The notes under the pieces are model-generated. The model was not told where the DNA came from. It worked only from the letters and a program-made list of their open reading frames with translations, and made no database searches. From Candidatus Zixiibacteriota bacterium (GTDB lineage: Bacteria > Zixibacteria > MSB-5A5 > WJJR01), in assembly GCA_036397555.1 (NCBI GenBank), contig DASWIS010000008.1, positions 734,501 through 798,500 on the forward strand: a stretch of 64,000 nt of DNA. Reading direction: 5' to 3'. Shown piece by piece: positions 1 to 64,000 of this stretch (positions within the stretch are counted from its first letter, which is position 1; every line of letters begins with the position of its first letter). The position numbers and the translations under genes are program-made.

Positions 1-228
1 CAGACCGGCAGCGATGCCAAAGCCATCGAGGACGCGGTCGAAGAGTTGATGCAGGCATCCCACAAGCTCGCCGAGGAGATGTACAAACAGGCATCGCAAT
101 CGCAGACCGCCGCCGGTGATGCAGGAAAACCGGATGCATCCGGCTCCGATACGAAACCGACGGGCGACGCCAAGGATGGCGGAGTAGTCGACGCCGATTA
201 CGAAGTGGTCGATGACAAGGGGAAGTAA
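1..228 (+). CDS. dnaK: DnaK (Hsp70 chaperone), C-terminal end only
   Basis: The frame is open from the first base and ends with TAA, giving the last 75 residues. It reads as the end of the Hsp70 lid: a helical stretch with LMQASHKLAEEMYKQA, then a low-complexity Gly/Asp/Lys linker, then an acidic tail with VVDADYEVVDD, close to the conserved DnaK C-terminal EEVD-type tail. DnaK is the ATP-dependent cytoplasmic chaperone that works with DnaJ and GrpE. dnaJ follows after 50 bases, the usual order. The ATPase and substrate-binding domains lie outside the window. Confidence 0.88.
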   Translation, partial: QTGSDAKAIEDAVEELMQASHKLAEEMYKQASQSQTAAGDAGKPDASGSDTKPTGDAKDGGVVDADYEVVDDKGK

Positions 229-278
229 TCCCCGCGCATGGGATGCTGATGGGATGGTGATCTCAACTGGCTGTCGGC

Positions 279-1439
279 GTGGATAAACGCGACTACTATG
301 AAATCCTGGGCGTCGGGCGTGATGCCGATGCCGAAGCGATCAAGCGCGCCTATCGCAAGCTGGCGGTAAAGTTTCACCCCGACAAAAACCCCGGTGACAA
401 GGCCGCCGAAGACAAATTCAAAGAGGCGACCGAGGCCTACGAAGTTCTCAAGGACCCCAAGAAACGGCAAGTCTACGATCAATTCGGCCACACGGGATTG
501 TCGGGTGCCGGGGCCGCAGGTACCGGCGGGTTCGGCGGGTTTGACATTAACGACGCGTTACGCGCCTTCATGCGCGACTTCGGCGGCGGCGCATTCGAGG
601 ATCTGTTCGGTGGATTGGGTGGTGGGTCGCGTCGCGGACGCAGCGGCCCGGTCGCCGGTGCCGATTTGCGCGTTCGCCTGAAACTGACGCTCGAAGAAAT
701 CGCGGCGGGTGTCGAAAAGAAAATTCGCATCAAGCGCAGGGTGACCTGCGAGACCTGCAACGGGAGCGGCGCCAAACCGGGCGCGGGAACGACCACTTGC
801 CCGCAGTGCCGCGGAGCCGGTGAAGTGCGGCAGGTGTCCCGCTCGGTCTTCGGGCAGTTCGTCAACATCAGCACCTGTCCGCAATGCCGGGGCGCCGGCG
901 AAATCATCGAGACACCGTGCGTGACCTGCCACGGCGACGGGCGCGTCGACGGCACCTCGACTATCACGGTCAAAGTCCCCCCCGGTGTTTCCGAGGGCAA
1001 CTACATCACCGTGCGCGGCGCCGGCCATGCCGGACCGCGCGGCGGTCCCTCAGGCGACGCACAGGTTTTGATCGAGGAAACGCCGCACGAATACCTCGAG
1101 CGCCATGGCGACGACCTGCTCTATCGTTTGCCGTTGAGCTTTTCGCAGGCGGCGCTCGGCGATGCGGTGGTCGTACCGACGATCAATGGCTCGGTGAAAC
1201 TGAAGATTCCCTCGGGCACGCAGTCGGGCAAGATGTTCCGCTTGCGCGGCAAAGGACTGCCGCACTTGCGCGGTTTCGGCACCGGCGATCAACTGGTTCA
1301 GGCGATCGTCTGGACGCCGACCGAACTGTCGCGCGAAGAGAAGGAACTGCTCGAACGCTTCTCGACGCTCAACGGCGGCCAGCCCCCCAAAGCCGACAAG
1401 AGTTTCTTCGACAAACTGCGCTCCACCTTCGGCGGCTGA
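279..1439 (+). CDS. dnaJ: Chaperone protein DnaJ (Hsp40)
   Basis: Co-chaperone that delivers unfolded protein to DnaK and stimulates its ATPase. The 386-residue protein has the full type I layout: J domain at about 3-70 with HPD at 33-35; a Gly/Phe-rich linker at about 75-125; a zinc domain with four CxxCxGxG repeats (first cysteines near 157, 174, 200 and 214); then two beta-rich substrate-binding domains. The start is GTG, because the J domain begins directly after it (DKRDYYEIL). No strong Shine-Dalgarno sequence is visible, so it may depend on read-through from dnaK. Length is normal for the family. Confidence 0.97.
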
Positions 1440-1618
1440 GCGCGCGATAATCAGCCATCATGTCCCGCCATGTGCACGCCGCGCGTCCAGGCGAGGCGCA
1501 TCCTGGCGCGGGCCGCCGGTCTTCGTCGGTATCCTCACTTGACGCTCCGGTCGAATCTGTCTTGCTTAAATGATCGATCGGTTGTGCTTGCCGGCACGCT
1601 GCGTGTCGAGCCGATGCC

Positions 1619-2395
1619 ATGACGACGACCTACCAAGCGCGCCAACGTTTGGCCGATGCGCCGGGATTCTTTTGGACACCCCCCGATGAGATTCAAAACG
1701 GCTGCGTGCGGCTCTTCGGCGACGAGGCGCGCCACGCGCGGACTGTATGCCGCGTGACCGCGGGCGAAATGATCACCGTCTGTGACGGCGCCGGGAACGC
1801 TTACGACTGCGAAGTCGAGTCCAGCGGCACGCGCGAACTCTTCGCGCGCGTGATCCGTCAGCATCGGGCGCTCGGCGAGCCGATCGCGCAGGTGACGCTG
1901 GCGGCCGGTGTCGGACGTCCTGCCGTGTTCGACTGGATCGTCGAGAAAGCGGTCGAACTCGGAGCCGTGCGCATCATTCCGTTGCGCGCGCATCATTCGC
2001 CCTCGTCGCTGGGCGGACACGATGCCGCGAAACGTCGTGTCACGCGCTGGCGACGGCTGTCGCTGGCGGCGATGAAGCAGTCGCTGCGCACCGTATGGCC
2101 GCCGATCGAGGACATGCAAACACCGGATGAATTGGCCACGACACTCGGCCAATACCATTGGGTCTGGCTCGGCGATCCCGAGGGCGGCTCGATTACGGGA
2201 ACTGACGATCGGCCGCCGGGGCGGCGTCAGGTCCTGCTGATTGTCGGCCCGGAGTCGGGCTTCACCGCCGACGAACGGCGCGTCTTCATCGATGCCGGAG
2301 CGCGGGCCATGTCGCTGGGCGAGCGACGCCTCCGTGCCGAGACCGCGGCGTTGGCGGCGTTGACGCTCGTCATGCACCGCCTGGGGGATATATGA
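1619..2395 (+). CDS. rsmE: 16S rRNA m3U1498 methyltransferase RsmE
   Basis: SPOUT-class enzyme predicted to methylate N3 of U1498 in 16S rRNA using SAM. The 258-residue protein has an N-terminal PUA-like part (about 15-90) with GDEARHARTVCRV, matching the family's early HxxxVLR-type region. The C-terminal trefoil-knot half carries VGPESGF and LGERRLRAETAAL, the SAM-binding knot signatures; the usual GPEGG reads GPESG here. Its stop overlaps the start of the HIT gene by four bases, so the two are translationally coupled. The neighbourhood dnaK-dnaJ-rsmE is common in bacteria (for dnaJ the link usually runs through prmA, which is absent here). Confidence 0.93.
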   Translation: MTTTYQARQRLADAPGFFWTPPDEIQNGCVRLFGDEARHARTVCRVTAGEMITVCDGAGNAYDCEVESSGTRELFARVIRQHRALGEPIAQVTLAAGVGRPAVFDWIVEKAVELGAVRIIPLRAHHSPSSLGGHDAAKRRVTRWRRLSLAAMKQSLRTVWPPIEDMQTPDELATTLGQYHWVWLGDPEGGSITGTDDRPPGRRQVLLIVGPESGFTADERRVFIDAGARAMSLGERRLRAETAALAALTLVMHRLGDI

Positions 2396-2742
2396 CAGAC
2401 GAGAGACCGTACAACGAACACTGCATTTTCTGCCGCATCATCGCCAAAGAGATGCCCGCGAAGATCCGGTACGAGTCCGAACATGTCGTTGCCTTCGAAG
2501 ACATCAATCCGCATGCGCCGACACATGTTCTCATCTGCCCCACGGGTCACTACCCCACATTCCTGGAATCGCCGCCGGATGTGCTCGCCCAATTGGACGC
2601 AGCAGTCAAGGGGATCGCAGAAGAACTCGGCTTCGGCGAACGTGGATTCCGTCTCGTGGTCAACAACGGGCCCGAATCGGGGCAGATCGTGTTTCACCTG
2701 CACTACCACTTTCTCGCCGGAAAAAAGATGGGCGGATTCTGA
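2392..2742 (+). CDS. HIT-family nucleotide-binding hydrolase (HINT-like)
   Basis: Small histidine-triad protein of 116 residues. The triad HLHYHF (His 102, 104, 106) fits the HxHxHxx pattern, and the N-terminal CIFC pair with a later histidine is typical of zinc-containing HINT proteins. The family hydrolyses purine phosphoramidates or dinucleoside polyphosphates; the natural substrate here cannot be read from sequence. The start ATG overlaps the rsmE stop (ATGA), so the two genes form an operon. It converges with the DoxX gene on the other strand, only five bases apart. Confidence 0.93.
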   Translation: MTDERPYNEHCIFCRIIAKEMPAKIRYESEHVVAFEDINPHAPTHVLICPTGHYPTFLESPPDVLAQLDAAVKGIAEELGFGERGFRLVVNNGPESGQIVFHLHYHFLAGKKMGGF

Positions 2743-2747
2743 CTCGA

Positions 2748-3227
2748 TCAGTTAATCGAAGTCTGCATCTCGTCGGCTTCTCGATTGGCATGGCTGGTAC
2801 TATCAAGGAGTCGATCGATCGAGTACCGTCCTGACCCAAGCCACATCAACGTGAAGTAGCAGAGCGCATAGAGCGTCGGCAGCTCCTGCCGTCGCCAGCC
2901 GTCGTCGGTGTGGACGATGATCGCCGCGACCAGCATCGTGACCAGCAGGGGTATGGCCGCCAGACGTGTCGTCAGCCCCAGCATCAACGCCACCGAGCAG
3001 AAAAACTCAGCGAAGACCGCCAAGGCCATGCTGACCTCGGGACCCACACCGATGGGGTTTCCGAAGCTCGATGCCCGCTCACCGAAGCCGGTCAGCTTTC
3101 CCCATCCATGAGTGAGCATCGTCGATCCCAGCCCGATGCGAAACACCAGCAAGGCGGCATCGACATGCCGACCGGAAGTCCTGGTACACACGACTACCCG
3201 CCACAGTTTTTTCATCATCGACTCCAT
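2748..3227 (-). CDS. DoxX-family integral membrane protein
   Basis: A 159-residue hydrophobic protein with about four membrane segments (roughly 25-45, 65-85, 90-110 and 118-138). The segment LLVFRIGLGSTMLTHGWGK is the first-helix signature of DoxX/YphA-type proteins (R-x-x-x-G...HGxxK), and a Phe-Gly loop follows. DoxX proteins sit in the cytoplasmic membrane; some are linked to quinone-dependent oxidation or oxidative stress, but no activity can be assigned here. It lies 45 bases downstream of the HAD gene in the same direction, so the two are probably co-transcribed. Confidence 0.85.
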   Translation of the reverse strand: MESMMKKLWRVVVCTRTSGRHVDAALLVFRIGLGSTMLTHGWGKLTGFGERASSFGNPIGVGPEVSMALAVFAEFFCSVALMLGLTTRLAAIPLLVTMLVAAIIVHTDDGWRRQELPTLYALCYFTLMWLGSGRYSIDRLLDSTSHANREADEMQTSIN

Positions 3228-3272
3228 TCGCTGAATTGTCGTGGCAAAAGTCGCCGGGATTGCGACTCGCGC

Positions 3273-3932
3273 TCATGGTAACAACAACCGACGGATGTCG
3301 GCGGCAGTTTCCACGATGACATCGGCGCGGGAGAAATCCAGCGCCCGCGTCGTGTCGTTGGGAAAGGCGATGACACTCATTCCTGCCGATTGGGCGGCTC
3401 CGACTCCCACATCGGTATCCTCGATGGCGACACAGAGCCCCGGTGACACTGCCAATCGGCGTGCCGCCTCCCGGTAAATGTCCGGTGCCGGTTTCGGCGC
3501 CCTGACATCATCGCCGGAAACGACGCTGTCAAAGTGTGAGACGATCCCGCCGTCAGCGAGAACTCGCGCGATGATCTGGCTGAGCGCGGATGAGCACACC
3601 GCCAGGCGATATCCGGTCTCTCGAAGGTCGGCGATGAGCTTGAGGATGCCGTCGCGCCAGGGCTGGCCCCGCTCGGCAATGATCTCTGTGTAGATCGCCT
3701 TACGCTCAGCCACAAGCTCCTCGACCGTCGACTCCAGAGCGCATCGATCCTTAAGAATCTCGAACATGCGGCGGTCGGTGGAACCGAGAAACTCGCGGTT
3801 GTCGTCCCGCGTGAACCCGATGCCCCGCCCGGCGAGCATACGGACAGCCGATTCAAAGTGGACCGGCTCCGAGTCGACGATGACGCCGTCCATATCAAAG
3901 ATGACGGCCGTGAATCGAGTCTTTCCGATCAT
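3273..3932 (-). CDS. HAD-superfamily phosphatase (beta-phosphoglucomutase/phosphatase-like)
   Basis: The 219-residue protein has the HAD motifs in order: motif I DMDGVIVDSEP near the N terminus (nucleophile and acid/base Asp), a helical cap at about 18-85, motif II CSSA, motif III KPAPDIY and motif IV EDTDVGVGAA. This layout fits subfamily IA enzymes such as beta-phosphoglucomutase, phosphoglycolate phosphatase or sugar-phosphate phosphatases; the substrate is not determined. ATG start. It is first in a two-gene minus-strand unit with DoxX and is divergent from rpsU. Confidence 0.92.
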   Translation of the reverse strand: MIGKTRFTAVIFDMDGVIVDSEPVHFESAVRMLAGRGIGFTRDDNREFLGSTDRRMFEILKDRCALESTVEELVAERKAIYTEIIAERGQPWRDGILKLIADLRETGYRLAVCSSALSQIIARVLADGGIVSHFDSVVSGDDVRAPKPAPDIYREAARRLAVSPGLCVAIEDTDVGVGAAQSAGMSVIAFPNDTTRALDFSRADVIVETAADIRRLLLP

Positions 3933-4028
3933 CAGCGCAAACGCCTCGTCAAACGGGGCTAACGGTATCTCGTAACATATTGATGGTTAATGAGATACGA
4001 AGGTCACGCAATCGATTTCGCGATCCGA

Positions 4029-4057
4029 TTGACAAGGACCGGTCCCCATAGGATATT
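4029..4057 (+). promoter_or_regulatory. Sigma-70-type promoter for rpsU
   Basis: A perfect -35 box TTGACA (4029-4034), a 17-base spacer and -10 box GATATT (4052-4057, 4 of 6 matches). Transcription would start near 4064, leaving a leader of about 115 bases before rpsU. It lies in the divergent space between the HAD gene and rpsU. Inferred from consensus only. Confidence 0.55.
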
Positions 4058-4178
4058 ACTGTGCCGATCAATCAGAACAATGGGTGATCTGCGTAATTGT
4101 CTGTGGATGGATGATATGACACGACTTCACTCACCTATAAATGGGGCCGTTGCCCGGCGAAAGGGGTTGAACGGTTGA

Positions 4179-4373
4179 ATGACGGGCGTTCGCGTACGCG
4201 ACGATGAGTCGTTTGAACGCGCCTTGAAACGTTTCAAAAAAACGTGCGAAAAGGCCGGTATTCTGTCTGACATCAAAAAGCATCAGCACTTCGAGAAACC
4301 ATCGGACCGGAAAAAGCGCAAGCTGAATCAGGCCAAGCGCCGCATGCGGAAGCGGCACTACAGTAACGAATAG
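4179..4373 (+). CDS. rpsU: 30S ribosomal protein S21 (bS21)
   Basis: A very basic 64-residue protein opening [17 protein letters not shown], the bS21 N-terminal signature, then [16 protein letters not shown] and an Arg/Lys-rich end. bS21 sits on the 30S platform near the 3' end of 16S rRNA and helps mRNA initiation. Length is normal. It stands apart from dnaG, which lies 3.3 kb downstream, although rpsU-dnaG-rpoD is the classic arrangement in proteobacteria. A perfect -35 box lies upstream at 4029. Confidence 0.95.
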
Positions 4374-4487
4374 TGTATCGCCTGCCGGGAAGGGGATTCG
4401 AGGCACAATAAGAGTGGGCCTCGCGAGGAACTGATTCGAATTGATTCGACTCTCTCCATCGTAACGGAGTGAGGTTCTCAACGTGCG

Positions 4488-4506
4488 GCACCGCCGTTCG
4501 CGGTGC
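4488..4506 (+). promoter_or_regulatory. Perfect 7-bp hairpin directly before the cvpA ribosome binding site
   Basis: GCACCGC and GCGGTGC pair perfectly around a five-base loop and end directly before the A/G-rich ribosome binding site (4507-4514) of the CvpA-family gene. An alternative in-frame GTG (4503) falls inside the stem, which supports the ATG at 4518 as start. It could modulate initiation; no known regulatory RNA was recognised. Confidence 0.35.
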
Positions 4507-4517
4507 AAGGGGGGCAC

Positions 4518-5159
4518 ATGAATCTCATCGACATTCTGCTGCTCATTGGCGTCGCCGCCTGCATGGGCTGGGGCGCCAAGAAGGGGTTCGTGCGGATGAT
4601 CATGATCACCGCCGGGCTTGCCGCCGCCATTGTTCTGGCGGTGCACCACAACGATTCGTTCTCCACCCAACTGGCGGGGTTTCTGAATGCCTCGGCCATG
4701 TGGGTCACGATGGCGGCGTTCATCCTCTCGTCGATGCTGCTCTTCGCGTTGTTCCGCATCGCGGCCAAGATGTTTTACCGGGTCGCCAGCGTCCAGCAGC
4801 TCGGCAAGCAGGACCAATTCGGCGGAGCCCTGGTCGGCATCGTCTTCGGCTGGGTGATGATGGGATACCTTGTCTTCCTGGCGCTGTTTCTGCCGCTGCC
4901 GTATACCGTCGAGGGCAGCTTGGAGCAGAGTCTGCTGTCGTTGCGCATGGCGTCGGCGGTCCCTTTCCTCTATGAGACAACCGCCAAGCTGCACCCGTCC
5001 CAGGACAGCTTCGTCGTCAAGATGGAAGACTCGCTGGACGGAGCGATGCGCAGCGTCCGCAAGGATCGACCCGGACGCAAAGTCAACCGCGCCATTGAAG
5101 AGGCGCGGGTCGACGACTACCTCGACCGGATCGACCGCTATTTCAATTCCGACTATTGA
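4518..5159 (+). CDS. CvpA-family membrane protein
   Basis: A 213-residue protein whose first about 130 residues form four hydrophobic helices. It opens MNLIDILLLIGVAACMGWGAKKGF, the CvpA start pattern (D...G...GxxKGFVR). The remaining about 80 residues are charged and probably cytoplasmic. CvpA was named for colicin V production; elsewhere it is linked to envelope homeostasis and bile or detergent tolerance. The ATG at 4518 is chosen because AAGGGGGG sits at the right distance and the conserved N terminus begins there. A rho-independent terminator follows. A cvpA-mutS2 order is common in bacteria. Confidence 0.85.
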   Translation: MNLIDILLLIGVAACMGWGAKKGFVRMIMITAGLAAAIVLAVHHNDSFSTQLAGFLNASAMWVTMAAFILSSMLLFALFRIAAKMFYRVASVQQLGKQDQFGGALVGIVFGWVMMGYLVFLALFLPLPYTVEGSLEQSLLSLRMASAVPFLYETTAKLHPSQDSFVVKMEDSLDGAMRSVRKDRPGRKVNRAIEEARVDDYLDRIDRYFNSDY

Positions 5160-5186
5160 TCCGCTCCCGCGACCACGAGCTTCGAA

Positions 5187-5217
5187 GCCCTCGCCGGGAT
5201 TCCGGCGGGGGCTTTTT
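5187..5217 (+). terminator. Rho-independent terminator after cvpA
   Basis: An 11-bp GC-rich stem (5187-5197 with 5202-5212, one G-T pair) with loop GATT, followed by five Ts (5213-5217). It separates cvpA from mutS2. Confidence 0.85.
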
Positions 5218-5315
5218 GGTCGATCGGCCCCTTGCCCTGTGTCGACCGCCGGGCGCCATCATTTTTCTTCGCGTTGACGGCAACGCGGGCCGAGGCGATG
5301 TTATATTTTGACGCC

Positions 5316-7715
5316 ATGAGTGATGCCGTCATTGCCGGCGCGCAGGATTGCGCCATCCTGGAGTTCGACAAGATTGTCAACGCCACACTGGCACTGTGCG
5401 CATCCACAATGGGGCGGGAATGGATCGCCCGTCGCCGGCCAACGGCGGACCTGCGGCTGCTGGATCGTCGGCGCGACGAACTGGCAGAAATGCTCACCGT
5501 GCTGCGGTCCGGAACATTCCCGAGTCTGGGTCTGCCCGACCTTCGCCCGTCTCTGGAAAAAGCCGCACGGGAGGGATCGTTCCTCGATGCCCCCGAATTT
5601 CTGATCGTTCTGGAGTTTCTAACCGGCATCGACACGCTCCTGCGTTTCACCAAAGTTTCCAACGTCGCCTGTCCGCATCTGGAGGAGTACTTCGAAAATT
5701 TGAGCGCGGCGTACCCCTTGCGCTCGGCCCTTCAGCATGCCATCACGCCCGAGGGCGACGTCGCCGATAACGCCTCGCCGGAGCTTTCACGCATCCGCAG
5801 CGAAAAACGCCGCGTGCGCGATCGCATCGTCGGGCGTCTCGAACGGCTGTTGGCGTCACGGGTCAGCGATCCGTCACGCACCGATGACATCATCACGTTG
5901 CGCAACGACCGCTTTGTCATCCCGATGCGCGAAGGCGATCCGGCCGCCAACGACGGCATCATTCAGGACCGCTCCGGCTCCGGTGCGACGCTCTTTGTCG
6001 AGCCGATGGGTGTCGTCGAACACAACAACGCCCTGCGCCGCCTCGACATGGAAGAAGGGCGCGAGGTCGAGCGCATCCTGCGCGAACTGAGCGACATCTT
6101 GCGTGCCCATCGCGATGCACTGGCCGGTGATGTCGACGCCATCGGCGCGCTCGATGCGATCGCCGCGCTGGCGCGGTTGTGTCTGAAGATCGACGGGGTC
6201 GTGGCCGAACGCCGCGATGAGGCCTCCCTGCGGCTCGTCGACGCGCGCCATCCGCTGCTCGTACTCAAATCGTTGTCGTTACACCCCGACCAGCGGTTCC
6301 CCATTGTGCCGATGACTGTCGAACTCGGCGATCACCACACGACGATCATCATCACCGGCCCCAACACCGGCGGCAAAACCGTGGCGCTCAAGTCCATCGG
6401 CCTGCTGACTCTCATGGCCCAGGCTGGCTGGCCGGTTCCGGCCCGAGAGGGGACCGCACTGGGCGTATTCGATTGCATCATTGCCGATATCGGCGATGAG
6501 CAGTCGATTGAATCTTCGCTGTCGACCTTTTCCTCACACCTCTCGCGCATCGGCGATGCGTTACACCGCGCAACCTCACACACACTGGTACTGTTGGATG
6601 AACTCGGCGCCGGGACGGATCCGAAAGAAGGCGCAGCGCTGGGCGAGTCGATTGTGTCCACGCTGACCGAACGCGGGACCCGGCTCGTCGTCACGACCCA
6701 TCACACCGCCTTGAAGACGCTGGCGCAGCACGACGCCCGCATCGAGAACGCATCGCTCCTGTTTGATTCGAAGACGCTCTCGCCGTCATACGAATTTCGT
6801 GTCGGGCTGCCGGGGGCGTCGTATGCCATCGACATCGCGCGACGGCTGGGGCTGCCGGAAGACGTTGTCGCCCGCGCGTCGTCGCTGTTGGGCGAACAGG
6901 AGAAAGACCTCTCCGCCATGCTCAAAGAACTCGATGAACGACTGGAATCGTTGCGAAAGCGCGAGAGCGAGGCGGAGCGCCACCGCATGTCCGCATCCGA
7001 GCTTGAGGAATTCTATCGCGGACAGATGAAAAAGTTCGAAGCGAAGGAATCGGAGCGCAAGAAGGAAGCGCTGGCCGAAGCCGAACGCATCGTGACCGGG
7101 ACGCGACGCGAAATGGAACGGCTCGTGCGCGAAATCCGCGAATCGCAGGCCGACGCCCAGCGTGTCAAAGCGGCACACAAGGAAATCAGCGAACGATTGT
7201 CGGAGATCAGCCGCACGAAAGAGGAGATAATCGCGCCGCCGCCCGAACCGGCCACCGGACCGCTGGCCATCGGTGACACCGTGTGGATTGACGTCTTTGA
7301 GCAGGAAGGCGAACTGGCCGACATCGACGACGGACGCGGCAAAGTCAAAGTCCGTGTCCGAAATTTTCTGTACAATCTCGACCGCAGCGCCATCCGAAAG
7401 GTTCAATCGGCAGCCGCCGCGCCGGCAAAGCCGCGAACGACGGTCCCGGTGTTTCTCCCGCCCGACGTGGGGGGCGAACTCTCGTTGCGGGGGTATACAG
7501 TCGATGAGGCCCTCCAGCGTCTGGATCACTACCTCGACGACGCCCGTCTCGCCGGTTTGACCGAGGTGCGTATCGTGCACGGACGCGGCGAAGGAATTCT
7601 CCGCCGCGCGGTCGGCGACTACCTGGGACGCGATGCCCGGGTCGCAGCCAGGCGTTCAGGGCACTGGAATGAAGGAGCCGACGGAGTTACCATCACGACG
7701 CTGCATCCGTTGTGA
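5316..7715 (+). CDS. mutS2: MutS2-family ATPase/endonuclease
   Basis: A 799-residue MutS2 protein. It lacks the mismatch-recognition domain of MutS1 and has core/lever helices (about 10-300), an ABC-type ATPase with P-loop GPNTGGKT at 348-355 and Walker B LVLLDELGAGTDP, a long charged coiled-coil clamp (about 510-640), and a C-terminal Smr domain with HGRG near 755. Smr domains nick DNA or RNA; MutS2 proteins suppress recombination or rescue collided ribosomes, and sequence does not say which applies here. The start is set at ATG 5316, since the conserved N terminus follows it; an upstream extension is also open. dnaG follows directly. Confidence 0.95.
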   Translation: MSDAVIAGAQDCAILEFDKIVNATLALCASTMGREWIARRRPTADLRLLDRRRDELAEMLTVLRSGTFPSLGLPDLRPSLEKAAREGSFLDAPEFLIVLEFLTGIDTLLRFTKVSNVACPHLEEYFENLSAAYPLRSALQHAITPEGDVADNASPELSRIRSEKRRVRDRIVGRLERLLASRVSDPSRTDDIITLRNDRFVIPMREGDPAANDGIIQDRSGSGATLFVEPMGVVEHNNALRRLDMEEGREVERILRELSDILRAHRDALAGDVDAIGALDAIAALARLCLKIDGVVAERRDEASLRLVDARHPLLVLKSLSLHPDQRFPIVPMTVELGDHHTTIIITGPNTGGKTVALKSIGLLTLMAQAGWPVPAREGTALGVFDCIIADIGDEQSIESSLSTFSSHLSRIGDALHRATSHTLVLLDELGAGTDPKEGAALGESIVSTLTERGTRLVVTTHHTALKTLAQHDARIENASLLFDSKTLSPSYEFRVGLPGASYAIDIARRLGLPEDVVARASSLLGEQEKDLSAMLKELDERLESLRKRESEAERHRMSASELEEFYRGQMKKFEAKESERKKEALAEAERIVTGTRREMERLVREIRESQADAQRVKAAHKEISERLSEISRTKEEIIAPPPEPATGPLAIGDTVWIDVFEQEGELADIDDGRGKVKVRVRNFLYNLDRSAIRKVQSAAAAPAKPRTTVPVFLPPDVGGELSLRGYTVDEALQRLDHYLDDARLAGLTEVRIVHGRGEGILRRAVGDYLGRDARVAARRSGHWNEGADGVTITTLHPL

Positions 7716-7720
7716 GAGCC

Positions 7721-9505
7721 ATGGCCGACGACATCATCAAAGAACAAATCAAGGAAGCGACCGACATCCTGAGCGTCATCGGGCAGTTCGTGACGCTGAA
7801 GAAGCGCGGCGCCAATTGGCTCGGCCTGTGCCCTTTTCATACCGAAAAAACCCCATCGTTCAATGTCCATCCGACGCGCCAGTTCTTTCATTGCTTCGGC
7901 TGCGGCAAAGGCGGGGACGTTTTCAGCTTCCTTATGGAGCACGAGGGATGGAGTTTTCCGGAGGCGCTGAAGTATTGCGCCGACCGCGCCGGCATCCGGC
8001 TGCCGACGCGGGACGATCACGACGACGAGCGCTCAACTCAACGACGCGCCATGCAGGCAGCGCTGTCACTGGCGGATGCGGTGTACCGCCGCACGCTGTT
8101 TTCCCCTGAGGGAAATGCCGCGCTCGATTACCTCCACAAGCGCGGATTTGAAGACGCTGTGCTCAAGACGTCCGGCGTCGGATACGCCCCGAATTCCTAC
8201 GACCGTCTCCTGAAAGCGGCCAAAGCGCAGGGCATCTCCGAGAAAGCGCTGCAGGCGGCCGGATTGATCGGCATCTCACAAAAGAGCGGACAGCCGTATG
8301 ATCGGTTCCGAAACCGCGTGACATTCCCCATCCAAAGTCTGTCGGGCCACACGGTCGCGTTCGGCGCACGGGCCCTGGCGGCCGACGACGAACCCAAGTA
8401 CCTCAATTCTCCCGAAACGGATCTGTACCACAAGGGTCGCATCCTCTATGGACTCTCCTGGAGCCGTGAGGCGATCCGACGCGCCGACTGCGCCTTGATC
8501 GTCGAAGGGTATCTGGACTGGCTGCGCTTGTTCGCGTCCGGTCTCGACAATGTCGTCGCAGTCTCCGGTACTGCGATGACCGACCACCAGGCCGTGCTGC
8601 TGTCGCGATTCTGCCGACGCATAATCCTGATCTTCGATGCGGATTCGGCTGGCCAGCGCGCCGCGTTACGCGGGATCGAGGTCGCCTTCAACGCCGGTGT
8701 CGGTGTCGATGTCGTCGAGCTGCCATCCGGAGACGATCCCGACACCTTCGTTCGGCGCGAGAGCGCCGAGAAGCTGCGTGCGATGATTGATGCGGCGCCA
8801 ACCATCGTCGAGTACCGTGTCCGGCAGGCCCGTCAGCGCGACGGACGCTTCGATTTTCTCGCCCGCGAGCAATTGACCAAGGAACTGGCTGAGCTGGCGC
8901 GACGACTCGACGACGCCGACCGCCGCGAGACATTCATCGGCGAGGCGGCAGGATTCCTCGAGATCGATGAAGCCCACTTTCGTCAGTCGGTCGGATCACG
9001 TTCCGCGACGACATCGGTCGGCGGCCAAAGCCCGTTACGGATTCGTCAGATCCCCACGCGTGACGAAGAGTTGTTGCGCATCCTGGCCGACGATCCCGAA
9101 CGGGTGGCGCAGGCGCGTGAGGCGATCGTGCCCGATGATTTCCGGCAGTCGCTCCACCGACGGATGTATGCGGCGTTGTTGGAGTGGGAGGCAAAAGGCG
9201 ATGCACGGCCGTCGCCAGAGCAGTTGGGCCGGCAACCCGACGAAATCGCCGAATGGTCGCGGCTGTTCGCGTACGATACCAATCCGGATGCCGCGCAGCA
9301 GGTCTTCCGGGACGCCCTCGGAGAGTTCTCCCGACGCCATCGCGCGGTCCCCCGATTGAAGAGTCTGATCGCCCAGGCCGAGAAGGCCGGCGACACCCAG
9401 ACCGCCAACCGGCTCACCGAGGAACTGGCAGCGCAGATGCGTCTGGACACCCGCGATGACCCCGCTGACAAGGCGACGACGGCTGCGGGAGTTCAGTCGC
9501 GGTAG
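7721..9505 (+). CDS. dnaG: DNA primase DnaG
   Basis: Synthesises RNA primers at the replication fork. The 594-residue protein has the N-terminal CHC2 zinc finger (CPFHTEKTPSF then FHCFGCGKGGD, about 35-65), a TOPRIM catalytic core (EGYLDWLRLF and DADSAGQRA, about 255-330) and a C-terminal helicase-interacting part. Start ATG 7721 is preferred over a GTG at 7712 that overlaps the mutS2 stop, because the family N terminus (DDIIKEQIKEATDIL) follows it. It lies five bases after mutS2, so the two are one transcription unit. rpoD does not follow; two tRNA genes do. Confidence 0.96.
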   Translation: MADDIIKEQIKEATDILSVIGQFVTLKKRGANWLGLCPFHTEKTPSFNVHPTRQFFHCFGCGKGGDVFSFLMEHEGWSFPEALKYCADRAGIRLPTRDDHDDERSTQRRAMQAALSLADAVYRRTLFSPEGNAALDYLHKRGFEDAVLKTSGVGYAPNSYDRLLKAAKAQGISEKALQAAGLIGISQKSGQPYDRFRNRVTFPIQSLSGHTVAFGARALAADDEPKYLNSPETDLYHKGRILYGLSWSREAIRRADCALIVEGYLDWLRLFASGLDNVVAVSGTAMTDHQAVLLSRFCRRIILIFDADSAGQRAALRGIEVAFNAGVGVDVVELPSGDDPDTFVRRESAEKLRAMIDAAPTIVEYRVRQARQRDGRFDFLAREQLTKELAELARRLDDADRRETFIGEAAGFLEIDEAHFRQSVGSRSATTSVGGQSPLRIRQIPTRDEELLRILADDPERVAQAREAIVPDDFRQSLHRRMYAALLEWEAKGDARPSPEQLGRQPDEIAEWSRLFAYDTNPDAAQQVFRDALGEFSRRHRAVPRLKSLIAQAEKAGDTQTANRLTEELAAQMRLDTRDDPADKATTAAGVQSR

Positions 9506-9521
9506 TCGGGGCAAAAAAAGC

Positions 9522-9550
9522 TTGACCATGCCGCCGAACTGTGGCAATGT
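9522..9550 (+). promoter_or_regulatory. Possible promoter for the tRNA pair
   Basis: TTGACC (9522-9527, 5 of 6 to the -35 consensus), a 17-base spacer and a weak -10 CAATGT. It sits in the 90-base space between dnaG and the first tRNA. The -10 is poor, so confidence is low. Confidence 0.3.
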
Positions 9551-9595
9551 TTGAGTTTACCACTGGGACGGGCTCGATGCAAAGTCGCAGGTTCA

Positions 9596-9669
9596 GGGCC
9601 CATAGCTCAGCCGGTTAGAGCAGCTGACTCATAATCAGTTGGTCCCAGGTTCGAGTCCTGGTGGGCCCA
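9596..9669 (+). tRNA. tRNA with anticodon CAU (probably Ile2, otherwise elongator Met)
   Basis: A full cloverleaf: acceptor GGGCCCA pairs with TGGGCCC (9662-9668); anticodon stem GCTGA/TCAGT with loop CTCATAA, so the anticodon is CAT at 9630-9632; T arm CCAGG/CCTGG; discriminator A at 9669. CCA is not encoded. CAU anticodons serve initiator Met, elongator Met or the AUA-reading Ile2 after lysidine modification. The GACTCATAATC context and following TTGGTC resemble Ile2 genes, but this is a family comparison and not proof. The first acceptor pair is G-C, which argues against an initiator. Confidence 0.93.
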
Positions 9670-9750
9670 GGATGACTGGTCAAGTCCGTACGAACGATGG
9701 GACACACGCTCAATGGCAATGGGGGACAACGTGTCAGGAGAGTACTGGTC

Positions 9751-9827
9751 GGGCGATTAGCTCAGTTGGTTAGAGCGTTCGGTTCACATCCGAAAGGTCA
9801 CTGGTTCAAGTCCAGTATTGCCCACCA
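9751..9827 (+). tRNA. tRNA-Val (anticodon CAC)
   Basis: Acceptor GGGCGAT pairs with ATTGCCC (9817-9823, one G-T pair); anticodon stem TTCGG/CCGAA with loop TTCACAT, anticodon CAC at 9785-9787; T arm ACTGG/CCAGT. The discriminator A is followed by CCA in the DNA (9825-9827), unlike the tRNA just upstream. It is 81 bases downstream of that tRNA and probably in the same transcript, ended by the terminator at 9926. Confidence 0.95.
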
Positions 9828-9880
9828 TTTCGGCGACGTTCGATGGTTGAAGATCAACTTGGGAAACAGTCGGAGTTTCG

Positions 9881-9905
9881 CCAGACCCCCTGCGAGCGGG
9901 TCTGG
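9881..9905 (+). other. 8-bp perfect hairpin downstream of tRNA-Val
   Basis: CCAGACCC pairs with GGGTCTGG around a nine-base loop. No T-run follows. It may be part of 3' processing or a backup structure before the true terminator 20 bases later. Confidence 0.4.
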
Positions 9906-9925
9906 TCTCGACAAACGACTGACGT

Positions 9926-9951
9926 GCGCACCGAATCGGTGCGCTTTTTTT
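9926..9951 (+). terminator. Rho-independent terminator of the tRNA operon
   Basis: GCGCACCG pairs perfectly with CGGTGCGC around AAT (9926-9944), then seven Ts (9945-9951). This is a strong intrinsic terminator. Confidence 0.93.
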
Positions 9952-10000
9952 GTCTCTGGGTGACGGCCTGATGATTGAAGTCATCGACAGGAGTTCGCGC

Positions 10001-10723
10001 GTGATGTCGAACAACAGCATCGAGTTGCTCCTGAAGCTGCAGGGGTTGGACTACCAACTGCTGGAGCTGGAGCGGTCCAAAGAGTATTTGCCGGACATGA
10101 TCGGCAACTTGCGCGCCGCGATTACGGCGGCCGAAAAAGATCTCGCCGAGGCGCAGGATCAGATGGAAGCGACGCAGTTGGAGCAGAAACGGCTCGAGCT
10201 GCGGGTCAAAGAAAAAAATGCCGACCTGGAACGGCTCCTCAAGCAGATGATCGACATCAAGACCAACAAAGAATACGATGCGCTGACGCGGGAAATCGAG
10301 CACATCAAATCCGAGATCGCCCGCTCCGAGGAAGCGATCCTGGCCGCCATGGAGCATTTCGACAATCTGACCAAAGCGATTCAGGAGAAAAAGGCCGCGA
10401 CGGATGAGATCAGGTCCTCCAATGGCAGCCAATTGGAGTCGATCCAAAGCGAAGTCGATTCGGTCGGCGAGAAGATTCGCATCAAGGAGGACGAGCGACG
10501 CAACGTGCTGGTGCGCCTCGACGACACGCTGGTCTCCACCTACGAGCGGGTGCGCAAGGGACTGGGCGGCGGCGCGGTCGTGCGCGTACGTCACCGCGCC
10601 TGCTCCGGATGCTTTGCCACGCTCCCGCCGCAGTTGATTCAGGAAATCCGGCGCGGCGAACGACTGATTACCTGCTTTACCTGCGGGCGCATTCTCATCT
10701 GGGACGACGACGAAAGCGAATAG
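10001..10723 (+). CDS. Coiled-coil protein with C-terminal zinc ribbon (C4-type, CT398/HP0958-like)
   Basis: A 240-residue protein. Residues of about 5-190 form a long, highly charged heptad-rich coiled coil. The C-terminal 50 residues hold a zinc ribbon with two CxxC pairs (CSGC and CFTCG) joined by LPPQLIQEIRRGERLITC. This is the layout of the CT398/HP0958 family, which includes proteins that bind mRNA, FlgF/sigma-54 or nucleic acids; the role here is unknown. GTG 10001 or ATG 10004 is the likely start, behind an AGGAG at 9989-9993. guaB follows 30 bases later. Confidence 0.85.
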   Translation: MMSNNSIELLLKLQGLDYQLLELERSKEYLPDMIGNLRAAITAAEKDLAEAQDQMEATQLEQKRLELRVKEKNADLERLLKQMIDIKTNKEYDALTREIEHIKSEIARSEEAILAAMEHFDNLTKAIQEKKAATDEIRSSNGSQLESIQSEVDSVGEKIRIKEDERRNVLVRLDDTLVSTYERVRKGLGGGAVVRVRHRACSGCFATLPPQLIQEIRRGERLITCFTCGRILIWDDDESE

Positions 10724-10753
10724 CCGCCGCTGATCGTATCAGGATCGCACACA

Positions 10754-12271
10754 ATGGTCACCACCCGATCGTTGCAGGCAACGCACACGGTGCAGGACAA
10801 TGGCCGTGACCGTCACACCCGCATTGGCCCCGAAGCGCTGACGTTCGATGACGTCCTGCTCGTTCCGGCCAAGTCCGATGTCCTGCCCAATAACGTCGAT
10901 GTCTCCACGCAGCTTGGTCCGATCACCATGCCGCTGCCGATAATTTCGGCGGCCATGGACACGGTGACCGAGTCACGGCTGGCGATCTCGCTGGCGCGGC
11001 TGGGCGGGATGGGCACGCTCCACCGCAACATGCCGATCGATCGCCAGGCGGCGGAAGTCGGACGCGTGAAGCGATCCGAAAGCGGTATGATCACCGATCC
11101 GATCACCCAGGGGCCGAATGAACCCCTGAGCCGGGCCGTTGAAATGATGCGGCATCACGCGATCTCCGGAATCCCCATTACCGAGGAAGGCCGTCTGGTC
11201 GGCATTTTGACCAACCGCGATCTGCGGTTCTGCAAGGACCTCTCGGTGCCGATCCGCGACGTGATGACGAAGCCGCCCCTGATCACGGCGCCGGAGGGCA
11301 CGACCCTCGATCACGCACAGGACTTGCTCCATCAAAACCGCATCGAAAAACTCCTGTTGGTCGATGGCGCCGGCAAGCTGCGCGGAATGATCACGGTCAA
11401 GGACATCATGAAGAGCCGTCAGTTTCCCCACGCCTGCAAGGACGATCGGGGACGCCTGCGGACGCTCGCCGCGGTCGGTGTCGGTCCGCAGGAGGGCCTC
11501 GCCCGGGCCCGCGCGCTGGTCGCCGCCGATGTCGACGGGCTGTGCATCGACACATCGCACGGCCACACCAAGGCGGTGCTGGAGACCACCGCGTTGCTCA
11601 AACGCGAATTTCCCAACACGCTGCTGATCGCCGGTAATGTCGCAACCGCAGAGGGCGCGCACGATTTGATTGCGGCGGGAGCCGACGTCATCAAAGTCGG
11701 CATCGGCCCCGGTTCGATCTGCACGACACGCGTCGTGACCGGCGCGGGCATGCCGCAATTGACCGCGATTCTCGACTGCTGCCACGAAGCCGCCCGCAGC
11801 AACAAGACTGTGATTGCCGACGGCGGCGTGAAGTTTTCCGGCGACATCACCAAGGCCCTCGGAGCCGGCGCGTCCGCCGTGATGATCGGCTCGCTCTTCG
11901 CCGGTACCGAGGAAGCGCCGGGCGAAAAGGTCCTCTACGAGGGCCGGTCGTTTAAGGTCTACCGGGGGATGGGCTCCGTCGGCGCCATGACCGAAGGTGC
12001 GCGCGACCGCTATTACCAGGCCGATCGCGAACTCGCCAAGCTTGTCCCCGAGGGCGTCGAAGGGAGAGTCCCCTACAAAGGAGAGCTGGCCGAATCGGTC
12101 CACCAGTTGATCGGCGGTGTGCGCGCCGGCATGGGAATCTGCGGAGCGCCGAATCTGCGACACCTGCGAGAGAATGCCCGATTTGTCCGGGTGACCCAGG
12201 CCGGATTGCGCGAAAGCCACCCGCACGATGTTGACATCATGAAAGACGCACCGAATTACCCCCGCGTTTAG
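10754..12271 (+). CDS. guaB: Inosine-5'-monophosphate dehydrogenase
   Basis: Oxidises IMP to XMP with NAD, the committed step to GMP. The 505-residue protein is a TIM barrel interrupted by a CBS-domain pair (about 105-230, [18 protein letters not shown]). It has the catalytic loop [13 protein letters not shown] with the cysteine at 323, the phosphate-binding IADGG and [13 protein letters not shown] segments, and an active-site flap with [10 protein letters not shown]. Start ATG 10754 leaves a roughly 30-residue lead before the conserved [13 protein letters not shown]; a later start cannot be excluded. It is probably co-transcribed with the zinc-ribbon gene. Confidence 0.97.
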
Positions 12272-12471
12272 TCTTGTTTCGCTTCCCGAGAAACCAATCG
12301 TCCGCTGTCGCGTTAAAACTCAAGAGAGCGGTCACTCCCGTCGCGGTGAATTGCGTTGCAACACTTCGAATTCGGGAGTATGTTGATTGTGAAGGGCGCC
12401 CCGTCCCTATTGTCTCGTAAGTTATTGTTGTATTGTGATATAAAACTTAAACGAGGAGCATGAGAGATCGC

Positions 12472-12847
12472 GAGCCGGTGGGTCAGACGGTCGCGTTCCT
12501 GTCCGCATGGATGGGAATGAGGAAAGTCCGGGCTCCACAGAGCAGGGTGCCTCCTAACGGGAGGGCGGAGTAATCCGACGGAAAGTGCGACAGAAAACGA
12601 CCGCCTCGTGCACCACGCATGGGGCAAGGGTGAAAAGGTGGTGTAAGAGACCACCGGCGCGAGGGGAAACCATCGCGGCCGCGTAAACCCCACCCGGAGC
12701 AAGGCCAAGCAGGGAAGAGGGGTGGCTCGCCCCGTTTCATTCCCGGGTAGGCCGCACGACCGTCTCGGCAACGAGACGTCCAGATCAATGACCGCCACGT
12801 CCCGCCTCCGGCGGGGCGACAGAACCCGGCTTATTGCCCGCCGGCTC
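12472..12847 (+). ncRNA. rnpB: RNase P RNA, bacterial type A
   Basis: The catalytic RNA that trims tRNA 5' leaders. Universal core elements are present: GAGGAAAGTCCGGGCTCC near 12520, the ACAGAGCAGGGTG segment after it, GACCACCGGC near 12650, and CAGAACCCGGCTTA close to the 3' end. The ends are set by helix P1: GAGCCGG (12472-12478) pairs perfectly with CCGGCTC (12841-12847), about 376 nt in all. Transcription probably starts in or after the AT-rich stretch 12412-12455, where TATAAA occurs, but no clean -35/-10 pair is seen. recJ starts almost directly after the 3' end. Confidence 0.96.
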
Positions 12848-12880
12848 ACAATCACTCATCCGACCAGACAGGAGGATCCC

Positions 12881-14581
12881 CTGCGGTCTCTGCAATGGGA
12901 CTTCGCTCCTGATCCACCCGCCGAGTGCGTTGATGAATTGGCGCGCTCATGCCAGTTGCCGCGCGCGATTGCGCACCTGCTGGCATCGCGCGATCTGAAT
13001 ACGGTCGACTTGGTGCGTCGGTTTTTGCATCCGACACTCGCCGATCTGCACGATCCGTTCTCGCTGCCCGGGATGCAGGGCGCAGTCGACCGCATTACCG
13101 AGGCCCTGCACGATCGTGAACAGATCATGGTGTATGGCGACTACGACGTCGATGGGATCACATCGACGTCACTGTTGTATCTGGTGCTCAACCGACTCGG
13201 CGCTGAGGTCGTCTACTATCTCCCGAACCGGCTGATCGAAGGTTACGGTCTCTCGGTCGAGGGCGTCGATCAGGCGGTCGCCGCCGAAGTCAAGCTGATC
13301 ATTACCGTCGACTGCGGGATTACCGCGGTCGAGGAAATCGACTACGCCAACAACCGCGGCATCGAGGTCGTCATCGCCGATCACCACGAACGCGGCACAC
13401 ACCTTCCGGCCGCAACGGCGATCGTCAATCCCAAGTTGGCTGAGGGCCCCATCGACGAACTGGCGGCGGTCGGCGTGGCCTTCAAACTGGCACAGGCGCT
13501 GTATGCACAGTTGGGACAGGACGTCGCCGAGCTGGAAGAGCACCTCGATTTGGTCGCGCTGGGCACCGCCGCCGACATCGTGCCCTTGATCGGCGAAAAT
13601 CGGATTCTCACCAAGTTCGGCCTGCAACAAATCGAGCGCACCCGCAAGCCCGGACTCAAGAAACTCTGCGACAAGGCGGACATCGTCGGCAAAACGGCCA
13701 CCACCGGGCAGGTGCTCTTCATCCTGGCGCCGCGCATCAATGCCGCCGGGCGTCTCGGTGATGCCCAGTCCGCCGTGCGCCTGATGTCGACGCTCGACGA
13801 CTCCGTCGCCGAAGAAATCGCACAGCAGTTGGAACGCCACAATCGCGACCGCAAGAAGCTCGATGAACACACGCTGCAACAGGCGCTGGCCCAGGTCGAC
13901 GGCACTGCCAGTTTGCAGACCGACCGTGCCATCGTGCTGTGGTCGCAGGGGTGGCATCAGGGCGTCATCGGCATCGTGGCGTCACGGCTGGTCGAACGAT
14001 TCCACCTGCCGACTGTGATGATCGCCGTCGATGGCGACGAGGGCAGGGCCTCGGCCCGTTCGATCCCGACATTCGATGTGTACGAAGCGTTTCGCGCCTG
14101 CGATGATCTGCTGCTGCGCTACGGCGGCCACAAATACGCCGCCGGCATGTCGATCTCCCGCGAGCGCATCCCCGAATTCGCCGAACGGTTCAAGCGTGTC
14201 GCCGGGGAACGCCTCACCAACGAAGACTTAATCCCGCGACTGAAAATCGACGCGCGTCTGGAGCCCAGCGAACTCGACGAGACCTATATGGACTGCCTCG
14301 ATCAATTCGCGCCGTTCGGACCGCAAAACCCGCGTCCGGTCTTTCTGGCAACCGGTGTCGAGTTGTCGGGATCGCCGATTGTCGTCGGACGCGGCCATCT
14401 GAAGTTTCGTGTGATGTCGGGCGGACGCGTCTACGACTGCATCGGCTTCGGCATGGGCGACCGCGTTCACGAGCTGGCCGGCCGTCCCGACCGTTTCGAG
14501 CTGGCCTACATCCCCGAACGCAACGAATGGGACGGCCTCATCCGGTTGCAATTGCGTGTCAAAGACTTTCAGGTGGCGTAG
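12881..14581 (+). CDS. recJ: Single-stranded-DNA exonuclease RecJ
   Basis: A 5'-3' ssDNA exonuclease of the DHH family used in recombination and repair. The protein of about 566 residues has the DHH phosphoesterase motifs: VYGDYDVDGITS, TVDCGI, IADHHE, then ALGTAADIVPL, and a DHHA1 domain with RYGGHKYAAGMSI, followed by an OB-like end. Residues resembling the family N terminus begin near 12890. No in-frame ATG, GTG or TTG lies between the rnpB 3' end and that point; the CTG at 12881 stands five bases after a perfect AGGAGG (12870-12875) and is chosen. The frame stays open upstream through rnpB (GTG 12722, ATG 12788). Confidence 0.93.
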   Translation: MRSLQWDFAPDPPAECVDELARSCQLPRAIAHLLASRDLNTVDLVRRFLHPTLADLHDPFSLPGMQGAVDRITEALHDREQIMVYGDYDVDGITSTSLLYLVLNRLGAEVVYYLPNRLIEGYGLSVEGVDQAVAAEVKLIITVDCGITAVEEIDYANNRGIEVVIADHHERGTHLPAATAIVNPKLAEGPIDELAAVGVAFKLAQALYAQLGQDVAELEEHLDLVALGTAADIVPLIGENRILTKFGLQQIERTRKPGLKKLCDKADIVGKTATTGQVLFILAPRINAAGRLGDAQSAVRLMSTLDDSVAEEIAQQLERHNRDRKKLDEHTLQQALAQVDGTASLQTDRAIVLWSQGWHQGVIGIVASRLVERFHLPTVMIAVDGDEGRASARSIPTFDVYEAFRACDDLLLRYGGHKYAAGMSISRERIPEFAERFKRVAGERLTNEDLIPRLKIDARLEPSELDETYMDCLDQFAPFGPQNPRPVFLATGVELSGSPIVVGRGHLKFRVMSGGRVYDCIGFGMGDRVHELAGRPDRFELAYIPERNEWDGLIRLQLRVKDFQVA

Positions 14582-14614
14582 TGTGCCGCCGTCGGCGGGA
14601 GTCAGGGGAAATAC

Positions 14615-15265
14615 ATGTTGCGTCGTTCGATCATCGCGACGGCTGTTGTGTCGGGCTTATTGGTTCCATCGCCTTGCTGGTCCACGCCGTTGGAGTATCT
14701 GGAATTCAGGGCTGCGCAGAATTGGACGTATGATGGCTATCCGTACGACGGTTGGTATCCCTCACACTCAATTGGGATTGGCGCGGAACTCTCTGTTGTG
14801 TACCCGGCATCCGTCAACATCGGCTTTGAGCTCCGACAGATCGAGGGACAGATTCGAAGTTCGTACGATTCCCCTGACCATGGGCAGAAACGATTCAGAC
14901 ACATCGCTCTGCCTCTGTTGATCATGCTGAACTCCAACAGGGCATCGTACGGATTCGGCATTGGGTTGGGCCCCAGAGCGGACATCCTTCTCGACACTTG
15001 GTCTTCCCAATGCGATTGTGAAGTCGAGGGTTTCCGCGCTCTCTCAATGGGTTATTCATTCGCTACGCGACTCCATGCCTATCTTGGGCGAGTGTCCGTG
15101 ACGAGCACACTTCGATACAATCATTCAAACCGCCTTTGGCGATCAAATGAGGAGGGCAGTTACTTCGCACTGCGAGGACAGTTAGAGTCACTCGAATTGT
15201 GGTTTGGTGTCGGCTTGCGAGTGTCGCCGTCGTTCCTGGAAGGGAATCAGGACCGGAGTGAATAG
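14615..15265 (+). CDS. Predicted exported protein, possible outer-membrane beta-barrel
   Basis: A 216-residue protein starting MLRRSIIATAVVSGLLVPS, a Sec signal peptide with likely cleavage near CWS-TPLEY. The mature part alternates aromatic/hydrophobic and polar residues in short strands rich in Tyr, Ser and Gly (for example SYGFGIGLGPRADILL and YSFATRLHAYLGRVSV), as in small outer-membrane barrels of the FCB group. No named family was recognised. Codon use is visibly less GC-rich than that of the flanking recJ and meaB. The start ATG sits behind GGGG at 14605-14610. Confidence 0.6.
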   Translation: MLRRSIIATAVVSGLLVPSPCWSTPLEYLEFRAAQNWTYDGYPYDGWYPSHSIGIGAELSVVYPASVNIGFELRQIEGQIRSSYDSPDHGQKRFRHIALPLLIMLNSNRASYGFGIGLGPRADILLDTWSSQCDCEVEGFRALSMGYSFATRLHAYLGRVSVTSTLRYNHSNRLWRSNEEGSYFALRGQLESLELWFGVGLRVSPSFLEGNQDRSE

Positions 15266-15367
15266 CCCGCGCGTGCACACTACGTTGGTGTTACGCCAAC
15301 TAACTGCGATTGGCGCCATCATCCGCCCGCGAAGGCGCGTGGCGGGCACAGCAGCAAGGACGGGATC

Positions 15368-15769
15368 ATGAGTAGTCGCTTGATATTGATTGCACTCATA
15401 GCGAGTGCTACAAACTGTTATGATCGACCTTCGCTGCCGACTACACTGAATCCACCAGAAATCCCGAAAGCGGATTACGTGCGAGTGTTGAATGAAAACC
15501 CAGGCAATCCTCCACTCTCTCCCTACTCTGCGGGTGGTACTGCAGTTCACTTTATACTGAAAGACTCATGTCTTGTCTGGATTGAGATATATGACACCGT
15601 GGGAACGCGTCTAACCGTCATGGTGGACTCGGTATTGGGTCCGGCTGAGTACGTTGCCGGGTGGTTTGGAACCGACAGCGTCGGTAATGAAGTTTCAAGC
15701 GGGGTGTACTTCTATCGGGGGCATTTTTGCGATACTACTTACACGCGCAAGATGGTACTCCTGAGGTAG
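15368..15769 (+). CDS. Predicted lipoprotein with FlgD-like C-terminal domain
   Basis: A 133-residue protein. An N-terminal hydrophobic stretch ends at ASATNC, a plausible but imperfect lipobox with Cys 17. From about residue 60 it reads as a FlgD-type Ig-like fold: VWIEIYDTVGTRLTVMVDS, then GWFGTDSVGNEVSSGVYFYR and the ending TRKMVLLR. That ending is frequent on secreted proteins of Zixibacteria-like and other FCB genomes, where the module acts as a surface or secretion domain. Base composition is lower in GC than the neighbours, as in the gene before. The proteins may form an exported pair. Confidence 0.6.
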   Translation: MSSRLILIALIASATNCYDRPSLPTTLNPPEIPKADYVRVLNENPGNPPLSPYSAGGTAVHFILKDSCLVWIEIYDTVGTRLTVMVDSVLGPAEYVAGWFGTDSVGNEVSSGVYFYRGHFCDTTYTRKMVLLR

Positions 15770-15819
15770 CACCAAGACTCGCGTTGACCACGGTTTCCTC
15801 CCGACGTATATCGAGCACT

Positions 15820-16833
15820 GTGAAGACCGCGGCCCTTCCAAGAGGAGCGACATCAACCCTCCTCTCGCGCTTCCAATCCGGCGACCGGGCCGCGCTGGGA
15901 CGGCTGATTTCGTATGTCGAGGACCGCTCCGACGGTTACCACACTCTGCTTTCGAAAGTGTTCAAACACGAAGCGGCCGCGTACCGCATCGGCGTGACCG
16001 GGCCTCCGGGAGCCGGGAAGTCTTCACTGGTCAATCGCCTTGCGTTGAAGCTTGCGAATGATGGTCACTCGATCGGCGTCATCGCGGTCGATCCGACCAG
16101 TCCCTTCACCGGCGGCGCGGTCCTCGGCGATCGCATCCGCATGCAGTCGCTCTATGGGCACGACAACATCTTCGTGCGGAGCATGGCGACACGCGGTTCA
16201 CCGGGGGGCTTGGCATCGGCGGCGAAAGATGTCTGCGTCCTGATGGAGGGTTTTGGTTTTGACCTGATCTTCGTCGAGACCGTCGGCGTCGGTCAGGTCG
16301 AGCTCGATGTCGCCTCGGTTTGTGACAGCGTCATGGTCGTATTCGTCCCGGAATCGGGAGATGCCATCCAGGCGATGAAGTCAGGACTGATGGAGATCGC
16401 CGACGTTTTTTGCATCAACAAAGCCGACCGTCCCGGCGCCGACCGGGTCAAGGCCGAGCTCGAAAGCGTGCTGGAAATCCGACGTGAAGTGCAACGTTCG
16501 ATTGCAGCCCCCGACAGCCCGCCTCCATCGCTTTGGAATCCGCCCGTCGAGATGGCATCGGCGCTGAAGGATGAAGGAATCCCAGCGCTGTGGCAGGCCG
16601 TCGAACGGCATCGCGCGTTTCGCAAATCACAGGAACCCCAGGGCCACCGTCGCAACCGTGCCCGCGCCGACCTGCTGATGTCGATTGCGGAATTGTCAAG
16701 AACCGGGCTTGAAGCAGAGCTTTATGACACGCCCCGGATCGACGATGCCGTTGAAGCGATTGTGAGTGGGCAATCCGACCCGTACACCAGCGCCCGCAAC
16801 CTCTTCGGGCAGTGGCGGACCGGCGGACAATGA
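15820..16833 (+). CDS. meaB: Methylmalonyl-CoA mutase-associated GTPase MeaB/ArgK-like
   Basis: A G3E-family GTPase that guards loading of adenosylcobalamin into acyl-CoA mutases and removes damaged cofactor. The protein of about 337 residues has P-loop GPPGAGKS, switch segment FVETVGVGQVELDVASV, and NKAD as the base-specificity motif. GTG 15820 is offered as start, but no good ribosome binding site is seen and the frame is open upstream to ATG 15727, inside the preceding gene. The mutase large subunit begins 111 bases downstream, matching the known functional partnership. Confidence 0.93.
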   Translation: MKTAALPRGATSTLLSRFQSGDRAALGRLISYVEDRSDGYHTLLSKVFKHEAAAYRIGVTGPPGAGKSSLVNRLALKLANDGHSIGVIAVDPTSPFTGGAVLGDRIRMQSLYGHDNIFVRSMATRGSPGGLASAAKDVCVLMEGFGFDLIFVETVGVGQVELDVASVCDSVMVVFVPESGDAIQAMKSGLMEIADVFCINKADRPGADRVKAELESVLEIRREVQRSIAAPDSPPPSLWNPPVEMASALKDEGIPALWQAVERHRAFRKSQEPQGHRRNRARADLLMSIAELSRTGLEAELYDTPRIDDAVEAIVSGQSDPYTSARNLFGQWRTGGQ

Positions 16834-16944
16834 GCCCAAGCCCTGTCCCAAGAGACTGCGATCATTTGGAATGCGAAGCTGTTATATTAAATTGAGCGCC
16901 GTATCAGAACGCTGAGCGACTTTTGGCAAGGACGGTCCGATCGC

Positions 16945-18660
16945 ATGGCCCCGACCTCTCAACGAACAAAGCCCAAACGTGACAAGGGCATTCTGCACAA
17001 GCTCCCCAAACGGCAGGAGCTATCCTCAGAGGAACGCTGGCGAAACGAGGTGATCGACGCCGACCGACTCGACGGCCGCAAATTCATGACCGTCTCTTCA
17101 GTGCCGGTCAAGTCGCTCTATACTCCCGACGATGTCGCCGGCATCGACTTCGACAGCGAGATCGGCTACCCCGGCTCGCCGCCGTACACGCGCGGCGTGC
17201 ATGCATCGATGTACCGGCAACGCCTGTGGACCATGCGGCAATTCTCAGGGATGGGCACACCCGCACAGACCAATGCGCGGTATCACTTCCTGCTCAAACA
17301 AGGACAGATGGGTCTGTCGGTGGCCTTCGACCTGCCGACGCTGATGGGCTACGACTCCGACCATCCGCGCTCCAAAGGCGAAGTCGGCGTCTGCGGTGTG
17401 GCGGTCGATTCGCTCAAAGACATGGAGACGATCTTTCGCGGGATCGATCTGGGCCAAATCTCCACCTCGATGACCATCAATGCGCCCGCCGCGATCATCC
17501 TTGCCTTCTACATTGCAGTCGCCGAGAAGCAGGGAGTCAAAACCGGGCAACTGCGTGGCACGCTGCAAAACGACATTCTCAAGGAGTACATCGCTCAGAA
17601 AGAGTGGATCTATCCGCCCGAACCGTCGATGAAGCTGATTGCCGACACGATCGAGTTCGGCACGCGGCAGATGCCGCAGTGGAACACGATCTCGATTTCG
17701 GGATATCACATTCGCGAAGCCGGCGCGACCGCCGTGCAGGAACTGGCGTACACGCTCGCCGATGGCTTCGCGTATGTCGAAGCGGGATTGGCGCGGGGTT
17801 TGGACATCGATGAATTCGCGCCACGGCTCTCATTTTTCTTCAACTCGCATCTGGATTTCTTCGAGGAGATTTGCAAATACCGCGCGGCGCGCAAGATTTG
17901 GGCGCGCCACATCCGCGAGCGCTACCATGCCAAAGACGAACGTTCCTGGAAGCTGCGCTTCCACACCCAGACCGCGGGCGTCTCGCTGACCGCGCAGCAG
18001 CCGGAAAACAACATAGTCCGTGTCGGCTGGCAGGCGATGGCAGCCGCGCTGGGCGGCACACAGTCGCTGCACACCAACTCGATGGATGAAACACTCGCGT
18101 TGCCGTCGGAAAAAGCGGCGCTGATCGCGCTGCGCACACAGCAATTGGTCGCCTACGAGTCGGGCGTTGCCAATACGATCGATCCGTTGGCCGGTTCTTA
18201 CTTCGTCGAGTCGCTCACCATGCAAATGGAGAAAGAGGCCGAAGCGATCTTCGAGGAAATCGAACGGCGCGGCGGTGTGCTGGCGGCCATCGATCAAGGG
18301 TATTTCCAACGTGAACTGGCGAAGTCGGCCTACATCTATCAGCAGGCCGTCGAACGCGGCGAGGCGATCATCGTCGGCGTCAACAAGTTCACCATGGATG
18401 ATGAGAAGCTCGAAATCCCGGTCCTGAAGATTGAGGGGAATGTCGAAGCCGAACAGGTTGAATCGCTGCGCCAGCTTCGTCAGGCGCGCGACAACGACAA
18501 AGTCCAGCGCACCCTGGCCGAGTTGAAGGTAGCCGCGGAACGGGGCGACAATCTGATTCCGTCGTTCATCGAATGCGCCCGCGTGTATGCAACATTGGGC
18601 GAAATCGTCGATGTTCTGCGTGGAATCTATGGCGAGTACGAAGAACCGCCGATGATCTGA
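16945..18660 (+). CDS. icmA: B12-dependent acyl-CoA mutase large subunit, isobutyryl-CoA mutase type
   Basis: Catalytic TIM-barrel subunit of an adenosylcobalamin acyl-CoA mutase; at 571 residues it lacks the B12-binding domain, which is the separate gene at 19649. Family motifs include [45 protein letters not shown] and [10 protein letters not shown]. Two substrate-binding positions differ from methylmalonyl-CoA mutase: Tyr89 (P. shermanii numbering) is Phe100, in TMRQFSG, and Arg207 is Gln218, in IAQKEW. Phe/Gln is the pattern published for isobutyryl-CoA mutase (isobutyryl-CoA to n-butyryl-CoA). Function is inferred from these two residues. It could instead be a related branched-acyl mutase. 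Confidence 0.9.
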
Positions 18661-18702
18661 GCGCGGAATGTGATCTGTTCCCAATGGGAGAGGATTCAGT
18701 TC

Positions 18703-18750
18703 CCCTCTCCCTGTGGCCGAAGGTCTTGAGCGCAGCCGAAAGTGAGAGGG
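18703..18750. repeat. Intergenic palindromic repeat, CCCTCTC...GAGAGGG type
   Basis: CCCTCTC (18703-18709) and GAGAGGG (18744-18750) form a stem around a 34-base middle, followed by TTAGGGTGAGGG. Similar CCTCTCCC/GGGAGAGGG elements are scattered between genes in many environmental bacterial genomes; that comparison is from memory. It lies between the mutase large subunit and the unknown gene at 18824. Confidence 0.45.
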
Positions 18751-18779
18751 TTAGGGTGAGGGAAAGATGATTGTTGTGC

Positions 18780-18801
18780 GGGTCAGCCCTCGGGCTGACC
18801 C
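18780..18801. repeat. Perfect 10-bp palindrome with GTCAGCCC arms
   Basis: GGGTCAGCCC and GGGCTGACCC are separated by TC. No T-run follows, so it is not a normal terminator. The arms recur at 55596-55636, suggesting a dispersed repeat family. Confidence 0.7.
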
Positions 18802-18823
18802 CCAGAGGTAACTCTGATAAACC

Positions 18824-19621
18824 ATGCCTATTGACGGACTGAACATCTCGGAGCAAGCCATGAACTGGCTGCCGATGGTCGGCGCATTCGTCGCCGGAGT
18901 GATCGTGTGCGGCGCGATCTTCGCTGTCTGGCACATCCGTTCCAGACGCGCTGATAAGACCGAGGGCGGACGTGTACTCGGGGAGTCGGAACTCCCGATG
19001 CCGACGGTTCGCTGGCTCGACGGTGAATCCTCACCGACCGGACGGCGTGTGCTCGACTGTCGCGCGGTGGCGCTCGGCGTGCAACTGGCCACACCCGCCT
19101 CCGAGGTCATGGACAAGTTCATCGAGATCACGCATTCCGACGGCAGCGAACTGCAAGGCAACTCACCGCCCAATGCCTGGCTGGTCGATGTCGATTGGGA
19201 TTTCGATGCCGACGAAGCCGACCAAATCGAGGACGGACTCTGTCCGCAGGTCACCGAGGATCTCTGGCGCATCGACTGCATCGGGCCGCATCTGTATTTT
19301 CGCCGCAGTTGGACCGGACAGTTGGTGTTCATGACCAACTACCATCGCATCCCCGCCGCGGGCGCGCGCATCACGCGCATCTGGACGCCCGGCGAAGAAC
19401 CGTTCCGCGACCAAAGCCCCGAGTACATGTCGGCCTATGTGCGGCATCTGCTCGACACGCACCTGCTCAACATCGCCACGCCGTTTCCGATTCCGCCGGG
19501 ATTCCCCGACGACCGTCAGAAGATCGCGGCGCTGGTCTTTTACTCGGTCGGACGGCGTGGCTGGCTGGCGGAGTATTTTGACAACACCGAGCCATCGACC
19601 GGCAGTCAGCCCGTCGTATAA
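18824..19621 (+). CDS. Unknown membrane-anchored protein inside the mutase gene cluster
   Basis: Not recognised. The 265-residue protein has one hydrophobic segment at about 15-37 followed by HIRSRR, so it is probably anchored with the C terminus in the cytoplasm by the positive-inside rule. The body is soluble and acidic (for example WDFDADEADQIEDG), with aromatic stretches such as LYFRRSWTGQLVFMTNY and a C-terminal VFYSVGRRGWLAEYFD. No cofactor motif is visible. It sits between the mutase large subunit and its B12-binding subunit (27 bases to the latter), so a role near the mutase is possible but unproven. Codon use matches the neighbours. Confidence 0.7.
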   Translation: MPIDGLNISEQAMNWLPMVGAFVAGVIVCGAIFAVWHIRSRRADKTEGGRVLGESELPMPTVRWLDGESSPTGRRVLDCRAVALGVQLATPASEVMDKFIEITHSDGSELQGNSPPNAWLVDVDWDFDADEADQIEDGLCPQVTEDLWRIDCIGPHLYFRRSWTGQLVFMTNYHRIPAAGARITRIWTPGEEPFRDQSPEYMSAYVRHLLDTHLLNIATPFPIPPGFPDDRQKIAALVFYSVGRRGWLAEYFDNTEPSTGSQPVV

Positions 19622-19648
19622 ACAGAGCGACGAAAGGATCGTCTGACA

Positions 19649-20065
19649 ATGCCCGGCAAAATCCGCGTCCTCCTCGCCAAGCCCGGCCTCGATGGCCACG
19701 ACCGTGGAATCAAAGTAATCGCGGCCGCACTACGCGATGCCGGATTTGAGGTGATCTACACCGGTCTGCGCCAGACTCCCGAAATGATCGCCGAGGCGGC
19801 GGTTCAGGAAGACGTGAACTTTGTCGGTCTGAGTATCCTCTCGGGCGCGCACATGACGCTCTTCCCCGAGGTCCAACGGCTTCTCAAGGAAAAGGGTGCG
19901 GGCGACATCCACCTGTTCGGCGGCGGGATCATCCCCGATCAGGAAGCCGCCGAACTGGAGGCCAAAGGCATCGGCAAGCTCTTCGGCCCCGGCACCGACA
20001 CCCGTGATATCATCGAGTACATCCGCACGACCGCCCCGCGCCGACGCGAAGAGCCGGTCATGTAA
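19649..20065 (+). CDS. B12-binding small subunit of acyl-CoA mutase
   Basis: A 138-residue cobalamin-binding Rossmann-like domain. The base-off/His-on motif DxHxxG is at Asp15-His17-Gly20 (LDGHDRG), followed by [11 protein letters not shown] and [11 protein letters not shown], the two loops that hold the nucleotide tail. It equals the C-terminal domain of methylmalonyl-CoA mutase or the isobutyryl-CoA mutase small subunit. It is the only B12-binding domain in the window, whereas two large subunits (16945 and 25941) lack one, so it may serve both. ATG start with AAAGGA about 12 bases upstream. Confidence 0.95.
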
Positions 20066-20151
20066 ACCACATCTCGCAGAACCCACCGCAGTCGCTGCGA
20101 ACTCATCGCTGACAAAATCGCCCGCCGGAGCCAGACATCAGGCGGGTCGGC

Positions 20152-20180
20152 TTGATTTTCCCCTTGGGGCACAATAACAT
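20152..20180 (+). promoter_or_regulatory. Candidate promoter for the acyl-CoA dehydrogenase unit
   Basis: TTGATT (20152-20157), a 17-base spacer and TAACAT (20175-20180), four of six matches in each box. A CCCGCC/GGCGGG hairpin (20121-20146) lies just upstream and might end the preceding transcript. Confidence 0.35.
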
Positions 20181-20220
20181 TGCTCCGGACACGACCCCGA
20201 ACATGACAGGGAGAGGATGA

Positions 20221-21375
20221 ATGAATCGATTTAACGTCGATGACCGTCAACAGGCAATCAGGGACATGGTGGCCGAATATGCCCAAAAAGAGATTGTGCC
20301 GTTCGCCATGGAGCTGGACCGGCGTCCCGAACCGCAGGCGTTTCCCTTCGACTACTACCGCAAGCTGGCGGCGCAGGGGTTCATCGGGTACCCGCTGCCG
20401 AAAGAATACGGCGGGCTCGGCAAGTCGTGCATCGAATACACCACGCTCTGCGAAGAGCTTAACTTCTGGGATGCGCCATCAGGACTTTTAACTGAAGTCG
20501 CCGTCCTCGCCATCGAGCCGATCGTCAACCACGGCAGCGAGGAACAAAAGAAGAAATATGTTCCCAAGTGCGTGACCGGCGAAATTATTCCCGCCTTCGC
20601 CCTGACCGAGCCAAATGCGGGTTCCGATGCATCCAACCAGCAGACCGAGGCGGTCATCGACGGCAACGATCACATCATCAACGGCGAGAAGATTTTTATC
20701 ATGCACGGCGACGTGGCCGACTTGTTCGTCGTCTTCGGCAAAGTCAACGAACCCGGAGTGCGCGACAAAGTCTCGGCGTGGATCATCGAGGACAAAGGCA
20801 ACAACGGCATCCGCAAGGAGCCGCTGCGATACAAGATGGGCATGCGCGCCGCCACGACCGGTCGCGTCTGGTTCAAAGACGTCCGTGTGCCGCAAAGCGC
20901 GATGCTGGGCGAACGCAACAAGGGATTCCGCTATGCAATGACCACCCTCGACTCCGCGCGGATCGGCGTCGCCGCGCAGGGACTGGGCATGGCCGAACGC
21001 GCGCTGCATGAATCGGTCGAGTATGCCAAAAAACGGCAGGTCTTCGGCCAGCCATTGGCCGGATTTCAGGCGATCCAGTGGATGATCGCCGACATGCAGA
21101 CCCGCGTCGAGGCGACACGCGGGCTGGTGTACCGCGCGGCACAACTCAAAGACAAGGACGTCAAGTACACGCTCGACGCCTCGATGGCCAAGCTTTACGC
21201 CGCCGAGACCGCAAACTTCTGCGTCGACCGCGCCATGCAGATTCACGCCGGCTATGGTTACATCGGCGAATTCTCAATCATCGAAAAGCTCTACCGCGAC
21301 CAACGCATCACCGAGATTTACGAAGGTACCTCGGAGATTCAACGTCTCGTTATCGCCGGATCGCTGCTGCGTTGA
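20221..21375 (+). CDS. Acyl-CoA dehydrogenase (first of three)
   Basis: FAD enzyme that introduces the alpha-beta double bond into acyl-CoA, passing electrons to ETF. The 384-residue protein has the three-domain layout with the flavin/substrate loop FALTEPNAGSDASN (about 125), middle beta domain (KMGMRAATTGRVWFKDVRVP), the helical end with LGMAERAL, and EIYEGTSEIQRLVIA, which carries the catalytic Glu. Against a standard FALTEPxAGSD the match is close. Substrate chain length cannot be read; the context suggests short or branched acyl-CoA. ATG start, with GGGAGAGG just upstream. Confidence 0.95.
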   Translation: MNRFNVDDRQQAIRDMVAEYAQKEIVPFAMELDRRPEPQAFPFDYYRKLAAQGFIGYPLPKEYGGLGKSCIEYTTLCEELNFWDAPSGLLTEVAVLAIEPIVNHGSEEQKKKYVPKCVTGEIIPAFALTEPNAGSDASNQQTEAVIDGNDHIINGEKIFIMHGDVADLFVVFGKVNEPGVRDKVSAWIIEDKGNNGIRKEPLRYKMGMRAATTGRVWFKDVRVPQSAMLGERNKGFRYAMTTLDSARIGVAAQGLGMAERALHESVEYAKKRQVFGQPLAGFQAIQWMIADMQTRVEATRGLVYRAAQLKDKDVKYTLDASMAKLYAAETANFCVDRAMQIHAGYGYIGEFSIIEKLYRDQRITEIYEGTSEIQRLVIAGSLLR

Positions 21376-21402
21376 AATGGCCGGTCGGGCGGGGCAGGAC
21401 CC

Positions 21403-22280
21403 ATGAGCAGTCCGCGCGTCGAGACCATTTCGGTCGGCGACTGGCAGGTCGTCGCCATCGAGGAACGCCGCTTCGGCATGGACGGTGGCTCCATGTTCGG
21501 GGTCGTGCCGCGACTGTTGTGGAGCCGCAAGATTACGCCGGATGAAGAGAACCGCGTGCCGATGCGCGCCAATGTCTTCCTCGTCCGGACCGGCGATGCC
21601 AATGTCCTGCTCGACTCGGGACTCGGCAATTGCCTGGCCCCGATGGATCGCAAAATCTACGCACCGTTAGGCGAATCGACACTCGAGGATTCACTGGCCG
21701 CACTGGGGCTGTCCGTCGATGAGATCACCCACGTCATCCTCACCCATCTGCACACCGACCATTCCAACGGCGTATTTGCCGGACATCCCGACCGGCCGGA
21801 TCTGCGATTTCCCCGGGCGCAGCATTTTGTCCAGTCCGATGAATGGGATGATGCGATGCACCCCGACGAACGGTCTGCCCCCGTCTATCACATCGAACGC
21901 TTCACACGCCTGATGGACTCCGGGCGCCTGACATTACTGCAGGGCGACCAGCAGGTCATGCACGGCATCAGCGTCGCGAAAACAGGTGGACACACGCGCG
22001 GACACCAGGGAGTTCGCGTGACATCGGCCGATGATCGCTTTTTCTACTATGCGGACATTGTGCCGACCCGTTTCCATCTGAAGGAGCCCTGGGTGTCGGC
22101 GCTCGATCTGTACCCGGTCGATACGATGAAGGCCAAACGCGCGCTGTTGTCGGAATGTTGCGATACCGACACTGTCTTAGGGATCTGCCACGATACGGAA
22201 GTGATGATGGCCCGCATCGTGCGCCACGAGAAGCGGATGGATGCCGCGCCGGTCGACAGCGTCCCGGTCCCCGTCGTCAG

Positions 22281-22284
<4 letters not shown>
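21403..22284 (+). CDS. Metallo-beta-lactamase-fold hydrolase
   Basis: A 293-residue MBL-fold protein with the metal motif [10 protein letters not shown] (HxHxDH), a downstream metal-ligand Gly/His stretch [10 protein letters not shown], and a final His in GICHDTE. The pattern resembles the lactonase-like and other hydrolase groups in which two metal ions activate water. It lies between an acyl-CoA dehydrogenase and propionyl-CoA carboxylase and overlaps the latter's start by four bases, so it belongs to the operon and may act on a thioester or lactone intermediate; that is inference. Confidence 0.87.
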
Positions 22285-23831
<1,547 letters not shown>

Positions 23832-23854
23832 CGGCGGGAAGGGGCCCATCGAAC

Positions 23855-25399
23855 ATGATGCGACGTGTCCTCATCGCCAACCGCGGAGAAATCGCGGTGC
23901 GGATCATCCGCGCCTGCCGTCGCGCGCGGATCGAGTCGGTCGCAGTGTTCTCCGAGGCCGACCGTGCCGGACTCCATGTACGTATGGCTGATTTCGCCTA
24001 TGCCATCGGCCCGGCCAGCCCCGGCGAAAGCTATCTGAACGTTGACCGCATTATCGCCACGGCGCATCAAGCCAGTGCCGATGCCATTCATCCCGGCTAC
24101 GGTTTCCTCTCGGAAAACGCGGCATTCGCCGAACGAGTGCAGAAGGAAGGGCTCGTCTGGATCGGTCCGCCGCCGTCAGCCATCGCCTTGATGGGAGACA
24201 AAGTCGCCGCCCGCAAACTGATGCAGACGTCCAATGTCCCGGTCGTCCCCGGCTCCGATGGGCCGATCGGCGATGTGCAAAGCGCATTGCGCGAAGCACA
24301 GTCGGCGGGCTTCCCGATCCTGTTGAAGGCCGTCGCCGGCGGCGGCGGCAAAGGAATGCGGCTTGTCTCCTCACCCGACGAGTGGCAGACGGCATTCGAA
24401 GGCGCGTCACGCGAAGCGCAAAAGGCGTTCGGCGATGGACGGATGTTCTGGGAAAAGTGCATCGTCGGTTCACACCATATCGAGATTCAAATTCTCGGCG
24501 GGCCGGACGCTCGAACCGTCGCGTTGGGCGAGCGCGAATGCTCGATCCAACGTCGCCACCAAAAGGTGATCGAAGAGTCACCCTCGCCTCTGATGACCAA
24601 AGAACTTCGCGAGAGAATGTGCGCCGCGGCGGTGGCGGCGGCCCAGGGATGCGGGTACGTCGGCGCCGGGACCGTCGAGTTTCTTGTCGACGACCAGCGC
24701 AACTTCTACTTTCTGGAAATGAACACGCGGCTGCAAGTCGAGCACCCGGTCACCGAAGCCGTCACCGGGCTGGATCTGGTCATGGAACAGTTCCGGATCG
24801 CCTCGCCGGACGGCTGGACGCCCCCGGATTTGTCGGCCGCGCCATTCGGACATGCCATTGAATTCCGCATCTATGCCGAGGATCCGCAAAACAACTTCCT
24901 GCCCTCGCCCGGCGTGCTCTCGGTCTATCGCGAGCCGGATGGACCGGGTGTGCGCGTTGATTCAGGTGTCTATCAGGGATCGGAGATTTCAGTTCATTAT
25001 GATCCGATGATATCCAAGCTCGTGGTCTGGGGACGCGACCGTGCCGAGGCAATTGCCCGCGCTGCCGCGGCACTGGAGGAGTACCTCATCGGTGGCGTCG
25101 CCACGACGATCGGGTTTCACCGCGATGTGCTCCGTCTGCAAGAGTTTATCGACGGTCACACGACGACCGACTTCATCGCCAAACATTTCAACGCGGACTT
25201 AGAGTCCGGCGCGCCCGATGAGTCACTGAGCCGCGCCATTGCGCTGGCGGCCACGCTCTATGTTTGCCGCCAGAGCGAACGGCATTCACGCACAGTCGGC
25301 GCCTCGCCCACGATGCCCGTCGGGTCCCGTTGGCTGACACGTGGGCGTCACGAAGCGACCGCCCGCTGGCCGGTCGGTTCGTTGCCGGAAGGGTTGTGA
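23855..25399 (+). CDS. pccA: Biotin carboxylase subunit of the acyl-CoA carboxylase
   Basis: ATP-grasp enzyme that carboxylates biotin with bicarbonate. The 514-residue protein starts RRVLIANRGEIAVRIIRA, the standard family start, has HPGYGFLSENAAFAE, the glycine-rich ATP loop KAVAGGGGKGMRL, EKCIVGSHHIEIQILG, and the active-site EMNTRLQVEHPVTE. It ends without the biotinyl domain, which is the next gene. The last 50 residues or so are Arg/Pro-rich and poorly conserved in style. ATG 23855 or 23858; the downstream BCCP gene begins five bases after the stop. Confidence 0.96.
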   Translation: MMRRVLIANRGEIAVRIIRACRRARIESVAVFSEADRAGLHVRMADFAYAIGPASPGESYLNVDRIIATAHQASADAIHPGYGFLSENAAFAERVQKEGLVWIGPPPSAIALMGDKVAARKLMQTSNVPVVPGSDGPIGDVQSALREAQSAGFPILLKAVAGGGGKGMRLVSSPDEWQTAFEGASREAQKAFGDGRMFWEKCIVGSHHIEIQILGGPDARTVALGERECSIQRRHQKVIEESPSPLMTKELRERMCAAAVAAAQGCGYVGAGTVEFLVDDQRNFYFLEMNTRLQVEHPVTEAVTGLDLVMEQFRIASPDGWTPPDLSAAPFGHAIEFRIYAEDPQNNFLPSPGVLSVYREPDGPGVRVDSGVYQGSEISVHYDPMISKLVVWGRDRAEAIARAAAALEEYLIGGVATTIGFHRDVLRLQEFIDGHTTTDFIAKHFNADLESGAPDESLSRAIALAATLYVCRQSERHSRTVGASPTMPVGSRWLTRGRHEATARWPVGSLPEGL

Positions 25400-25403
25400 C
25401 CGA

Positions 25404-25913
25404 ATGAGAGCATACATTGTCGACACTGGATCGCGACGGCACCGCGTGGAGCTTCACTCACACGGCGCTGATGTCTCCCTCGACAACAAGCCCGCCGACT
25501 CGACCCATGTCTGGCTCGATGCCGGCGGACAAAACCTGCTGGTCATTCTCGACGGTCGCTCGCATGACTTTCGCATCGAATCCGGTGACGATCAATTCGT
25601 CGTTCTGACCTATGCCGGCCACCGGTACCAATGCCGCGTGCTCGATGAGCATCGGGCCGACTTGCAGCGGCGTGCCGGGATCATGGCGCAGCCATCCGGC
25701 CCATCGGTCGTCAAAGCGCCCATGCCCGGACTGGTCGTCAAAGTGCTGGTCGAAGCCGGGCGGCAGGTCACAGCCGGAGAACGTCTGTTTGTACTGGAAG
25801 CAATGAAGATGGAAAACGATGTCAAAGCCCCGCGCACCGGTACCGTCCAGTCGATCAACACCGCCGTCGGCGTGGCGGTCGAAGCCGGCGCGGCGCTGGC
25901 TGTAATTGTATAG
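25404..25913 (+). CDS. Biotin carboxyl carrier protein
   Basis: A 169-residue carrier for the carboxylase. The C-terminal lipoyl/biotinyl domain (about 100-169) has APMPGLVVKVLVEAGRQV and the biotinylation motif EAMKMEN with Lys135. The first about 95 residues form a beta-rich domain similar to the linker (BT-like) part of long carboxylase alpha subunits. So a normally fused alpha subunit is split here into two genes, at the end of the carboxylase domain. Start ATG 25404 is preferred to an upstream frame extension overlapping the biotin carboxylase gene. Confidence 0.94.
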   Translation: MRAYIVDTGSRRHRVELHSHGADVSLDNKPADSTHVWLDAGGQNLLVILDGRSHDFRIESGDDQFVVLTYAGHRYQCRVLDEHRADLQRRAGIMAQPSGPSVVKAPMPGLVVKVLVEAGRQVTAGERLFVLEAMKMENDVKAPRTGTVQSINTAVGVAVEAGAALAVIV

Positions 25914-25940
25914 TGACTTCAGTCTCACACGGTTCACTCT

Positions 25941-27536
<1,596 letters not shown>

Positions 27537-27543
27537 CTTCACG

Positions 27544-27969
27544 ATGACGACTATCCGCTCAAAGTGCATCGCCCATGTGGGAATCGCGGTCGACGATATC
27601 GACGCGGCATGCCGGCTGTGGTGCGACACCTTCGGCGGACGACTCGCCGACCGCAAGCTCATGCCCGCACAGAAAGTCGAAATCGCGTTCATACGGTTTG
27701 GCAACGGCGCCATGATCGAGCTGTTGTCCGCGACCGCTCCGGACTCCCCGGTCGGACGCTTCCTTGCCCAACACGGCCCCGGCCTGCACCATGTCTGTCT
27801 GCGTGTCGACGACATCGAAGCGCGATTGGCGGAGCTGGCAAAGGACGGGTTTGCTTTGATCGACAAGCTGCCCCGTCCCGGGGCGGAAAACGACCGCATC
27901 GCCTTCCTGCACCCGTCGGGAACGAACGGTGTATTGATCGAATTATCCGAACGGCCCGGCGAGGAGTGA
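27544..27969 (+). CDS. mce: Methylmalonyl-CoA epimerase
   Basis: Interconverts (S)- and (R)-methylmalonyl-CoA between carboxylase and mutase. The 141-residue vicinal-oxygen-chelate fold has the metal ligands in family positions: His11 (AHVGIAVDD), His in GLHHVCLRV, and Glu in VLIELSE; the general-base Glu region FGNGAMIELL is also present. ATG 27544 fits the family start; a longer frame upstream overlaps the mutase gene. It lies seven bases after the mutase, so coupling is likely. Confidence 0.95.
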   Translation: MTTIRSKCIAHVGIAVDDIDAACRLWCDTFGGRLADRKLMPAQKVEIAFIRFGNGAMIELLSATAPDSPVGRFLAQHGPGLHHVCLRVDDIEARLAELAKDGFALIDKLPRPGAENDRIAFLHPSGTNGVLIELSERPGEE

Positions 27970-28051
27970 TGACCGCGACGCCGCAGAGGTTGATCCTTGC
28001 CAGCAGCGCCCGTATCTTGATCGGCTGCCTCCGGGAGGCCGCATCCGCGCC

Positions 28052-28756
28052 ATGAGCAAAGTCGTCGCCACTGCCGCAGAAGCCCTCAAAAAGGCGGGAC
28101 TGCGCGACGGCATGACCATTATGGCGGGCGGGTTCGGACTCTGCGGCATTCCCGAGCATTGCATCGCCGCGATCCGCGACGCCGGCGTCAAAGACCTCAC
28201 CGTCATCTCCAACAACGCCGGTGTCGACGATTTCGGGCTGGGACTGCTGCTCCAATCGCGACAAATCAGGAAAATGGTCTCGACATACGTCGGCGAAAAC
28301 GACCTGTTCGCCAGGCAATTTCTCGAGGGTGTCCTGGATGTCGAGTTTGTTCCGCAAGGAACATTTGCCGAACGCATCCGTGCGGGCGGAGCGGGAGTTA
28401 TCGCGTTTTATACTCCGACCGGGGTCGGCACACAAGTCGCCGAAGCCAAGGAAACGCGCACCTTTAACGGCCGCGAATATCTCATGGAATATGGGCTGAC
28501 CGCCGACCTTGCCATCGTCAAGGCGCACACCGCCGACCGCATCGGCAATCTCGTGTATCGCAAAACCGCCCGCAATTTCAACCCGATGATGGCAACCGCG
28601 GGGCGCGTGACCATCGCGGAAGTCGAGAACATCGTGGAGACCGGCGCGCTCGATCCCGATCACATCCACACGCCGGGTATCTTCGTCGACTATGTGTTTC
28701 GGGGGGACCGCTTCGAAAAACGAATCGAACAACGGACCACGCGTCCGCGTTCATAA
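28052..28756 (+). CDS. 3-oxoacid CoA-transferase subunit A
   Basis: A subunit of the succinyl-CoA:acetoacetate (SCOT-type) transferase. The 234-residue protein has the class I N-terminal signature GGFGLCGIPEHCIAAI, then SNNAGVDDFGLG and GTFAERIRAGGAG, and ends in FVDYVFRG. Class I transferases move CoA from succinyl-CoA or an acyl-CoA to acetoacetate. Subunit B starts three bases after this stop. The following thiolase would cleave acetoacetyl-CoA. ScoA and AtoD are alike in sequence, so the donor is not fixed. Confidence 0.94.
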   Translation: MSKVVATAAEALKKAGLRDGMTIMAGGFGLCGIPEHCIAAIRDAGVKDLTVISNNAGVDDFGLGLLLQSRQIRKMVSTYVGENDLFARQFLEGVLDVEFVPQGTFAERIRAGGAGVIAFYTPTGVGTQVAEAKETRTFNGREYLMEYGLTADLAIVKAHTADRIGNLVYRKTARNFNPMMATAGRVTIAEVENIVETGALDPDHIHTPGIFVDYVFRGDRFEKRIEQRTTRPRS

Positions 28757-28759
28757 CCG

Positions 28760-29419
28760 ATGATGGCTGTCAATCTTCAGGAACGGATCGTTCGCCGCGC
28801 CGCGCGCGAACTGCAGGATGGTTTCATCGTCAACCTGGGCATCGGCATGCCGACTTTGGTGTCCAATTATATTCCCGATGGGATGACCATCACCTTGCAG
28901 TCGGAAAATGGCATGCTCGGAATCGGACCGTTTCCGTATGAGCACGAAGAGGACCCCGATTTGATCAACGCCGGTAAGCAGACCATCAGCGAGATGCCGG
29001 GAACCTCATATTTCTCCTCGGCCGATTCGTTCGCCATGATTCGCGGCGGGCATGTCGACGCGACCATCCTCGGCGCGATGCAGGTGTCGCGCCTCGGCGA
29101 TCTGGCCAACTGGATGATCCCCGGCAAAATGGTCAAGGGGATGGGCGGCGCCATGGATCTGGTCGCCGGCGCCAAACGGGTCATCGTCACCATGACCCAC
29201 AACGCCAAAGACGGCGCGCCGAAGATTCTGGAAGCCTGCAACCTGCCGTTGACGGGAAAACGGGTGGTCCATCGCATTATCACCGAGTTATGTGTCTTCG
29301 ATGTTGATGCGGATGGGTTGACGCTCGTTGAGAAAGCCGATGAGATCGACTTGGAGGCATTGCGGCAGCGCACCGAATGCGCCTTTGATGTTGCCGAGGC
29401 CGTCAGGACGCTGGCGTGA
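28760..29419 (+). CDS. 3-oxoacid CoA-transferase subunit B
   Basis: Partner of subunit A. The 219-residue protein carries the catalytic glutamate in [10 protein letters not shown] (Glu49), which forms the glutamyl-CoA thioester, and the glycine-rich [15 protein letters not shown] region. It ends normally for the family. ATG 28760, or the ATG directly after it. It is tightly spaced with subunit A and followed by thiolase 48 bases on. A good ribosome binding site lies before the thiolase, so that gene may be partly independent. Confidence 0.94.
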
Positions 29420-29467
29420 GCTCTTGGCAGAAAGACTGATCTGGGGCACGTGTCATAGGAGAATGCC

Positions 29468-30667
29468 ATGGCCGACAAGAAACCCAACGACGCTGTAATA
29501 CTGTCCGCCTGCCGGACCGCGATCGGCGCATATCAGGGCGGTCTGTCGCCGTTGACCGCGACGCAAATGGGCGCGCTGGTCGTCAGGGAGGCGGTGTCGC
29601 GCAGCGGTGTCGATTCACAGACGATCGATGAAGTCATCATGGGACAGGTCGTGCAGGCCGGGTCGGGTCAGGCGCCGGCGCGTCAGGCGGCGATCCATGG
29701 CGGGATTCCCTCCGGCGTACCCTGCATGACGATCAACAAAGTCTGCGGCTCCGGCCTGAAGGCCGTGATGCTGGCGGCGCAATCGATCCGCGCCGGCGAT
29801 CAAAACCTGATAGTGGCCGGCGGCATGGAGTCGATGTCGAATACGCCGTTCGTATTGCACGGAGCCAAGAAGGGGTTGCGCTTCGGCGATCAGACATTGA
29901 AAGACACGATGGTCCTGGACGGTCTGTGGGATTCGTTCAATGATTTTCACATGGGCAGCGCCGCTGAGTTGACCGCCCGCAAATCGAACATCAGCCGTGG
30001 CGAGCAGGATGAATACGCCGCACAGTCACATGCGAAAGCGGTCGCTGCAGTGACCGGTTGCGCCTTCAAAGCCCAGATCGTGCCGGTCTCCATTGCGCAG
30101 CGCAAAGGAGACCCCGTCGTCTTCGAGAAGGATGAGTGCCCGCGACCGGATACGACAGTGGCATCGCTGGCAAAGCTGCGTCCCGCGTTCGAAAAGGACG
30201 GCACCGTCACCGCCGGGAATGCGCCCGGTCTCAATGACGGCGCCAGCGCCGTAGTCGTCGCGTCGCGCAAAGCGGCCGAGTCGGGCGGACACAAACCGCT
30301 GGCGCGGATCGTCGATTATGCCGCCGCCGGCACCGATCCCGAACTGCTCTTCTATGCGCCCATCGACGCCGTCCGGAAGCTGTGTCAGAAAATGAACGTG
30401 GGCATCGACCACTTCGACCTGATCGAAGCCAACGAGGCATTCGCGGTGCAATGCATCGCCGACGGACGCGAACTGGGCTGGGACTGGAACCGCGTCAATG
30501 TCAATGGCGGCGCGATCGCTCTGGGGCATCCCATTGGCGCCTCCGGCGCCCGCATCCTGACGACACTGATTTACGCATTGAAAGACCGTGGTCTGAAGAC
30601 CGGATTGGCGACTCTCTGTCTCGGCGGCGGCAACGCCCTGGCACTGGCCATCGAACTGGAATCATAG
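29468..30667 (+). CDS. Acetyl-CoA C-acetyltransferase (thiolase)
   Basis: Cleaves acetoacetyl-CoA (or other 3-ketoacyl-CoA) to acetyl-CoA, or condenses it in reverse. The 399-residue protein has the nucleophile Cys93 ([11 protein letters not shown]), [17 protein letters not shown] with the active-site His, and the C-terminal [10 protein letters not shown] with the acid/base Cys. ATG 29468 follows TAGGAGAA. It probably acts with the CoA-transferase pair upstream; a role in the last step of isoleucine-type oxidation is possible. Confidence 0.96.
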
Positions 30668-30676
30668 GACACGCAC

Positions 30677-31819
30677 GTGTTTGACGACTCACTGACCGAC
30701 GAGCAACGGGTTTTGCGTGATGCGGCGCGCGAGTTCTGTCAGCGGCGAGTTGTGCCGCGCGCCGAGCAGTTCGATCACGACGGCGCCATTCCCGACGACG
30801 TGTTTTCCGAGATGGCGCAATTGGGGTACTTCGGGTTGCGTGTGCCCGAATCCTACGGCGGCATGGATTGCGACCCGATCGCCTACACGCTGGTGATCGA
30901 AGAATTCGCCCGCGCCTGCGCTGGCCTGGCGATTACCATCTCGGTCCAGAATGCGCTGGTCTGCGGCGCAATCAAAAACCACGGGACGGAAGACCAAAAG
31001 AAAGCATGGCTCCCCCAACTGGTGGATGGCGCCCTGAGCGCCTACGCACTGACCGAACCGGGGGCGGGCACCGATGCCGGATCGCTGCGCGCTTCGGCCC
31101 GGCGCTCGGGTAACGAGTATGTTCTCAATGGTGAAAAGTGCTTCGTGACAAATGCTTCCCTGGCGAAGTTCATCGTAGTCTTCGCATCGACCGATCTCGA
31201 CGCCGGGTCTAAGGGGATCAGCGCGTTTGTCGTGGCCTCCGACACAGCCGGCATCGGCATCGGCAAGCCGGAACGAAAGCTCGGTTTACGCGCATCGGAT
31301 ACGCGCTCGATTTCGTTTTGCGATGCGCGGGTCCCAGCCGGCAGCCGTCTCGGTGAGGAGGGCGCCGGTTATAAGATTGCGCTGTCGCAGCTTGCACATG
31401 GACGCCTCGGTGTCGCGGCGCAGGCCCTCGGCATCGGCGAGGCGGCATTCGCGGCAGCGCGGCAATACGCGCGCGAACGCAGACAATTCGGGCGCCCGAT
31501 CGCCGAGTTTCAGGCCATCGCCTTCAAACTCGCCGATATGCGCATCAAGCTCGATGCCTCCCGGCTGCTGCTGGACCGCGCGGTGCGTCTCCAGGCCGCG
31601 GATAAACCATTTGCCCGTGAGGCAGCCGAAGCCAAAGTCTTCGCATCCGAATCGGCCAACTGGGTTGCCAATGAGGCCCTGCAGATACACGGCGGCTACG
31701 GATACATGGTCGAGTACCCGGTGGAACGCTATTTCCGCGATGCTCGCGTGACCACCATCTACGAAGGCACATCGGAGGCACAGCGTATTGTCATCTCACG
31801 CGCCATCCTCTCTCAGTAG
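30677..31819 (+). CDS. Acyl-CoA dehydrogenase (second of three)
   Basis: A 380-residue FAD-dependent acyl-CoA dehydrogenase with SAYALTEPGAGTDAGSL, KLGLRASDTRSISF, LGIGEAAFAAARQY and IYEGTSEAQRIVIS, whose Glu is the catalytic base. It is of the short/branched-chain style (butyryl-, isovaleryl- or glutaryl-like); the exact substrate is not readable. GTG 30677 opens the frame at the family start (LTDEQRVLRDAAREF). It begins nine bases after the thiolase and its end overlaps the next dehydrogenase by 32 bases. Confidence 0.94.
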   Translation: MFDDSLTDEQRVLRDAAREFCQRRVVPRAEQFDHDGAIPDDVFSEMAQLGYFGLRVPESYGGMDCDPIAYTLVIEEFARACAGLAITISVQNALVCGAIKNHGTEDQKKAWLPQLVDGALSAYALTEPGAGTDAGSLRASARRSGNEYVLNGEKCFVTNASLAKFIVVFASTDLDAGSKGISAFVVASDTAGIGIGKPERKLGLRASDTRSISFCDARVPAGSRLGEEGAGYKIALSQLAHGRLGVAAQALGIGEAAFAAARQYARERRQFGRPIAEFQAIAFKLADMRIKLDASRLLLDRAVRLQAADKPFAREAAEAKVFASESANWVANEALQIHGGYGYMVEYPVERYFRDARVTTIYEGTSEAQRIVISRAILSQ

Positions 31820-32996
31820 CCAGGGTCACTGGTGGAGTTGCCGGGCCGAAGAGGTCCGGCGGGATATCCGCGCATTCTCCGAGCAGGAAGTTGCTCCTGC
31901 CGCCGACTGGATGGACACCCACTCCGATTTCAATCCCGCACTCTATGAGATGCTGCGTCAGCGCCAACTGCTCTCGCTGTTGTGCCCCGCGGAATACGGC
32001 GGCCCGGCCTATGACACGCTCTCGTACGCGGTCGTCGTCGAAGAACTCAGCCGCATCTGCGGTTCGACCGGCATCACGGTCGCCGCCGCCAACTCGCTGG
32101 GTGTTGCCCCGATCGACATGTTCGGCTCGCCCGAACAAAAACAGCGCGTGCTCCCCGGAGTCGGCACACAAGGGCATGTCGTCGTCTTCGGCCTGACCGA
32201 ACCGGAAGCGGGCTCCGATGCCGCCGGCACGAAGACGACCGGCGTCCGCGATGGCGACAAATGGGTCATCAACGGCAGCAAGTGTTTCATCACCAATGGT
32301 CATTTTGCCGAGTGGATCATCTGCACCGCGGTCACGCAGCCGGGAATCGGCGCGCGCGGCATCTCATCGTTTCTTTTGCATAAAAGCACGCCCGGTTTTT
32401 CCGTCGGCAAGAAAGAAAAAAAACTCGGACTCCGCGGCTCCGACACCTCGACACTTCATTTCGATAATGTCCGACTCCCCGCCGATGCCATGCTCGGCCC
32501 CGACGGCAACGGGTTTCGGCAGTTCATGCAGACGCTCGATGCCGGACGCATCTCGATCGGCGCGATGGCGCTCGGTTTGGCACAGGGCGCATACGACATC
32601 GCCGTCAAGTACGCCCGGCAGCGTGTGCAATTCGGCCGGCCGATCGCCGATTTTCAGGCGATCCAGTTCAAGCTTGCCGATATGGCCACGCAGATCGAAG
32701 CATCGCGTCACTTGGTCTACCACGCGGCGTTTCTGAAGGACAGTGGCCAACCCTACGCGCGGCAATCGGCGATGGCCAAGCTGCACGCCTCTGAAACAGG
32801 ACGGTTTTGTGCCGATACCGCGATCCAGGTCCTCGGGGGCTATGGGCTGCTGGCCGAAAACCGCGTCGAACGTCACTGGCGCGATGTCAAGCTCTGCGAG
32901 ATCGGCGAGGGAACCTCCGAGATCCAACGCATTGTCATCGCCCGCCATCTGCTCCGGGAATCGGCGGGACTGCTCGAGAGTGAGACGGAAGCTTAG
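31788..32996 (+). CDS. Acyl-CoA dehydrogenase (third of three)
   Basis: A 402-residue dehydrogenase with VFGLTEPEAGSDAAG, KKLGLRGSDTSTLHF, LGLAQGAYDIAVKYARQR and GEGTSEIQRIVIARHL; the catalytic Glu position is kept, although the residue before it is Gly in place of Tyr. TTG 31788 is the only plausible standard start before the conserved N terminus, which overlaps the previous gene by 32 bases in another frame. It is not a recent duplicate of its neighbour, since the two differ throughout. It may act on a different branched acyl-CoA. Confidence 0.93.
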   Translation: MSSHAPSSLSSQGHWWSCRAEEVRRDIRAFSEQEVAPAADWMDTHSDFNPALYEMLRQRQLLSLLCPAEYGGPAYDTLSYAVVVEELSRICGSTGITVAAANSLGVAPIDMFGSPEQKQRVLPGVGTQGHVVVFGLTEPEAGSDAAGTKTTGVRDGDKWVINGSKCFITNGHFAEWIICTAVTQPGIGARGISSFLLHKSTPGFSVGKKEKKLGLRGSDTSTLHFDNVRLPADAMLGPDGNGFRQFMQTLDAGRISIGAMALGLAQGAYDIAVKYARQRVQFGRPIADFQAIQFKLADMATQIEASRHLVYHAAFLKDSGQPYARQSAMAKLHASETGRFCADTAIQVLGGYGLLAENRVERHWRDVKLCEIGEGTSEIQRIVIARHLLRESAGLLESETEA

Positions 32997-33136
32997 CCGC
33001 CCGACCCTTCCGGGGCTCCGGACTCCCTGACATACAGGGCGGGATCATGGCTCAAAATCGATTGTTCCGGGTTTGATCCGATCTTTACTTATGACGACCG
33101 GATCACGCAGTGCCGCGTCGTGGGATGGTGCCCGCT

Positions 33137-34102
33137 ATGAGCATGGAAAAGGTCGATAAGATCTGGATGAACGGACGCTTCGTCGATTGGGACGATGCAC
33201 GCATTCATGTCCTGTCGCACGTGGTCCATTACGGCTCGTCTGTGTTCGAGGGGCTGCGCTGCTACCGAACCAACAAGGGACCGGCAATCTTTCGTCTCGA
33301 TGATCACACCAAGCGGCTCTACAACTCCATGAAGATTTACCGCATGGAGTTGGACTACACCCCCGACCAGATCAATCAGGCCATCATCGATTTGATCCGG
33401 ATCAATCGGATCGAAGAATGTTACATCCGTCCGGTCGTCTACCGGGGCTATGACACGCTCGGCGTGCACCCCGCCAAGTGCCCCATCGAGATCGCGATTG
33501 CCGTCTGGAAATGGGGGAAGTATCTCGGCAGCGATGCGCTCGAAAAGGGTGTCGATGTCTGTGTGTCCTCGTGGCACCGTATGGCGCCGAACACATTCCC
33601 CGCGATGGCCAAGACCGGCGCCAATTACATGAACTCGCAATTGATCAAGATGGAAGCATTGGCCCACGGATATGTCGAAGGCATCGCGCTGGATCCCTAT
33701 GGACATGTCTCGGAAGGATCCGGCGAAAACATTTTCCTGGTGCGCAATGGCGTTTTGCTCACCCCGTCGTTCGGCTCGTCAATACTTCCCGGCATTACCC
33801 GCAACACCGTCATCACGCTGGCGCAGGATATGGGCATCAGCGTCATCGAGGAAGAAGTCCCGCGCGAGGCGCTCTATCTCGCCGACGAAGTCTTCTTTAC
33901 CGGTTCCGCTGCCGAAATCACGCCGATCTCGTCGGTCGACCGCATTCCCATCGGCAAGGGCGTCCGCGGACCCATCACGCGCAAGCTGCAGGACCGCTAC
34001 TTCGGGATTCTCACCGGGAGCCAGCCCGACACCTACGGATGGCTGACGCCGGTCGAGATGACCAAGCCCGAAAAGGTCGCTCCGGCACACGCCGTGCGCT
34101 GA
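33137..34102 (+). CDS. ilvE: Branched-chain amino acid aminotransferase
   Basis: PLP enzyme of fold type IV exchanging amino groups between Val/Leu/Ile and glutamate. The protein of about 321 residues has [15 protein letters not shown], the PLP lysine region NSQLIKMEA, and [14 protein letters not shown] with [14 protein letters not shown]. Start ATG 33137 or 33143 fits the family start [14 protein letters not shown]; a GTG at 33110 is also open. Sitting just after the acyl-CoA dehydrogenases, it may feed catabolism of branched-chain amino acids, but it could equally be biosynthetic. Confidence 0.95.
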
Positions 34103-34332
34103 CTTCGATACGTCTATCTTTCTCTACAGATATGATTCAGAAACATGGCGCGTCAAACTGCCCCGAATGACTCGGTGCTCTCTGTGTCGGGCTCCTGACA
34201 ATCGGCTGTTGTCGCGGGTTGTCAATAAGGGCGCCGTGTCCTTGGCCCGCAATCTTCGACACCCGGCTTGCTTTCGACTCCGCGGCGTCGTATCTCGAAA
34301 CCGTAGCAGCCGGTACGAAGCGAGGTATTGCC

Positions 34333-35611
<1,279 letters not shown>

Positions 35612-35619
<8 letters not shown>

Positions 35620-35947
35620 TCCCGAATTCGCCGTTGTGCTGTCGACCGCGAAATCCAGGCGCGAGGCGGACACCATCGCCCGGCGCCTCATCGCCGATCG
35701 GGCGGCGGCCTGTGTCAATATCGTCGACAAGATTACATCGGTCTATCGCTGGAAGGGCAAAGTCGAAACGTCATCTGAGGTACTGCTGATCATCAAAACC
35801 CGCTGGCTCCTCGTCGATCAGGTGCAGGGCACGATCAAAGGATTCTCGTCGTATGAATGTCCCGAAGTGCTCGTGCTGCCGGTGATCGAAGGATCGGAAG
35901 AGTATCTGCGCTGGGTCACCGCATCGACGCGCACCGGCGATCGATAA
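35612..35947 (+). CDS. cutA: CutA-like divalent-cation tolerance protein
   Basis: A trimeric ferredoxin-like protein of 111 residues with [47 protein letters not shown] and [23 protein letters not shown], the full set of CutA signatures. CutA is linked with copper and other divalent metal tolerance, although its biochemical role is debated. The ATG overlaps the glyA stop by eight bases, so they are coupled. Confidence 0.94.
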
Positions 35948-35963
35948 ACAATGAGGGCACGAA

Positions 35964-36395
35964 ATGTATTTTCGCAGAACGTCGTCCGGATATGTCATCC
36001 GCCTGAAGAAGGGCGAGGAGATCCATGCCTCGCTGACCCGATTCATGAAGGCCATGGACATCGGTGCGGGATCGGTAACCGGCCTGGGTGCAGTGACCAA
36101 AGTCGCACTCGGTTACTTTCATGCCGACACGCGGGAATATGACCGTTTCGAGTACAACGACGAATACGAACTGGTCAGTCTCACCGGCAATCTCTCTTAC
36201 GACGACGGCAACCCGCGCCTGCATGCGCATGTTGTGATCTCCGGTCCGGACATGAAAGCCATCTCCGGTCATTTGTTCGAGGCGAGCATCGCGGTGACCG
36301 GGGAGTTCTACCTGACGTTCGTCGATCAGCGCATCGACCGCGTCTACGATGACGAAACCGGTTTGAAGCTGCTGAATCTGCCAGAGACTCTGTAA
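35964..36395 (+). CDS. PPC-domain (DUF296) protein
   Basis: The whole 143-residue protein matches the PPC fold: YVIRLKKGEEIHASLTRFM, then GSVTGLGAVTKVALGYF, ELVSLTGNLSY, LHAHVVISGPD and GHLFEASIAVTGEFYL. In plants this domain follows AT-hooks in DNA-binding proteins; bacterial single-domain versions form trimers and have no settled role. The conserved His-x-His in LHAHV could bind metal. It follows cutA by 16 bases in the same operon. Confidence 0.9.
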   Translation: MYFRRTSSGYVIRLKKGEEIHASLTRFMKAMDIGAGSVTGLGAVTKVALGYFHADTREYDRFEYNDEYELVSLTGNLSYDDGNPRLHAHVVISGPDMKAISGHLFEASIAVTGEFYLTFVDQRIDRVYDDETGLKLLNLPETL

Positions 36396-36436
36396 ACAGT
36401 GATTCCCTGTGACAGTCGGCCAGGGTGCCGACCCGG

Positions 36437-37249
36437 ATGAGTATGCCGCCCCGCGCTCCCATCATCACGCTGACGAGCGATTTTGGCATGGCCGATGGCA
36501 CCGTGGGCGCCATGATCGGCGTCATCAAGTCGATCTGTCCCGTCGCCGAAGTCGTCGTGACCGCCGCTGACGTGCCCCCGCACGACATTTCTCGCGGCGC
36601 CTGGGCGCTCCTGCAATCGGCCCCGTTCTTCCCGCCCGGATGCATCCATGTGGCCGTCGTCGATCCCGGAGTCGGTTCCGGACGGCGCGGGCTCCTTGTC
36701 CAAACGGAGCGCGACACATTTCTTGGTCCCGATAATGGGGTGCTGACTTGGGTGTTGCGTGGCCCGACCAATGTGACATACCGCGAACTGACGAATCGGA
36801 GTTACCGCCTGGCATCCGCGGGCGTTACATTCGATGGCCGCGACCTGTTTGCCGCGGCGGCCGCGCATTTGGCCGCGGGCGCAGACCCTTCGGCATTCGG
36901 CCCGACGATCGATGATCCGGTACGCTTGGAATGGCCGGACCCCGTGGTGAGAGATGAACGTGTCCTGGGAATTGTCCTGGTCAGCGATCAGTTCGGAAAT
37001 CTCATTACGAACGTGCCCTTTGAGCAGGTCGCGGGGCTATTTGGCGATGCCGAACTGGTGGTGTCCGTCGGAACGATCACCGCAATCCCGATCGTTCCCT
37101 CCTACTCGCACATCCGTGAGGAATATGGCGCAGTTGTCAATGGCACCGGTCTTTTGGAAATCGCCGCGCATCGCGGATCGGCGGCCGCCAGGACGGGATT
37201 GCAACGGGGGGCTGCCGTCATCATCGCGCCGAGGGAAGCTGTGCCATGA
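36437..37249 (+). CDS. SAM hydroxide adenosyltransferase (DUF62 family)
   Basis: Homologue of the fluorinase/chlorinase fold whose bacterial members hydrolyse S-adenosylmethionine to adenosine and methionine using hydroxide. The protein of about 270 residues has ITLTSDFGMADGTVGAM with the SAM-binding Asp, HVAVVDPGVGSGRRG, FLGPDNGVL and a C-terminal domain with VSDQFGNLITNV. No 23-residue fluorinase loop is obvious. The start may be GTG 36425 or ATG 36437/36443. Its stop overlaps the nrdR start by four bases. Confidence 0.92.
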   Translation: MSMPPRAPIITLTSDFGMADGTVGAMIGVIKSICPVAEVVVTAADVPPHDISRGAWALLQSAPFFPPGCIHVAVVDPGVGSGRRGLLVQTERDTFLGPDNGVLTWVLRGPTNVTYRELTNRSYRLASAGVTFDGRDLFAAAAAHLAAGADPSAFGPTIDDPVRLEWPDPVVRDERVLGIVLVSDQFGNLITNVPFEQVAGLFGDAELVVSVGTITAIPIVPSYSHIREEYGAVVNGTGLLEIAAHRGSAAARTGLQRGAAVIIAPREAVP

Positions 37250-37695
37250 ATTGTCCGTTCTGCGGACACGATGAAGATCGGGTGGTCGATTCGCGCTCGG
37301 TCAGAGAGGGGCGCGGCGTACGCCGCCGCCGTGAATGCCTCGGCTGCAAAGAGCGTTACACCACCTACGAGTACATCGAAAAGGTCGAGTTGATGGTGGT
37401 CAAAAACGACGGCCGCCAGGAACCCTACGACCGCGGCAAGTTGATCGAGGGAATCCGCGTCGCCTGCAAGAAACGGCCGATCGGGGCCAAAAAGATCGAA
37501 GCAATGGTCGACGAGGTCGAAAAGCGCATCTATGGCCTGTCACGGGGCGAAGTCGCGTCGCAACAGATCGGCGAGCACGTGATGGACCTGCTGCGCGAGA
37601 CCGACGAAGTGGCCTACGTGCGCTTTGCCTCGGTCTACCGCAAGTTTCAGGACAAGTCACAGTTCTTCGAAGAACTCAAGCAAATGCTCGAATAA
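37246..37695 (+). CDS. nrdR: Transcriptional repressor NrdR
   Basis: Represses ribonucleotide reductase genes by binding NrdR boxes in an ATP/dATP-dependent way. The 149-residue protein has the N-terminal zinc ribbon (MNCPFCGHDEDRVVDSR then RRRECLGCKERYTTYE, four Cys) and an ATP-cone at about 45-135 (VVKNDGRQEPYDRGKL). Length is canonical. No nrd gene lies in the window. It overlaps the preceding stop by four bases and is followed by tatC after 18 bases. Confidence 0.97.
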   Translation: MNCPFCGHDEDRVVDSRSVREGRGVRRRRECLGCKERYTTYEYIEKVELMVVKNDGRQEPYDRGKLIEGIRVACKKRPIGAKKIEAMVDEVEKRIYGLSRGEVASQQIGEHVMDLLRETDEVAYVRFASVYRKFQDKSQFFEELKQMLE

Positions 37696-37713
37696 ACGGC
37701 ATCCCGCCGATCC

Positions 37714-38421
37714 ATGACTGCCGATCCCGGGGAAATGAGCTTTCTGGCGCACTTGGAAGAATTGCGCTGGCGTCTGATCAAATCGATCGCCAGCGTCCTC
37801 ATCGTCTCCATTGTCGCATATTTCTTCTCTGACCGACTTCTGGAATGGCTGACCAGCCCGATTTCCGAAGTCTATTTCATGGGTCCGACCGAAGCGTTCT
37901 CGGTACGGATCAAGATTTCGCTCTTTGCCGGGCTGATCGTCAGCGTACCCATCATCCTGTACCAGGCTTGGCGGTTCGTTGCTCCGGGCCTGTACGCCCA
38001 TGAGGTCTGGATTGCCATTCCTCTCGTTTTGAGCGCGACAGTGTTCTTTCTCGGCGGTGCGGCGTTTTGCTACCTCGTGGTTTTGCCCGTGGGTATGAAG
38101 TTTTTGATGGGATTCGGCACCGAGAAACTGCGACCGCTGATCGCCGTCGATCGCTATATCAGCTTTGTCACCTGGATGATGCTGGCTTTCGGCGCGGTCT
38201 TCGAACTCCCCATCGCCTCGTTTATACTGGGCCGAATTGGTCTGATTTCCAGTTCCGCCCTCCGTCGTGGGCGCCGGTATGCGCTTGTCACGATCCTCGT
38301 TGTCGCGGCCTTCATCACCCCGTCCCCGGACGCTTTCTCCCAGTTGATGTTAGCAGGCCCGCTTTATCTGTTATATGAAGTCTCCATATTGATTGTCCGC
38401 CTGACCGGTGTGCGCGGCTGA
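37714..38421 (+). CDS. tatC: Sec-independent translocase subunit TatC
   Basis: Core receptor of the twin-arginine translocase for folded proteins. The 235-residue protein has about six membrane helices. It opens MSFLAHLEELRWRLIKS, the conserved cytoplasmic N terminus, and has the periplasmic PTEAFSVRIKISLFAGLIVS and FVAPGLYAHE loops and the conserved FGAVFELP. No tatA/B lies nearby. It is probably co-transcribed with nrdR; the cold-shock gene behind it has its own promoter. Confidence 0.96.
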   Translation: MTADPGEMSFLAHLEELRWRLIKSIASVLIVSIVAYFFSDRLLEWLTSPISEVYFMGPTEAFSVRIKISLFAGLIVSVPIILYQAWRFVAPGLYAHEVWIAIPLVLSATVFFLGGAAFCYLVVLPVGMKFLMGFGTEKLRPLIAVDRYISFVTWMMLAFGAVFELPIASFILGRIGLISSSALRRGRRYALVTILVVAAFITPSPDAFSQLMLAGPLYLLYEVSILIVRLTGVRG

Positions 38422-38483
38422 AATCTCCCGCCTGTGGCCTGTCGTGTCCGAGTGCGCCGTATACCCCGCTTGATCCTTTTTGG

Positions 38484-38512
38484 TTGACACCGGGACAAAT
38501 CGACATTAAAAT
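38484..38512 (+). promoter_or_regulatory. Strong sigma-70-type promoter for the cold-shock gene
   Basis: Perfect TTGACA (38484-38489), a 17-base spacer and TAAAAT (38507-38512, five of six). Predicted transcription start near 38519. Confidence 0.75.
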
Positions 38513-38518
38513 CGGATC

Positions 38519-38742
38519 AAAAGACGCGAGGAGCTTTCGTCGGTCCACCAGCAGGAGCATCAACTCCACAGTCGAGTGCGTTTGTGCCATTCGTATGGGT
38601 TATGGACGGGTGTCCTTGTCCTCCAAAGCCATTGAACTGATCCGTCAGCGCACAGCGACGCATCCGCTTTCGGTCGGGATGGGTTGGTCGTGCGTATGGT
38701 GTGGTACGACACTATCAGCATGACAGAAAGGTGGTGACAGGC
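38519..38742 (+). promoter_or_regulatory. Long 5' leader of the cold-shock mRNA
   Basis: About 224 bases lie between the predicted transcription start and the cold-shock start codon, with no protein gene in them. Long structured leaders that refold on cooling are known for cspA-type mRNAs in Escherichia coli (about 160 bases). A similar role here is inference; no cold-box motif was recognised. Confidence 0.4.
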
Positions 38743-38961
38743 TTGCCAGAAGGGACCGTGAAATGGTTTAACGACTCCAAGGGGTTTGGATTCATCACGC
38801 AGGAAGGCGTCGGCAAAGACATCTTTGTTCACTACACCGCCGTCCAGGGCGATGGATTCAAGACGCTCCGCGAGGGTGACCGCGTCAGCTTCGAAATTGT
38901 CGAGGGACCCAAGGGCCTGCAGGCGACCAATGTCGTCGCGACCTCACGCGCGGAGAGTTAG
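38743..38961 (+). CDS. Cold-shock protein (CspA family)
   Basis: Small OB-fold RNA chaperone of about 72 residues. It begins [18 protein letters not shown] and carries [10 protein letters not shown], covering the RNP-1 (KGFGFI) and RNP-2 (IFVHY) motifs; the end GLQATNVVA is standard. The TTG at 38743 is taken as start because AGGTGG stands at the right distance and the family start follows. An in-frame extension to 38701 is possible. A strong promoter and long leader precede it. Confidence 0.92.
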
Positions 38962-39070
38962 CCGGCTGATGTGACGTCCATTATCTGTGAGTCTCCGTTT
39001 CTCCGGAGCATCCTCCCGGAAACGAATTCCATAGCGCCTCACCAATAGACGTCTGACAGTCCTCAACACG

Positions 39071-39091
39071 GTCGGAGGAGAAATCTCCGAC
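39071..39091. other. 7-bp perfect hairpin after csp
   Basis: GTCGGAG pairs with CTCCGAC around GAGAAAT. No T-run follows; it may be part of the 3' end of the cold-shock transcript. Confidence 0.4.
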
Positions 39092-39103
39092 ACAAAACCT
39101 CAC

Positions 39104-39135
39104 GATTTGGCGCGCCCGAAACGGCGCGCCAAATC
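39104..39135. repeat. 13-bp perfect inverted repeat around GGCGCGCC
   Basis: GATTTGGCGCGCC (39104-39116) pairs perfectly with GGCGCGCCAAATC (39123-39135) around CGAAAC. It contains two copies of the self-complementary octamer GGCGCGCC, one in each arm. There is no T-run, so it is not a standard terminator. Confidence 0.8.
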
Positions 39136-39322
39136 TCTAACCGACTTAACTCCAACACGTTAAAATCAACGCCCGTGCCGCGCGATTCAACGGTTACTTT
39201 AAGTCCTTGCCCGCTGCGATGACGCCCCTGATATACCCCGCGTGATCGTTGCTCGATAATGCGGCCCGGCGACCGATTTTTCGGGTATAGGGGATGGCTT
39301 GTCCGAAGACAATGGTGTGCAC

Positions 39323-41842
39323 ATGACGGATATCGAGCGATCGGTGGTGATACCATTCGACGGGCGCGATGAATTGTTGTCTGAACCCGTCCCGGTGATT
39401 CCCATCCAAAGCGAGGTCCCCTTTCCTTTGGCGGTCGTCTCGCTGAACTTTCGCACCCCGTATGCGCTTCAAGTCCTCGCGCAGATTCGGGAGCGTCCGA
39501 CCCCGTTTTGGGCCGTCTGGACCACGACCGAATACGACCGGGAGCGATTGAAGAACTTGCTGCCCTCGGTGGGCATTGCCTGCCGGGTGCTGTCCTCACG
39601 CGAATTGGGGCCGGGGCGTTGGCGTGTCGACGTTGAAGGGCTCTCACGGGCACGCTTGGTCCGTGTCGAGGATTCGGCAACGGCAGTCACAGCGCTGATC
39701 GAAGCGGTCGTCGAGACCGTTGCCGATCCCCAGGTTGCGGCTGAGAAGATTCGAGTCTGCCACGACTTGCTGCTGGCGCTGGTGGAGCAGGGGGGCCAAT
39801 ACCCGATTGAGCTGGTCCGAGTCGCTGAACTGGCCCGTGATCAGGCAGACCGCTACTCGGATTTGTTGGCTGCCTCGGTTCACTTTCCCCAGGATGACAA
39901 GTGGCGTCTGGCCCAAATGCCCGACCCGATCGCCCGTCTCGATCTGTTGGCTGAGTTGTTGCGGGTCGAAGTTGCCGGTGCCGACCGCAAGCACGACCTG
40001 GATCGGCGCGCCGGGGCGGCGGTCGAAAAGCGGCAGCGTGTGGAGTTCCTCCGCGCCCAATTCGAAGCGGTCCGCAAAGAATTGGAGGTACTGGATGCCG
40101 GCGCAACCGAACTCGATCAGTTGGCCGATCAGATCGGACGTGCCGGCTTGCCGGCACCGGTGGCGCGTCGTGTCCGAAGCGAGCTGGAACGTCTGCGCGT
40201 CATCTCCACCGCGTCGGCGGAATACTCGGAGATTCGCAACTACATCGACTGGCTGATCAACATTCCCTGGACCGCCACGGCCCACGAGCGGACCGACATC
40301 AACGAGGTTCTTCGTGTATTGGACGAGGAAGTCTACGGCCAACGGCGGGCCAAGGAACGCATCTGCGAGTACATCGCCGTGCGACTGCAAACCGGGCAAA
40401 CGACGCCCAATGTGCTCTGCCTCGTGGGTCCGGCGGGGGTCGGCAAGACCCTTCTGGCGCGCGGGATCGCCCGGGCCCTGCGTCGGCCGCTGATCTCCCT
40501 CAATGTTGGCCTGCTCCGATCAGAGGGGGTTCTGAAGGGAAACCGTCGCACCTTCCCCGGCGCAATGCCCGGACGGCTGCTTCGGCAGTTACGGGCGGTC
40601 GGGGTAACCAACCCGGCCTGTATTCTCGAAGACATTGACCGACTCGGCTCCGATAACGGCAACACCGACATTGCCGCTGTCCTAATGGAGGGAATGGACC
40701 CGGGCGTGAATCACGACTTTTGGGACTACTACCTCGAGTTTCCCTACGATCTGTCGCGCGTGCTCTACATCTGCACCGCCACCGATGCCGAGACAATTCC
40801 GGAGATGCTTGCCGAACGCATGGAGATGGTCGAGTTGCCGGGCTACCTGATGGAAGACAAGGCGGAGATCACATTTAAGTATCTCTGGCCGCGCCAGCTC
40901 GGTCTGCACGGACTTCCCGAGAGCGAATTCACATTGACGGTCGCCGCTGTCCAAAAGGTCATTCGCGAGTACACGCTGGAAGCCGGACTGAGCGAACTGA
41001 AGAAGGCATTGGAAGTGATCTGCCGGCACTTGGCGGCCGAGCGGGCCGGAGGGCAGCGTGGGTTCGTTCGCATCGGCGCCCAGCAGGTGGAAAAGTTGCT
41101 CGGTACTCCCGTTTACATCCCCGAAAAGGCCGAGGCGAAGCCGGAGATCGGTGTGGCCATGGGTGTTGCCTGGACTCAGACGGGCGGCGATATCATGCTC
41201 ATTGAAGCCCTCAAAATGCGCGGCTCCGGCAATGTGATCTCGACCGGCTCCCTGGGGGAGGTCATGCGCGAGTCGATCCAGGCGGCTCACTCCTGGGTCC
41301 GGTCGCGGGCCGACTGGCTGGGAATCCGGCACGACGACTTCGGCAACTATGACATCCATGTGCACTTTCCATCGGGTGCCATCCCGAAGGATGGCCCCTC
41401 GGCCGGCATCACGATTACGGTCGTTATCGCGTCGGTCATGTCCGAGCGGGCGGTCCGTAATGACTTTGCCATGACCGGCGAGGTGTCATTGCGGGGAAAG
41501 GTCCTGCCCGTCGGGGGTATCAAGGAAAAGGTCGCCGCGGCCCATCGTGTCGGGATTCACAGAATGATCGTGCCCCGGCAGAATATCAAGGACCTGCAGG
41601 ATGTCCCGCGACGCATCTCCAAGGAGATGGAATACGTCCCGGTGGAGACCGTCGATGAAGTCTTCACTCATGTGTTGCTGAACTTCGATCCGGCCAAGGC
41701 GAGTCTGGAGAAGCTGCTGCGCATGGAGCTGGTCCGACGGCAGTCGTCCGGGCGCAAGGGGGCCAGGACGAAGAACAAGTCAACCGTCAAGTCACGTGGC
41801 CGTATCAAGACGCAGGTCGGCAAGCGACGCGAGAGACGTTGA
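39323..41842 (+). CDS. Divergent Lon-type ATP-dependent protease
   Basis: A protein of about 839 residues with an N-terminal Lon substrate domain (about 20-200), an AAA+ ATPase with P-loop GPAGVGKT near 369, and a C-terminal serine protease with DGPSAGI (Ser about 693) and GGIKEKVAA (Lys about 734), the Ser-Lys dyad of Lon. The Walker B stretch reads ILEDIDRL, where Lon normally has LLDEIDK, so the two acidic residues are swapped. The helix near the sensor-2 Arg reads GLSELKK in place of GVRxLER. The last 35 residues are very basic. It may be a second, specialised Lon. Start ATG 39323, or TTG 39299. Confidence 0.9.
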   Translation: MTDIERSVVIPFDGRDELLSEPVPVIPIQSEVPFPLAVVSLNFRTPYALQVLAQIRERPTPFWAVWTTTEYDRERLKNLLPSVGIACRVLSSRELGPGRWRVDVEGLSRARLVRVEDSATAVTALIEAVVETVADPQVAAEKIRVCHDLLLALVEQGGQYPIELVRVAELARDQADRYSDLLAASVHFPQDDKWRLAQMPDPIARLDLLAELLRVEVAGADRKHDLDRRAGAAVEKRQRVEFLRAQFEAVRKELEVLDAGATELDQLADQIGRAGLPAPVARRVRSELERLRVISTASAEYSEIRNYIDWLINIPWTATAHERTDINEVLRVLDEEVYGQRRAKERICEYIAVRLQTGQTTPNVLCLVGPAGVGKTLLARGIARALRRPLISLNVGLLRSEGVLKGNRRTFPGAMPGRLLRQLRAVGVTNPACILEDIDRLGSDNGNTDIAAVLMEGMDPGVNHDFWDYYLEFPYDLSRVLYICTATDAETIPEMLAERMEMVELPGYLMEDKAEITFKYLWPRQLGLHGLPESEFTLTVAAVQKVIREYTLEAGLSELKKALEVICRHLAAERAGGQRGFVRIGAQQVEKLLGTPVYIPEKAEAKPEIGVAMGVAWTQTGGDIMLIEALKMRGSGNVISTGSLGEVMRESIQAAHSWVRSRADWLGIRHDDFGNYDIHVHFPSGAIPKDGPSAGITITVVIASVMSERAVRNDFAMTGEVSLRGKVLPVGGIKEKVAAAHRVGIHRMIVPRQNIKDLQDVPRRISKEMEYVPVETVDEVFTHVLLNFDPAKASLEKLLRMELVRRQSSGRKGARTKNKSTVKSRGRIKTQVGKRRERR

Positions 41843-41885
41843 CAGACGCTCGCTGGCAGTGCATTAACAACGCGAGGATCGGCCG

Positions 41886-43649
41886 GTGAATTGTTTCAAC
41901 CGTGGAAAGGGTATGTTGTCCATGACAAAGGGAATGTCGGCAAAAGTGTTGACGACGGCGCTGCTCATCGCCGCCGTGTTGGCCAGAGTGACCCCGGCAG
42001 CCGCTTCGGCGTCGAATGACCCGCTCATGCAGGCCATGGAATCGGAGTTGTCACGCTCAATGCAGCGGCTCAAGCTCGATGACTTTGATGCGCCGTATTT
42101 CATCTCCTATCGCCTGACCGAAATTCAAGCGGTCTCGATGGAGGCCTCTTACGGGGCGCTGGTCTCCTCCGGGGGAGAGAACTACCGCGGACTGGTCGTC
42201 GACGTGCGGGTCGGCGACTATGCCCAGGACAACAGCACCGACGATGACAGCTTCTATTTCAACCCACGCGACACCGACGCCTACCGTTTCTCGCGCAGCT
42301 ACGCGCCGATCGACAACGACACGGCGGCGCTGCGGCACGAGTTGTGGCTGATCACCGATTACCAGTACAAGAGCGCGCTGGAGGAATACATCGCCGAGCG
42401 CGGCGGACAGATCCAAAAAATCGAGAAGCAAGACGCGCCCGAAGACTTTTCGATGGTCGCCCCCGTGACGATCAGCGAGCCGATCGACACGCTGTCGTTC
42501 GACGTCAAACGCTGGAAAAACGTCCTGCGCGCGATTTCCGCCCGGTTCAAACGCGAGGAGCTGATCTACGACTCCGACATCGAACTGCGCGCCATCGCCC
42601 AGACACGGTACCTGCTGACCAGCGAGGGGACGCGTCTGCGCACCAATGATCACAACTATTCGTTGTCGATGTCCGCGCATGTGCGCGCCGACGACGGCAT
42701 GCCGATCGACCTCAGCTACGTCGTCAAGACACACGATATGGCTTCGCTGCCCGACTCGCTCTCGATGGCACAGTCGGCCGATTCGCTCTCGGAGCTGCTG
42801 TTGTCGCTGCGCGAGGCGCCGGTGATGGACCCCTACACCGGTCCCGCCATCGTCCTGCGCGGCGCCTCCGGCGTGTTCTTCCATGAAGCGCTCGGTCATC
42901 GTCTCGAAGGCCACCGGACACGTCGCGAATCGGAGGGGCACACCTTCAAGGATAAGCTGGGCTCGCGCATCATTCCGGAATTCTTAAGTGTGTACGATGA
43001 TCCGACCCGCCAATACGCCGCGGGCGTGGACTTATACGGCAGCTATGAATTCGACGATGAAGGAGTCCCGTCGCAGAAGGCGCAATTGGTCTCCAACGGC
43101 GTGCTCGAGAGCTTCCTGATGTGCCGGACACCGATTCACGGCATCGCGTCCTCGAACGGACACGGCCGCGGCGACATCTGGCATCAACCCGTCAGCCGAA
43201 TGGGATCGCTATTCGTCGAATCGAGCTCCCCGATCACTTTCAACGATCTGAAATCGCAATTGCTCGATCAGTGCCGCCGGCAGGGCAAAGAGTACGGCTT
43301 GGTGTTCGAGGATATCGAGGCGGGGGAGACCAATACATCGTCTTACGGCGTGCAAACGCTCCGCGTGAGGCCGCGTGTGGTCAAGAAAGTCTACGTCAGC
43401 GACGGACGCGAGGAACTGGTCCGGGGAGTCGAATTGATCGGGACCCCGCTGGCCGTCCTGGAAAGCATCGTGGCGGCATCCGACGATCTCGGAGTATTCA
43501 ACGGGGTCTGCGGGGCCGAATCGGGCTGGGTACCGGTCTCGGCGGTCGCGCCCAGTGTCCTGATTTCGGAAGTCGAAGTTCAACGACTCGACCGCAATCT
43601 CAAGCGGGGACCGATCCTCCCGCCGCCGCTCCACAGCGTTGACCCCTGA
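41886..43649 (+). CDS. Secreted TldD/PmbA-family metalloprotease
   Basis: A protein of about 587 residues with a signal peptide (AKVLTTALLIAAVLARV, likely cleavage after ASA near 45), then the TldD/PmbA fold. The zinc motif HExxxH is HEALGH near residue 333, in the family context FFHEALGHRLEGH. TldD/TldE are normally cytoplasmic partners; this one appears exported and alone, so it may act as a homomer in the periplasm. GTG 41886 follows GAGGA at a good distance; ATG 41913 or 41922 are alternatives. No TldE gene lies in the window. Confidence 0.87.
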   Translation: MNCFNRGKGMLSMTKGMSAKVLTTALLIAAVLARVTPAAASASNDPLMQAMESELSRSMQRLKLDDFDAPYFISYRLTEIQAVSMEASYGALVSSGGENYRGLVVDVRVGDYAQDNSTDDDSFYFNPRDTDAYRFSRSYAPIDNDTAALRHELWLITDYQYKSALEEYIAERGGQIQKIEKQDAPEDFSMVAPVTISEPIDTLSFDVKRWKNVLRAISARFKREELIYDSDIELRAIAQTRYLLTSEGTRLRTNDHNYSLSMSAHVRADDGMPIDLSYVVKTHDMASLPDSLSMAQSADSLSELLLSLREAPVMDPYTGPAIVLRGASGVFFHEALGHRLEGHRTRRESEGHTFKDKLGSRIIPEFLSVYDDPTRQYAAGVDLYGSYEFDDEGVPSQKAQLVSNGVLESFLMCRTPIHGIASSNGHGRGDIWHQPVSRMGSLFVESSSPITFNDLKSQLLDQCRRQGKEYGLVFEDIEAGETNTSSYGVQTLRVRPRVVKKVYVSDGREELVRGVELIGTPLAVLESIVAASDDLGVFNGVCGAESGWVPVSAVAPSVLISEVEVQRLDRNLKRGPILPPPLHSVDP

Positions 43650-43999
43650 GGATCAATCCGTTGCTGTCGATGGTGTTGTGAGAATCGCCGGCACTAAGTT
43701 TGTTCGGGGAGCATACGAGGGCTGTACAGAATGGGCGTCGATTTGGCCCCATGCGCCCGAATAGATTCCCGACGGCGTTGAGTTTTTTTCAACACACGTC
43801 ATCATGATCGCGTATTTCGATTGAGAGATTGGCCCGCCCACCCTCGCGTGTCATGGGCGGCCCCGATTACCTGCTTCGTTTGTAACGCGCTGAACAACGA
43901 TTCTGTGAACCGGATCGGCATCCGCGATTCGTGTTCCTCCTGCCCGCCAGTCGGCGCCCTTCCCACCGCAGGTGTGGTGTCCGTATCCGGGAGGTGTCT
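43650..43999. other. Non-coding stretch with two weak hairpins
   Basis: No supported gene. CCGCCCA (43834-43840) pairs with TGGGCGG (43854-43860). Near 43775 GTTGA and TCAAC flank a run of Ts, but the Ts lie in the loop, so terminator function is doubtful. Confidence 0.5.
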
Positions 44000-44170
44000 G
44001 TGCCGAAGCGCAAAACCATTCCATTTCAGCGTGATCGCGAAAAGGAAAGCTGGTCGTTGTACGGCCTGCAGGGATTGCAGCCCGACCGATTCGCTCGTGT
44101 GGTCAAAAAGATCATCGACGGCGATTACCTCGTTGTTCGCCCTGCAACGCGGCCCTCGATGAGCGCCTGA
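44000..44170 (+). CDS. Possible small basic protein (56 residues)
   Basis: Not recognised. GTG 44000 follows a strong GGGAGGTG ribosome binding site (43990-43996) at five to seven bases. The product starts with a basic PKRKTIPFQRDREKESW stretch, then SLYGLQGLQPDRFARVVKKI and DGDYLVV, with a mix of residues like a real small protein. It has no membrane segment or cysteine. It lies alone between the TldD and corA genes. It could be a chance frame. Confidence 0.4.
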   Translation: MPKRKTIPFQRDREKESWSLYGLQGLQPDRFARVVKKIIDGDYLVVRPATRPSMSA

Positions 44171-44353
44171 CGCCGTGCACGAATACGTTTTCGCCCCTTG
44201 GCCGCCATCGACCCCCTCCCGCGGTTGTACCGCTGAGATCATTGCTGGTGGCCCGCATGCATCGGCCGGTCGATCTCCGGCGGCCGCCTTGATGTGATCC
44301 CCTAACATCTGTCCTTCCATTCCGTTTGCCTCCCGTGTTCGACTGAAAGAGCG

Positions 44354-44381
44354 TTGCTGGCATCCGCCCAATAGGTTTAAT
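44354..44381 (+). promoter_or_regulatory. Candidate promoter for corA
   Basis: TTGCTG (44354-44359), a 16-base spacer and TTTAAT (44376-44381, five of six). It predicts a start near 44388 and a leader of about 43 bases. No magnesium riboswitch was recognised. Confidence 0.4.
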
Positions 44382-44430
44382 TGCGGCCCTTTGGGACACC
44401 GTGTTCCGATAACGGCTCCGGAGCGTCGCA

Positions 44431-45396
44431 ATGATCGTGACTCACGTCTACCAAGCTGATCATGGCGTCGTCCGCCGCGAGGGAATCGAGCCGTTCGACG
44501 AACTCATCAAGAATCCGGAAGTCGTCTTCTGGGTCGATTTTCTGCGCCCGGCCGATGAGGAGTCGTATGTCCTGACCGGCGACTTCGGATTCCATCCGCT
44601 GGCCATCGAGGATGCCATCGGCGAGGAAGCCGGCCCCAAAGTCGATGATTACGACAGCTACCTGTTCGTCGATTTTCGCATCGCCGACTATGAAGTAGCC
44701 GCCGGCCTTCGCGTCCAGGCCGTGCACGTGTTTCTCCTGCGCAATGGCGTCGTGACCGTCCGCGATGAGGCGATTCGTCCGCTCGATGCGGTCGCCCGAC
44801 GCTGCCGCACCGAGGAACGCATCCTCTCGCGCGGAGCCGATTTCTTCCTGCACACGCTGCTGGACCACATGGTCGATCATTACGATGTCACGATGGAGAA
44901 AATCGAAGACGAGGTCGACCGCGTCGAGGATGAGGTGTTCCGGGACGCCGACGATGCGATCGTCCGCCGCGTGTTCAACCTCAAGCGCGATCTGTCGCAT
45001 CTGAAACGCGTCGTGACGCCCCTCCGCGAGATGCTCGACCGATTCTCCCGTTCCCGTTTCCCGCTGATCGGCTCGAAGGCGCGCGTGTACTACCGCGACG
45101 TGTTCGACCACATGCAGCGCATCAACGAATTGGCCGACTCCTTTCGCGACACGCTCAATTCCGTGCTGGAGGTCTATTTCTCGACCGTGCAATCGAAGAC
45201 CAACGAGACGATCAAGGTGTTGACGATCATCTCGACGATCCTTTTGCCGTTGACATTCCTGACGGGTCTGTATGGAATGAATTTTGCCCGTATGCCCGAG
45301 CTCCACTGGGTCCATGGCTACAAGTTCTTCTGGGGGATCACCATCACGGTCGTCGTCGGAATGTTGTGGTTTTTCAAACGGCGCAAGTGGATTTAG
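44431..45396 (+). CDS. corA: CorA-family magnesium/cobalt transporter
   Basis: Pentameric divalent-cation channel of the cytoplasmic membrane. The 321-residue protein has a large acidic cytoplasmic domain (about 1-250) with a long helix rich in Glu/Asp/Arg (KIEDEVDRVEDEVFRD), then two C-terminal membrane helices joined by the signature YGMNF and a short basic end (KRRKW). The ATG follows CCGGAG eight bases upstream. The bshC gene starts 75 bases after it. Confidence 0.96.
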   Translation: MIVTHVYQADHGVVRREGIEPFDELIKNPEVVFWVDFLRPADEESYVLTGDFGFHPLAIEDAIGEEAGPKVDDYDSYLFVDFRIADYEVAAGLRVQAVHVFLLRNGVVTVRDEAIRPLDAVARRCRTEERILSRGADFFLHTLLDHMVDHYDVTMEKIEDEVDRVEDEVFRDADDAIVRRVFNLKRDLSHLKRVVTPLREMLDRFSRSRFPLIGSKARVYYRDVFDHMQRINELADSFRDTLNSVLEVYFSTVQSKTNETIKVLTIISTILLPLTFLTGLYGMNFARMPELHWVHGYKFFWGITITVVVGMLWFFKRRKWI

Positions 45397-45470
45397 CGGC
45401 GGACCGCCGGGAACTCGCGGACGCCGATTATATTTACGACTGGATTTCGTATGAACTGCCGTCAGCACCG

Positions 45471-47111
45471 ATGATGACCGCCGATCCGATCCATACCGGC
45501 AAGATTGCGGGACGCAAGCGTCTCTACCTCGATACCCTTTACGATCCCGATCGCACCGGCCGATTCTTCCAGTGGCCGCATCCGTCGCCCGAGGCGTTCA
45601 TCTCTTGTGCACGACGGGTCACGTGCAACGACACAGTCGACCGCGCACGGATTACGAGACTCCTGCTCCGTCAGAATGAAGCGCTCGACGCACCCGGTGC
45701 GGCCCTCGACAATGCGCGCAAGCTCGCCGATCCGAAGTCCGTGTGTGTGTTCACCGGGCAGCAGGCGGGGCTGCTGGGGGGACCGTTGTACACGCAATAC
45801 AAGGCACTGGCGGTCATCGGCTGGGCGGCCCAACTTGAGAAGCAGTTGGGACGGCCGGTTGTCCCGGTATTCTGGATGGCGGCCGACGACCACGACTTCG
45901 AAGAAATCCGCTGGACCGCGTTCCCTGATACTCAAAACGACGTGCAGCGTCTGCAACTCGATGTGCCCGGCCTGCCCGAGCGCACCCCCGCCTCTCAGAT
46001 CACGCTCGGCGATGACATCCATCGTGTCCTGAACGAATTGCAATCATTACAGCTCAAAACGGAGTTCAGCGACTCGGTTACAACTGCGCTCCACGAGGAT
46101 TACACGCCCTCGCGCACGATGGTCGAGGCATTTGGGCGTTGGATGACGCGCATGCTGGGTCCGCTGGGGCTGGTGATGTTCGATCCGTCTGATCCCGAAG
46201 CCAAATCGCTCTCCGCGCCGTTGGTAGCGGAAGAACTGCGCGGCCCCGACGACACCGCCTCGGCGCTCGCCGACATCGGCTATCGCCTCGAGGAAGCGGG
46301 GTATCACAAGCAGGTGGCGCATCCCGACGGGCACACGCACCTGTTTTACATTGCCGAGGGACGGCACGCGTTGCGGTTTGCCAACGGCCGGCTCTGGACC
46401 GATCCCGAAGGCGGAGACCGGGCGCGCCCGAGCGGCGAGTGGGTCTCAATTCTCGAACGGAATGCGACCGCCTTTTCGCCGGGCGTGCTCTTCCGCCCTG
46501 TGGTTCAGTCGTATCTGTTTCCGGTCGTCGCGGCGGTGTGCGGCCCGTCGGAGATCGCCTATTGGGCGCAGGCGCGCAGCTTGTTCGACCGCTTCGATCT
46601 GACCATGCCGGTTGTGCTGCCACGCGTGTCCGCGACGATCACCGAAAGCAAAACCGTGCGCGCGGTTCAATCCCTCGGGCATCATGTCGCCGACTTCTTC
46701 GGTGACATCGAAGCGCTGATCAACCGGCACTTCGAGCAGTCGTTCCCGCAGGATTTGGAATCACGATTCGCCGATGAACGCGCCGCGTGGCGCCGGCGTC
46801 TGGACGAACTCAAAATGACGGTCTCGACGTTCGAGCCGACGCTGGAAAAGTCATTCGACGTCGGTGCGGGCCGGATTCTTTCGATGCTGGAACAGCTTGA
46901 GAAAAAAGCGTTTCAGGCGCACAAGCGAAAGGGCGAAGAGATTCGCGCCAAGTTTTACAAGTTGGCCGCACACCTGTATCCGGAGGGCCAGCCCCAGGAA
47001 CGTATCTTCGGGATCGCCTACTATCTCAACAAGTACGGCTTCGGGGCCATCGAACGCATTCGCAGGCAACTGCGTACCGACACGCCGGACCACCAGCTCC
47101 TCGTGCCATAG
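45471..47111 (+). CDS. bshC: Bacillithiol synthesis protein BshC (putative cysteine ligase)
   Basis: Last-step enzyme of bacillithiol synthesis, adding cysteine to glucosaminyl-malate. The protein of about 546 residues carries the BshC core near residues 95-145 (VFTGQQAGLLGGPLYTQYKA then PVFWMAADDHDFEE), the AEGRHALRF region and a long C-terminal coiled coil (about 430-500, with KKAFQAHKRKGEEIRAKF). ATG 45471 or 45474 fits the family length; the frame also extends upstream into corA. It is followed 12 bases later by bshA. Cysteine transfer by BshC rests mainly on genetics. Confidence 0.93.
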   Translation: MMTADPIHTGKIAGRKRLYLDTLYDPDRTGRFFQWPHPSPEAFISCARRVTCNDTVDRARITRLLLRQNEALDAPGAALDNARKLADPKSVCVFTGQQAGLLGGPLYTQYKALAVIGWAAQLEKQLGRPVVPVFWMAADDHDFEEIRWTAFPDTQNDVQRLQLDVPGLPERTPASQITLGDDIHRVLNELQSLQLKTEFSDSVTTALHEDYTPSRTMVEAFGRWMTRMLGPLGLVMFDPSDPEAKSLSAPLVAEELRGPDDTASALADIGYRLEEAGYHKQVAHPDGHTHLFYIAEGRHALRFANGRLWTDPEGGDRARPSGEWVSILERNATAFSPGVLFRPVVQSYLFPVVAAVCGPSEIAYWAQARSLFDRFDLTMPVVLPRVSATITESKTVRAVQSLGHHVADFFGDIEALINRHFEQSFPQDLESRFADERAAWRRRLDELKMTVSTFEPTLEKSFDVGAGRILSMLEQLEKKAFQAHKRKGEEIRAKFYKLAAHLYPEGQPQERIFGIAYYLNKYGFGAIERIRRQLRTDTPDHQLLVP

Positions 47112-47122
47112 CCGCCACGCCG

Positions 47123-48274
47123 ATGCCCGCCTCCGATTCAGCTTCCCGCCCGCTTAAGATCGCGATCACCTGCTATCCCGTGCCGGGCGGTTCGGGCATC
47201 CTCGCCACCGAACTGGGTGTCCGTTTGGCCGCGCGCGGCCACGAAGTCCACTTCATCAGCAGCGCGTTGCCGTACCGTCTCGAACAGCTCAATGCCGCGC
47301 TGTACTTTCATCAGGTGGTCACACCGAGCTACCCGCTGTTCGAGCACGCACCGTACACTCTGTCGCTGGCGTCGAAGATGATCGAGGTCGCCCAGCGTGA
47401 AACGCTGGACGTCCTCCATGTCCACTACGCGATTCCGCATGCCGTGTCCGGGTATCTCGCGCGGCAGGCGATGGGGCCGACGGCGCCGCGCGTGCTCTGC
47501 ACGCTCCATGGCACCGATATCACGCTGGTCGGGTCGGACCGCTCGTTCTGGGAGATCACGCGGTTCGCCATCGACGCTGTCGATGGGGTGACCGCTGTAT
47601 CCCGGTTCTTGAAGGATAAGACCGTCAGCGTCTTCGGCACGCAGCGTCACATCGAAGTCATCCGCAATTTCGTCGACACGTCACGCTTCTACCCGCGCGC
47701 GGCCGATTTATGCCGTCAACGGTTCGCCGATCCCGGCGAGAAAATCGTCGCGCACCTCTCGAATTTCCGTCCGGTCAAGAATGTAACCGGCGTGGTCCAG
47801 ATGTTCGCCCAGGCGAGTCGGACCGTCCCCTCTCGGCTGCTCATGATCGGCGATGGGCCGCAGACCGCGGATGCGACCGCAGTGGCGCAGGCGCTCGGCG
47901 TTGCCGACAAGGTCTCGTTTCTGGGCAATCGTGAAGACATCGCCGACATACTCTGCGCCGCCGATGCCTTCCTGCTGCCGTCGCACTATGAGGCATTCGG
48001 ATTGGCGGCTCTCGAAGCGATGGCGTGCGGCGTGCCGGTGGTTGCCTCGCGCGTCGGGGGTGTTCCCGAACTCATTGAGGATGGCAAGACCGGTTTCCTG
48101 GTCGACCCGGATGATTATGTCGGCGGCAGCGAACGTCTCTCCGCGATTCTGACAGACAAGAATCTCCATGAGTCGTTGCGGGCCGGCGGCCTGCAGCATG
48201 TCAGGGACAACTTCACCGCCGATGCGGTCGTGCCGCTGTATGAGGACATGTACCGGCGACTCCTGAGGCAATGA
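47123..48274 (+). CDS. bshA: N-acetylglucosaminyl-malate synthase BshA
   Basis: GT4-family glycosyltransferase for the first step of bacillithiol synthesis: UDP-GlcNAc plus L-malate. The 383-residue protein has [21 protein letters not shown], the BshA-type start loop, then [26 protein letters not shown], and the donor-binding [20 protein letters not shown] motif near 290. In close relatives the same loop distinguishes BshA from other GT4 enzymes. Length is normal. bshB1 follows, making the set complete in order C-A-B. Confidence 0.95.
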
Positions 48275-48382
48275 AGACCACGAACACCTGATGTCGGTCC
48301 CTCCGCTGGACGCATCGGGTGGGGACAAAGCACCGACACGATGACCAACAGCTCCAATAGACGGAGAATTCGCGGAGACCAT

Positions 48383-49114
48383 ATGACCAACGAGCAGAAC
48401 ACCACCGTCGACGCATTGGCCCTGGCGGCGCACCGCGACGACATCGAAATCACCTGCGGCGGACTCTTAATCAAGCTGGCCGACAAGGGATACCGTACCG
48501 GCATCGTCGATTTCACGGCGGGGGAGATGGGCACACGCGGCAGCGCTGCCGAACGCGAGGCCGAGGCGGTTGCGGCAGCACAGATCATGAATGTCGCTCA
48601 CCGAGAGAATCTCAACATGCCCGATGCCCGGCTCGACAATACGCTGGAGAATCGCCTGATGGTCGCCGACGTTCTTCGACGCCTGAGGCCGAAGTTGGTC
48701 ATCCTTCCCCATTGGGAACAGCGCCATCCCGACCATCGTGTCGCGGGGGCGATCGCCTACGACGCCTGTTTCCTGGCCGGACTCAAGAAGCTCGATCTGC
48801 CCGGCGAACCGCACCGTCCCCACAAAATCCTCTACACGGCGTTCTTTCGTCAGCCGCCGTATTCGTTCATCATCGACATTACCCAGCAATTTGAGCGCAA
48901 GAATCACGCGGTGGCGGCCTACGCGACCCAATTCGGCACGCGCGAGCAGGGTACACGCGAAATCTATGCCCCGGGGATCAGCATCTATGATCTCATGGAC
49001 ACCGAGGCGCAGCAACTCGGACGGCTGATACGCAAACGCCACGCCGAGGCGTATGTGATCAAGGAAGCAATGGAAGTCGACGATCCGCTGACGATGAGCG
49101 TCGCGTCGATTTGA
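48383..49114 (+). CDS. bshB1: Bacillithiol deacetylase BshB1-type
   Basis: Zinc-dependent de-N-acetylase (LmbE/PIG-L fold) that removes the acetyl group from GlcNAc-malate. The 243-residue protein has AAHRDDIEITCGG, GEMGTRGSAAEREAEA, and RHPDHRVAGAIAYDACFLAGL. The usual HPDD zinc motif reads HRDD; the ligand His and second Asp are kept. ATG 48383 follows CGGAGA and matches the family start; the frame extends up to 48341. The N terminus before the motif is slightly longer than usual. Confidence 0.93.
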   Translation: MTNEQNTTVDALALAAHRDDIEITCGGLLIKLADKGYRTGIVDFTAGEMGTRGSAAEREAEAVAAAQIMNVAHRENLNMPDARLDNTLENRLMVADVLRRLRPKLVILPHWEQRHPDHRVAGAIAYDACFLAGLKKLDLPGEPHRPHKILYTAFFRQPPYSFIIDITQQFERKNHAVAAYATQFGTREQGTREIYAPGISIYDLMDTEAQQLGRLIRKRHAEAYVIKEAMEVDDPLTMSVASI

Positions 49115-49188
49115 CACGTCGCATTGTCGCGGATGGGTGTGTCACGAACCCCGTTTCGATGCCACTCTCGAATCCCTATATTTGTCCC

Positions 49189-49284
49189 GGAAGAGGATTC
49201 GGTCTGGTGGCCGGCGCGGACTTCAAATCCGTAGGCGACTTCGCAGACGCGAGGGCGCGGTGGGTTCGATTCCCACCCCTTCCG
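49189..49284 (+). tRNA. selC: tRNA-Sec (anticodon UCA)
   Basis: Selenocysteine tRNA of 96 nt with the bacterial layout. The 6-bp D stem TCGGTC/GGCCGG has a four-base loop; the anticodon loop is CTTCAAA with TCA at 49223-49225; a long variable arm includes CTTCGC/GCGAGG (49239-49254) capped by AGAC; the T arm is GTGGG-TTCGATT-CCCAC; discriminator G. CCA is not encoded. The acceptor 5' strand GGAAGAGG meets only seven 3' bases (CCCTTCC), with A49194 mismatched or bulged, so acceptor plus T stem is 12 pairs, not the usual 13. selA follows after 38 bases. Confidence 0.93.
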
Positions 49285-49322
49285 TTTGATTCGACTCGAC
49301 ACTCCCACGCGTGATGGCTCAT

Positions 49323-50678
49323 ATGTCTGCCCGCCCCCCCTCTGTCGAAGTGCTGGTTTCCAACGAGCGGCTTGCCGATCTCGTCAGTCAACACGGACGC
49401 CCGATCATCACAGACCACGTGCGCGCCGTCCTCTCCGGTGTGCGGCGGCAACAGAATTCCCCGACCGATTGGCCCAATGTTGATGAACTGATTGATGCTG
49501 TCCGGACGCGCGCCGAGACTCCATTCGGATTGCAGCGTGTCATCAATGCCACCGGCGTCCTGCTGCACACCAATCTCGGACGCGCACCGTGGAGCCGTTT
49601 CATGGTCGATCAGATTGCCGAACGTCTCGCCGGGTATGTCACGCTCGAATACGATCTCGAGAGCGGGACACGCGGCGTGCGTGGTGCGACAGTGGAAGCC
49701 GGGCTGGCCGCGTTGGCCGGTGCCGAGGGTGCGCTGATCGTAAATAACAATGCCGCGGCAGTGTATCTGGCACTCACGACCCTGGCCTGGAATCGCGAAG
49801 TCGTCATTTCGCGCGGTGAACTCGTGCAGATCGGCGGCGGATTTCGCATCCCTGAGGTGCTGGCGCGCAGCGGCGCCGTCCTGCACGAAGTCGGTACGAC
49901 CAACAAGACTTCACTGCGCGACTACGAAGCCGCCTGTGGACCGCAGACCGGTTTGATTCTGAAGGTCCACCGGTCCAACTTCGTGCAGAAGGGTTTTGTG
50001 GAAGAGGTTTCTGCGTCCGATCTGGCCGCGCTGGGAAAGCGTAAGTCCCTCCCGGTCGTGTGGGATATCGGTTCGGGAGCCGTCGACGGCGTCGATGTTC
50101 CCGCTCTCTCCGGCGAACCGACGCTCCGCGATGCCGTGGCCAGTGGAGTGCATCTTGCGACCGGTTCGGGCGACAAATTGCTCGGCGGTCCCCAGGGAGG
50201 TCTGATCCTGGGGGAATCGGATTTGATCAAACGTCTCCGTGCCGACCCGCTCTATCGAGCATTTCGGCCGGGGAAGGCCACGTTGCTCGCGCTGGAATAC
50301 ATCGTAGCGGCGCACCGCAGCGGGCGCGCCGGGCAACTGATCCCGTTGTATCAGCTCGCGGCAGTGACGGCACACGAGCTGCAGCGCCGTGCCGAACGAT
50401 TGGCCGCCGTCGCGAATGAATTCGGATGGATGTCGAAAGCGGTCACGACGAACGACACATTCGGCGGCGGCGCGGCCCCGGAAGCCGTGCTGCCGGGATG
50501 GGGACTTCGTCTTACGGGTCGAGCGTCGGCCGACGCCCTGGAGGCACGCGCGCGGGCACACACCCCGCCGATCGTCGGGACCATCACAGATGGCGCGCTT
50601 GTTTTCTCACTGCGCACGGTACTTGCCGGCGAGGACGCGGAAATCGAGCACTTCCTTCAGGTGGCATCGACCAGGTAA
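49323..50678 (+). CDS. selA: L-seryl-tRNA(Sec) selenium transferase
   Basis: PLP enzyme turning seryl-tRNA(Sec) into selenocysteyl-tRNA(Sec) with selenophosphate. The protein of about 451 residues has NATGVLLHTNLGRAP, the PLP lysine in GSGDKLLGGPQGG (about Lys285), and RADPLYRAFRPGK. The N-terminal about 85 residues match the tRNA-binding domain style of SelA. Possible starts are GTG 49311, ATG 49314 and ATG 49323; no ribosome binding site separates them. It lies between selC and selB. Confidence 0.96.
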   Translation: MSARPPSVEVLVSNERLADLVSQHGRPIITDHVRAVLSGVRRQQNSPTDWPNVDELIDAVRTRAETPFGLQRVINATGVLLHTNLGRAPWSRFMVDQIAERLAGYVTLEYDLESGTRGVRGATVEAGLAALAGAEGALIVNNNAAAVYLALTTLAWNREVVISRGELVQIGGGFRIPEVLARSGAVLHEVGTTNKTSLRDYEAACGPQTGLILKVHRSNFVQKGFVEEVSASDLAALGKRKSLPVVWDIGSGAVDGVDVPALSGEPTLRDAVASGVHLATGSGDKLLGGPQGGLILGESDLIKRLRADPLYRAFRPGKATLLALEYIVAAHRSGRAGQLIPLYQLAAVTAHELQRRAERLAAVANEFGWMSKAVTTNDTFGGGAAPEAVLPGWGLRLTGRASADALEARARAHTPPIVGTITDGALVFSLRTVLAGEDAEIEHFLQVASTR

Positions 50679-50709
50679 CCCCCGACGAATCCAGGACTAT
50701 CGCACCGTC

Positions 50710-52596
50710 ATGTTTGTAATGGGAACCGCCGGCCATGTCGATCATGGCAAATCGACACTGGTCAAGGTGCTGACCGGGATCGACCCCGACCGCCTGCCCG
50801 AAGAGAAAGAGCGCGGCCTGACCATTGATCTGGGCTTTGCCTGGATGACCACACCATCGGGACGCAGTATCGGCATCGTCGATGTGCCCGGTCACGAACG
50901 CTTTATCCGCAACATGATCGCCGGTGTCGGCGCGATCGACTTCGTCCTGTTGGTCATCGCCGCCGACGACGGATGGATGCCGCAAACTTCGGAGCATCTG
51001 GCCATTCTCGAATACATGGGAATCGAGTGCGGGATTGTGGCGCTCACCAAGTGCGATACGGTCGAACGCGATTGGCTGTATCTGGTGCAAACCGACATCG
51101 CCGCGCGACTGAAGCCGTCCGCCCTGGAATCGGCTCCGATCGTTCCGGTCGATTCGATTTCGGGACATGGGTTGGACGATCTGCGCGCCGCCATCGATGC
51201 GCTGGCCGGATCGCTGTCGCCGCGCCGCGACATCGGCCGTCCGCGGTTATACATCGATCGCGTCTTTGCGATGACCGGACGCGGCGTCGTCGTCACGGGC
51301 ACCCTGATCGACGGCGCACTGCAGGCGGGCCAACAGATCACGATCGCACCGGAGAGTTTCGGCGCCCGCATACGCGACCTGCAGATCCACAAGCAATCGG
51401 TCGCGCGCGCTCAGGCGGGTCATCGCGTGGCGGTCAATCTGTCGGGCGTCGAACGCGCGCAAATGCGCCGGGGACAGTGCCTGGTCGCGAACGACGACAC
51501 CGATACGTACGATCGCTTGTGGGCGGACGTCAGCGTGTGGGCCGACTCCGTCTCGCCATTGGAAACCGGACGCCAGGTGCTGGTGCTGTTGGGAACGTCC
51601 GAAACTGAAGCGTCCGCATTCCCGCTCGATACGGAGCAGATCGCGCCCGGATCGGTCGCGCTGTGCGAACTGCGATTGAAGGAAGCGATTACTGTGCGTC
51701 TGCTCGATCACTTCGTCCTGCGCTGGCCGACGCCGCAGGTCACCGTGGGCGGCGGGACCGTGCTGGATCTCGGCGGAGACAAGCGGATGCGCCGTCAGGA
51801 GCGATTCATCGCGGGATTGCAGCGACGACGTGATCGGAGTCTGATGACGTTTCTTGAGACGGATCTCCAGCGGATGGGATACGTCGCGCACAATGAAGTA
51901 TTGAGAACCGGATTGTGGACCCGCGATCAAATCGCGCAGGGGCTGGATGACTTGATTGCTGCCGGTGCCGTGCAAGATCACGGCGGGCTCCTGTTTTGGT
52001 CCCAACAGTTCGGAACATGGTCGGACGCTATGAAACAGACGCTCGCTGACACGCTCGCGCAACATCCGTACCTCCCCGGCCTCAACCTGAGCGAGTGGGC
52101 AAATCGTGCGCGCGTACCGGCGCCAGCGGCCGAGAAGATCGCGTCGGCCATGCTGGCAAGCGGAGCTGCGAAGCGTAACGCCGAAGTGTTTAGTCTGTCG
52201 GGCCATCAGCAGGCATTGCCGCGGGAATGGGCAGGTGATGAATCGCGGCTGTGGCAATCGCTGTGCGACGGCGGCGCGCAGCCGCCGACGCGCCCCGATC
52301 TTGAAGCGCAATCGCCGCACGCACGGGCGATCATCCAGTACTGGATCGACACCGGCCGCGTGATCAACCTGTCCGATGGGGTGATCTTCCCGTCGGAGTC
52401 GTTCGATGCGATCAGGCAACAAGTCATCGGAGCGCTGCAGTCCGAGGGCGCGCTGACGGCCGGGACGCTCCGTGATCTGTTGGGCACGACGCGAAAGTAT
52501 GCCGTCCCCATTGGCGAGCAATTGGACCGCGAGGGGCTGACCCGACGCGAAGGCGACACGCGCGTGTTGGTCAGGTGCGAGGGAGTATCACGGTGA
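50710..52596 (+). CDS. selB: Selenocysteine-specific elongation factor SelB
   Basis: GTPase that brings Sec-tRNA(Sec) to UGA codons marked by a SECIS hairpin. The 628-residue protein has GHVDHGKS at 8-15, DVPGHERF near 58 and TKCD as guanine motif, followed by EF-Tu-like beta domains, then about 250 residues of winged-helix repeats that bind SECIS (for example [26 protein letters not shown], the last one). ATG 50710 opens the family N terminus. The frame runs on upstream inside selA in another phase. The stop overlaps the amidohydrolase start. Confidence 0.96.
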
Positions 52597-54188
52597 CGAA
52601 TTCGCCGACGCTGCGATTCATCAACGGATCCATCGTGACGATGGACGTCGACCGTCCGGCCGTCGGCGAAGTCGTAACCCAGGGCGGGCGCATCGTCTGG
52701 ATCGGAAACAGCGGAGATGCGCCCATCGAGTTCCGGCGCGCAAGGACGATTGATCTGAAAGGGCGTCTGCTGCTGCCCGCCTTCACCGATGCGCACACCC
52801 ACTTTCTCAAATGGGCACTCAGTCTCGATACCGTCGATTTGACCGGCGCGACTTCGGTACAGACAGCCCTGAAGCGAATCCGCGGGCATGCCCAGCGATC
52901 ATCGTCCCGCAGTCAATGGCTGACCGGCGCCGGATTTGATGTGAACCTCTGGGGAGGCGTGTCGCCGACGCGTCACATGCTCGACAGAATATGCCCGGAC
53001 CGCCCGGTGGTGATGGAGAGCCACGACGAGCACGCGATGTGGGTCAACTCCGAGACGTTGCGTCGCTGCCGGATCGATCGCGCGACGCCTGATCCCGACG
53101 GCGGCCGCATCGTACGCGACGCACGCGGCGAGCCGACCGGCATGGTCCTGGAAACCGTCTGCAACAGAGTCTGGGAGGCGCTGCCCAAGCCGACACACCG
53201 TGCCATGGAACGGGCCGTTCTCGCCGCACAGCGACGCGCGCACGCGGTGGGTGTCGTCGCCATCGGCGACATGGGCGTCCCGGAGACGCTCTCGGTGTTT
53301 CAGTCATTGCACGACAGTGCCCGGCTCCGCCTCCGATTGTGGAAATCGGTCGCGCTGCACGACATGGACAGTGCCATCGCACTCGGTTTGCGGTCCGGCA
53401 TCGGCAACGAGTGGATCACTATCGGCGCGGTGAAGGTCTTTCTCGATGGCGCGCTCGGTTCACGCACCGCCTGGATGTATCAGTCGTACTCGGGCGACCG
53501 CGCGAATCGCGGGATTTGCCGTCTCGACCAAAACAGGTTCGACGGAGTGGTCCGACGTGCGACCAGCCACGGCCTTTCCATTTGCGTTCATGCGATCGGC
53601 GATGCGGCGGTCGGCGCGGCCATCGACGTCATGCGCAAGTACAACCAACGCTTCCCGCGCTGCCAGCCGCCCCGCATCGAGCACTTGCAGCTCTTGCAGC
53701 CGAACGATCTGAAGAAACTTGTGGGAACCCGCATCATCGCATCGATGCAGCCGTCGCATTTGTTGACCGACCGCGACATCGCCGACCGCCACTGGGGAAC
53801 GCGCGCGCGCAACGCGTTTGCGCTGCGGTCGCTCTGGGATGCCGGAGTTCCGCTGGCATTCGGCTCGGATGTGCCGATTGAACCGCTCTGTCCGCTCGAT
53901 GGCATCGGCGCCGCCGTCCATCGGGCCCGCCCCGACGACAATCGCGGCTCCTGGCACTCACGTCAGCGGTTGTCGGTGTGGGAGGCGGTTTGGGGATTCA
54001 CCGCCGGAGCCGCGTATGCCTGCGGCGGTGGCGAACGACGAGGACGCATTCTTCCGGGTCAACTGGCCGATCTGGTTGTGCTGGATCGCAACATCTTCAC
54101 ATGCCGGCCCGCGGACATCTTTTTGACGAAAGTTGACATGGCCGTAGTCGGCGGTACAATCATGTGGGACAGAGCCAACGCGGGGTGA
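52593..54188 (+). CDS. Amidohydrolase-family protein (YtcJ-like)
   Basis: A 531-residue metal-dependent hydrolase of the amidohydrolase superfamily. The first metal pair is in DAHTHFLKW near residue 70; GDMGVPETL, CVHAIGDAAV and RIEHLQLL carry later metal-binding positions, and a final SDVPIEPLCPLDGIGAAV region with Asp follows. YtcJ-like proteins hydrolyse amides or carbamates; no substrate is evident. GTG 52593 overlaps the selB stop (GTGA), with GGGAG upstream, so translation may be coupled to selB. A link to selenium is not implied. Confidence 0.9.
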   Translation: MTNSPTLRFINGSIVTMDVDRPAVGEVVTQGGRIVWIGNSGDAPIEFRRARTIDLKGRLLLPAFTDAHTHFLKWALSLDTVDLTGATSVQTALKRIRGHAQRSSSRSQWLTGAGFDVNLWGGVSPTRHMLDRICPDRPVVMESHDEHAMWVNSETLRRCRIDRATPDPDGGRIVRDARGEPTGMVLETVCNRVWEALPKPTHRAMERAVLAAQRRAHAVGVVAIGDMGVPETLSVFQSLHDSARLRLRLWKSVALHDMDSAIALGLRSGIGNEWITIGAVKVFLDGALGSRTAWMYQSYSGDRANRGICRLDQNRFDGVVRRATSHGLSICVHAIGDAAVGAAIDVMRKYNQRFPRCQPPRIEHLQLLQPNDLKKLVGTRIIASMQPSHLLTDRDIADRHWGTRARNAFALRSLWDAGVPLAFGSDVPIEPLCPLDGIGAAVHRARPDDNRGSWHSRQRLSVWEAVWGFTAGAAYACGGGERRGRILPGQLADLVVLDRNIFTCRPADIFLTKVDMAVVGGTIMWDRANAG

Positions 54189-54255
54189 TCCGTCACACCG
54201 TTCTGTTTGCTGTTGACGTAGACGCGATTCTCCTCTTGGTTGCAGTTTGACAACG

Positions 54256-55581
54256 ATGCCCAGACAACGCCCCAGAGTCTCGTCCCGCGCGAGCCGACAT
54301 GCGTCGGTGCGTTGCACTGTCGTCTGCCTGTTGTTTGCTGCGACGCTCACCGCCCATGCGTCGGCGGCGACTGTCGATGTCATGACCATCGACGGTCCCA
54401 TCGGTCCGGTGACTGAAATGATGATTGAGGACGCTGTCGAGGAGGCCGAAGAGTCCGGATCCGAAGCGCTCATCATCGAATTGGACACGCCGGGCGGATT
54501 GGTGTCGACCACCAAGAAGATTACGCAAACGATCCTGAAATCGAATGTTCCGGTTGTCGTCTATGTCTCGCCGCAAGGGGCGAGCGCGACATCGGCGGGC
54601 GTGTTCATCCTGATGTCGGCCCATTTCGCGGTCATGGCGCCGGGCACCAACGCCGGCGCCGCGCACCCGGTGTCATTGCAAGGCGAGATGGACTCGACCA
54701 TGTCGCACAAAGCCGAAAGCGATGCCGCCGCGAACATTCGCGCGCTCGCCAAACGGCGCGGGCGCAACGATCACTGGGCCGAACGGGCTGTGCGCGAGTC
54801 CGAATCGCTGACCGCCGATGAGGCGCTCGATTCCAACGCCATCGATTTCATCGCCGCCAATCTCAGCGACCTGCTCGACTCGCTTCACGGACGCACCACC
54901 GATCTGCCGCGCGGCATCGACACATTGAACACCGCCGGGGCGGACGTTCATCGCATTGCGGCATCCTGGCGCGAAAAGGCGCTCGGTGTCATCACCGACC
55001 CCAACATCGCCTATATCCTCATGTCGATCGGCTGGCTGGGCATCATGATGGAGCTGTACAACCCCGGTTCGATCTTCCCCGGCGTGGTCGGCGCCATCTG
55101 CCTGATTCTCGGTTTCTATTCGCTGCAGACGTTGCCGATTAACTATGCCGGACTGTCTTTGATAATCCTGGCCATCATTCTCTTCATCATGGAGGTCAAG
55201 ATCATCAGTCATGGTCTGCTGACCATCGGCGGCGCGATTGCCATGATTATCGGCTCGATGATGCTGATCGATTCTCCCGACCCGGCCGCGCGCGTATCAT
55301 TCACCGTGATCCTCGCCGTGGTCGGCACGACGGTCGCATTCTTCGCTCTCGCCGCCGGTCTCGCATTGAAGGCGCGCCGGCGCAACCCTGTCACCGGCGA
55401 CGAAGGGATGATCGGCCTGACCGGCACCGCGCGCGAGTCCTTTGATACCGTCGGGACCGTCTATGTCGCGGGAGAATACTGGCGCGCGAAGACGTCGCGC
55501 CACATTGAATCAGGCCAGTCCGTACGCGTCGTCGGCAAAGTTGGAATGGAGTTGGTTGTCGAGCCGGCGGGGCCGCCGTAG
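54256..55581 (+). CDS. NfeD-type membrane serine protease (ClpP-class, long form)
   Basis: Membrane protease of the NfeD/SppA-like class, found with stomatin homologues. The protein of about 441 residues has a signal sequence (CTVVCLLFAATLTAHASA), a ClpP-like domain with the nucleophile Ser113 in GASATSAGV and Lys152 in MSHKAESD, then four to five membrane helices (about 250-375) and a C-terminal OB-fold NfeD domain (about 380-441). TTG 54247 is an alternative start. The slipin gene follows 160 bases later. In archaea and bacteria this pair handles membrane-protein quality control. Confidence 0.92.
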   Translation: MPRQRPRVSSRASRHASVRCTVVCLLFAATLTAHASAATVDVMTIDGPIGPVTEMMIEDAVEEAEESGSEALIIELDTPGGLVSTTKKITQTILKSNVPVVVYVSPQGASATSAGVFILMSAHFAVMAPGTNAGAAHPVSLQGEMDSTMSHKAESDAAANIRALAKRRGRNDHWAERAVRESESLTADEALDSNAIDFIAANLSDLLDSLHGRTTDLPRGIDTLNTAGADVHRIAASWREKALGVITDPNIAYILMSIGWLGIMMELYNPGSIFPGVVGAICLILGFYSLQTLPINYAGLSLIILAIILFIMEVKIISHGLLTIGGAIAMIIGSMMLIDSPDPAARVSFTVILAVVGTTVAFFALAAGLALKARRRNPVTGDEGMIGLTGTARESFDTVGTVYVAGEYWRAKTSRHIESGQSVRVVGKVGMELVVEPAGPP

Positions 55582-55595
55582 TCCGGAACGTGCCG

Positions 55596-55636
55596 GTCAG
55601 CCCTTGGGCCGCAGGTCCCGCCACAGCGGGGCTGAC
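55596..55636. repeat. Palindromic repeat with GTCAGCCC/GGGCTGAC arms
   Basis: GTCAGCCC (55596-55603) and GGGCTGAC (55629-55636) pair around 25 bases. The arms match those of the palindrome at 18780-18801. A further perfect TCATCGC-GAA-GCGATGA hairpin directly follows. Confidence 0.6.
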
Positions 55637-55742
55637 GGTCATCGCGAAGCGATGAAGATAGAATGATTGCGGCCGACCGCACGGAAGGTGAGTCGCAGCC
55701 GATTTCATCTGCTAAACTGACTTCAACGAGAGGAAGGAACAC

Positions 55743-56510
55743 ATGCTGCCCATCGGACCGATAACCGTCGCCATCATTGCGCTCATCATCCTGGGGAACG
55801 CCGTACGCATCCTCAAAGAGTACGAACGCGGTGTCATCTTCCGTCTCGGACGCCTGATCGACACCAAGGGGCCGGGGCTGATCCTGCTCATTCCCATCGT
55901 CGACAAGATGCTGCGCGTCGATCTGCGCACGATCACCTTCGATGTGCCGCCGCAGGATGTCATCACGCGCGACAACGTCACCATCAAGGTCAACGCCGTC
56001 GTCTATTTCCGCGTGATGGATGCCAACAAGGCGATCGTCAATGTCGAAAACTATATGGTCGCCACTTCGCAGATCGCGCAGACCACGCTGCGTTCGATCC
56101 TCGGCCAGTTCGAGCTCGATGACCTGCTCTCCAACCGCGAGCACATCAACCAGCAATTGCAGAAAATCATCGACGACCAGACCGAGCCGTGGGGGATCAA
56201 GGTCAGCGTCGTCGAGGTCAAAAACGTCGATCTGCCGGTTGAGATGCAGCGCGCCATCGCGCGTCAGGCCGAGGCCGAACGCGAACGCCGCGCCAAGATC
56301 ATCCACGCCGAGGGCGAACTGCAGGCCTCCGAAAAACTCGCGCAGGCCGCCGAGATCATCGGACGCAACCCGGCGACCCTGCAACTGCGCTACCTGCAGA
56401 CGCTGACTGAAATCGCCGCCGAAAAGAACTCGACGATCATTTTCCCGCTGCCGATCGATCTGATCAAGCCGTTCATCGACATGGCCACGCACCGCCAGCA
56501 GCAGGGGTAG
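55743..56510 (+). CDS. Slipin (stomatin-like SPFH-domain protein)
   Basis: A 255-residue membrane-scaffold protein: one N-terminal hydrophobic segment ([17 protein letters not shown]), then the SPFH/band-7 domain ([30 protein letters not shown] and [20 protein letters not shown]) and a C-terminal coiled coil with [12 protein letters not shown]. It pairs with the upstream NfeD protease, a conserved combination in which the protease cleaves the slipin in an archaeal example. ATG 55743 has AGAGGAAGGAA before it, a strong ribosome binding site. Confidence 0.95.
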
Positions 56511-56541
56511 GGGGGAGACTGGACGGATGTTCAATTGGAGG

Positions 56542-56603
56542 GTAGGGGCGCGATTCATCGTGCTCGCCAACGGGGGGACGGGCGCAATGAATTGCGCCCC
56601 TAC
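56542..56603. repeat. Inverted-repeat element, GTAGGGGCGC...GCGCCCCTAC
   Basis: The left end (56542-56558, GTAGGGGCGCGATTCAT) matches the reverse complement of the right end (56587-56603, ATGAATTGCGCCCCTAC) at 16 of 17 positions. About 28 bases lie between. Small elements with GTAGGGGCG ends are common between genes in many bacteria; it is not autonomous and no coding part is present. Confidence 0.75.
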
Positions 56604-56684
56604 GACGCGAAGACGACTCGCCCTGACCAGATGCTCGTCGCCCTCGGCGGATGGCCAGGGCTACCCGGCCGATAGGGCTATAAA

Positions 56685-57488
56685 GTGAAGAGCTGGTCGT
56701 TCATCAGCGAAGCGACATTCGTCGCATCTGTGTCGGCTATTATCTATCTAGCAGCGTACAGTTACGAAGAAGCATATTGTAATTACTGGGGTCTGCCCGC
56801 TGAGTTCATTGTAGTTTCAATCGAACGTCTTGCAAATCTGGCCCTGATCGCTATCTCCCTGTTCATGATTTACCTGTTCCCGGCTATTGTGCTTAGTAGA
56901 AACTTGTTTGCACGAATCTCTCGAAGTCCATATCTGCAGATGATGGTCTACCCGCTTCTTGTGACATGTTTTGCGATTCTGACTCTCATTCTGTATCCGA
57001 CTCTTCGCCGGGCGTGGTGGACACTGGCGTTTTTCACTCTCAGCATCTGGGCAATTTGGTTTGGCCTGCCGGCGGTTATTGCGTGGAAGCGAAAAGTCTC
57101 ATACTTGGAAGCCGAAAACGAAACACGTGAAGCAGATAGAGAGTTGGTAACGCCAATTGACTGGATCACTGGCAAATTGGGAGAGATGGGGGCGCCTTTG
57201 ATCTTGTTCCTCCTCTTGGGGTATGTCGCAGCGCCGATGGTGGGCACGATGCAAGCGAAGAGACAGAAGACGTTTCCGGCTCTCGTTCGCGCCTGTGCCC
57301 CGGGCGAAGACAGTTGCCAGGTGATGATAGTGATTAGGAGCTATTCTGATGATGCTTTCTGCGCACTTGCTGACACATGTTCAAATACCGTCACGAGAGG
57401 TATAATCCCGGTGAATTTGAGTGAGTTTGCGCGTGCCGGAGGGACGATACTCAAGGTTCATGCGGGCCCTCTCGAGTTCCCTGACTAG
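56685..57488 (+). CDS. Orphan multi-pass membrane protein
   Basis: Not recognised. The 267-residue protein has an N-terminal segment (about 8-25), two more (about 50-75 and 90-108), one at about 115-135 and one at about 175-195, then a roughly 65-residue end with four Cys (CAPGEDSC and CALADTC), probably outside the membrane. The DNA is visibly less GC-rich than its surroundings, and repeats flank both sides, so it may have been acquired. GTG 56685 has no good ribosome binding site, and ATG codons further in are possible. No partner gene is close. Confidence 0.7.
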   Translation: MKSWSFISEATFVASVSAIIYLAAYSYEEAYCNYWGLPAEFIVVSIERLANLALIAISLFMIYLFPAIVLSRNLFARISRSPYLQMMVYPLLVTCFAILTLILYPTLRRAWWTLAFFTLSIWAIWFGLPAVIAWKRKVSYLEAENETREADRELVTPIDWITGKLGEMGAPLILFLLLGYVAAPMVGTMQAKRQKTFPALVRACAPGEDSCQVMIVIRSYSDDAFCALADTCSNTVTRGIIPVNLSEFARAGGTILKVHAGPLEFPD

Positions 57489-57543
57489 GCCGATTCAAGC
57501 TACCGTGTGGCTGTCGCTGGGTGACCCTGATCGTTCGTCGAAG

Positions 57544-57610
57544 GCCGGGTGCCTGTGACGGAATTCGATCCCCATGTGCCGGGTGCCCATGACGCATCCG
57601 ATCCCTGTGT
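57544..57610. repeat. Two-copy imperfect direct repeat of about 33 bases
   Basis: 57544-57577 and 57578-57610 both begin GCCGGGTGCC, then TGTGACG or CATGACG, then CGATCCC and ATGT or TGTGT. The copies abut. They differ by several substitutions and one base in length. Confidence 0.6.
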
Positions 57611-57614
57611 GCTC

Positions 57615-57630
57615 GCCACATCTGTGGCGG
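57615..57630. other. Perfect 7-bp hairpin
   Basis: CGCCACA and TGTGGCG flank TC. It directly follows the direct repeat and may be part of the same element. Confidence 0.45.
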
Positions 57631-57889
57631 ACATGCGACACCACAAGGCACATCGGCCCCTGCCCTACCCAGCAACCTTCAGCTTCATAACATACTGTCC
57701 CGCAACGTGTAACCCGCCGCGTTATTCCTGACTGCAGCCGCCACGAAAAACCCAAGTCTGCACACGCTCTCTATCAACATACATCACAACCACTTTCGCC
57801 CCTCCCGAAACTTTCTTCCAATTGCCGTTGACTCCCACGCGCCAACCCATTGATTGCTCAGTTTTTCAGGGGGGCAAAACAGAAGATCA

Positions 57890-57906
57890 ATCCGCCGCAG
57901 GCGGAT
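57890..57906 (+). promoter_or_regulatory. Hairpin in the glnA leader
   Basis: ATCCGCC pairs with GGCGGAT around GCA, with GATCAATC-like sequence on both sides, ending four bases before the GAGGGGG ribosome binding region (57911-57918). It might affect initiation. It is not a recognised glutamine or ammonium riboswitch. Confidence 0.35.
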
Positions 57907-57926
57907 CAATCGAGGGGGTCGACCAA

Positions 57927-59252
57927 ATGACCAAAACCAAGGAATCTGTACTTGCCGCCCTGGACGCCAACAACGTCCGCTACATCCGACTTCTCTTCAC
58001 CGACATTCTCGGCCACATGAAGGGGATGTCGATCACCCGCAGCGAAATCGAGCAGGTGCTCGAGGAGGGGCAGGGCTTCGACGGCTCCTCGGTCGAGGGG
58101 TATGTGCGCATCGAGGAATCCGACCTCATGGCGATGCCCGACCTCCGGTCCTTTCGCGTGATCCCATGGGACATCTCCGGCGAAAAGGTCGCGCTGATGT
58201 TCTGCGACATCTTCAATCCTGATGGAACGCCGTTCGATGGTGATCCGCGTTACATCCTGCGCCGGACACTCGAGAAAATCTCCAAGCGCGGCTGGACATT
58301 CTACACCGGGCCGGAAATCGAATACTTCTACTTCCGCAACGCCAACGGCACCGAGTTGCTCGATCACGACGGCTATTTCGACTATTCGACAGTCGACGAA
58401 GGGACTGTCCTGCGCAAGAAGGCCGTCGTCTCGCTGGAGCAGATCGGTATTCCCGTCGAGTGCTCGCACCACGAGGTCGCGCCATCGCAGCACGAGATCG
58501 ATTTGCGCTACCAGGACGCATTGACCATGGCGGATTTCGCCATGCTCTATCGCTTCGTCATCAAGGAACTCGCGCTGAAGGCGGGCGCCTACGCGTCGTT
58601 TATGCCCAAGCCGATCTTCGGTCAGAACGGATCGGGCATGCACGTGCACCAGTCGCTGTTCGAAGACGGCCGCAATCTGTTCTTCGATCCCAAGGACCCG
58701 TACCATCTCTCGGCCGTCGCGCGGCACTACATCGCCGGGCTTTTGGCGCATGTTCGCGAGTTTACCATGGTGACCAATCAGTGGGTCAATTCATACAAGC
58801 GGCTGGTCTCCGGATACGAAGCGCCGGTCTATATCTCCTGGGGACGGCGCAACCGTTCCTCGCTGGTCCGCGTGCCGATGTATCGTGTCGGCAAGGAGAA
58901 GGCCACGCGCGTCGAACTGCGTTCGGCCGATCCGGCGTGCAATCCCTATCTCGCGTTCGCCTGCATGCTGGCAGCGGGTCTCGACGGCATCGACAAGAAG
59001 ACACCGTTGGCCGAGCCGATCGAGCAGAACATCTTCCACATGTCCGAGGAAGAACGCGAACGCCGCAAGATCGTCGGGCTGCCCGGATCGCTGGAGGAAG
59101 CGCGCGAGGTGACCTCGAAATCGACGCTCATCCGCGAGACACTGGGCGAGCACATCTTCAACACCCTGATGGCCAACAAACGGCTGGAGTGGGACCGTTA
59201 CCGGATTCACGTGACCGACCACGAGCTGGCGACGTATCTTCCGGTGCTGTAG
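57927..59252 (+). CDS. glnA: Glutamine synthetase, type I (short form)
   Basis: Makes glutamine from glutamate, ammonia and ATP. The 441-residue protein has RLLFTDILGHMKG and QGFDGSSVEGYVRIEESDL, metal- and ATP-binding EIEYFY, HEVAPSQHEIDLRY, MPKPIFGQNGSGMHVHQSL, and SWGRRNRSSLVRVP near the ammonium site. The NLYDLPPE-type adenylylation site of the longer GSI-beta group is absent (EQNIFHMSEEER at that place), so this is GSI-alpha, regulated mainly by feedback. ATG 57927 follows GAGGGGG; the frame is open from 57822. Confidence 0.96.
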   Translation: MTKTKESVLAALDANNVRYIRLLFTDILGHMKGMSITRSEIEQVLEEGQGFDGSSVEGYVRIEESDLMAMPDLRSFRVIPWDISGEKVALMFCDIFNPDGTPFDGDPRYILRRTLEKISKRGWTFYTGPEIEYFYFRNANGTELLDHDGYFDYSTVDEGTVLRKKAVVSLEQIGIPVECSHHEVAPSQHEIDLRYQDALTMADFAMLYRFVIKELALKAGAYASFMPKPIFGQNGSGMHVHQSLFEDGRNLFFDPKDPYHLSAVARHYIAGLLAHVREFTMVTNQWVNSYKRLVSGYEAPVYISWGRRNRSSLVRVPMYRVGKEKATRVELRSADPACNPYLAFACMLAAGLDGIDKKTPLAEPIEQNIFHMSEEERERRKIVGLPGSLEEAREVTSKSTLIRETLGEHIFNTLMANKRLEWDRYRIHVTDHELATYLPVL

Positions 59253-59301
59253 ACATGGCCTGCTCATCTCAATGGTAGCATTACAGTCGAAAAAATGTGC
59301 A

Positions 59302-59323
59302 GGCCAGGCGTCCTCGCCTGGCC
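59302..59323. repeat. Perfect 9-bp palindrome, GGCCAGGCG type
   Basis: GGCCAGGCG and CGCCTGGCC flank TCCT. No T-run follows. It lies between glnA and gatA and resembles dispersed extragenic palindromes, perhaps acting as an mRNA end. Confidence 0.65.
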
Positions 59324-59411
59324 CATCCCCCGCGCCTCCCTCCGCGACACTCGGTACCTTCGGCCGAGGGCGGGTGGTGTGCACACTTCTCACGGTTGAG
59401 CATCGCACCAC

Positions 59412-60839
59412 ATGACTGACTCCCCTGCCCGCTGGTCGGTGGCCAAAATCACCGAACAGGTGGGGTCGGGGGCGACTACTGCGCGTTCCGTGTGCGATTC
59501 GGTTTTTTTGCGAATCGAGCAACGGCGCTCGCTGAACGCCTTTGTCACGACTACTCAGTCTGAGGCCCGGCGGGCCGCATCTGCGATTGACACACAGGTT
59601 GGAAGTCGCGCCCCACTCGGTCCACTTGCCGGCGTACCGGTCGCCATCAAAGACAACATTTGCGTCAACGATGTCCGCTGCACCTGCGCGTCGAATATGC
59701 TGCGCGACTGGATCGCCCCGTATGACGCCGCCGCCGTCGAACGACTGCGAAAAGCCGGGGCCGTCATCGTCGGCAAAACGAACCTTGATGAATTCGGGAT
59801 GGGATCATCGACTGAGAACTCGACCTTCGGCCCGTCGCACAACCCGGTCGATCCGTCTCGCACTGCGGGCGGGTCATCGGGCGGCTCGGCCGTGGCGGTG
59901 GCCGATGGACAATGCGCGGTTGCGCTCGGGACCGATACCGGCGGCTCGGTACGGCTCCCGGCGGCGTTTTGCGGCGTGGTCGGGCTCAAACCCAGCTATG
60001 GAGCCGTGTCGCGCTGGGGCGTCGTGGCCTTCGGATCGTCACTGGATCAAATCGGTGTCTTCGGCCGTTCCGTCGACGATGTGCGCATCGTCTTCGACGT
60101 GATCCGCGGACGCGACGAACGCGATGCGACCTCGGTCATCCTTCCCTCTGACCCAACCACACCGGACCGTCTCAGAATCGGGATGCCGACAGAGTATTTT
60201 GGAGATGGCCTCGACCCACAGATCGCGTCCGCCGTACGGAGCGTTGCCGATCGACTCGTACAGTTCGGACATCAGGTCGTCGATGTCTCATTGCCGAATT
60301 CGAAGCATTCCGTCGCCGCCTACTATGTGATCGCGACGGCAGAGGCGTCATCGAACCTGGCGCGTTATGATGGCGTCCGATACGGGCATCGTGCGCAGTC
60401 CGATGATGTCATCGCGATGTACGAAAAAACGCGTGCCGAGGGATTCGGCGTCGAGGTCAAGCGTCGCATCCTCCTGGGAACGTATGTCCTCTCCGCGGGG
60501 TATTACGATGCCTATTATGGGCGCGCCCAACGTGTCCGGGCGCTGATTGCCGCCGACTTCGACACGGCATTTCAGCGTGTCGACTGTCTGCTCACGCCGA
60601 CCGCGCCGACCTGCGCCTTCAAGCTGGGCGAACGCTCCGATGATCCGCTGGCCATGTATCTGACCGATATCTACACCACGTCGGTCAACCTGGCGGGTCT
60701 GCCGGCGCTCAGTGTCCCCTGTGGTCGTTCGGATGAGGGCCTGCCCATCGGTGCGCAACTGATCGGTCCCGCTTTTCACGAATCGCGACTGCTGTCATTG
60801 GGCGGTTTCATCATGGACACAACCGGCGGCCGGAACTGA
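59412..60839 (+). CDS. gatA: Asp/Glu-tRNA amidotransferase subunit A
   Basis: Amidase subunit of GatCAB, which makes Gln-tRNA(Gln) and/or Asn-tRNA(Asn) from misacylated tRNA. The 475-residue protein has the catalytic Lys80 (VAIKDNIC), the serine-rich GGSSGGSAVA, and the nucleophile region GTDTGGSVRLPAAFCG, the Ser-cisSer-Lys triad of the amidase signature family. gatB follows two bases after the stop. gatC is not in the window. Confidence 0.96.
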   Translation: MTDSPARWSVAKITEQVGSGATTARSVCDSVFLRIEQRRSLNAFVTTTQSEARRAASAIDTQVGSRAPLGPLAGVPVAIKDNICVNDVRCTCASNMLRDWIAPYDAAAVERLRKAGAVIVGKTNLDEFGMGSSTENSTFGPSHNPVDPSRTAGGSSGGSAVAVADGQCAVALGTDTGGSVRLPAAFCGVVGLKPSYGAVSRWGVVAFGSSLDQIGVFGRSVDDVRIVFDVIRGRDERDATSVILPSDPTTPDRLRIGMPTEYFGDGLDPQIASAVRSVADRLVQFGHQVVDVSLPNSKHSVAAYYVIATAEASSNLARYDGVRYGHRAQSDDVIAMYEKTRAEGFGVEVKRRILLGTYVLSAGYYDAYYGRAQRVRALIAADFDTAFQRVDCLLTPTAPTCAFKLGERSDDPLAMYLTDIYTTSVNLAGLPALSVPCGRSDEGLPIGAQLIGPAFHESRLLSLGGFIMDTTGGRN

Positions 60840-60841
60840 CC

Positions 60842-62284
60842 ATGGCATTCGAACCGGTCATCGGACTGGAAGTGCATGCGCAACTCTTAACCGAGTCTAA
60901 GGCGTTCTGCGCGTGTCCCTCCGCTTACGGTGCCGACCCGAATGCGCATACCTGCCCGGTCTGTCTGGGATTGCCCGGTGCGCTGCCGGTGCTCAATCGT
61001 CAGGCGGTCACCTGTGCCATCCGTCTGATTCTGGCGGTGAATGGGCGTGTGGAAGACACCAGCATCATGGCACGGAAGAATTACTTCTATCCCGACCTGC
61101 CCAAAGGGTACCAAATCTCCCAATATGAGGCGCCACTGGGTTCTGGAGGCGCTATTGACTTCACTGATGAGGGACGCGTGACATCGGCACGGCTGATCCG
61201 TATTCATCTGGAGGAGGACGCGGGCAAGTCGCTCCACCCCGACGATACGGCCCCCGATCCGTACACACGTCTCGATCTGAATCGCTGCGGCGTGCCGCTG
61301 TTGGAGATCGTCAGCGAGCCCGATATTCGCTCGCCGCGTCATGCGTCGTTGTATCTGCACAAACTGCGGCAACTGGTGCGCTATCTGCAGATTTGCACCG
61401 GCAACATGGAAGAGGGGGCGTTCCGCTGCGATGCGAACGTCTCGATCCGGCCGCGCGGCGCCGACACGCTCGGCACACGCACCGAAATCAAGAATATGAA
61501 TTCCTTTCGTTCCGTCGAACGGGCGCTGGAGTTTGAGATTGCCCGACAGAGCGAGGTCGTCCGCTCGGGCGGCGCCATTGAGCGTGAGACGTTGCTGTGG
61601 GACGATCACGCGCAAACCGCCGCGCCGATGCGCTCAAAGGAAGAATCGTCGGACTATCGCTATTTCCCCGACCCGGACCTGCTCCCGGTCCGTATCGGTT
61701 CGGAGATTGTTGCGTCAGTACGCGATTCCCTCCCCGAGCTGCCCGATGCACGGGCCGCGCGATTCGTCTCACAGTATGGCTTGCCGGCCTATGATGCTCA
61801 AGTCCTCACCGACGACCGCGCCCTGGCCGAGTACTACGAGCGCGTGGCCGGGAGACTCTCCGATGCCAAGGCGGCATCGAACTGGATCATGACCGAGGTG
61901 ATGCGTGTCCTCAAAGAGTCCGGCACGGGGATTGAGGGTTTTCCGATCGGTCCCGATGCGCTGTCCGAACTGCTAACGCTTGTCGAAACCGACAAAATCT
62001 CCGGCAAGATCGCCAAAGACGTCTTCGCCGAAATGCTCTCGTCCGGAATGCCTGCGGGGCAGATCGTAGAATCGAAAGGACTGTCACAAATATCGGACCA
62101 CGACGAGCTGGGCGTCATCATTGAATCGCTGATTCAGTCGCACTCCGAACAAGTGTCGGATTATCGCGCGGGCAACAAACGCGTGCTGGGATTCTTCGTC
62201 GGCCAGGTGATGCAACAAACCGGAGGGCGTGCCAATCCCGCAATGGTCAATGAACTCCTGCGGGCGCAGCTCGACCGTATCTGA
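60842..62284 (+). CDS. gatB: Asp/Glu-tRNA amidotransferase subunit B
   Basis: tRNA-binding and kinase subunit of GatCAB, phosphorylating Glu/Asp on tRNA. The 480-residue protein opens FEPVIGLEVHAQL, has the two zinc-binding pairs (CACPSAYG and CPVCLGLPG), KNYFYPDLPKGYQISQYE, and the tail domain with MTEVMRVLKESG. It is complete and tightly linked with gatA, with purN 10 bases later, so the three genes may share a transcript. Confidence 0.97.
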   Translation: MAFEPVIGLEVHAQLLTESKAFCACPSAYGADPNAHTCPVCLGLPGALPVLNRQAVTCAIRLILAVNGRVEDTSIMARKNYFYPDLPKGYQISQYEAPLGSGGAIDFTDEGRVTSARLIRIHLEEDAGKSLHPDDTAPDPYTRLDLNRCGVPLLEIVSEPDIRSPRHASLYLHKLRQLVRYLQICTGNMEEGAFRCDANVSIRPRGADTLGTRTEIKNMNSFRSVERALEFEIARQSEVVRSGGAIERETLLWDDHAQTAAPMRSKEESSDYRYFPDPDLLPVRIGSEIVASVRDSLPELPDARAARFVSQYGLPAYDAQVLTDDRALAEYYERVAGRLSDAKAASNWIMTEVMRVLKESGTGIEGFPIGPDALSELLTLVETDKISGKIAKDVFAEMLSSGMPAGQIVESKGLSQISDHDELGVIIESLIQSHSEQVSDYRAGNKRVLGFFVGQVMQQTGGRANPAMVNELLRAQLDRI

Positions 62285-62294
62285 GTCAACGGCG

Positions 62295-62912
62295 ATGGAT
62301 CATGCCCCAAAACTGCGAATCGCCGTCATGGCCTCCGGCAGCGGCAGCAATCTGCAGGCGGTCATCGATCGCTGCGCCGATGGCACACTCCATGCCGAGG
62401 TCGTGTTGGTGATTTCCAACAACCGCGATTCCGTGGCGCTGCGGCGAGCGGAGGCAGCGGGTATCAAGGCGCTGCACTGGTCGGAGAAAGCCGTCGGATC
62501 CAGCGAGCGCTTTGCGGCGGGACTGATTGAACACCTGCGCGCCGCACGGACCGATTTGGTGGTTCTGGCGGGGTATATGAAACTGGTGCCCCCGGCGGCG
62601 GTGGCCGCATTTTCCGGATGCATCCTGAATATCCACCCGGCGCTGTTGCCCCGGTTCGGTGGAAAGGGGTATTATGGCATCCGCGTGCACCAGGCGGTGC
62701 TGGCCGCCGGAGAAAAAGAGACCGGCGCCACCGTGCACGTCGTCGATGACGTATATGACCGCGGTCCGATCGTGATGCAGCGACGAGTCCCGGTGATGCC
62801 GGGTGACACGCCCGAACGCCTGCGCGAACGCGTTCTGGAGATTGAGCATCAATTGCTGCCGGAGGCGATTGCGCACTGGGCACAGGGTCGGACCCGGGCC
62901 AAAACGGAATGA
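62295..62912 (+). CDS. purN: Phosphoribosylglycinamide formyltransferase
   Basis: Adds the formyl group from 10-formyl-THF to GAR in purine synthesis. The 205-residue protein starts RIAVMASGSGSNLQAVID (phosphate loop), has VVLAGYMKLV, and the catalytic Asn-His stretch ILNIHPALLPRFGGKG with GATVHVVDD and the Asp that follows. ATG 62295 matches the family start; the frame is open from 62229 inside gatB. It is followed by purC. Confidence 0.96.
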   Translation: MDHAPKLRIAVMASGSGSNLQAVIDRCADGTLHAEVVLVISNNRDSVALRRAEAAGIKALHWSEKAVGSSERFAAGLIEHLRAARTDLVVLAGYMKLVPPAAVAAFSGCILNIHPALLPRFGGKGYYGIRVHQAVLAAGEKETGATVHVVDDVYDRGPIVMQRRVPVMPGDTPERLRERVLEIEHQLLPEAIAHWAQGRTRAKTE

Positions 62913-62944
62913 ACCGATTATCTTGAGCGATCGAGGATGGCACC

Positions 62945-63883
62945 ATGAATGTGGCGATTGATGCGATCGAACGCGCCGTGGGACAAACAACGATTCCCGG
63001 TGTGCCGCTGTACGCGCGCGGCAAGGTGCGCGACATCTATGATCTGGGAAGCAACCTCCTGATCGTCGCCAGCGACCGCCTCTCGGCGTTCGATGTCGTG
63101 CTGCCCACGCCGATACCCGGACGCGGAATTGTGCTCACGCAGATGTCGCGATTCTGGTTTGAGAGTACGCGGCACATCGTGCCCAACCACTTGCTCACCA
63201 CCGATGTCGGGCGCTATCCGGCGCCGCTTCCGGAATTCCGCGACCGTCTCGAGGGCCGCTCGATGCTGGTCAGGCGCTGCAGCCGCATCGACTTCGAGTG
63301 CGTCGTCCGCGGGTACATCACGGGATCGCTGATGAAAGAATACAAGCAGGCGCGCTTCGAGTCCTCCGGCGATGTGGTCAGTCTCCATGGATTGCAGTTT
63401 CCGCGCGACCTGGTCGAATCTCAGAAACTCCCGAACCCGATCTTCACCCCGGCCACAAAGAACGACTCCGGACACGACGAAAATGTCTCCTTTGAGCACA
63501 TGTCCAATCACATCGGCGACGATCTGGCGCAGACGCTGCGCCGACTGTCCGTCGAACTGTACCAATCGTGTGCCGACCTCGCGGCCAAGCGCGGAGTCAT
63601 CATCGCCGACACCAAGTTTGAGTTCGGCCTCGACGGGGACACCGTGACGCTCATCGACGAGGTCTGTTCCCCGGATTCGTCGCGCTTCTGGGATTCGAAA
63701 TCGTATCGTCCCGGTGAGATTCAGGACAGCTTCGACAAGCAGTACGTGCGCGACTACCTCGTCTCCATCGGCTGGGACAAGACCCCGCCGGGACCCCAAT
63801 TGCCGATCGAAGTGGTTCGACAAACGGCCGCCAAGTACCGTGATGTCCAGCAACGTATCATGGGTGAGCAGACGACTGCTTAA
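62945..63883 (+). CDS. purC: SAICAR synthetase
   Basis: ATP-dependent ligase joining CAIR and aspartate in purine synthesis. The 312-residue protein has YARGKVRDIYDLG, VASDRLSAFDVV, MLVRRCSRIDFECVVRGYITGS, and a C-terminal EVCSPDSSRFW with DKQYVRDYL. It is of the longer type (about 300 residues), as in yeast and actinobacteria, not the 240-residue E. coli form. ATG 62945 has GAGGATGG upstream. Confidence 0.96.
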   Translation: MNVAIDAIERAVGQTTIPGVPLYARGKVRDIYDLGSNLLIVASDRLSAFDVVLPTPIPGRGIVLTQMSRFWFESTRHIVPNHLLTTDVGRYPAPLPEFRDRLEGRSMLVRRCSRIDFECVVRGYITGSLMKEYKQARFESSGDVVSLHGLQFPRDLVESQKLPNPIFTPATKNDSGHDENVSFEHMSNHIGDDLAQTLRRLSVELYQSCADLAAKRGVIIADTKFEFGLDGDTVTLIDEVCSPDSSRFWDSKSYRPGEIQDSFDKQYVRDYLVSIGWDKTPPGPQLPIEVVRQTAAKYRDVQQRIMGEQTTA

Positions 63884-63900
63884 AATGCGATTGTCCGACG

Positions 63901-64000
63901 ATGACAGAGACACTGACTCAGAGCAAGCGGATGGATCGCGGAAGCGCTGAACATCTGCCCAACGGTGCGATACGCGTTCGCCGCGCGCTGCTGTCGGCCT
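63901..64000 (+). CDS. purH: PurH (AICAR formyltransferase/IMP cyclohydrolase), N-terminal fragment
   Basis: A frame opens at ATG 63901 and is still open at the end of the window (33 codons). Its residues 23-33 read AIRVRRALLSA, which matches the PurH start (VKRALLSVSDK type) where the IMP cyclohydrolase domain begins. An N-terminal extension of about 22 residues before it is unusual. The position right after purN-purC supports this. The rest lies outside the window, so the call depends on a short match. Confidence 0.6.
   Translation, partial: MTETLTQSKRMDRGSAEHLPNGAIRVRRALLSA

Follow-up and report, generated by a model that had tools for sequence, protein, structure and literature searches.

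The stretch of DNA analysed here, 64,000 nucleotides from Candidatus Zixiibacteriota and hereafter called the window, carries a selC gene for a tRNA-Sec whose acceptor/T branch has 12 base pairs. Our reading, to which we give a probability of about 0.85, is that this gene encodes the cell's single working tRNA-Sec and that it belongs to the bulged 7/5 class, with A49194 as bulge 5a. As judged from sequence comparison, it is fixed in the phylum and would have arisen from a 13-bp ancestor in which base 6 lost its partner on the 3' strand; it would be used with a matching lineage of SelA and SelB. A first, sequence-only reading had pointed to the departure from the normal 13 pairs (8 + 5). The shortening is real, but it is not a novelty, as 12-bp 7/5 bacterial tRNA-Sec with a bulge at 3a, 4a or 5a has already been described (Santesmasses 2017, PMC5330540), and 7/5 tRNA-Sec is known from Epsilonproteobacteria (Cravedi 2015, PMC4607533). 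What is new is the phylum-wide fixation, the proposed route from 13 to 12 pairs through loss of the base opposite position 6, and the co-inheritance of the tRNA type with the SelA/SelB lineage.

ARAGORN places a tRNA-Sec with a TCA anticodon at 49189-49284 of the forward strand, and the Rfam covariance model RF01852 matches it with 66.9 bits over its whole length (1-91 of 91; gathering cut-off 47). The usual marks of tRNA-Sec are present, namely the UCA anticodon, the 6-bp D stem with a 4-nt loop, the long variable arm and G73, in agreement with the earlier judgement that D arm, anticodon and variable arm are otherwise normal. It is the only strong tRNA-Sec of the genome; the other 13 matches score at most 47.4 bits and are presumably other tRNAs. 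A minus-strand match to RF04351 over the complement of the T arm was discarded (26.3 bits against a cut-off of 68). The gene, its parts and the two genes that follow it are:

49189..49284, + strand: selC, tRNA-Sec(UCA), G discriminator, no encoded CCA (ARAGORN, Rfam RF01852, sequence)
49189..49196, + strand: acceptor 5' strand GGAAGAGG, 8 nt (sequence; GGAAG[A/C/T]GG in 105 of 106 genomes)
49194, + strand: bulged A, position 5a, the sixth base; A, C or T in the phylum, never G (phylum comparison, pair counts, energies)
49199..49214, + strand: D arm, 6-bp stem, 4-nt loop TGGT
49221..49227, + strand: anticodon loop CTTCAAA, with the anticodon TCA at 49223-49225
49233, + strand: A; with C49215-G49234 paired it would become bulge 43a in the anticodon stem; weak (outer-pair probability 0.10)
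49235..49258, + strand: long variable arm
49260..49276, + strand: T arm GTGGG / TTCGATT / CCCAC, 5 bp
49277..49283, + strand: acceptor 3' strand CCCTTCC, 7 nt instead of 8 (sequence, relatives)
49323..50678, + strand: selA, L-seryl-tRNA(Sec) selenium transferase, open frame from 49311 (TIGR00474, 459 bits; PDB 3w1h, E=4.7e-94)
50710..52596, + strand: selB, Sec-specific elongation factor (TIGR00475, 330.8 bits; PDB 5lzb and 4zu9)

The T loop (49265-49271) is followed by CCCAC (49272-49276) and CCCTTCC (49277-49283), which together make 12 nucleotides before G49284; our re-reading gave the same count as the first one. On the 5' side, GGAAGAGG is followed by the linker AT. The branch has 7 + 5 = 12 pairs, and the 8/5, 13-bp arrangement that is canonical in bacteria is found neither in the window nor elsewhere in the phylum. 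The phylum was sampled with 133 genomes of one class, in 106 of which a tRNA-Sec was found, and all 106 selC genes were read. The acceptor 3' strand has 7 nucleotides in every one of them, and the shortened branch is therefore fixed at the level of the phylum in Candidatus Zixiibacteriota. The 5' strand is GGAAG[A/C/T]GG in 105 of the 106 genes, with C (50), A (45) or T (10) as the sixth base and never G; the 3' strand of these 105 is CCCTTCC in 99 and TCCTTCC in 6, with G73. The linker is AT in all genes but one.

The first reading would have been overturned by a sequencing error or by relatives that all had a normal 8/5 helix. Neither survives the count of 106. That one base was lost from a normal 8/5 tRNA-Sec by faulty sequencing or assembly could be argued from the genome being in 35 contigs, but an error would not recur in 106 of 106 genomes, nor leave three different bases at position 6; this explanation is ruled out, and its probability is practically negligible. 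The base that is missing is also another one than the C near 49277 that had been suggested: judged from 13-bp relatives, it is the partner of A49194.

Two selC genes of the phylum stand apart. In one (genome G113, L259:110-201), the 5' end of the acceptor is disrupted, with TGTAG for GGAAG, while the 3' strand is normal; in the other (genome G012, L258:110-198), the anticodon loop is CTTCAAC instead of CTTCAAA. Furthermore, two genomes of the window's own family, G002 and G006, the latter 88% complete, gave no tRNA-Sec match above the cut-off, which suggests that they have lost the use of Sec.

The 12 nucleotides of the 3' side can be paired with the 5' side in more than one register. A49194 had been called either mismatched to C49278 or bulged, and in both cases it is unpaired; pair counts make it bulge 5a. 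In nearest-neighbour energy, the 7/5 form with a bulged A reaches -44.0 kcal/mol and the 8/4 form with an A.C mismatch -39.4 kcal/mol, the latter including the weak 43a pair; compared like for like, the bulge form has -42.7 kcal/mol, which is 3.3 better. A form with a 5-bp acceptor and a 6-bp T stem has about the same energy as the bulge form (MFE -44.6), so that the inner two pairs cannot be assigned from energy alone and are assigned by comparison. Since the inner acceptor pairs show no covariation inside Zixiibacteriota, the bulge register rests on the comparison with Spirochaetes. This comparison covered at least 118 named genomes whose tRNA-Sec has 12 nucleotides on the 3' side. Among the matches listed, seven pairs are obtained only with the bulge at 5a in 16 of 16 Zixiibacteriota and in 10 of 14 Spirochaetes, the other four Spirochaetes giving a tie at six. 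In Spirochaetes, both bases of pair 7-67 differ between genes with A7-U67 (GGAAGCAG/CTCTTCC) and genes with G7-C67 (GGAAGAGG/CCCTTCC), which fits bulge 5a because seven pairs are kept, while the 8/4 mismatch register gives six.

The 8/4 register would have eight levels on the 5' strand, with an A6.C67 mismatch, G8-C65 and a 4-bp T stem, as in the minor 8/4 tRNA-Sec and the allo-tRNAs. It also yields 12 levels, and the window-type strands GGAAGAGG/CCCTTCC can be written in it with one mismatch (7 pairs). However, it is the weaker form by the 3.3 kcal/mol given above, it loses pairs in the Spirochaete GGAAGCAG/CTCTTCC, where bulge 5a has seven, and base 6 varies freely among A, C and T opposite an invariant C. 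We rejected it on the energies and the Spirochaete pair changes, and consider it improbable.

For other families across Bacteria, 47 distinct selC genes were parsed by script; 12 further loci were left unparsed, and the sample holds no 13-bp Spirochaete selC. The acceptor 3' strand has 8 nucleotides in 45 of the 47. The remaining two (L303 and L319) have a 7-nt 3' strand with a short, 9-nt 5' side and no bulge, like the Cloacimonetes type, and a 5a bulge was found in none of the 47. Examples of 13-bp strands in these families are GGAAGCGG/ACGCTTCC (L265) and GGAAGAGG/CCTCTTCC (L305), and taking out the base opposite position 6 turns either one into the Zixiibacteriota pattern. In an ancestral 13-bp tRNA-Sec, the 3'-strand base that faced base 6 may thus have been lost, the 5' side staying at the normal 8 + 2 nucleotides. 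Once freed, base 6 would have come to vary between A, C and T; the absence of G may reflect that it would let the helix slip.

The proteins that handle the tRNA were compared in a SelA tree of 72 sequences, which is unrooted and whose bootstrap is not fully settled; the 13-bp SelAs in it are one gene per family, a set skewed to strong matches. All 28 proteins from genomes with a bulged tRNA-Sec (13 Zixiibacteriota, 10 Spirochaetes and 5 Gammaproteobacteria) are separated by one branch (100/97) from 31 of the 13-bp type, 12 of the linker type and one of the short type. The 12 linker-type SelAs are all on another branch (100/99). A quick SelB tree has the same split, with an SH-aLRT of 94 for the bulged side (94 and 100). 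The bulged class is also marked by single residues. All 28 bulged-class SelAs have Q at position 169, where the 43 others read at that column all have E; in the window the codon is 49827-49829, in the motif RGELVQIGGGFRIP. Position 173 is G in the bulged class and mostly S elsewhere, and residues 121 and 197 differ as well. The SelB marker is W89, which all 30 bulged-class proteins have, the product of the window's selB included, and which the others lack. The relevance of the short branch to SelA and SelB, which the sequence-only reading had raised, gains strength from both trees, in which protein lineage and tRNA type are inherited together.

In the SelA tree, the Gammaproteobacteria with a bulged tRNA nest among the Spirochaetes, a placement that fits a joint transfer of the set. 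One could go further and propose co-adapted Sec lineages, in which the lineage with SelA Q169/G173 and SelB W89 works only or best with a bulged 12-bp tRNA-Sec, is common to Zixiibacteriota and Spirochaetes, was passed with its tRNA to some Gammaproteobacteria, and is distinct from the 13-bp lineage. We put this forward tentatively, at somewhat less than even odds; shared descent of the operon, vertical and horizontal, with no mutual adaptation, can also account for the co-inheritance and the markers.

The selA and selB genes lie directly after selC, forming a selC-selA-selB cluster. Directly upstream of it, bshC, bshA and bshB1, for bacillithiol synthesis, stand in a row at 45366-49114. The selD gene of the genome (L106:1396-2745, minus strand; 327 bits) has a single in-frame TGA, which when read through gives ...FARSGGUAGKIGPVD... 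We take this TGA (GGUAGKI) to be at the active-site position where SelD usually has Sec or Cys, and selD is probably itself a selenoprotein gene. Downstream of the TGA, folding gave no support for a SECIS hairpin (z -0.4). As a second Sec protein, formate dehydrogenase alpha was considered and dropped, all matches being below the cut-off and with no in-frame stop. The cluster and the in-frame TGA of selD at the active-site position make it very probable that the cell uses this tRNA, in a working Sec system.

The opposite would be a selC that has decayed or been repurposed, as a pseudogene, an opal suppressor or a regulatory RNA, with no use of Sec. The G113 copy with its broken 5' end and the two genomes with no selC match above the cut-off speak for such an outcome. 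Against it, the 93 distinct selC sequences of the phylum conserve the D stem, the anticodon, the T arm and G73, selA and selB adjoin selC, and selD needs UGA to be read as Sec. We regard it as very unlikely.

In the working system, SerRS would recognise G73 and the long variable arm when charging the tRNA, SelA would bind the 6-bp D arm and accept the shorter branch, and a SelB of the same lineage would carry tRNA-Sec to UGA. The bulge would hold the 5' strand at its usual length. In E. coli, the antideterminant pairs against EF-Tu are C7-G66, G49.U65 and C50-G64 (PMC9976931). These are missing from the window tRNA, in which the T-stem pairs are G49-C65 and U50-A64; EF-Tu rejection must then come from elsewhere, and the bulge, which may help to keep EF-Tu off, is a candidate. 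When one acceptor-stem pair is deleted from E. coli tRNA-Sec, Sec insertion and read-through are abolished (PMC6267555), yet Zixiibacteriota get by with 12 pairs throughout the phylum. SelA Q169 and G173 and SelB W89 are named residues that can be tested as the source of this tolerance. Selenoprotein production has already drawn on the SelA of Aeromonas salmonicida, a species with a 12-bp tRNA-Sec of its own (PMC6267555), and the matching lineages found here add further 12-bp SelA/tRNA pairs for selenoprotein engineering. Furthermore, a tRNA-Sec model built for 13 pairs can put the discriminator at the wrong position in a 12-bp gene (PMC5330540).

Among known systems, the window tRNA is most like the type C 5a 12-bp tRNA-Sec of PMC5330540, with which it shares the 7-nt acceptor 3' strand, the 5-bp T stem, the bulge after position 5, G73 and the location of selC beside selA/selB. 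The 47 top-scoring 12-bp candidates of that study come from Gammaproteobacteria, Clostridiales, Spirochaetes, two Alphaproteobacteria, Rubrobacter and Dehalogenimonas; Zixiibacteriota are absent from that list; in them, the type has become fixed across the phylum. A bulge at 43a, which that study describes as common and not universal, is weakly possible in the window. The Epsilonproteobacterial tRNA-Sec (PMC4607533) has the same 7/5 branch in another phylum, a likeness by description and not by sequence. The Cloacimonetes type (Mukai 2016, as cited in PMC5330540) is, as far as that citation describes it, a 7/5, 12-bp tRNA with a linker one nucleotide shorter, whereas the window gene keeps 8 + 2 nucleotides on the 5' side with a bulge. 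Aeromonas salmonicida, a Gammaproteobacterium, shares the 12-bp branch, and an Aeromonas SelA (L203) is in the same SelA group. The allo-tRNAs and 8/4 tRNA-Sec have an 8- or 9-bp acceptor and a 4- or 3-bp T stem, unlike the window selC, and the U73 discriminator of selC* tRNA-Cys (PMC7609411) is absent, the window having G49284.

The linker-type (7a) 12-bp tRNA-Sec of Alpha-, Beta- and Gammaproteobacteria has the same 7-nt acceptor 3' strand, but its extra base is in the linker, its seven pairs are straight, and its SelA and SelB form a separate group. Among the matches listed, the extra base is in the linker (7a) in most Proteobacteria and at 4a in Photobacterium and Vibrio. Three Vibrio/Photobacterium loci (L207, L211 and L220) have it at 4a (GGAATGAG/CTCTTCC), and their SelAs have the same Q marker where it was read.
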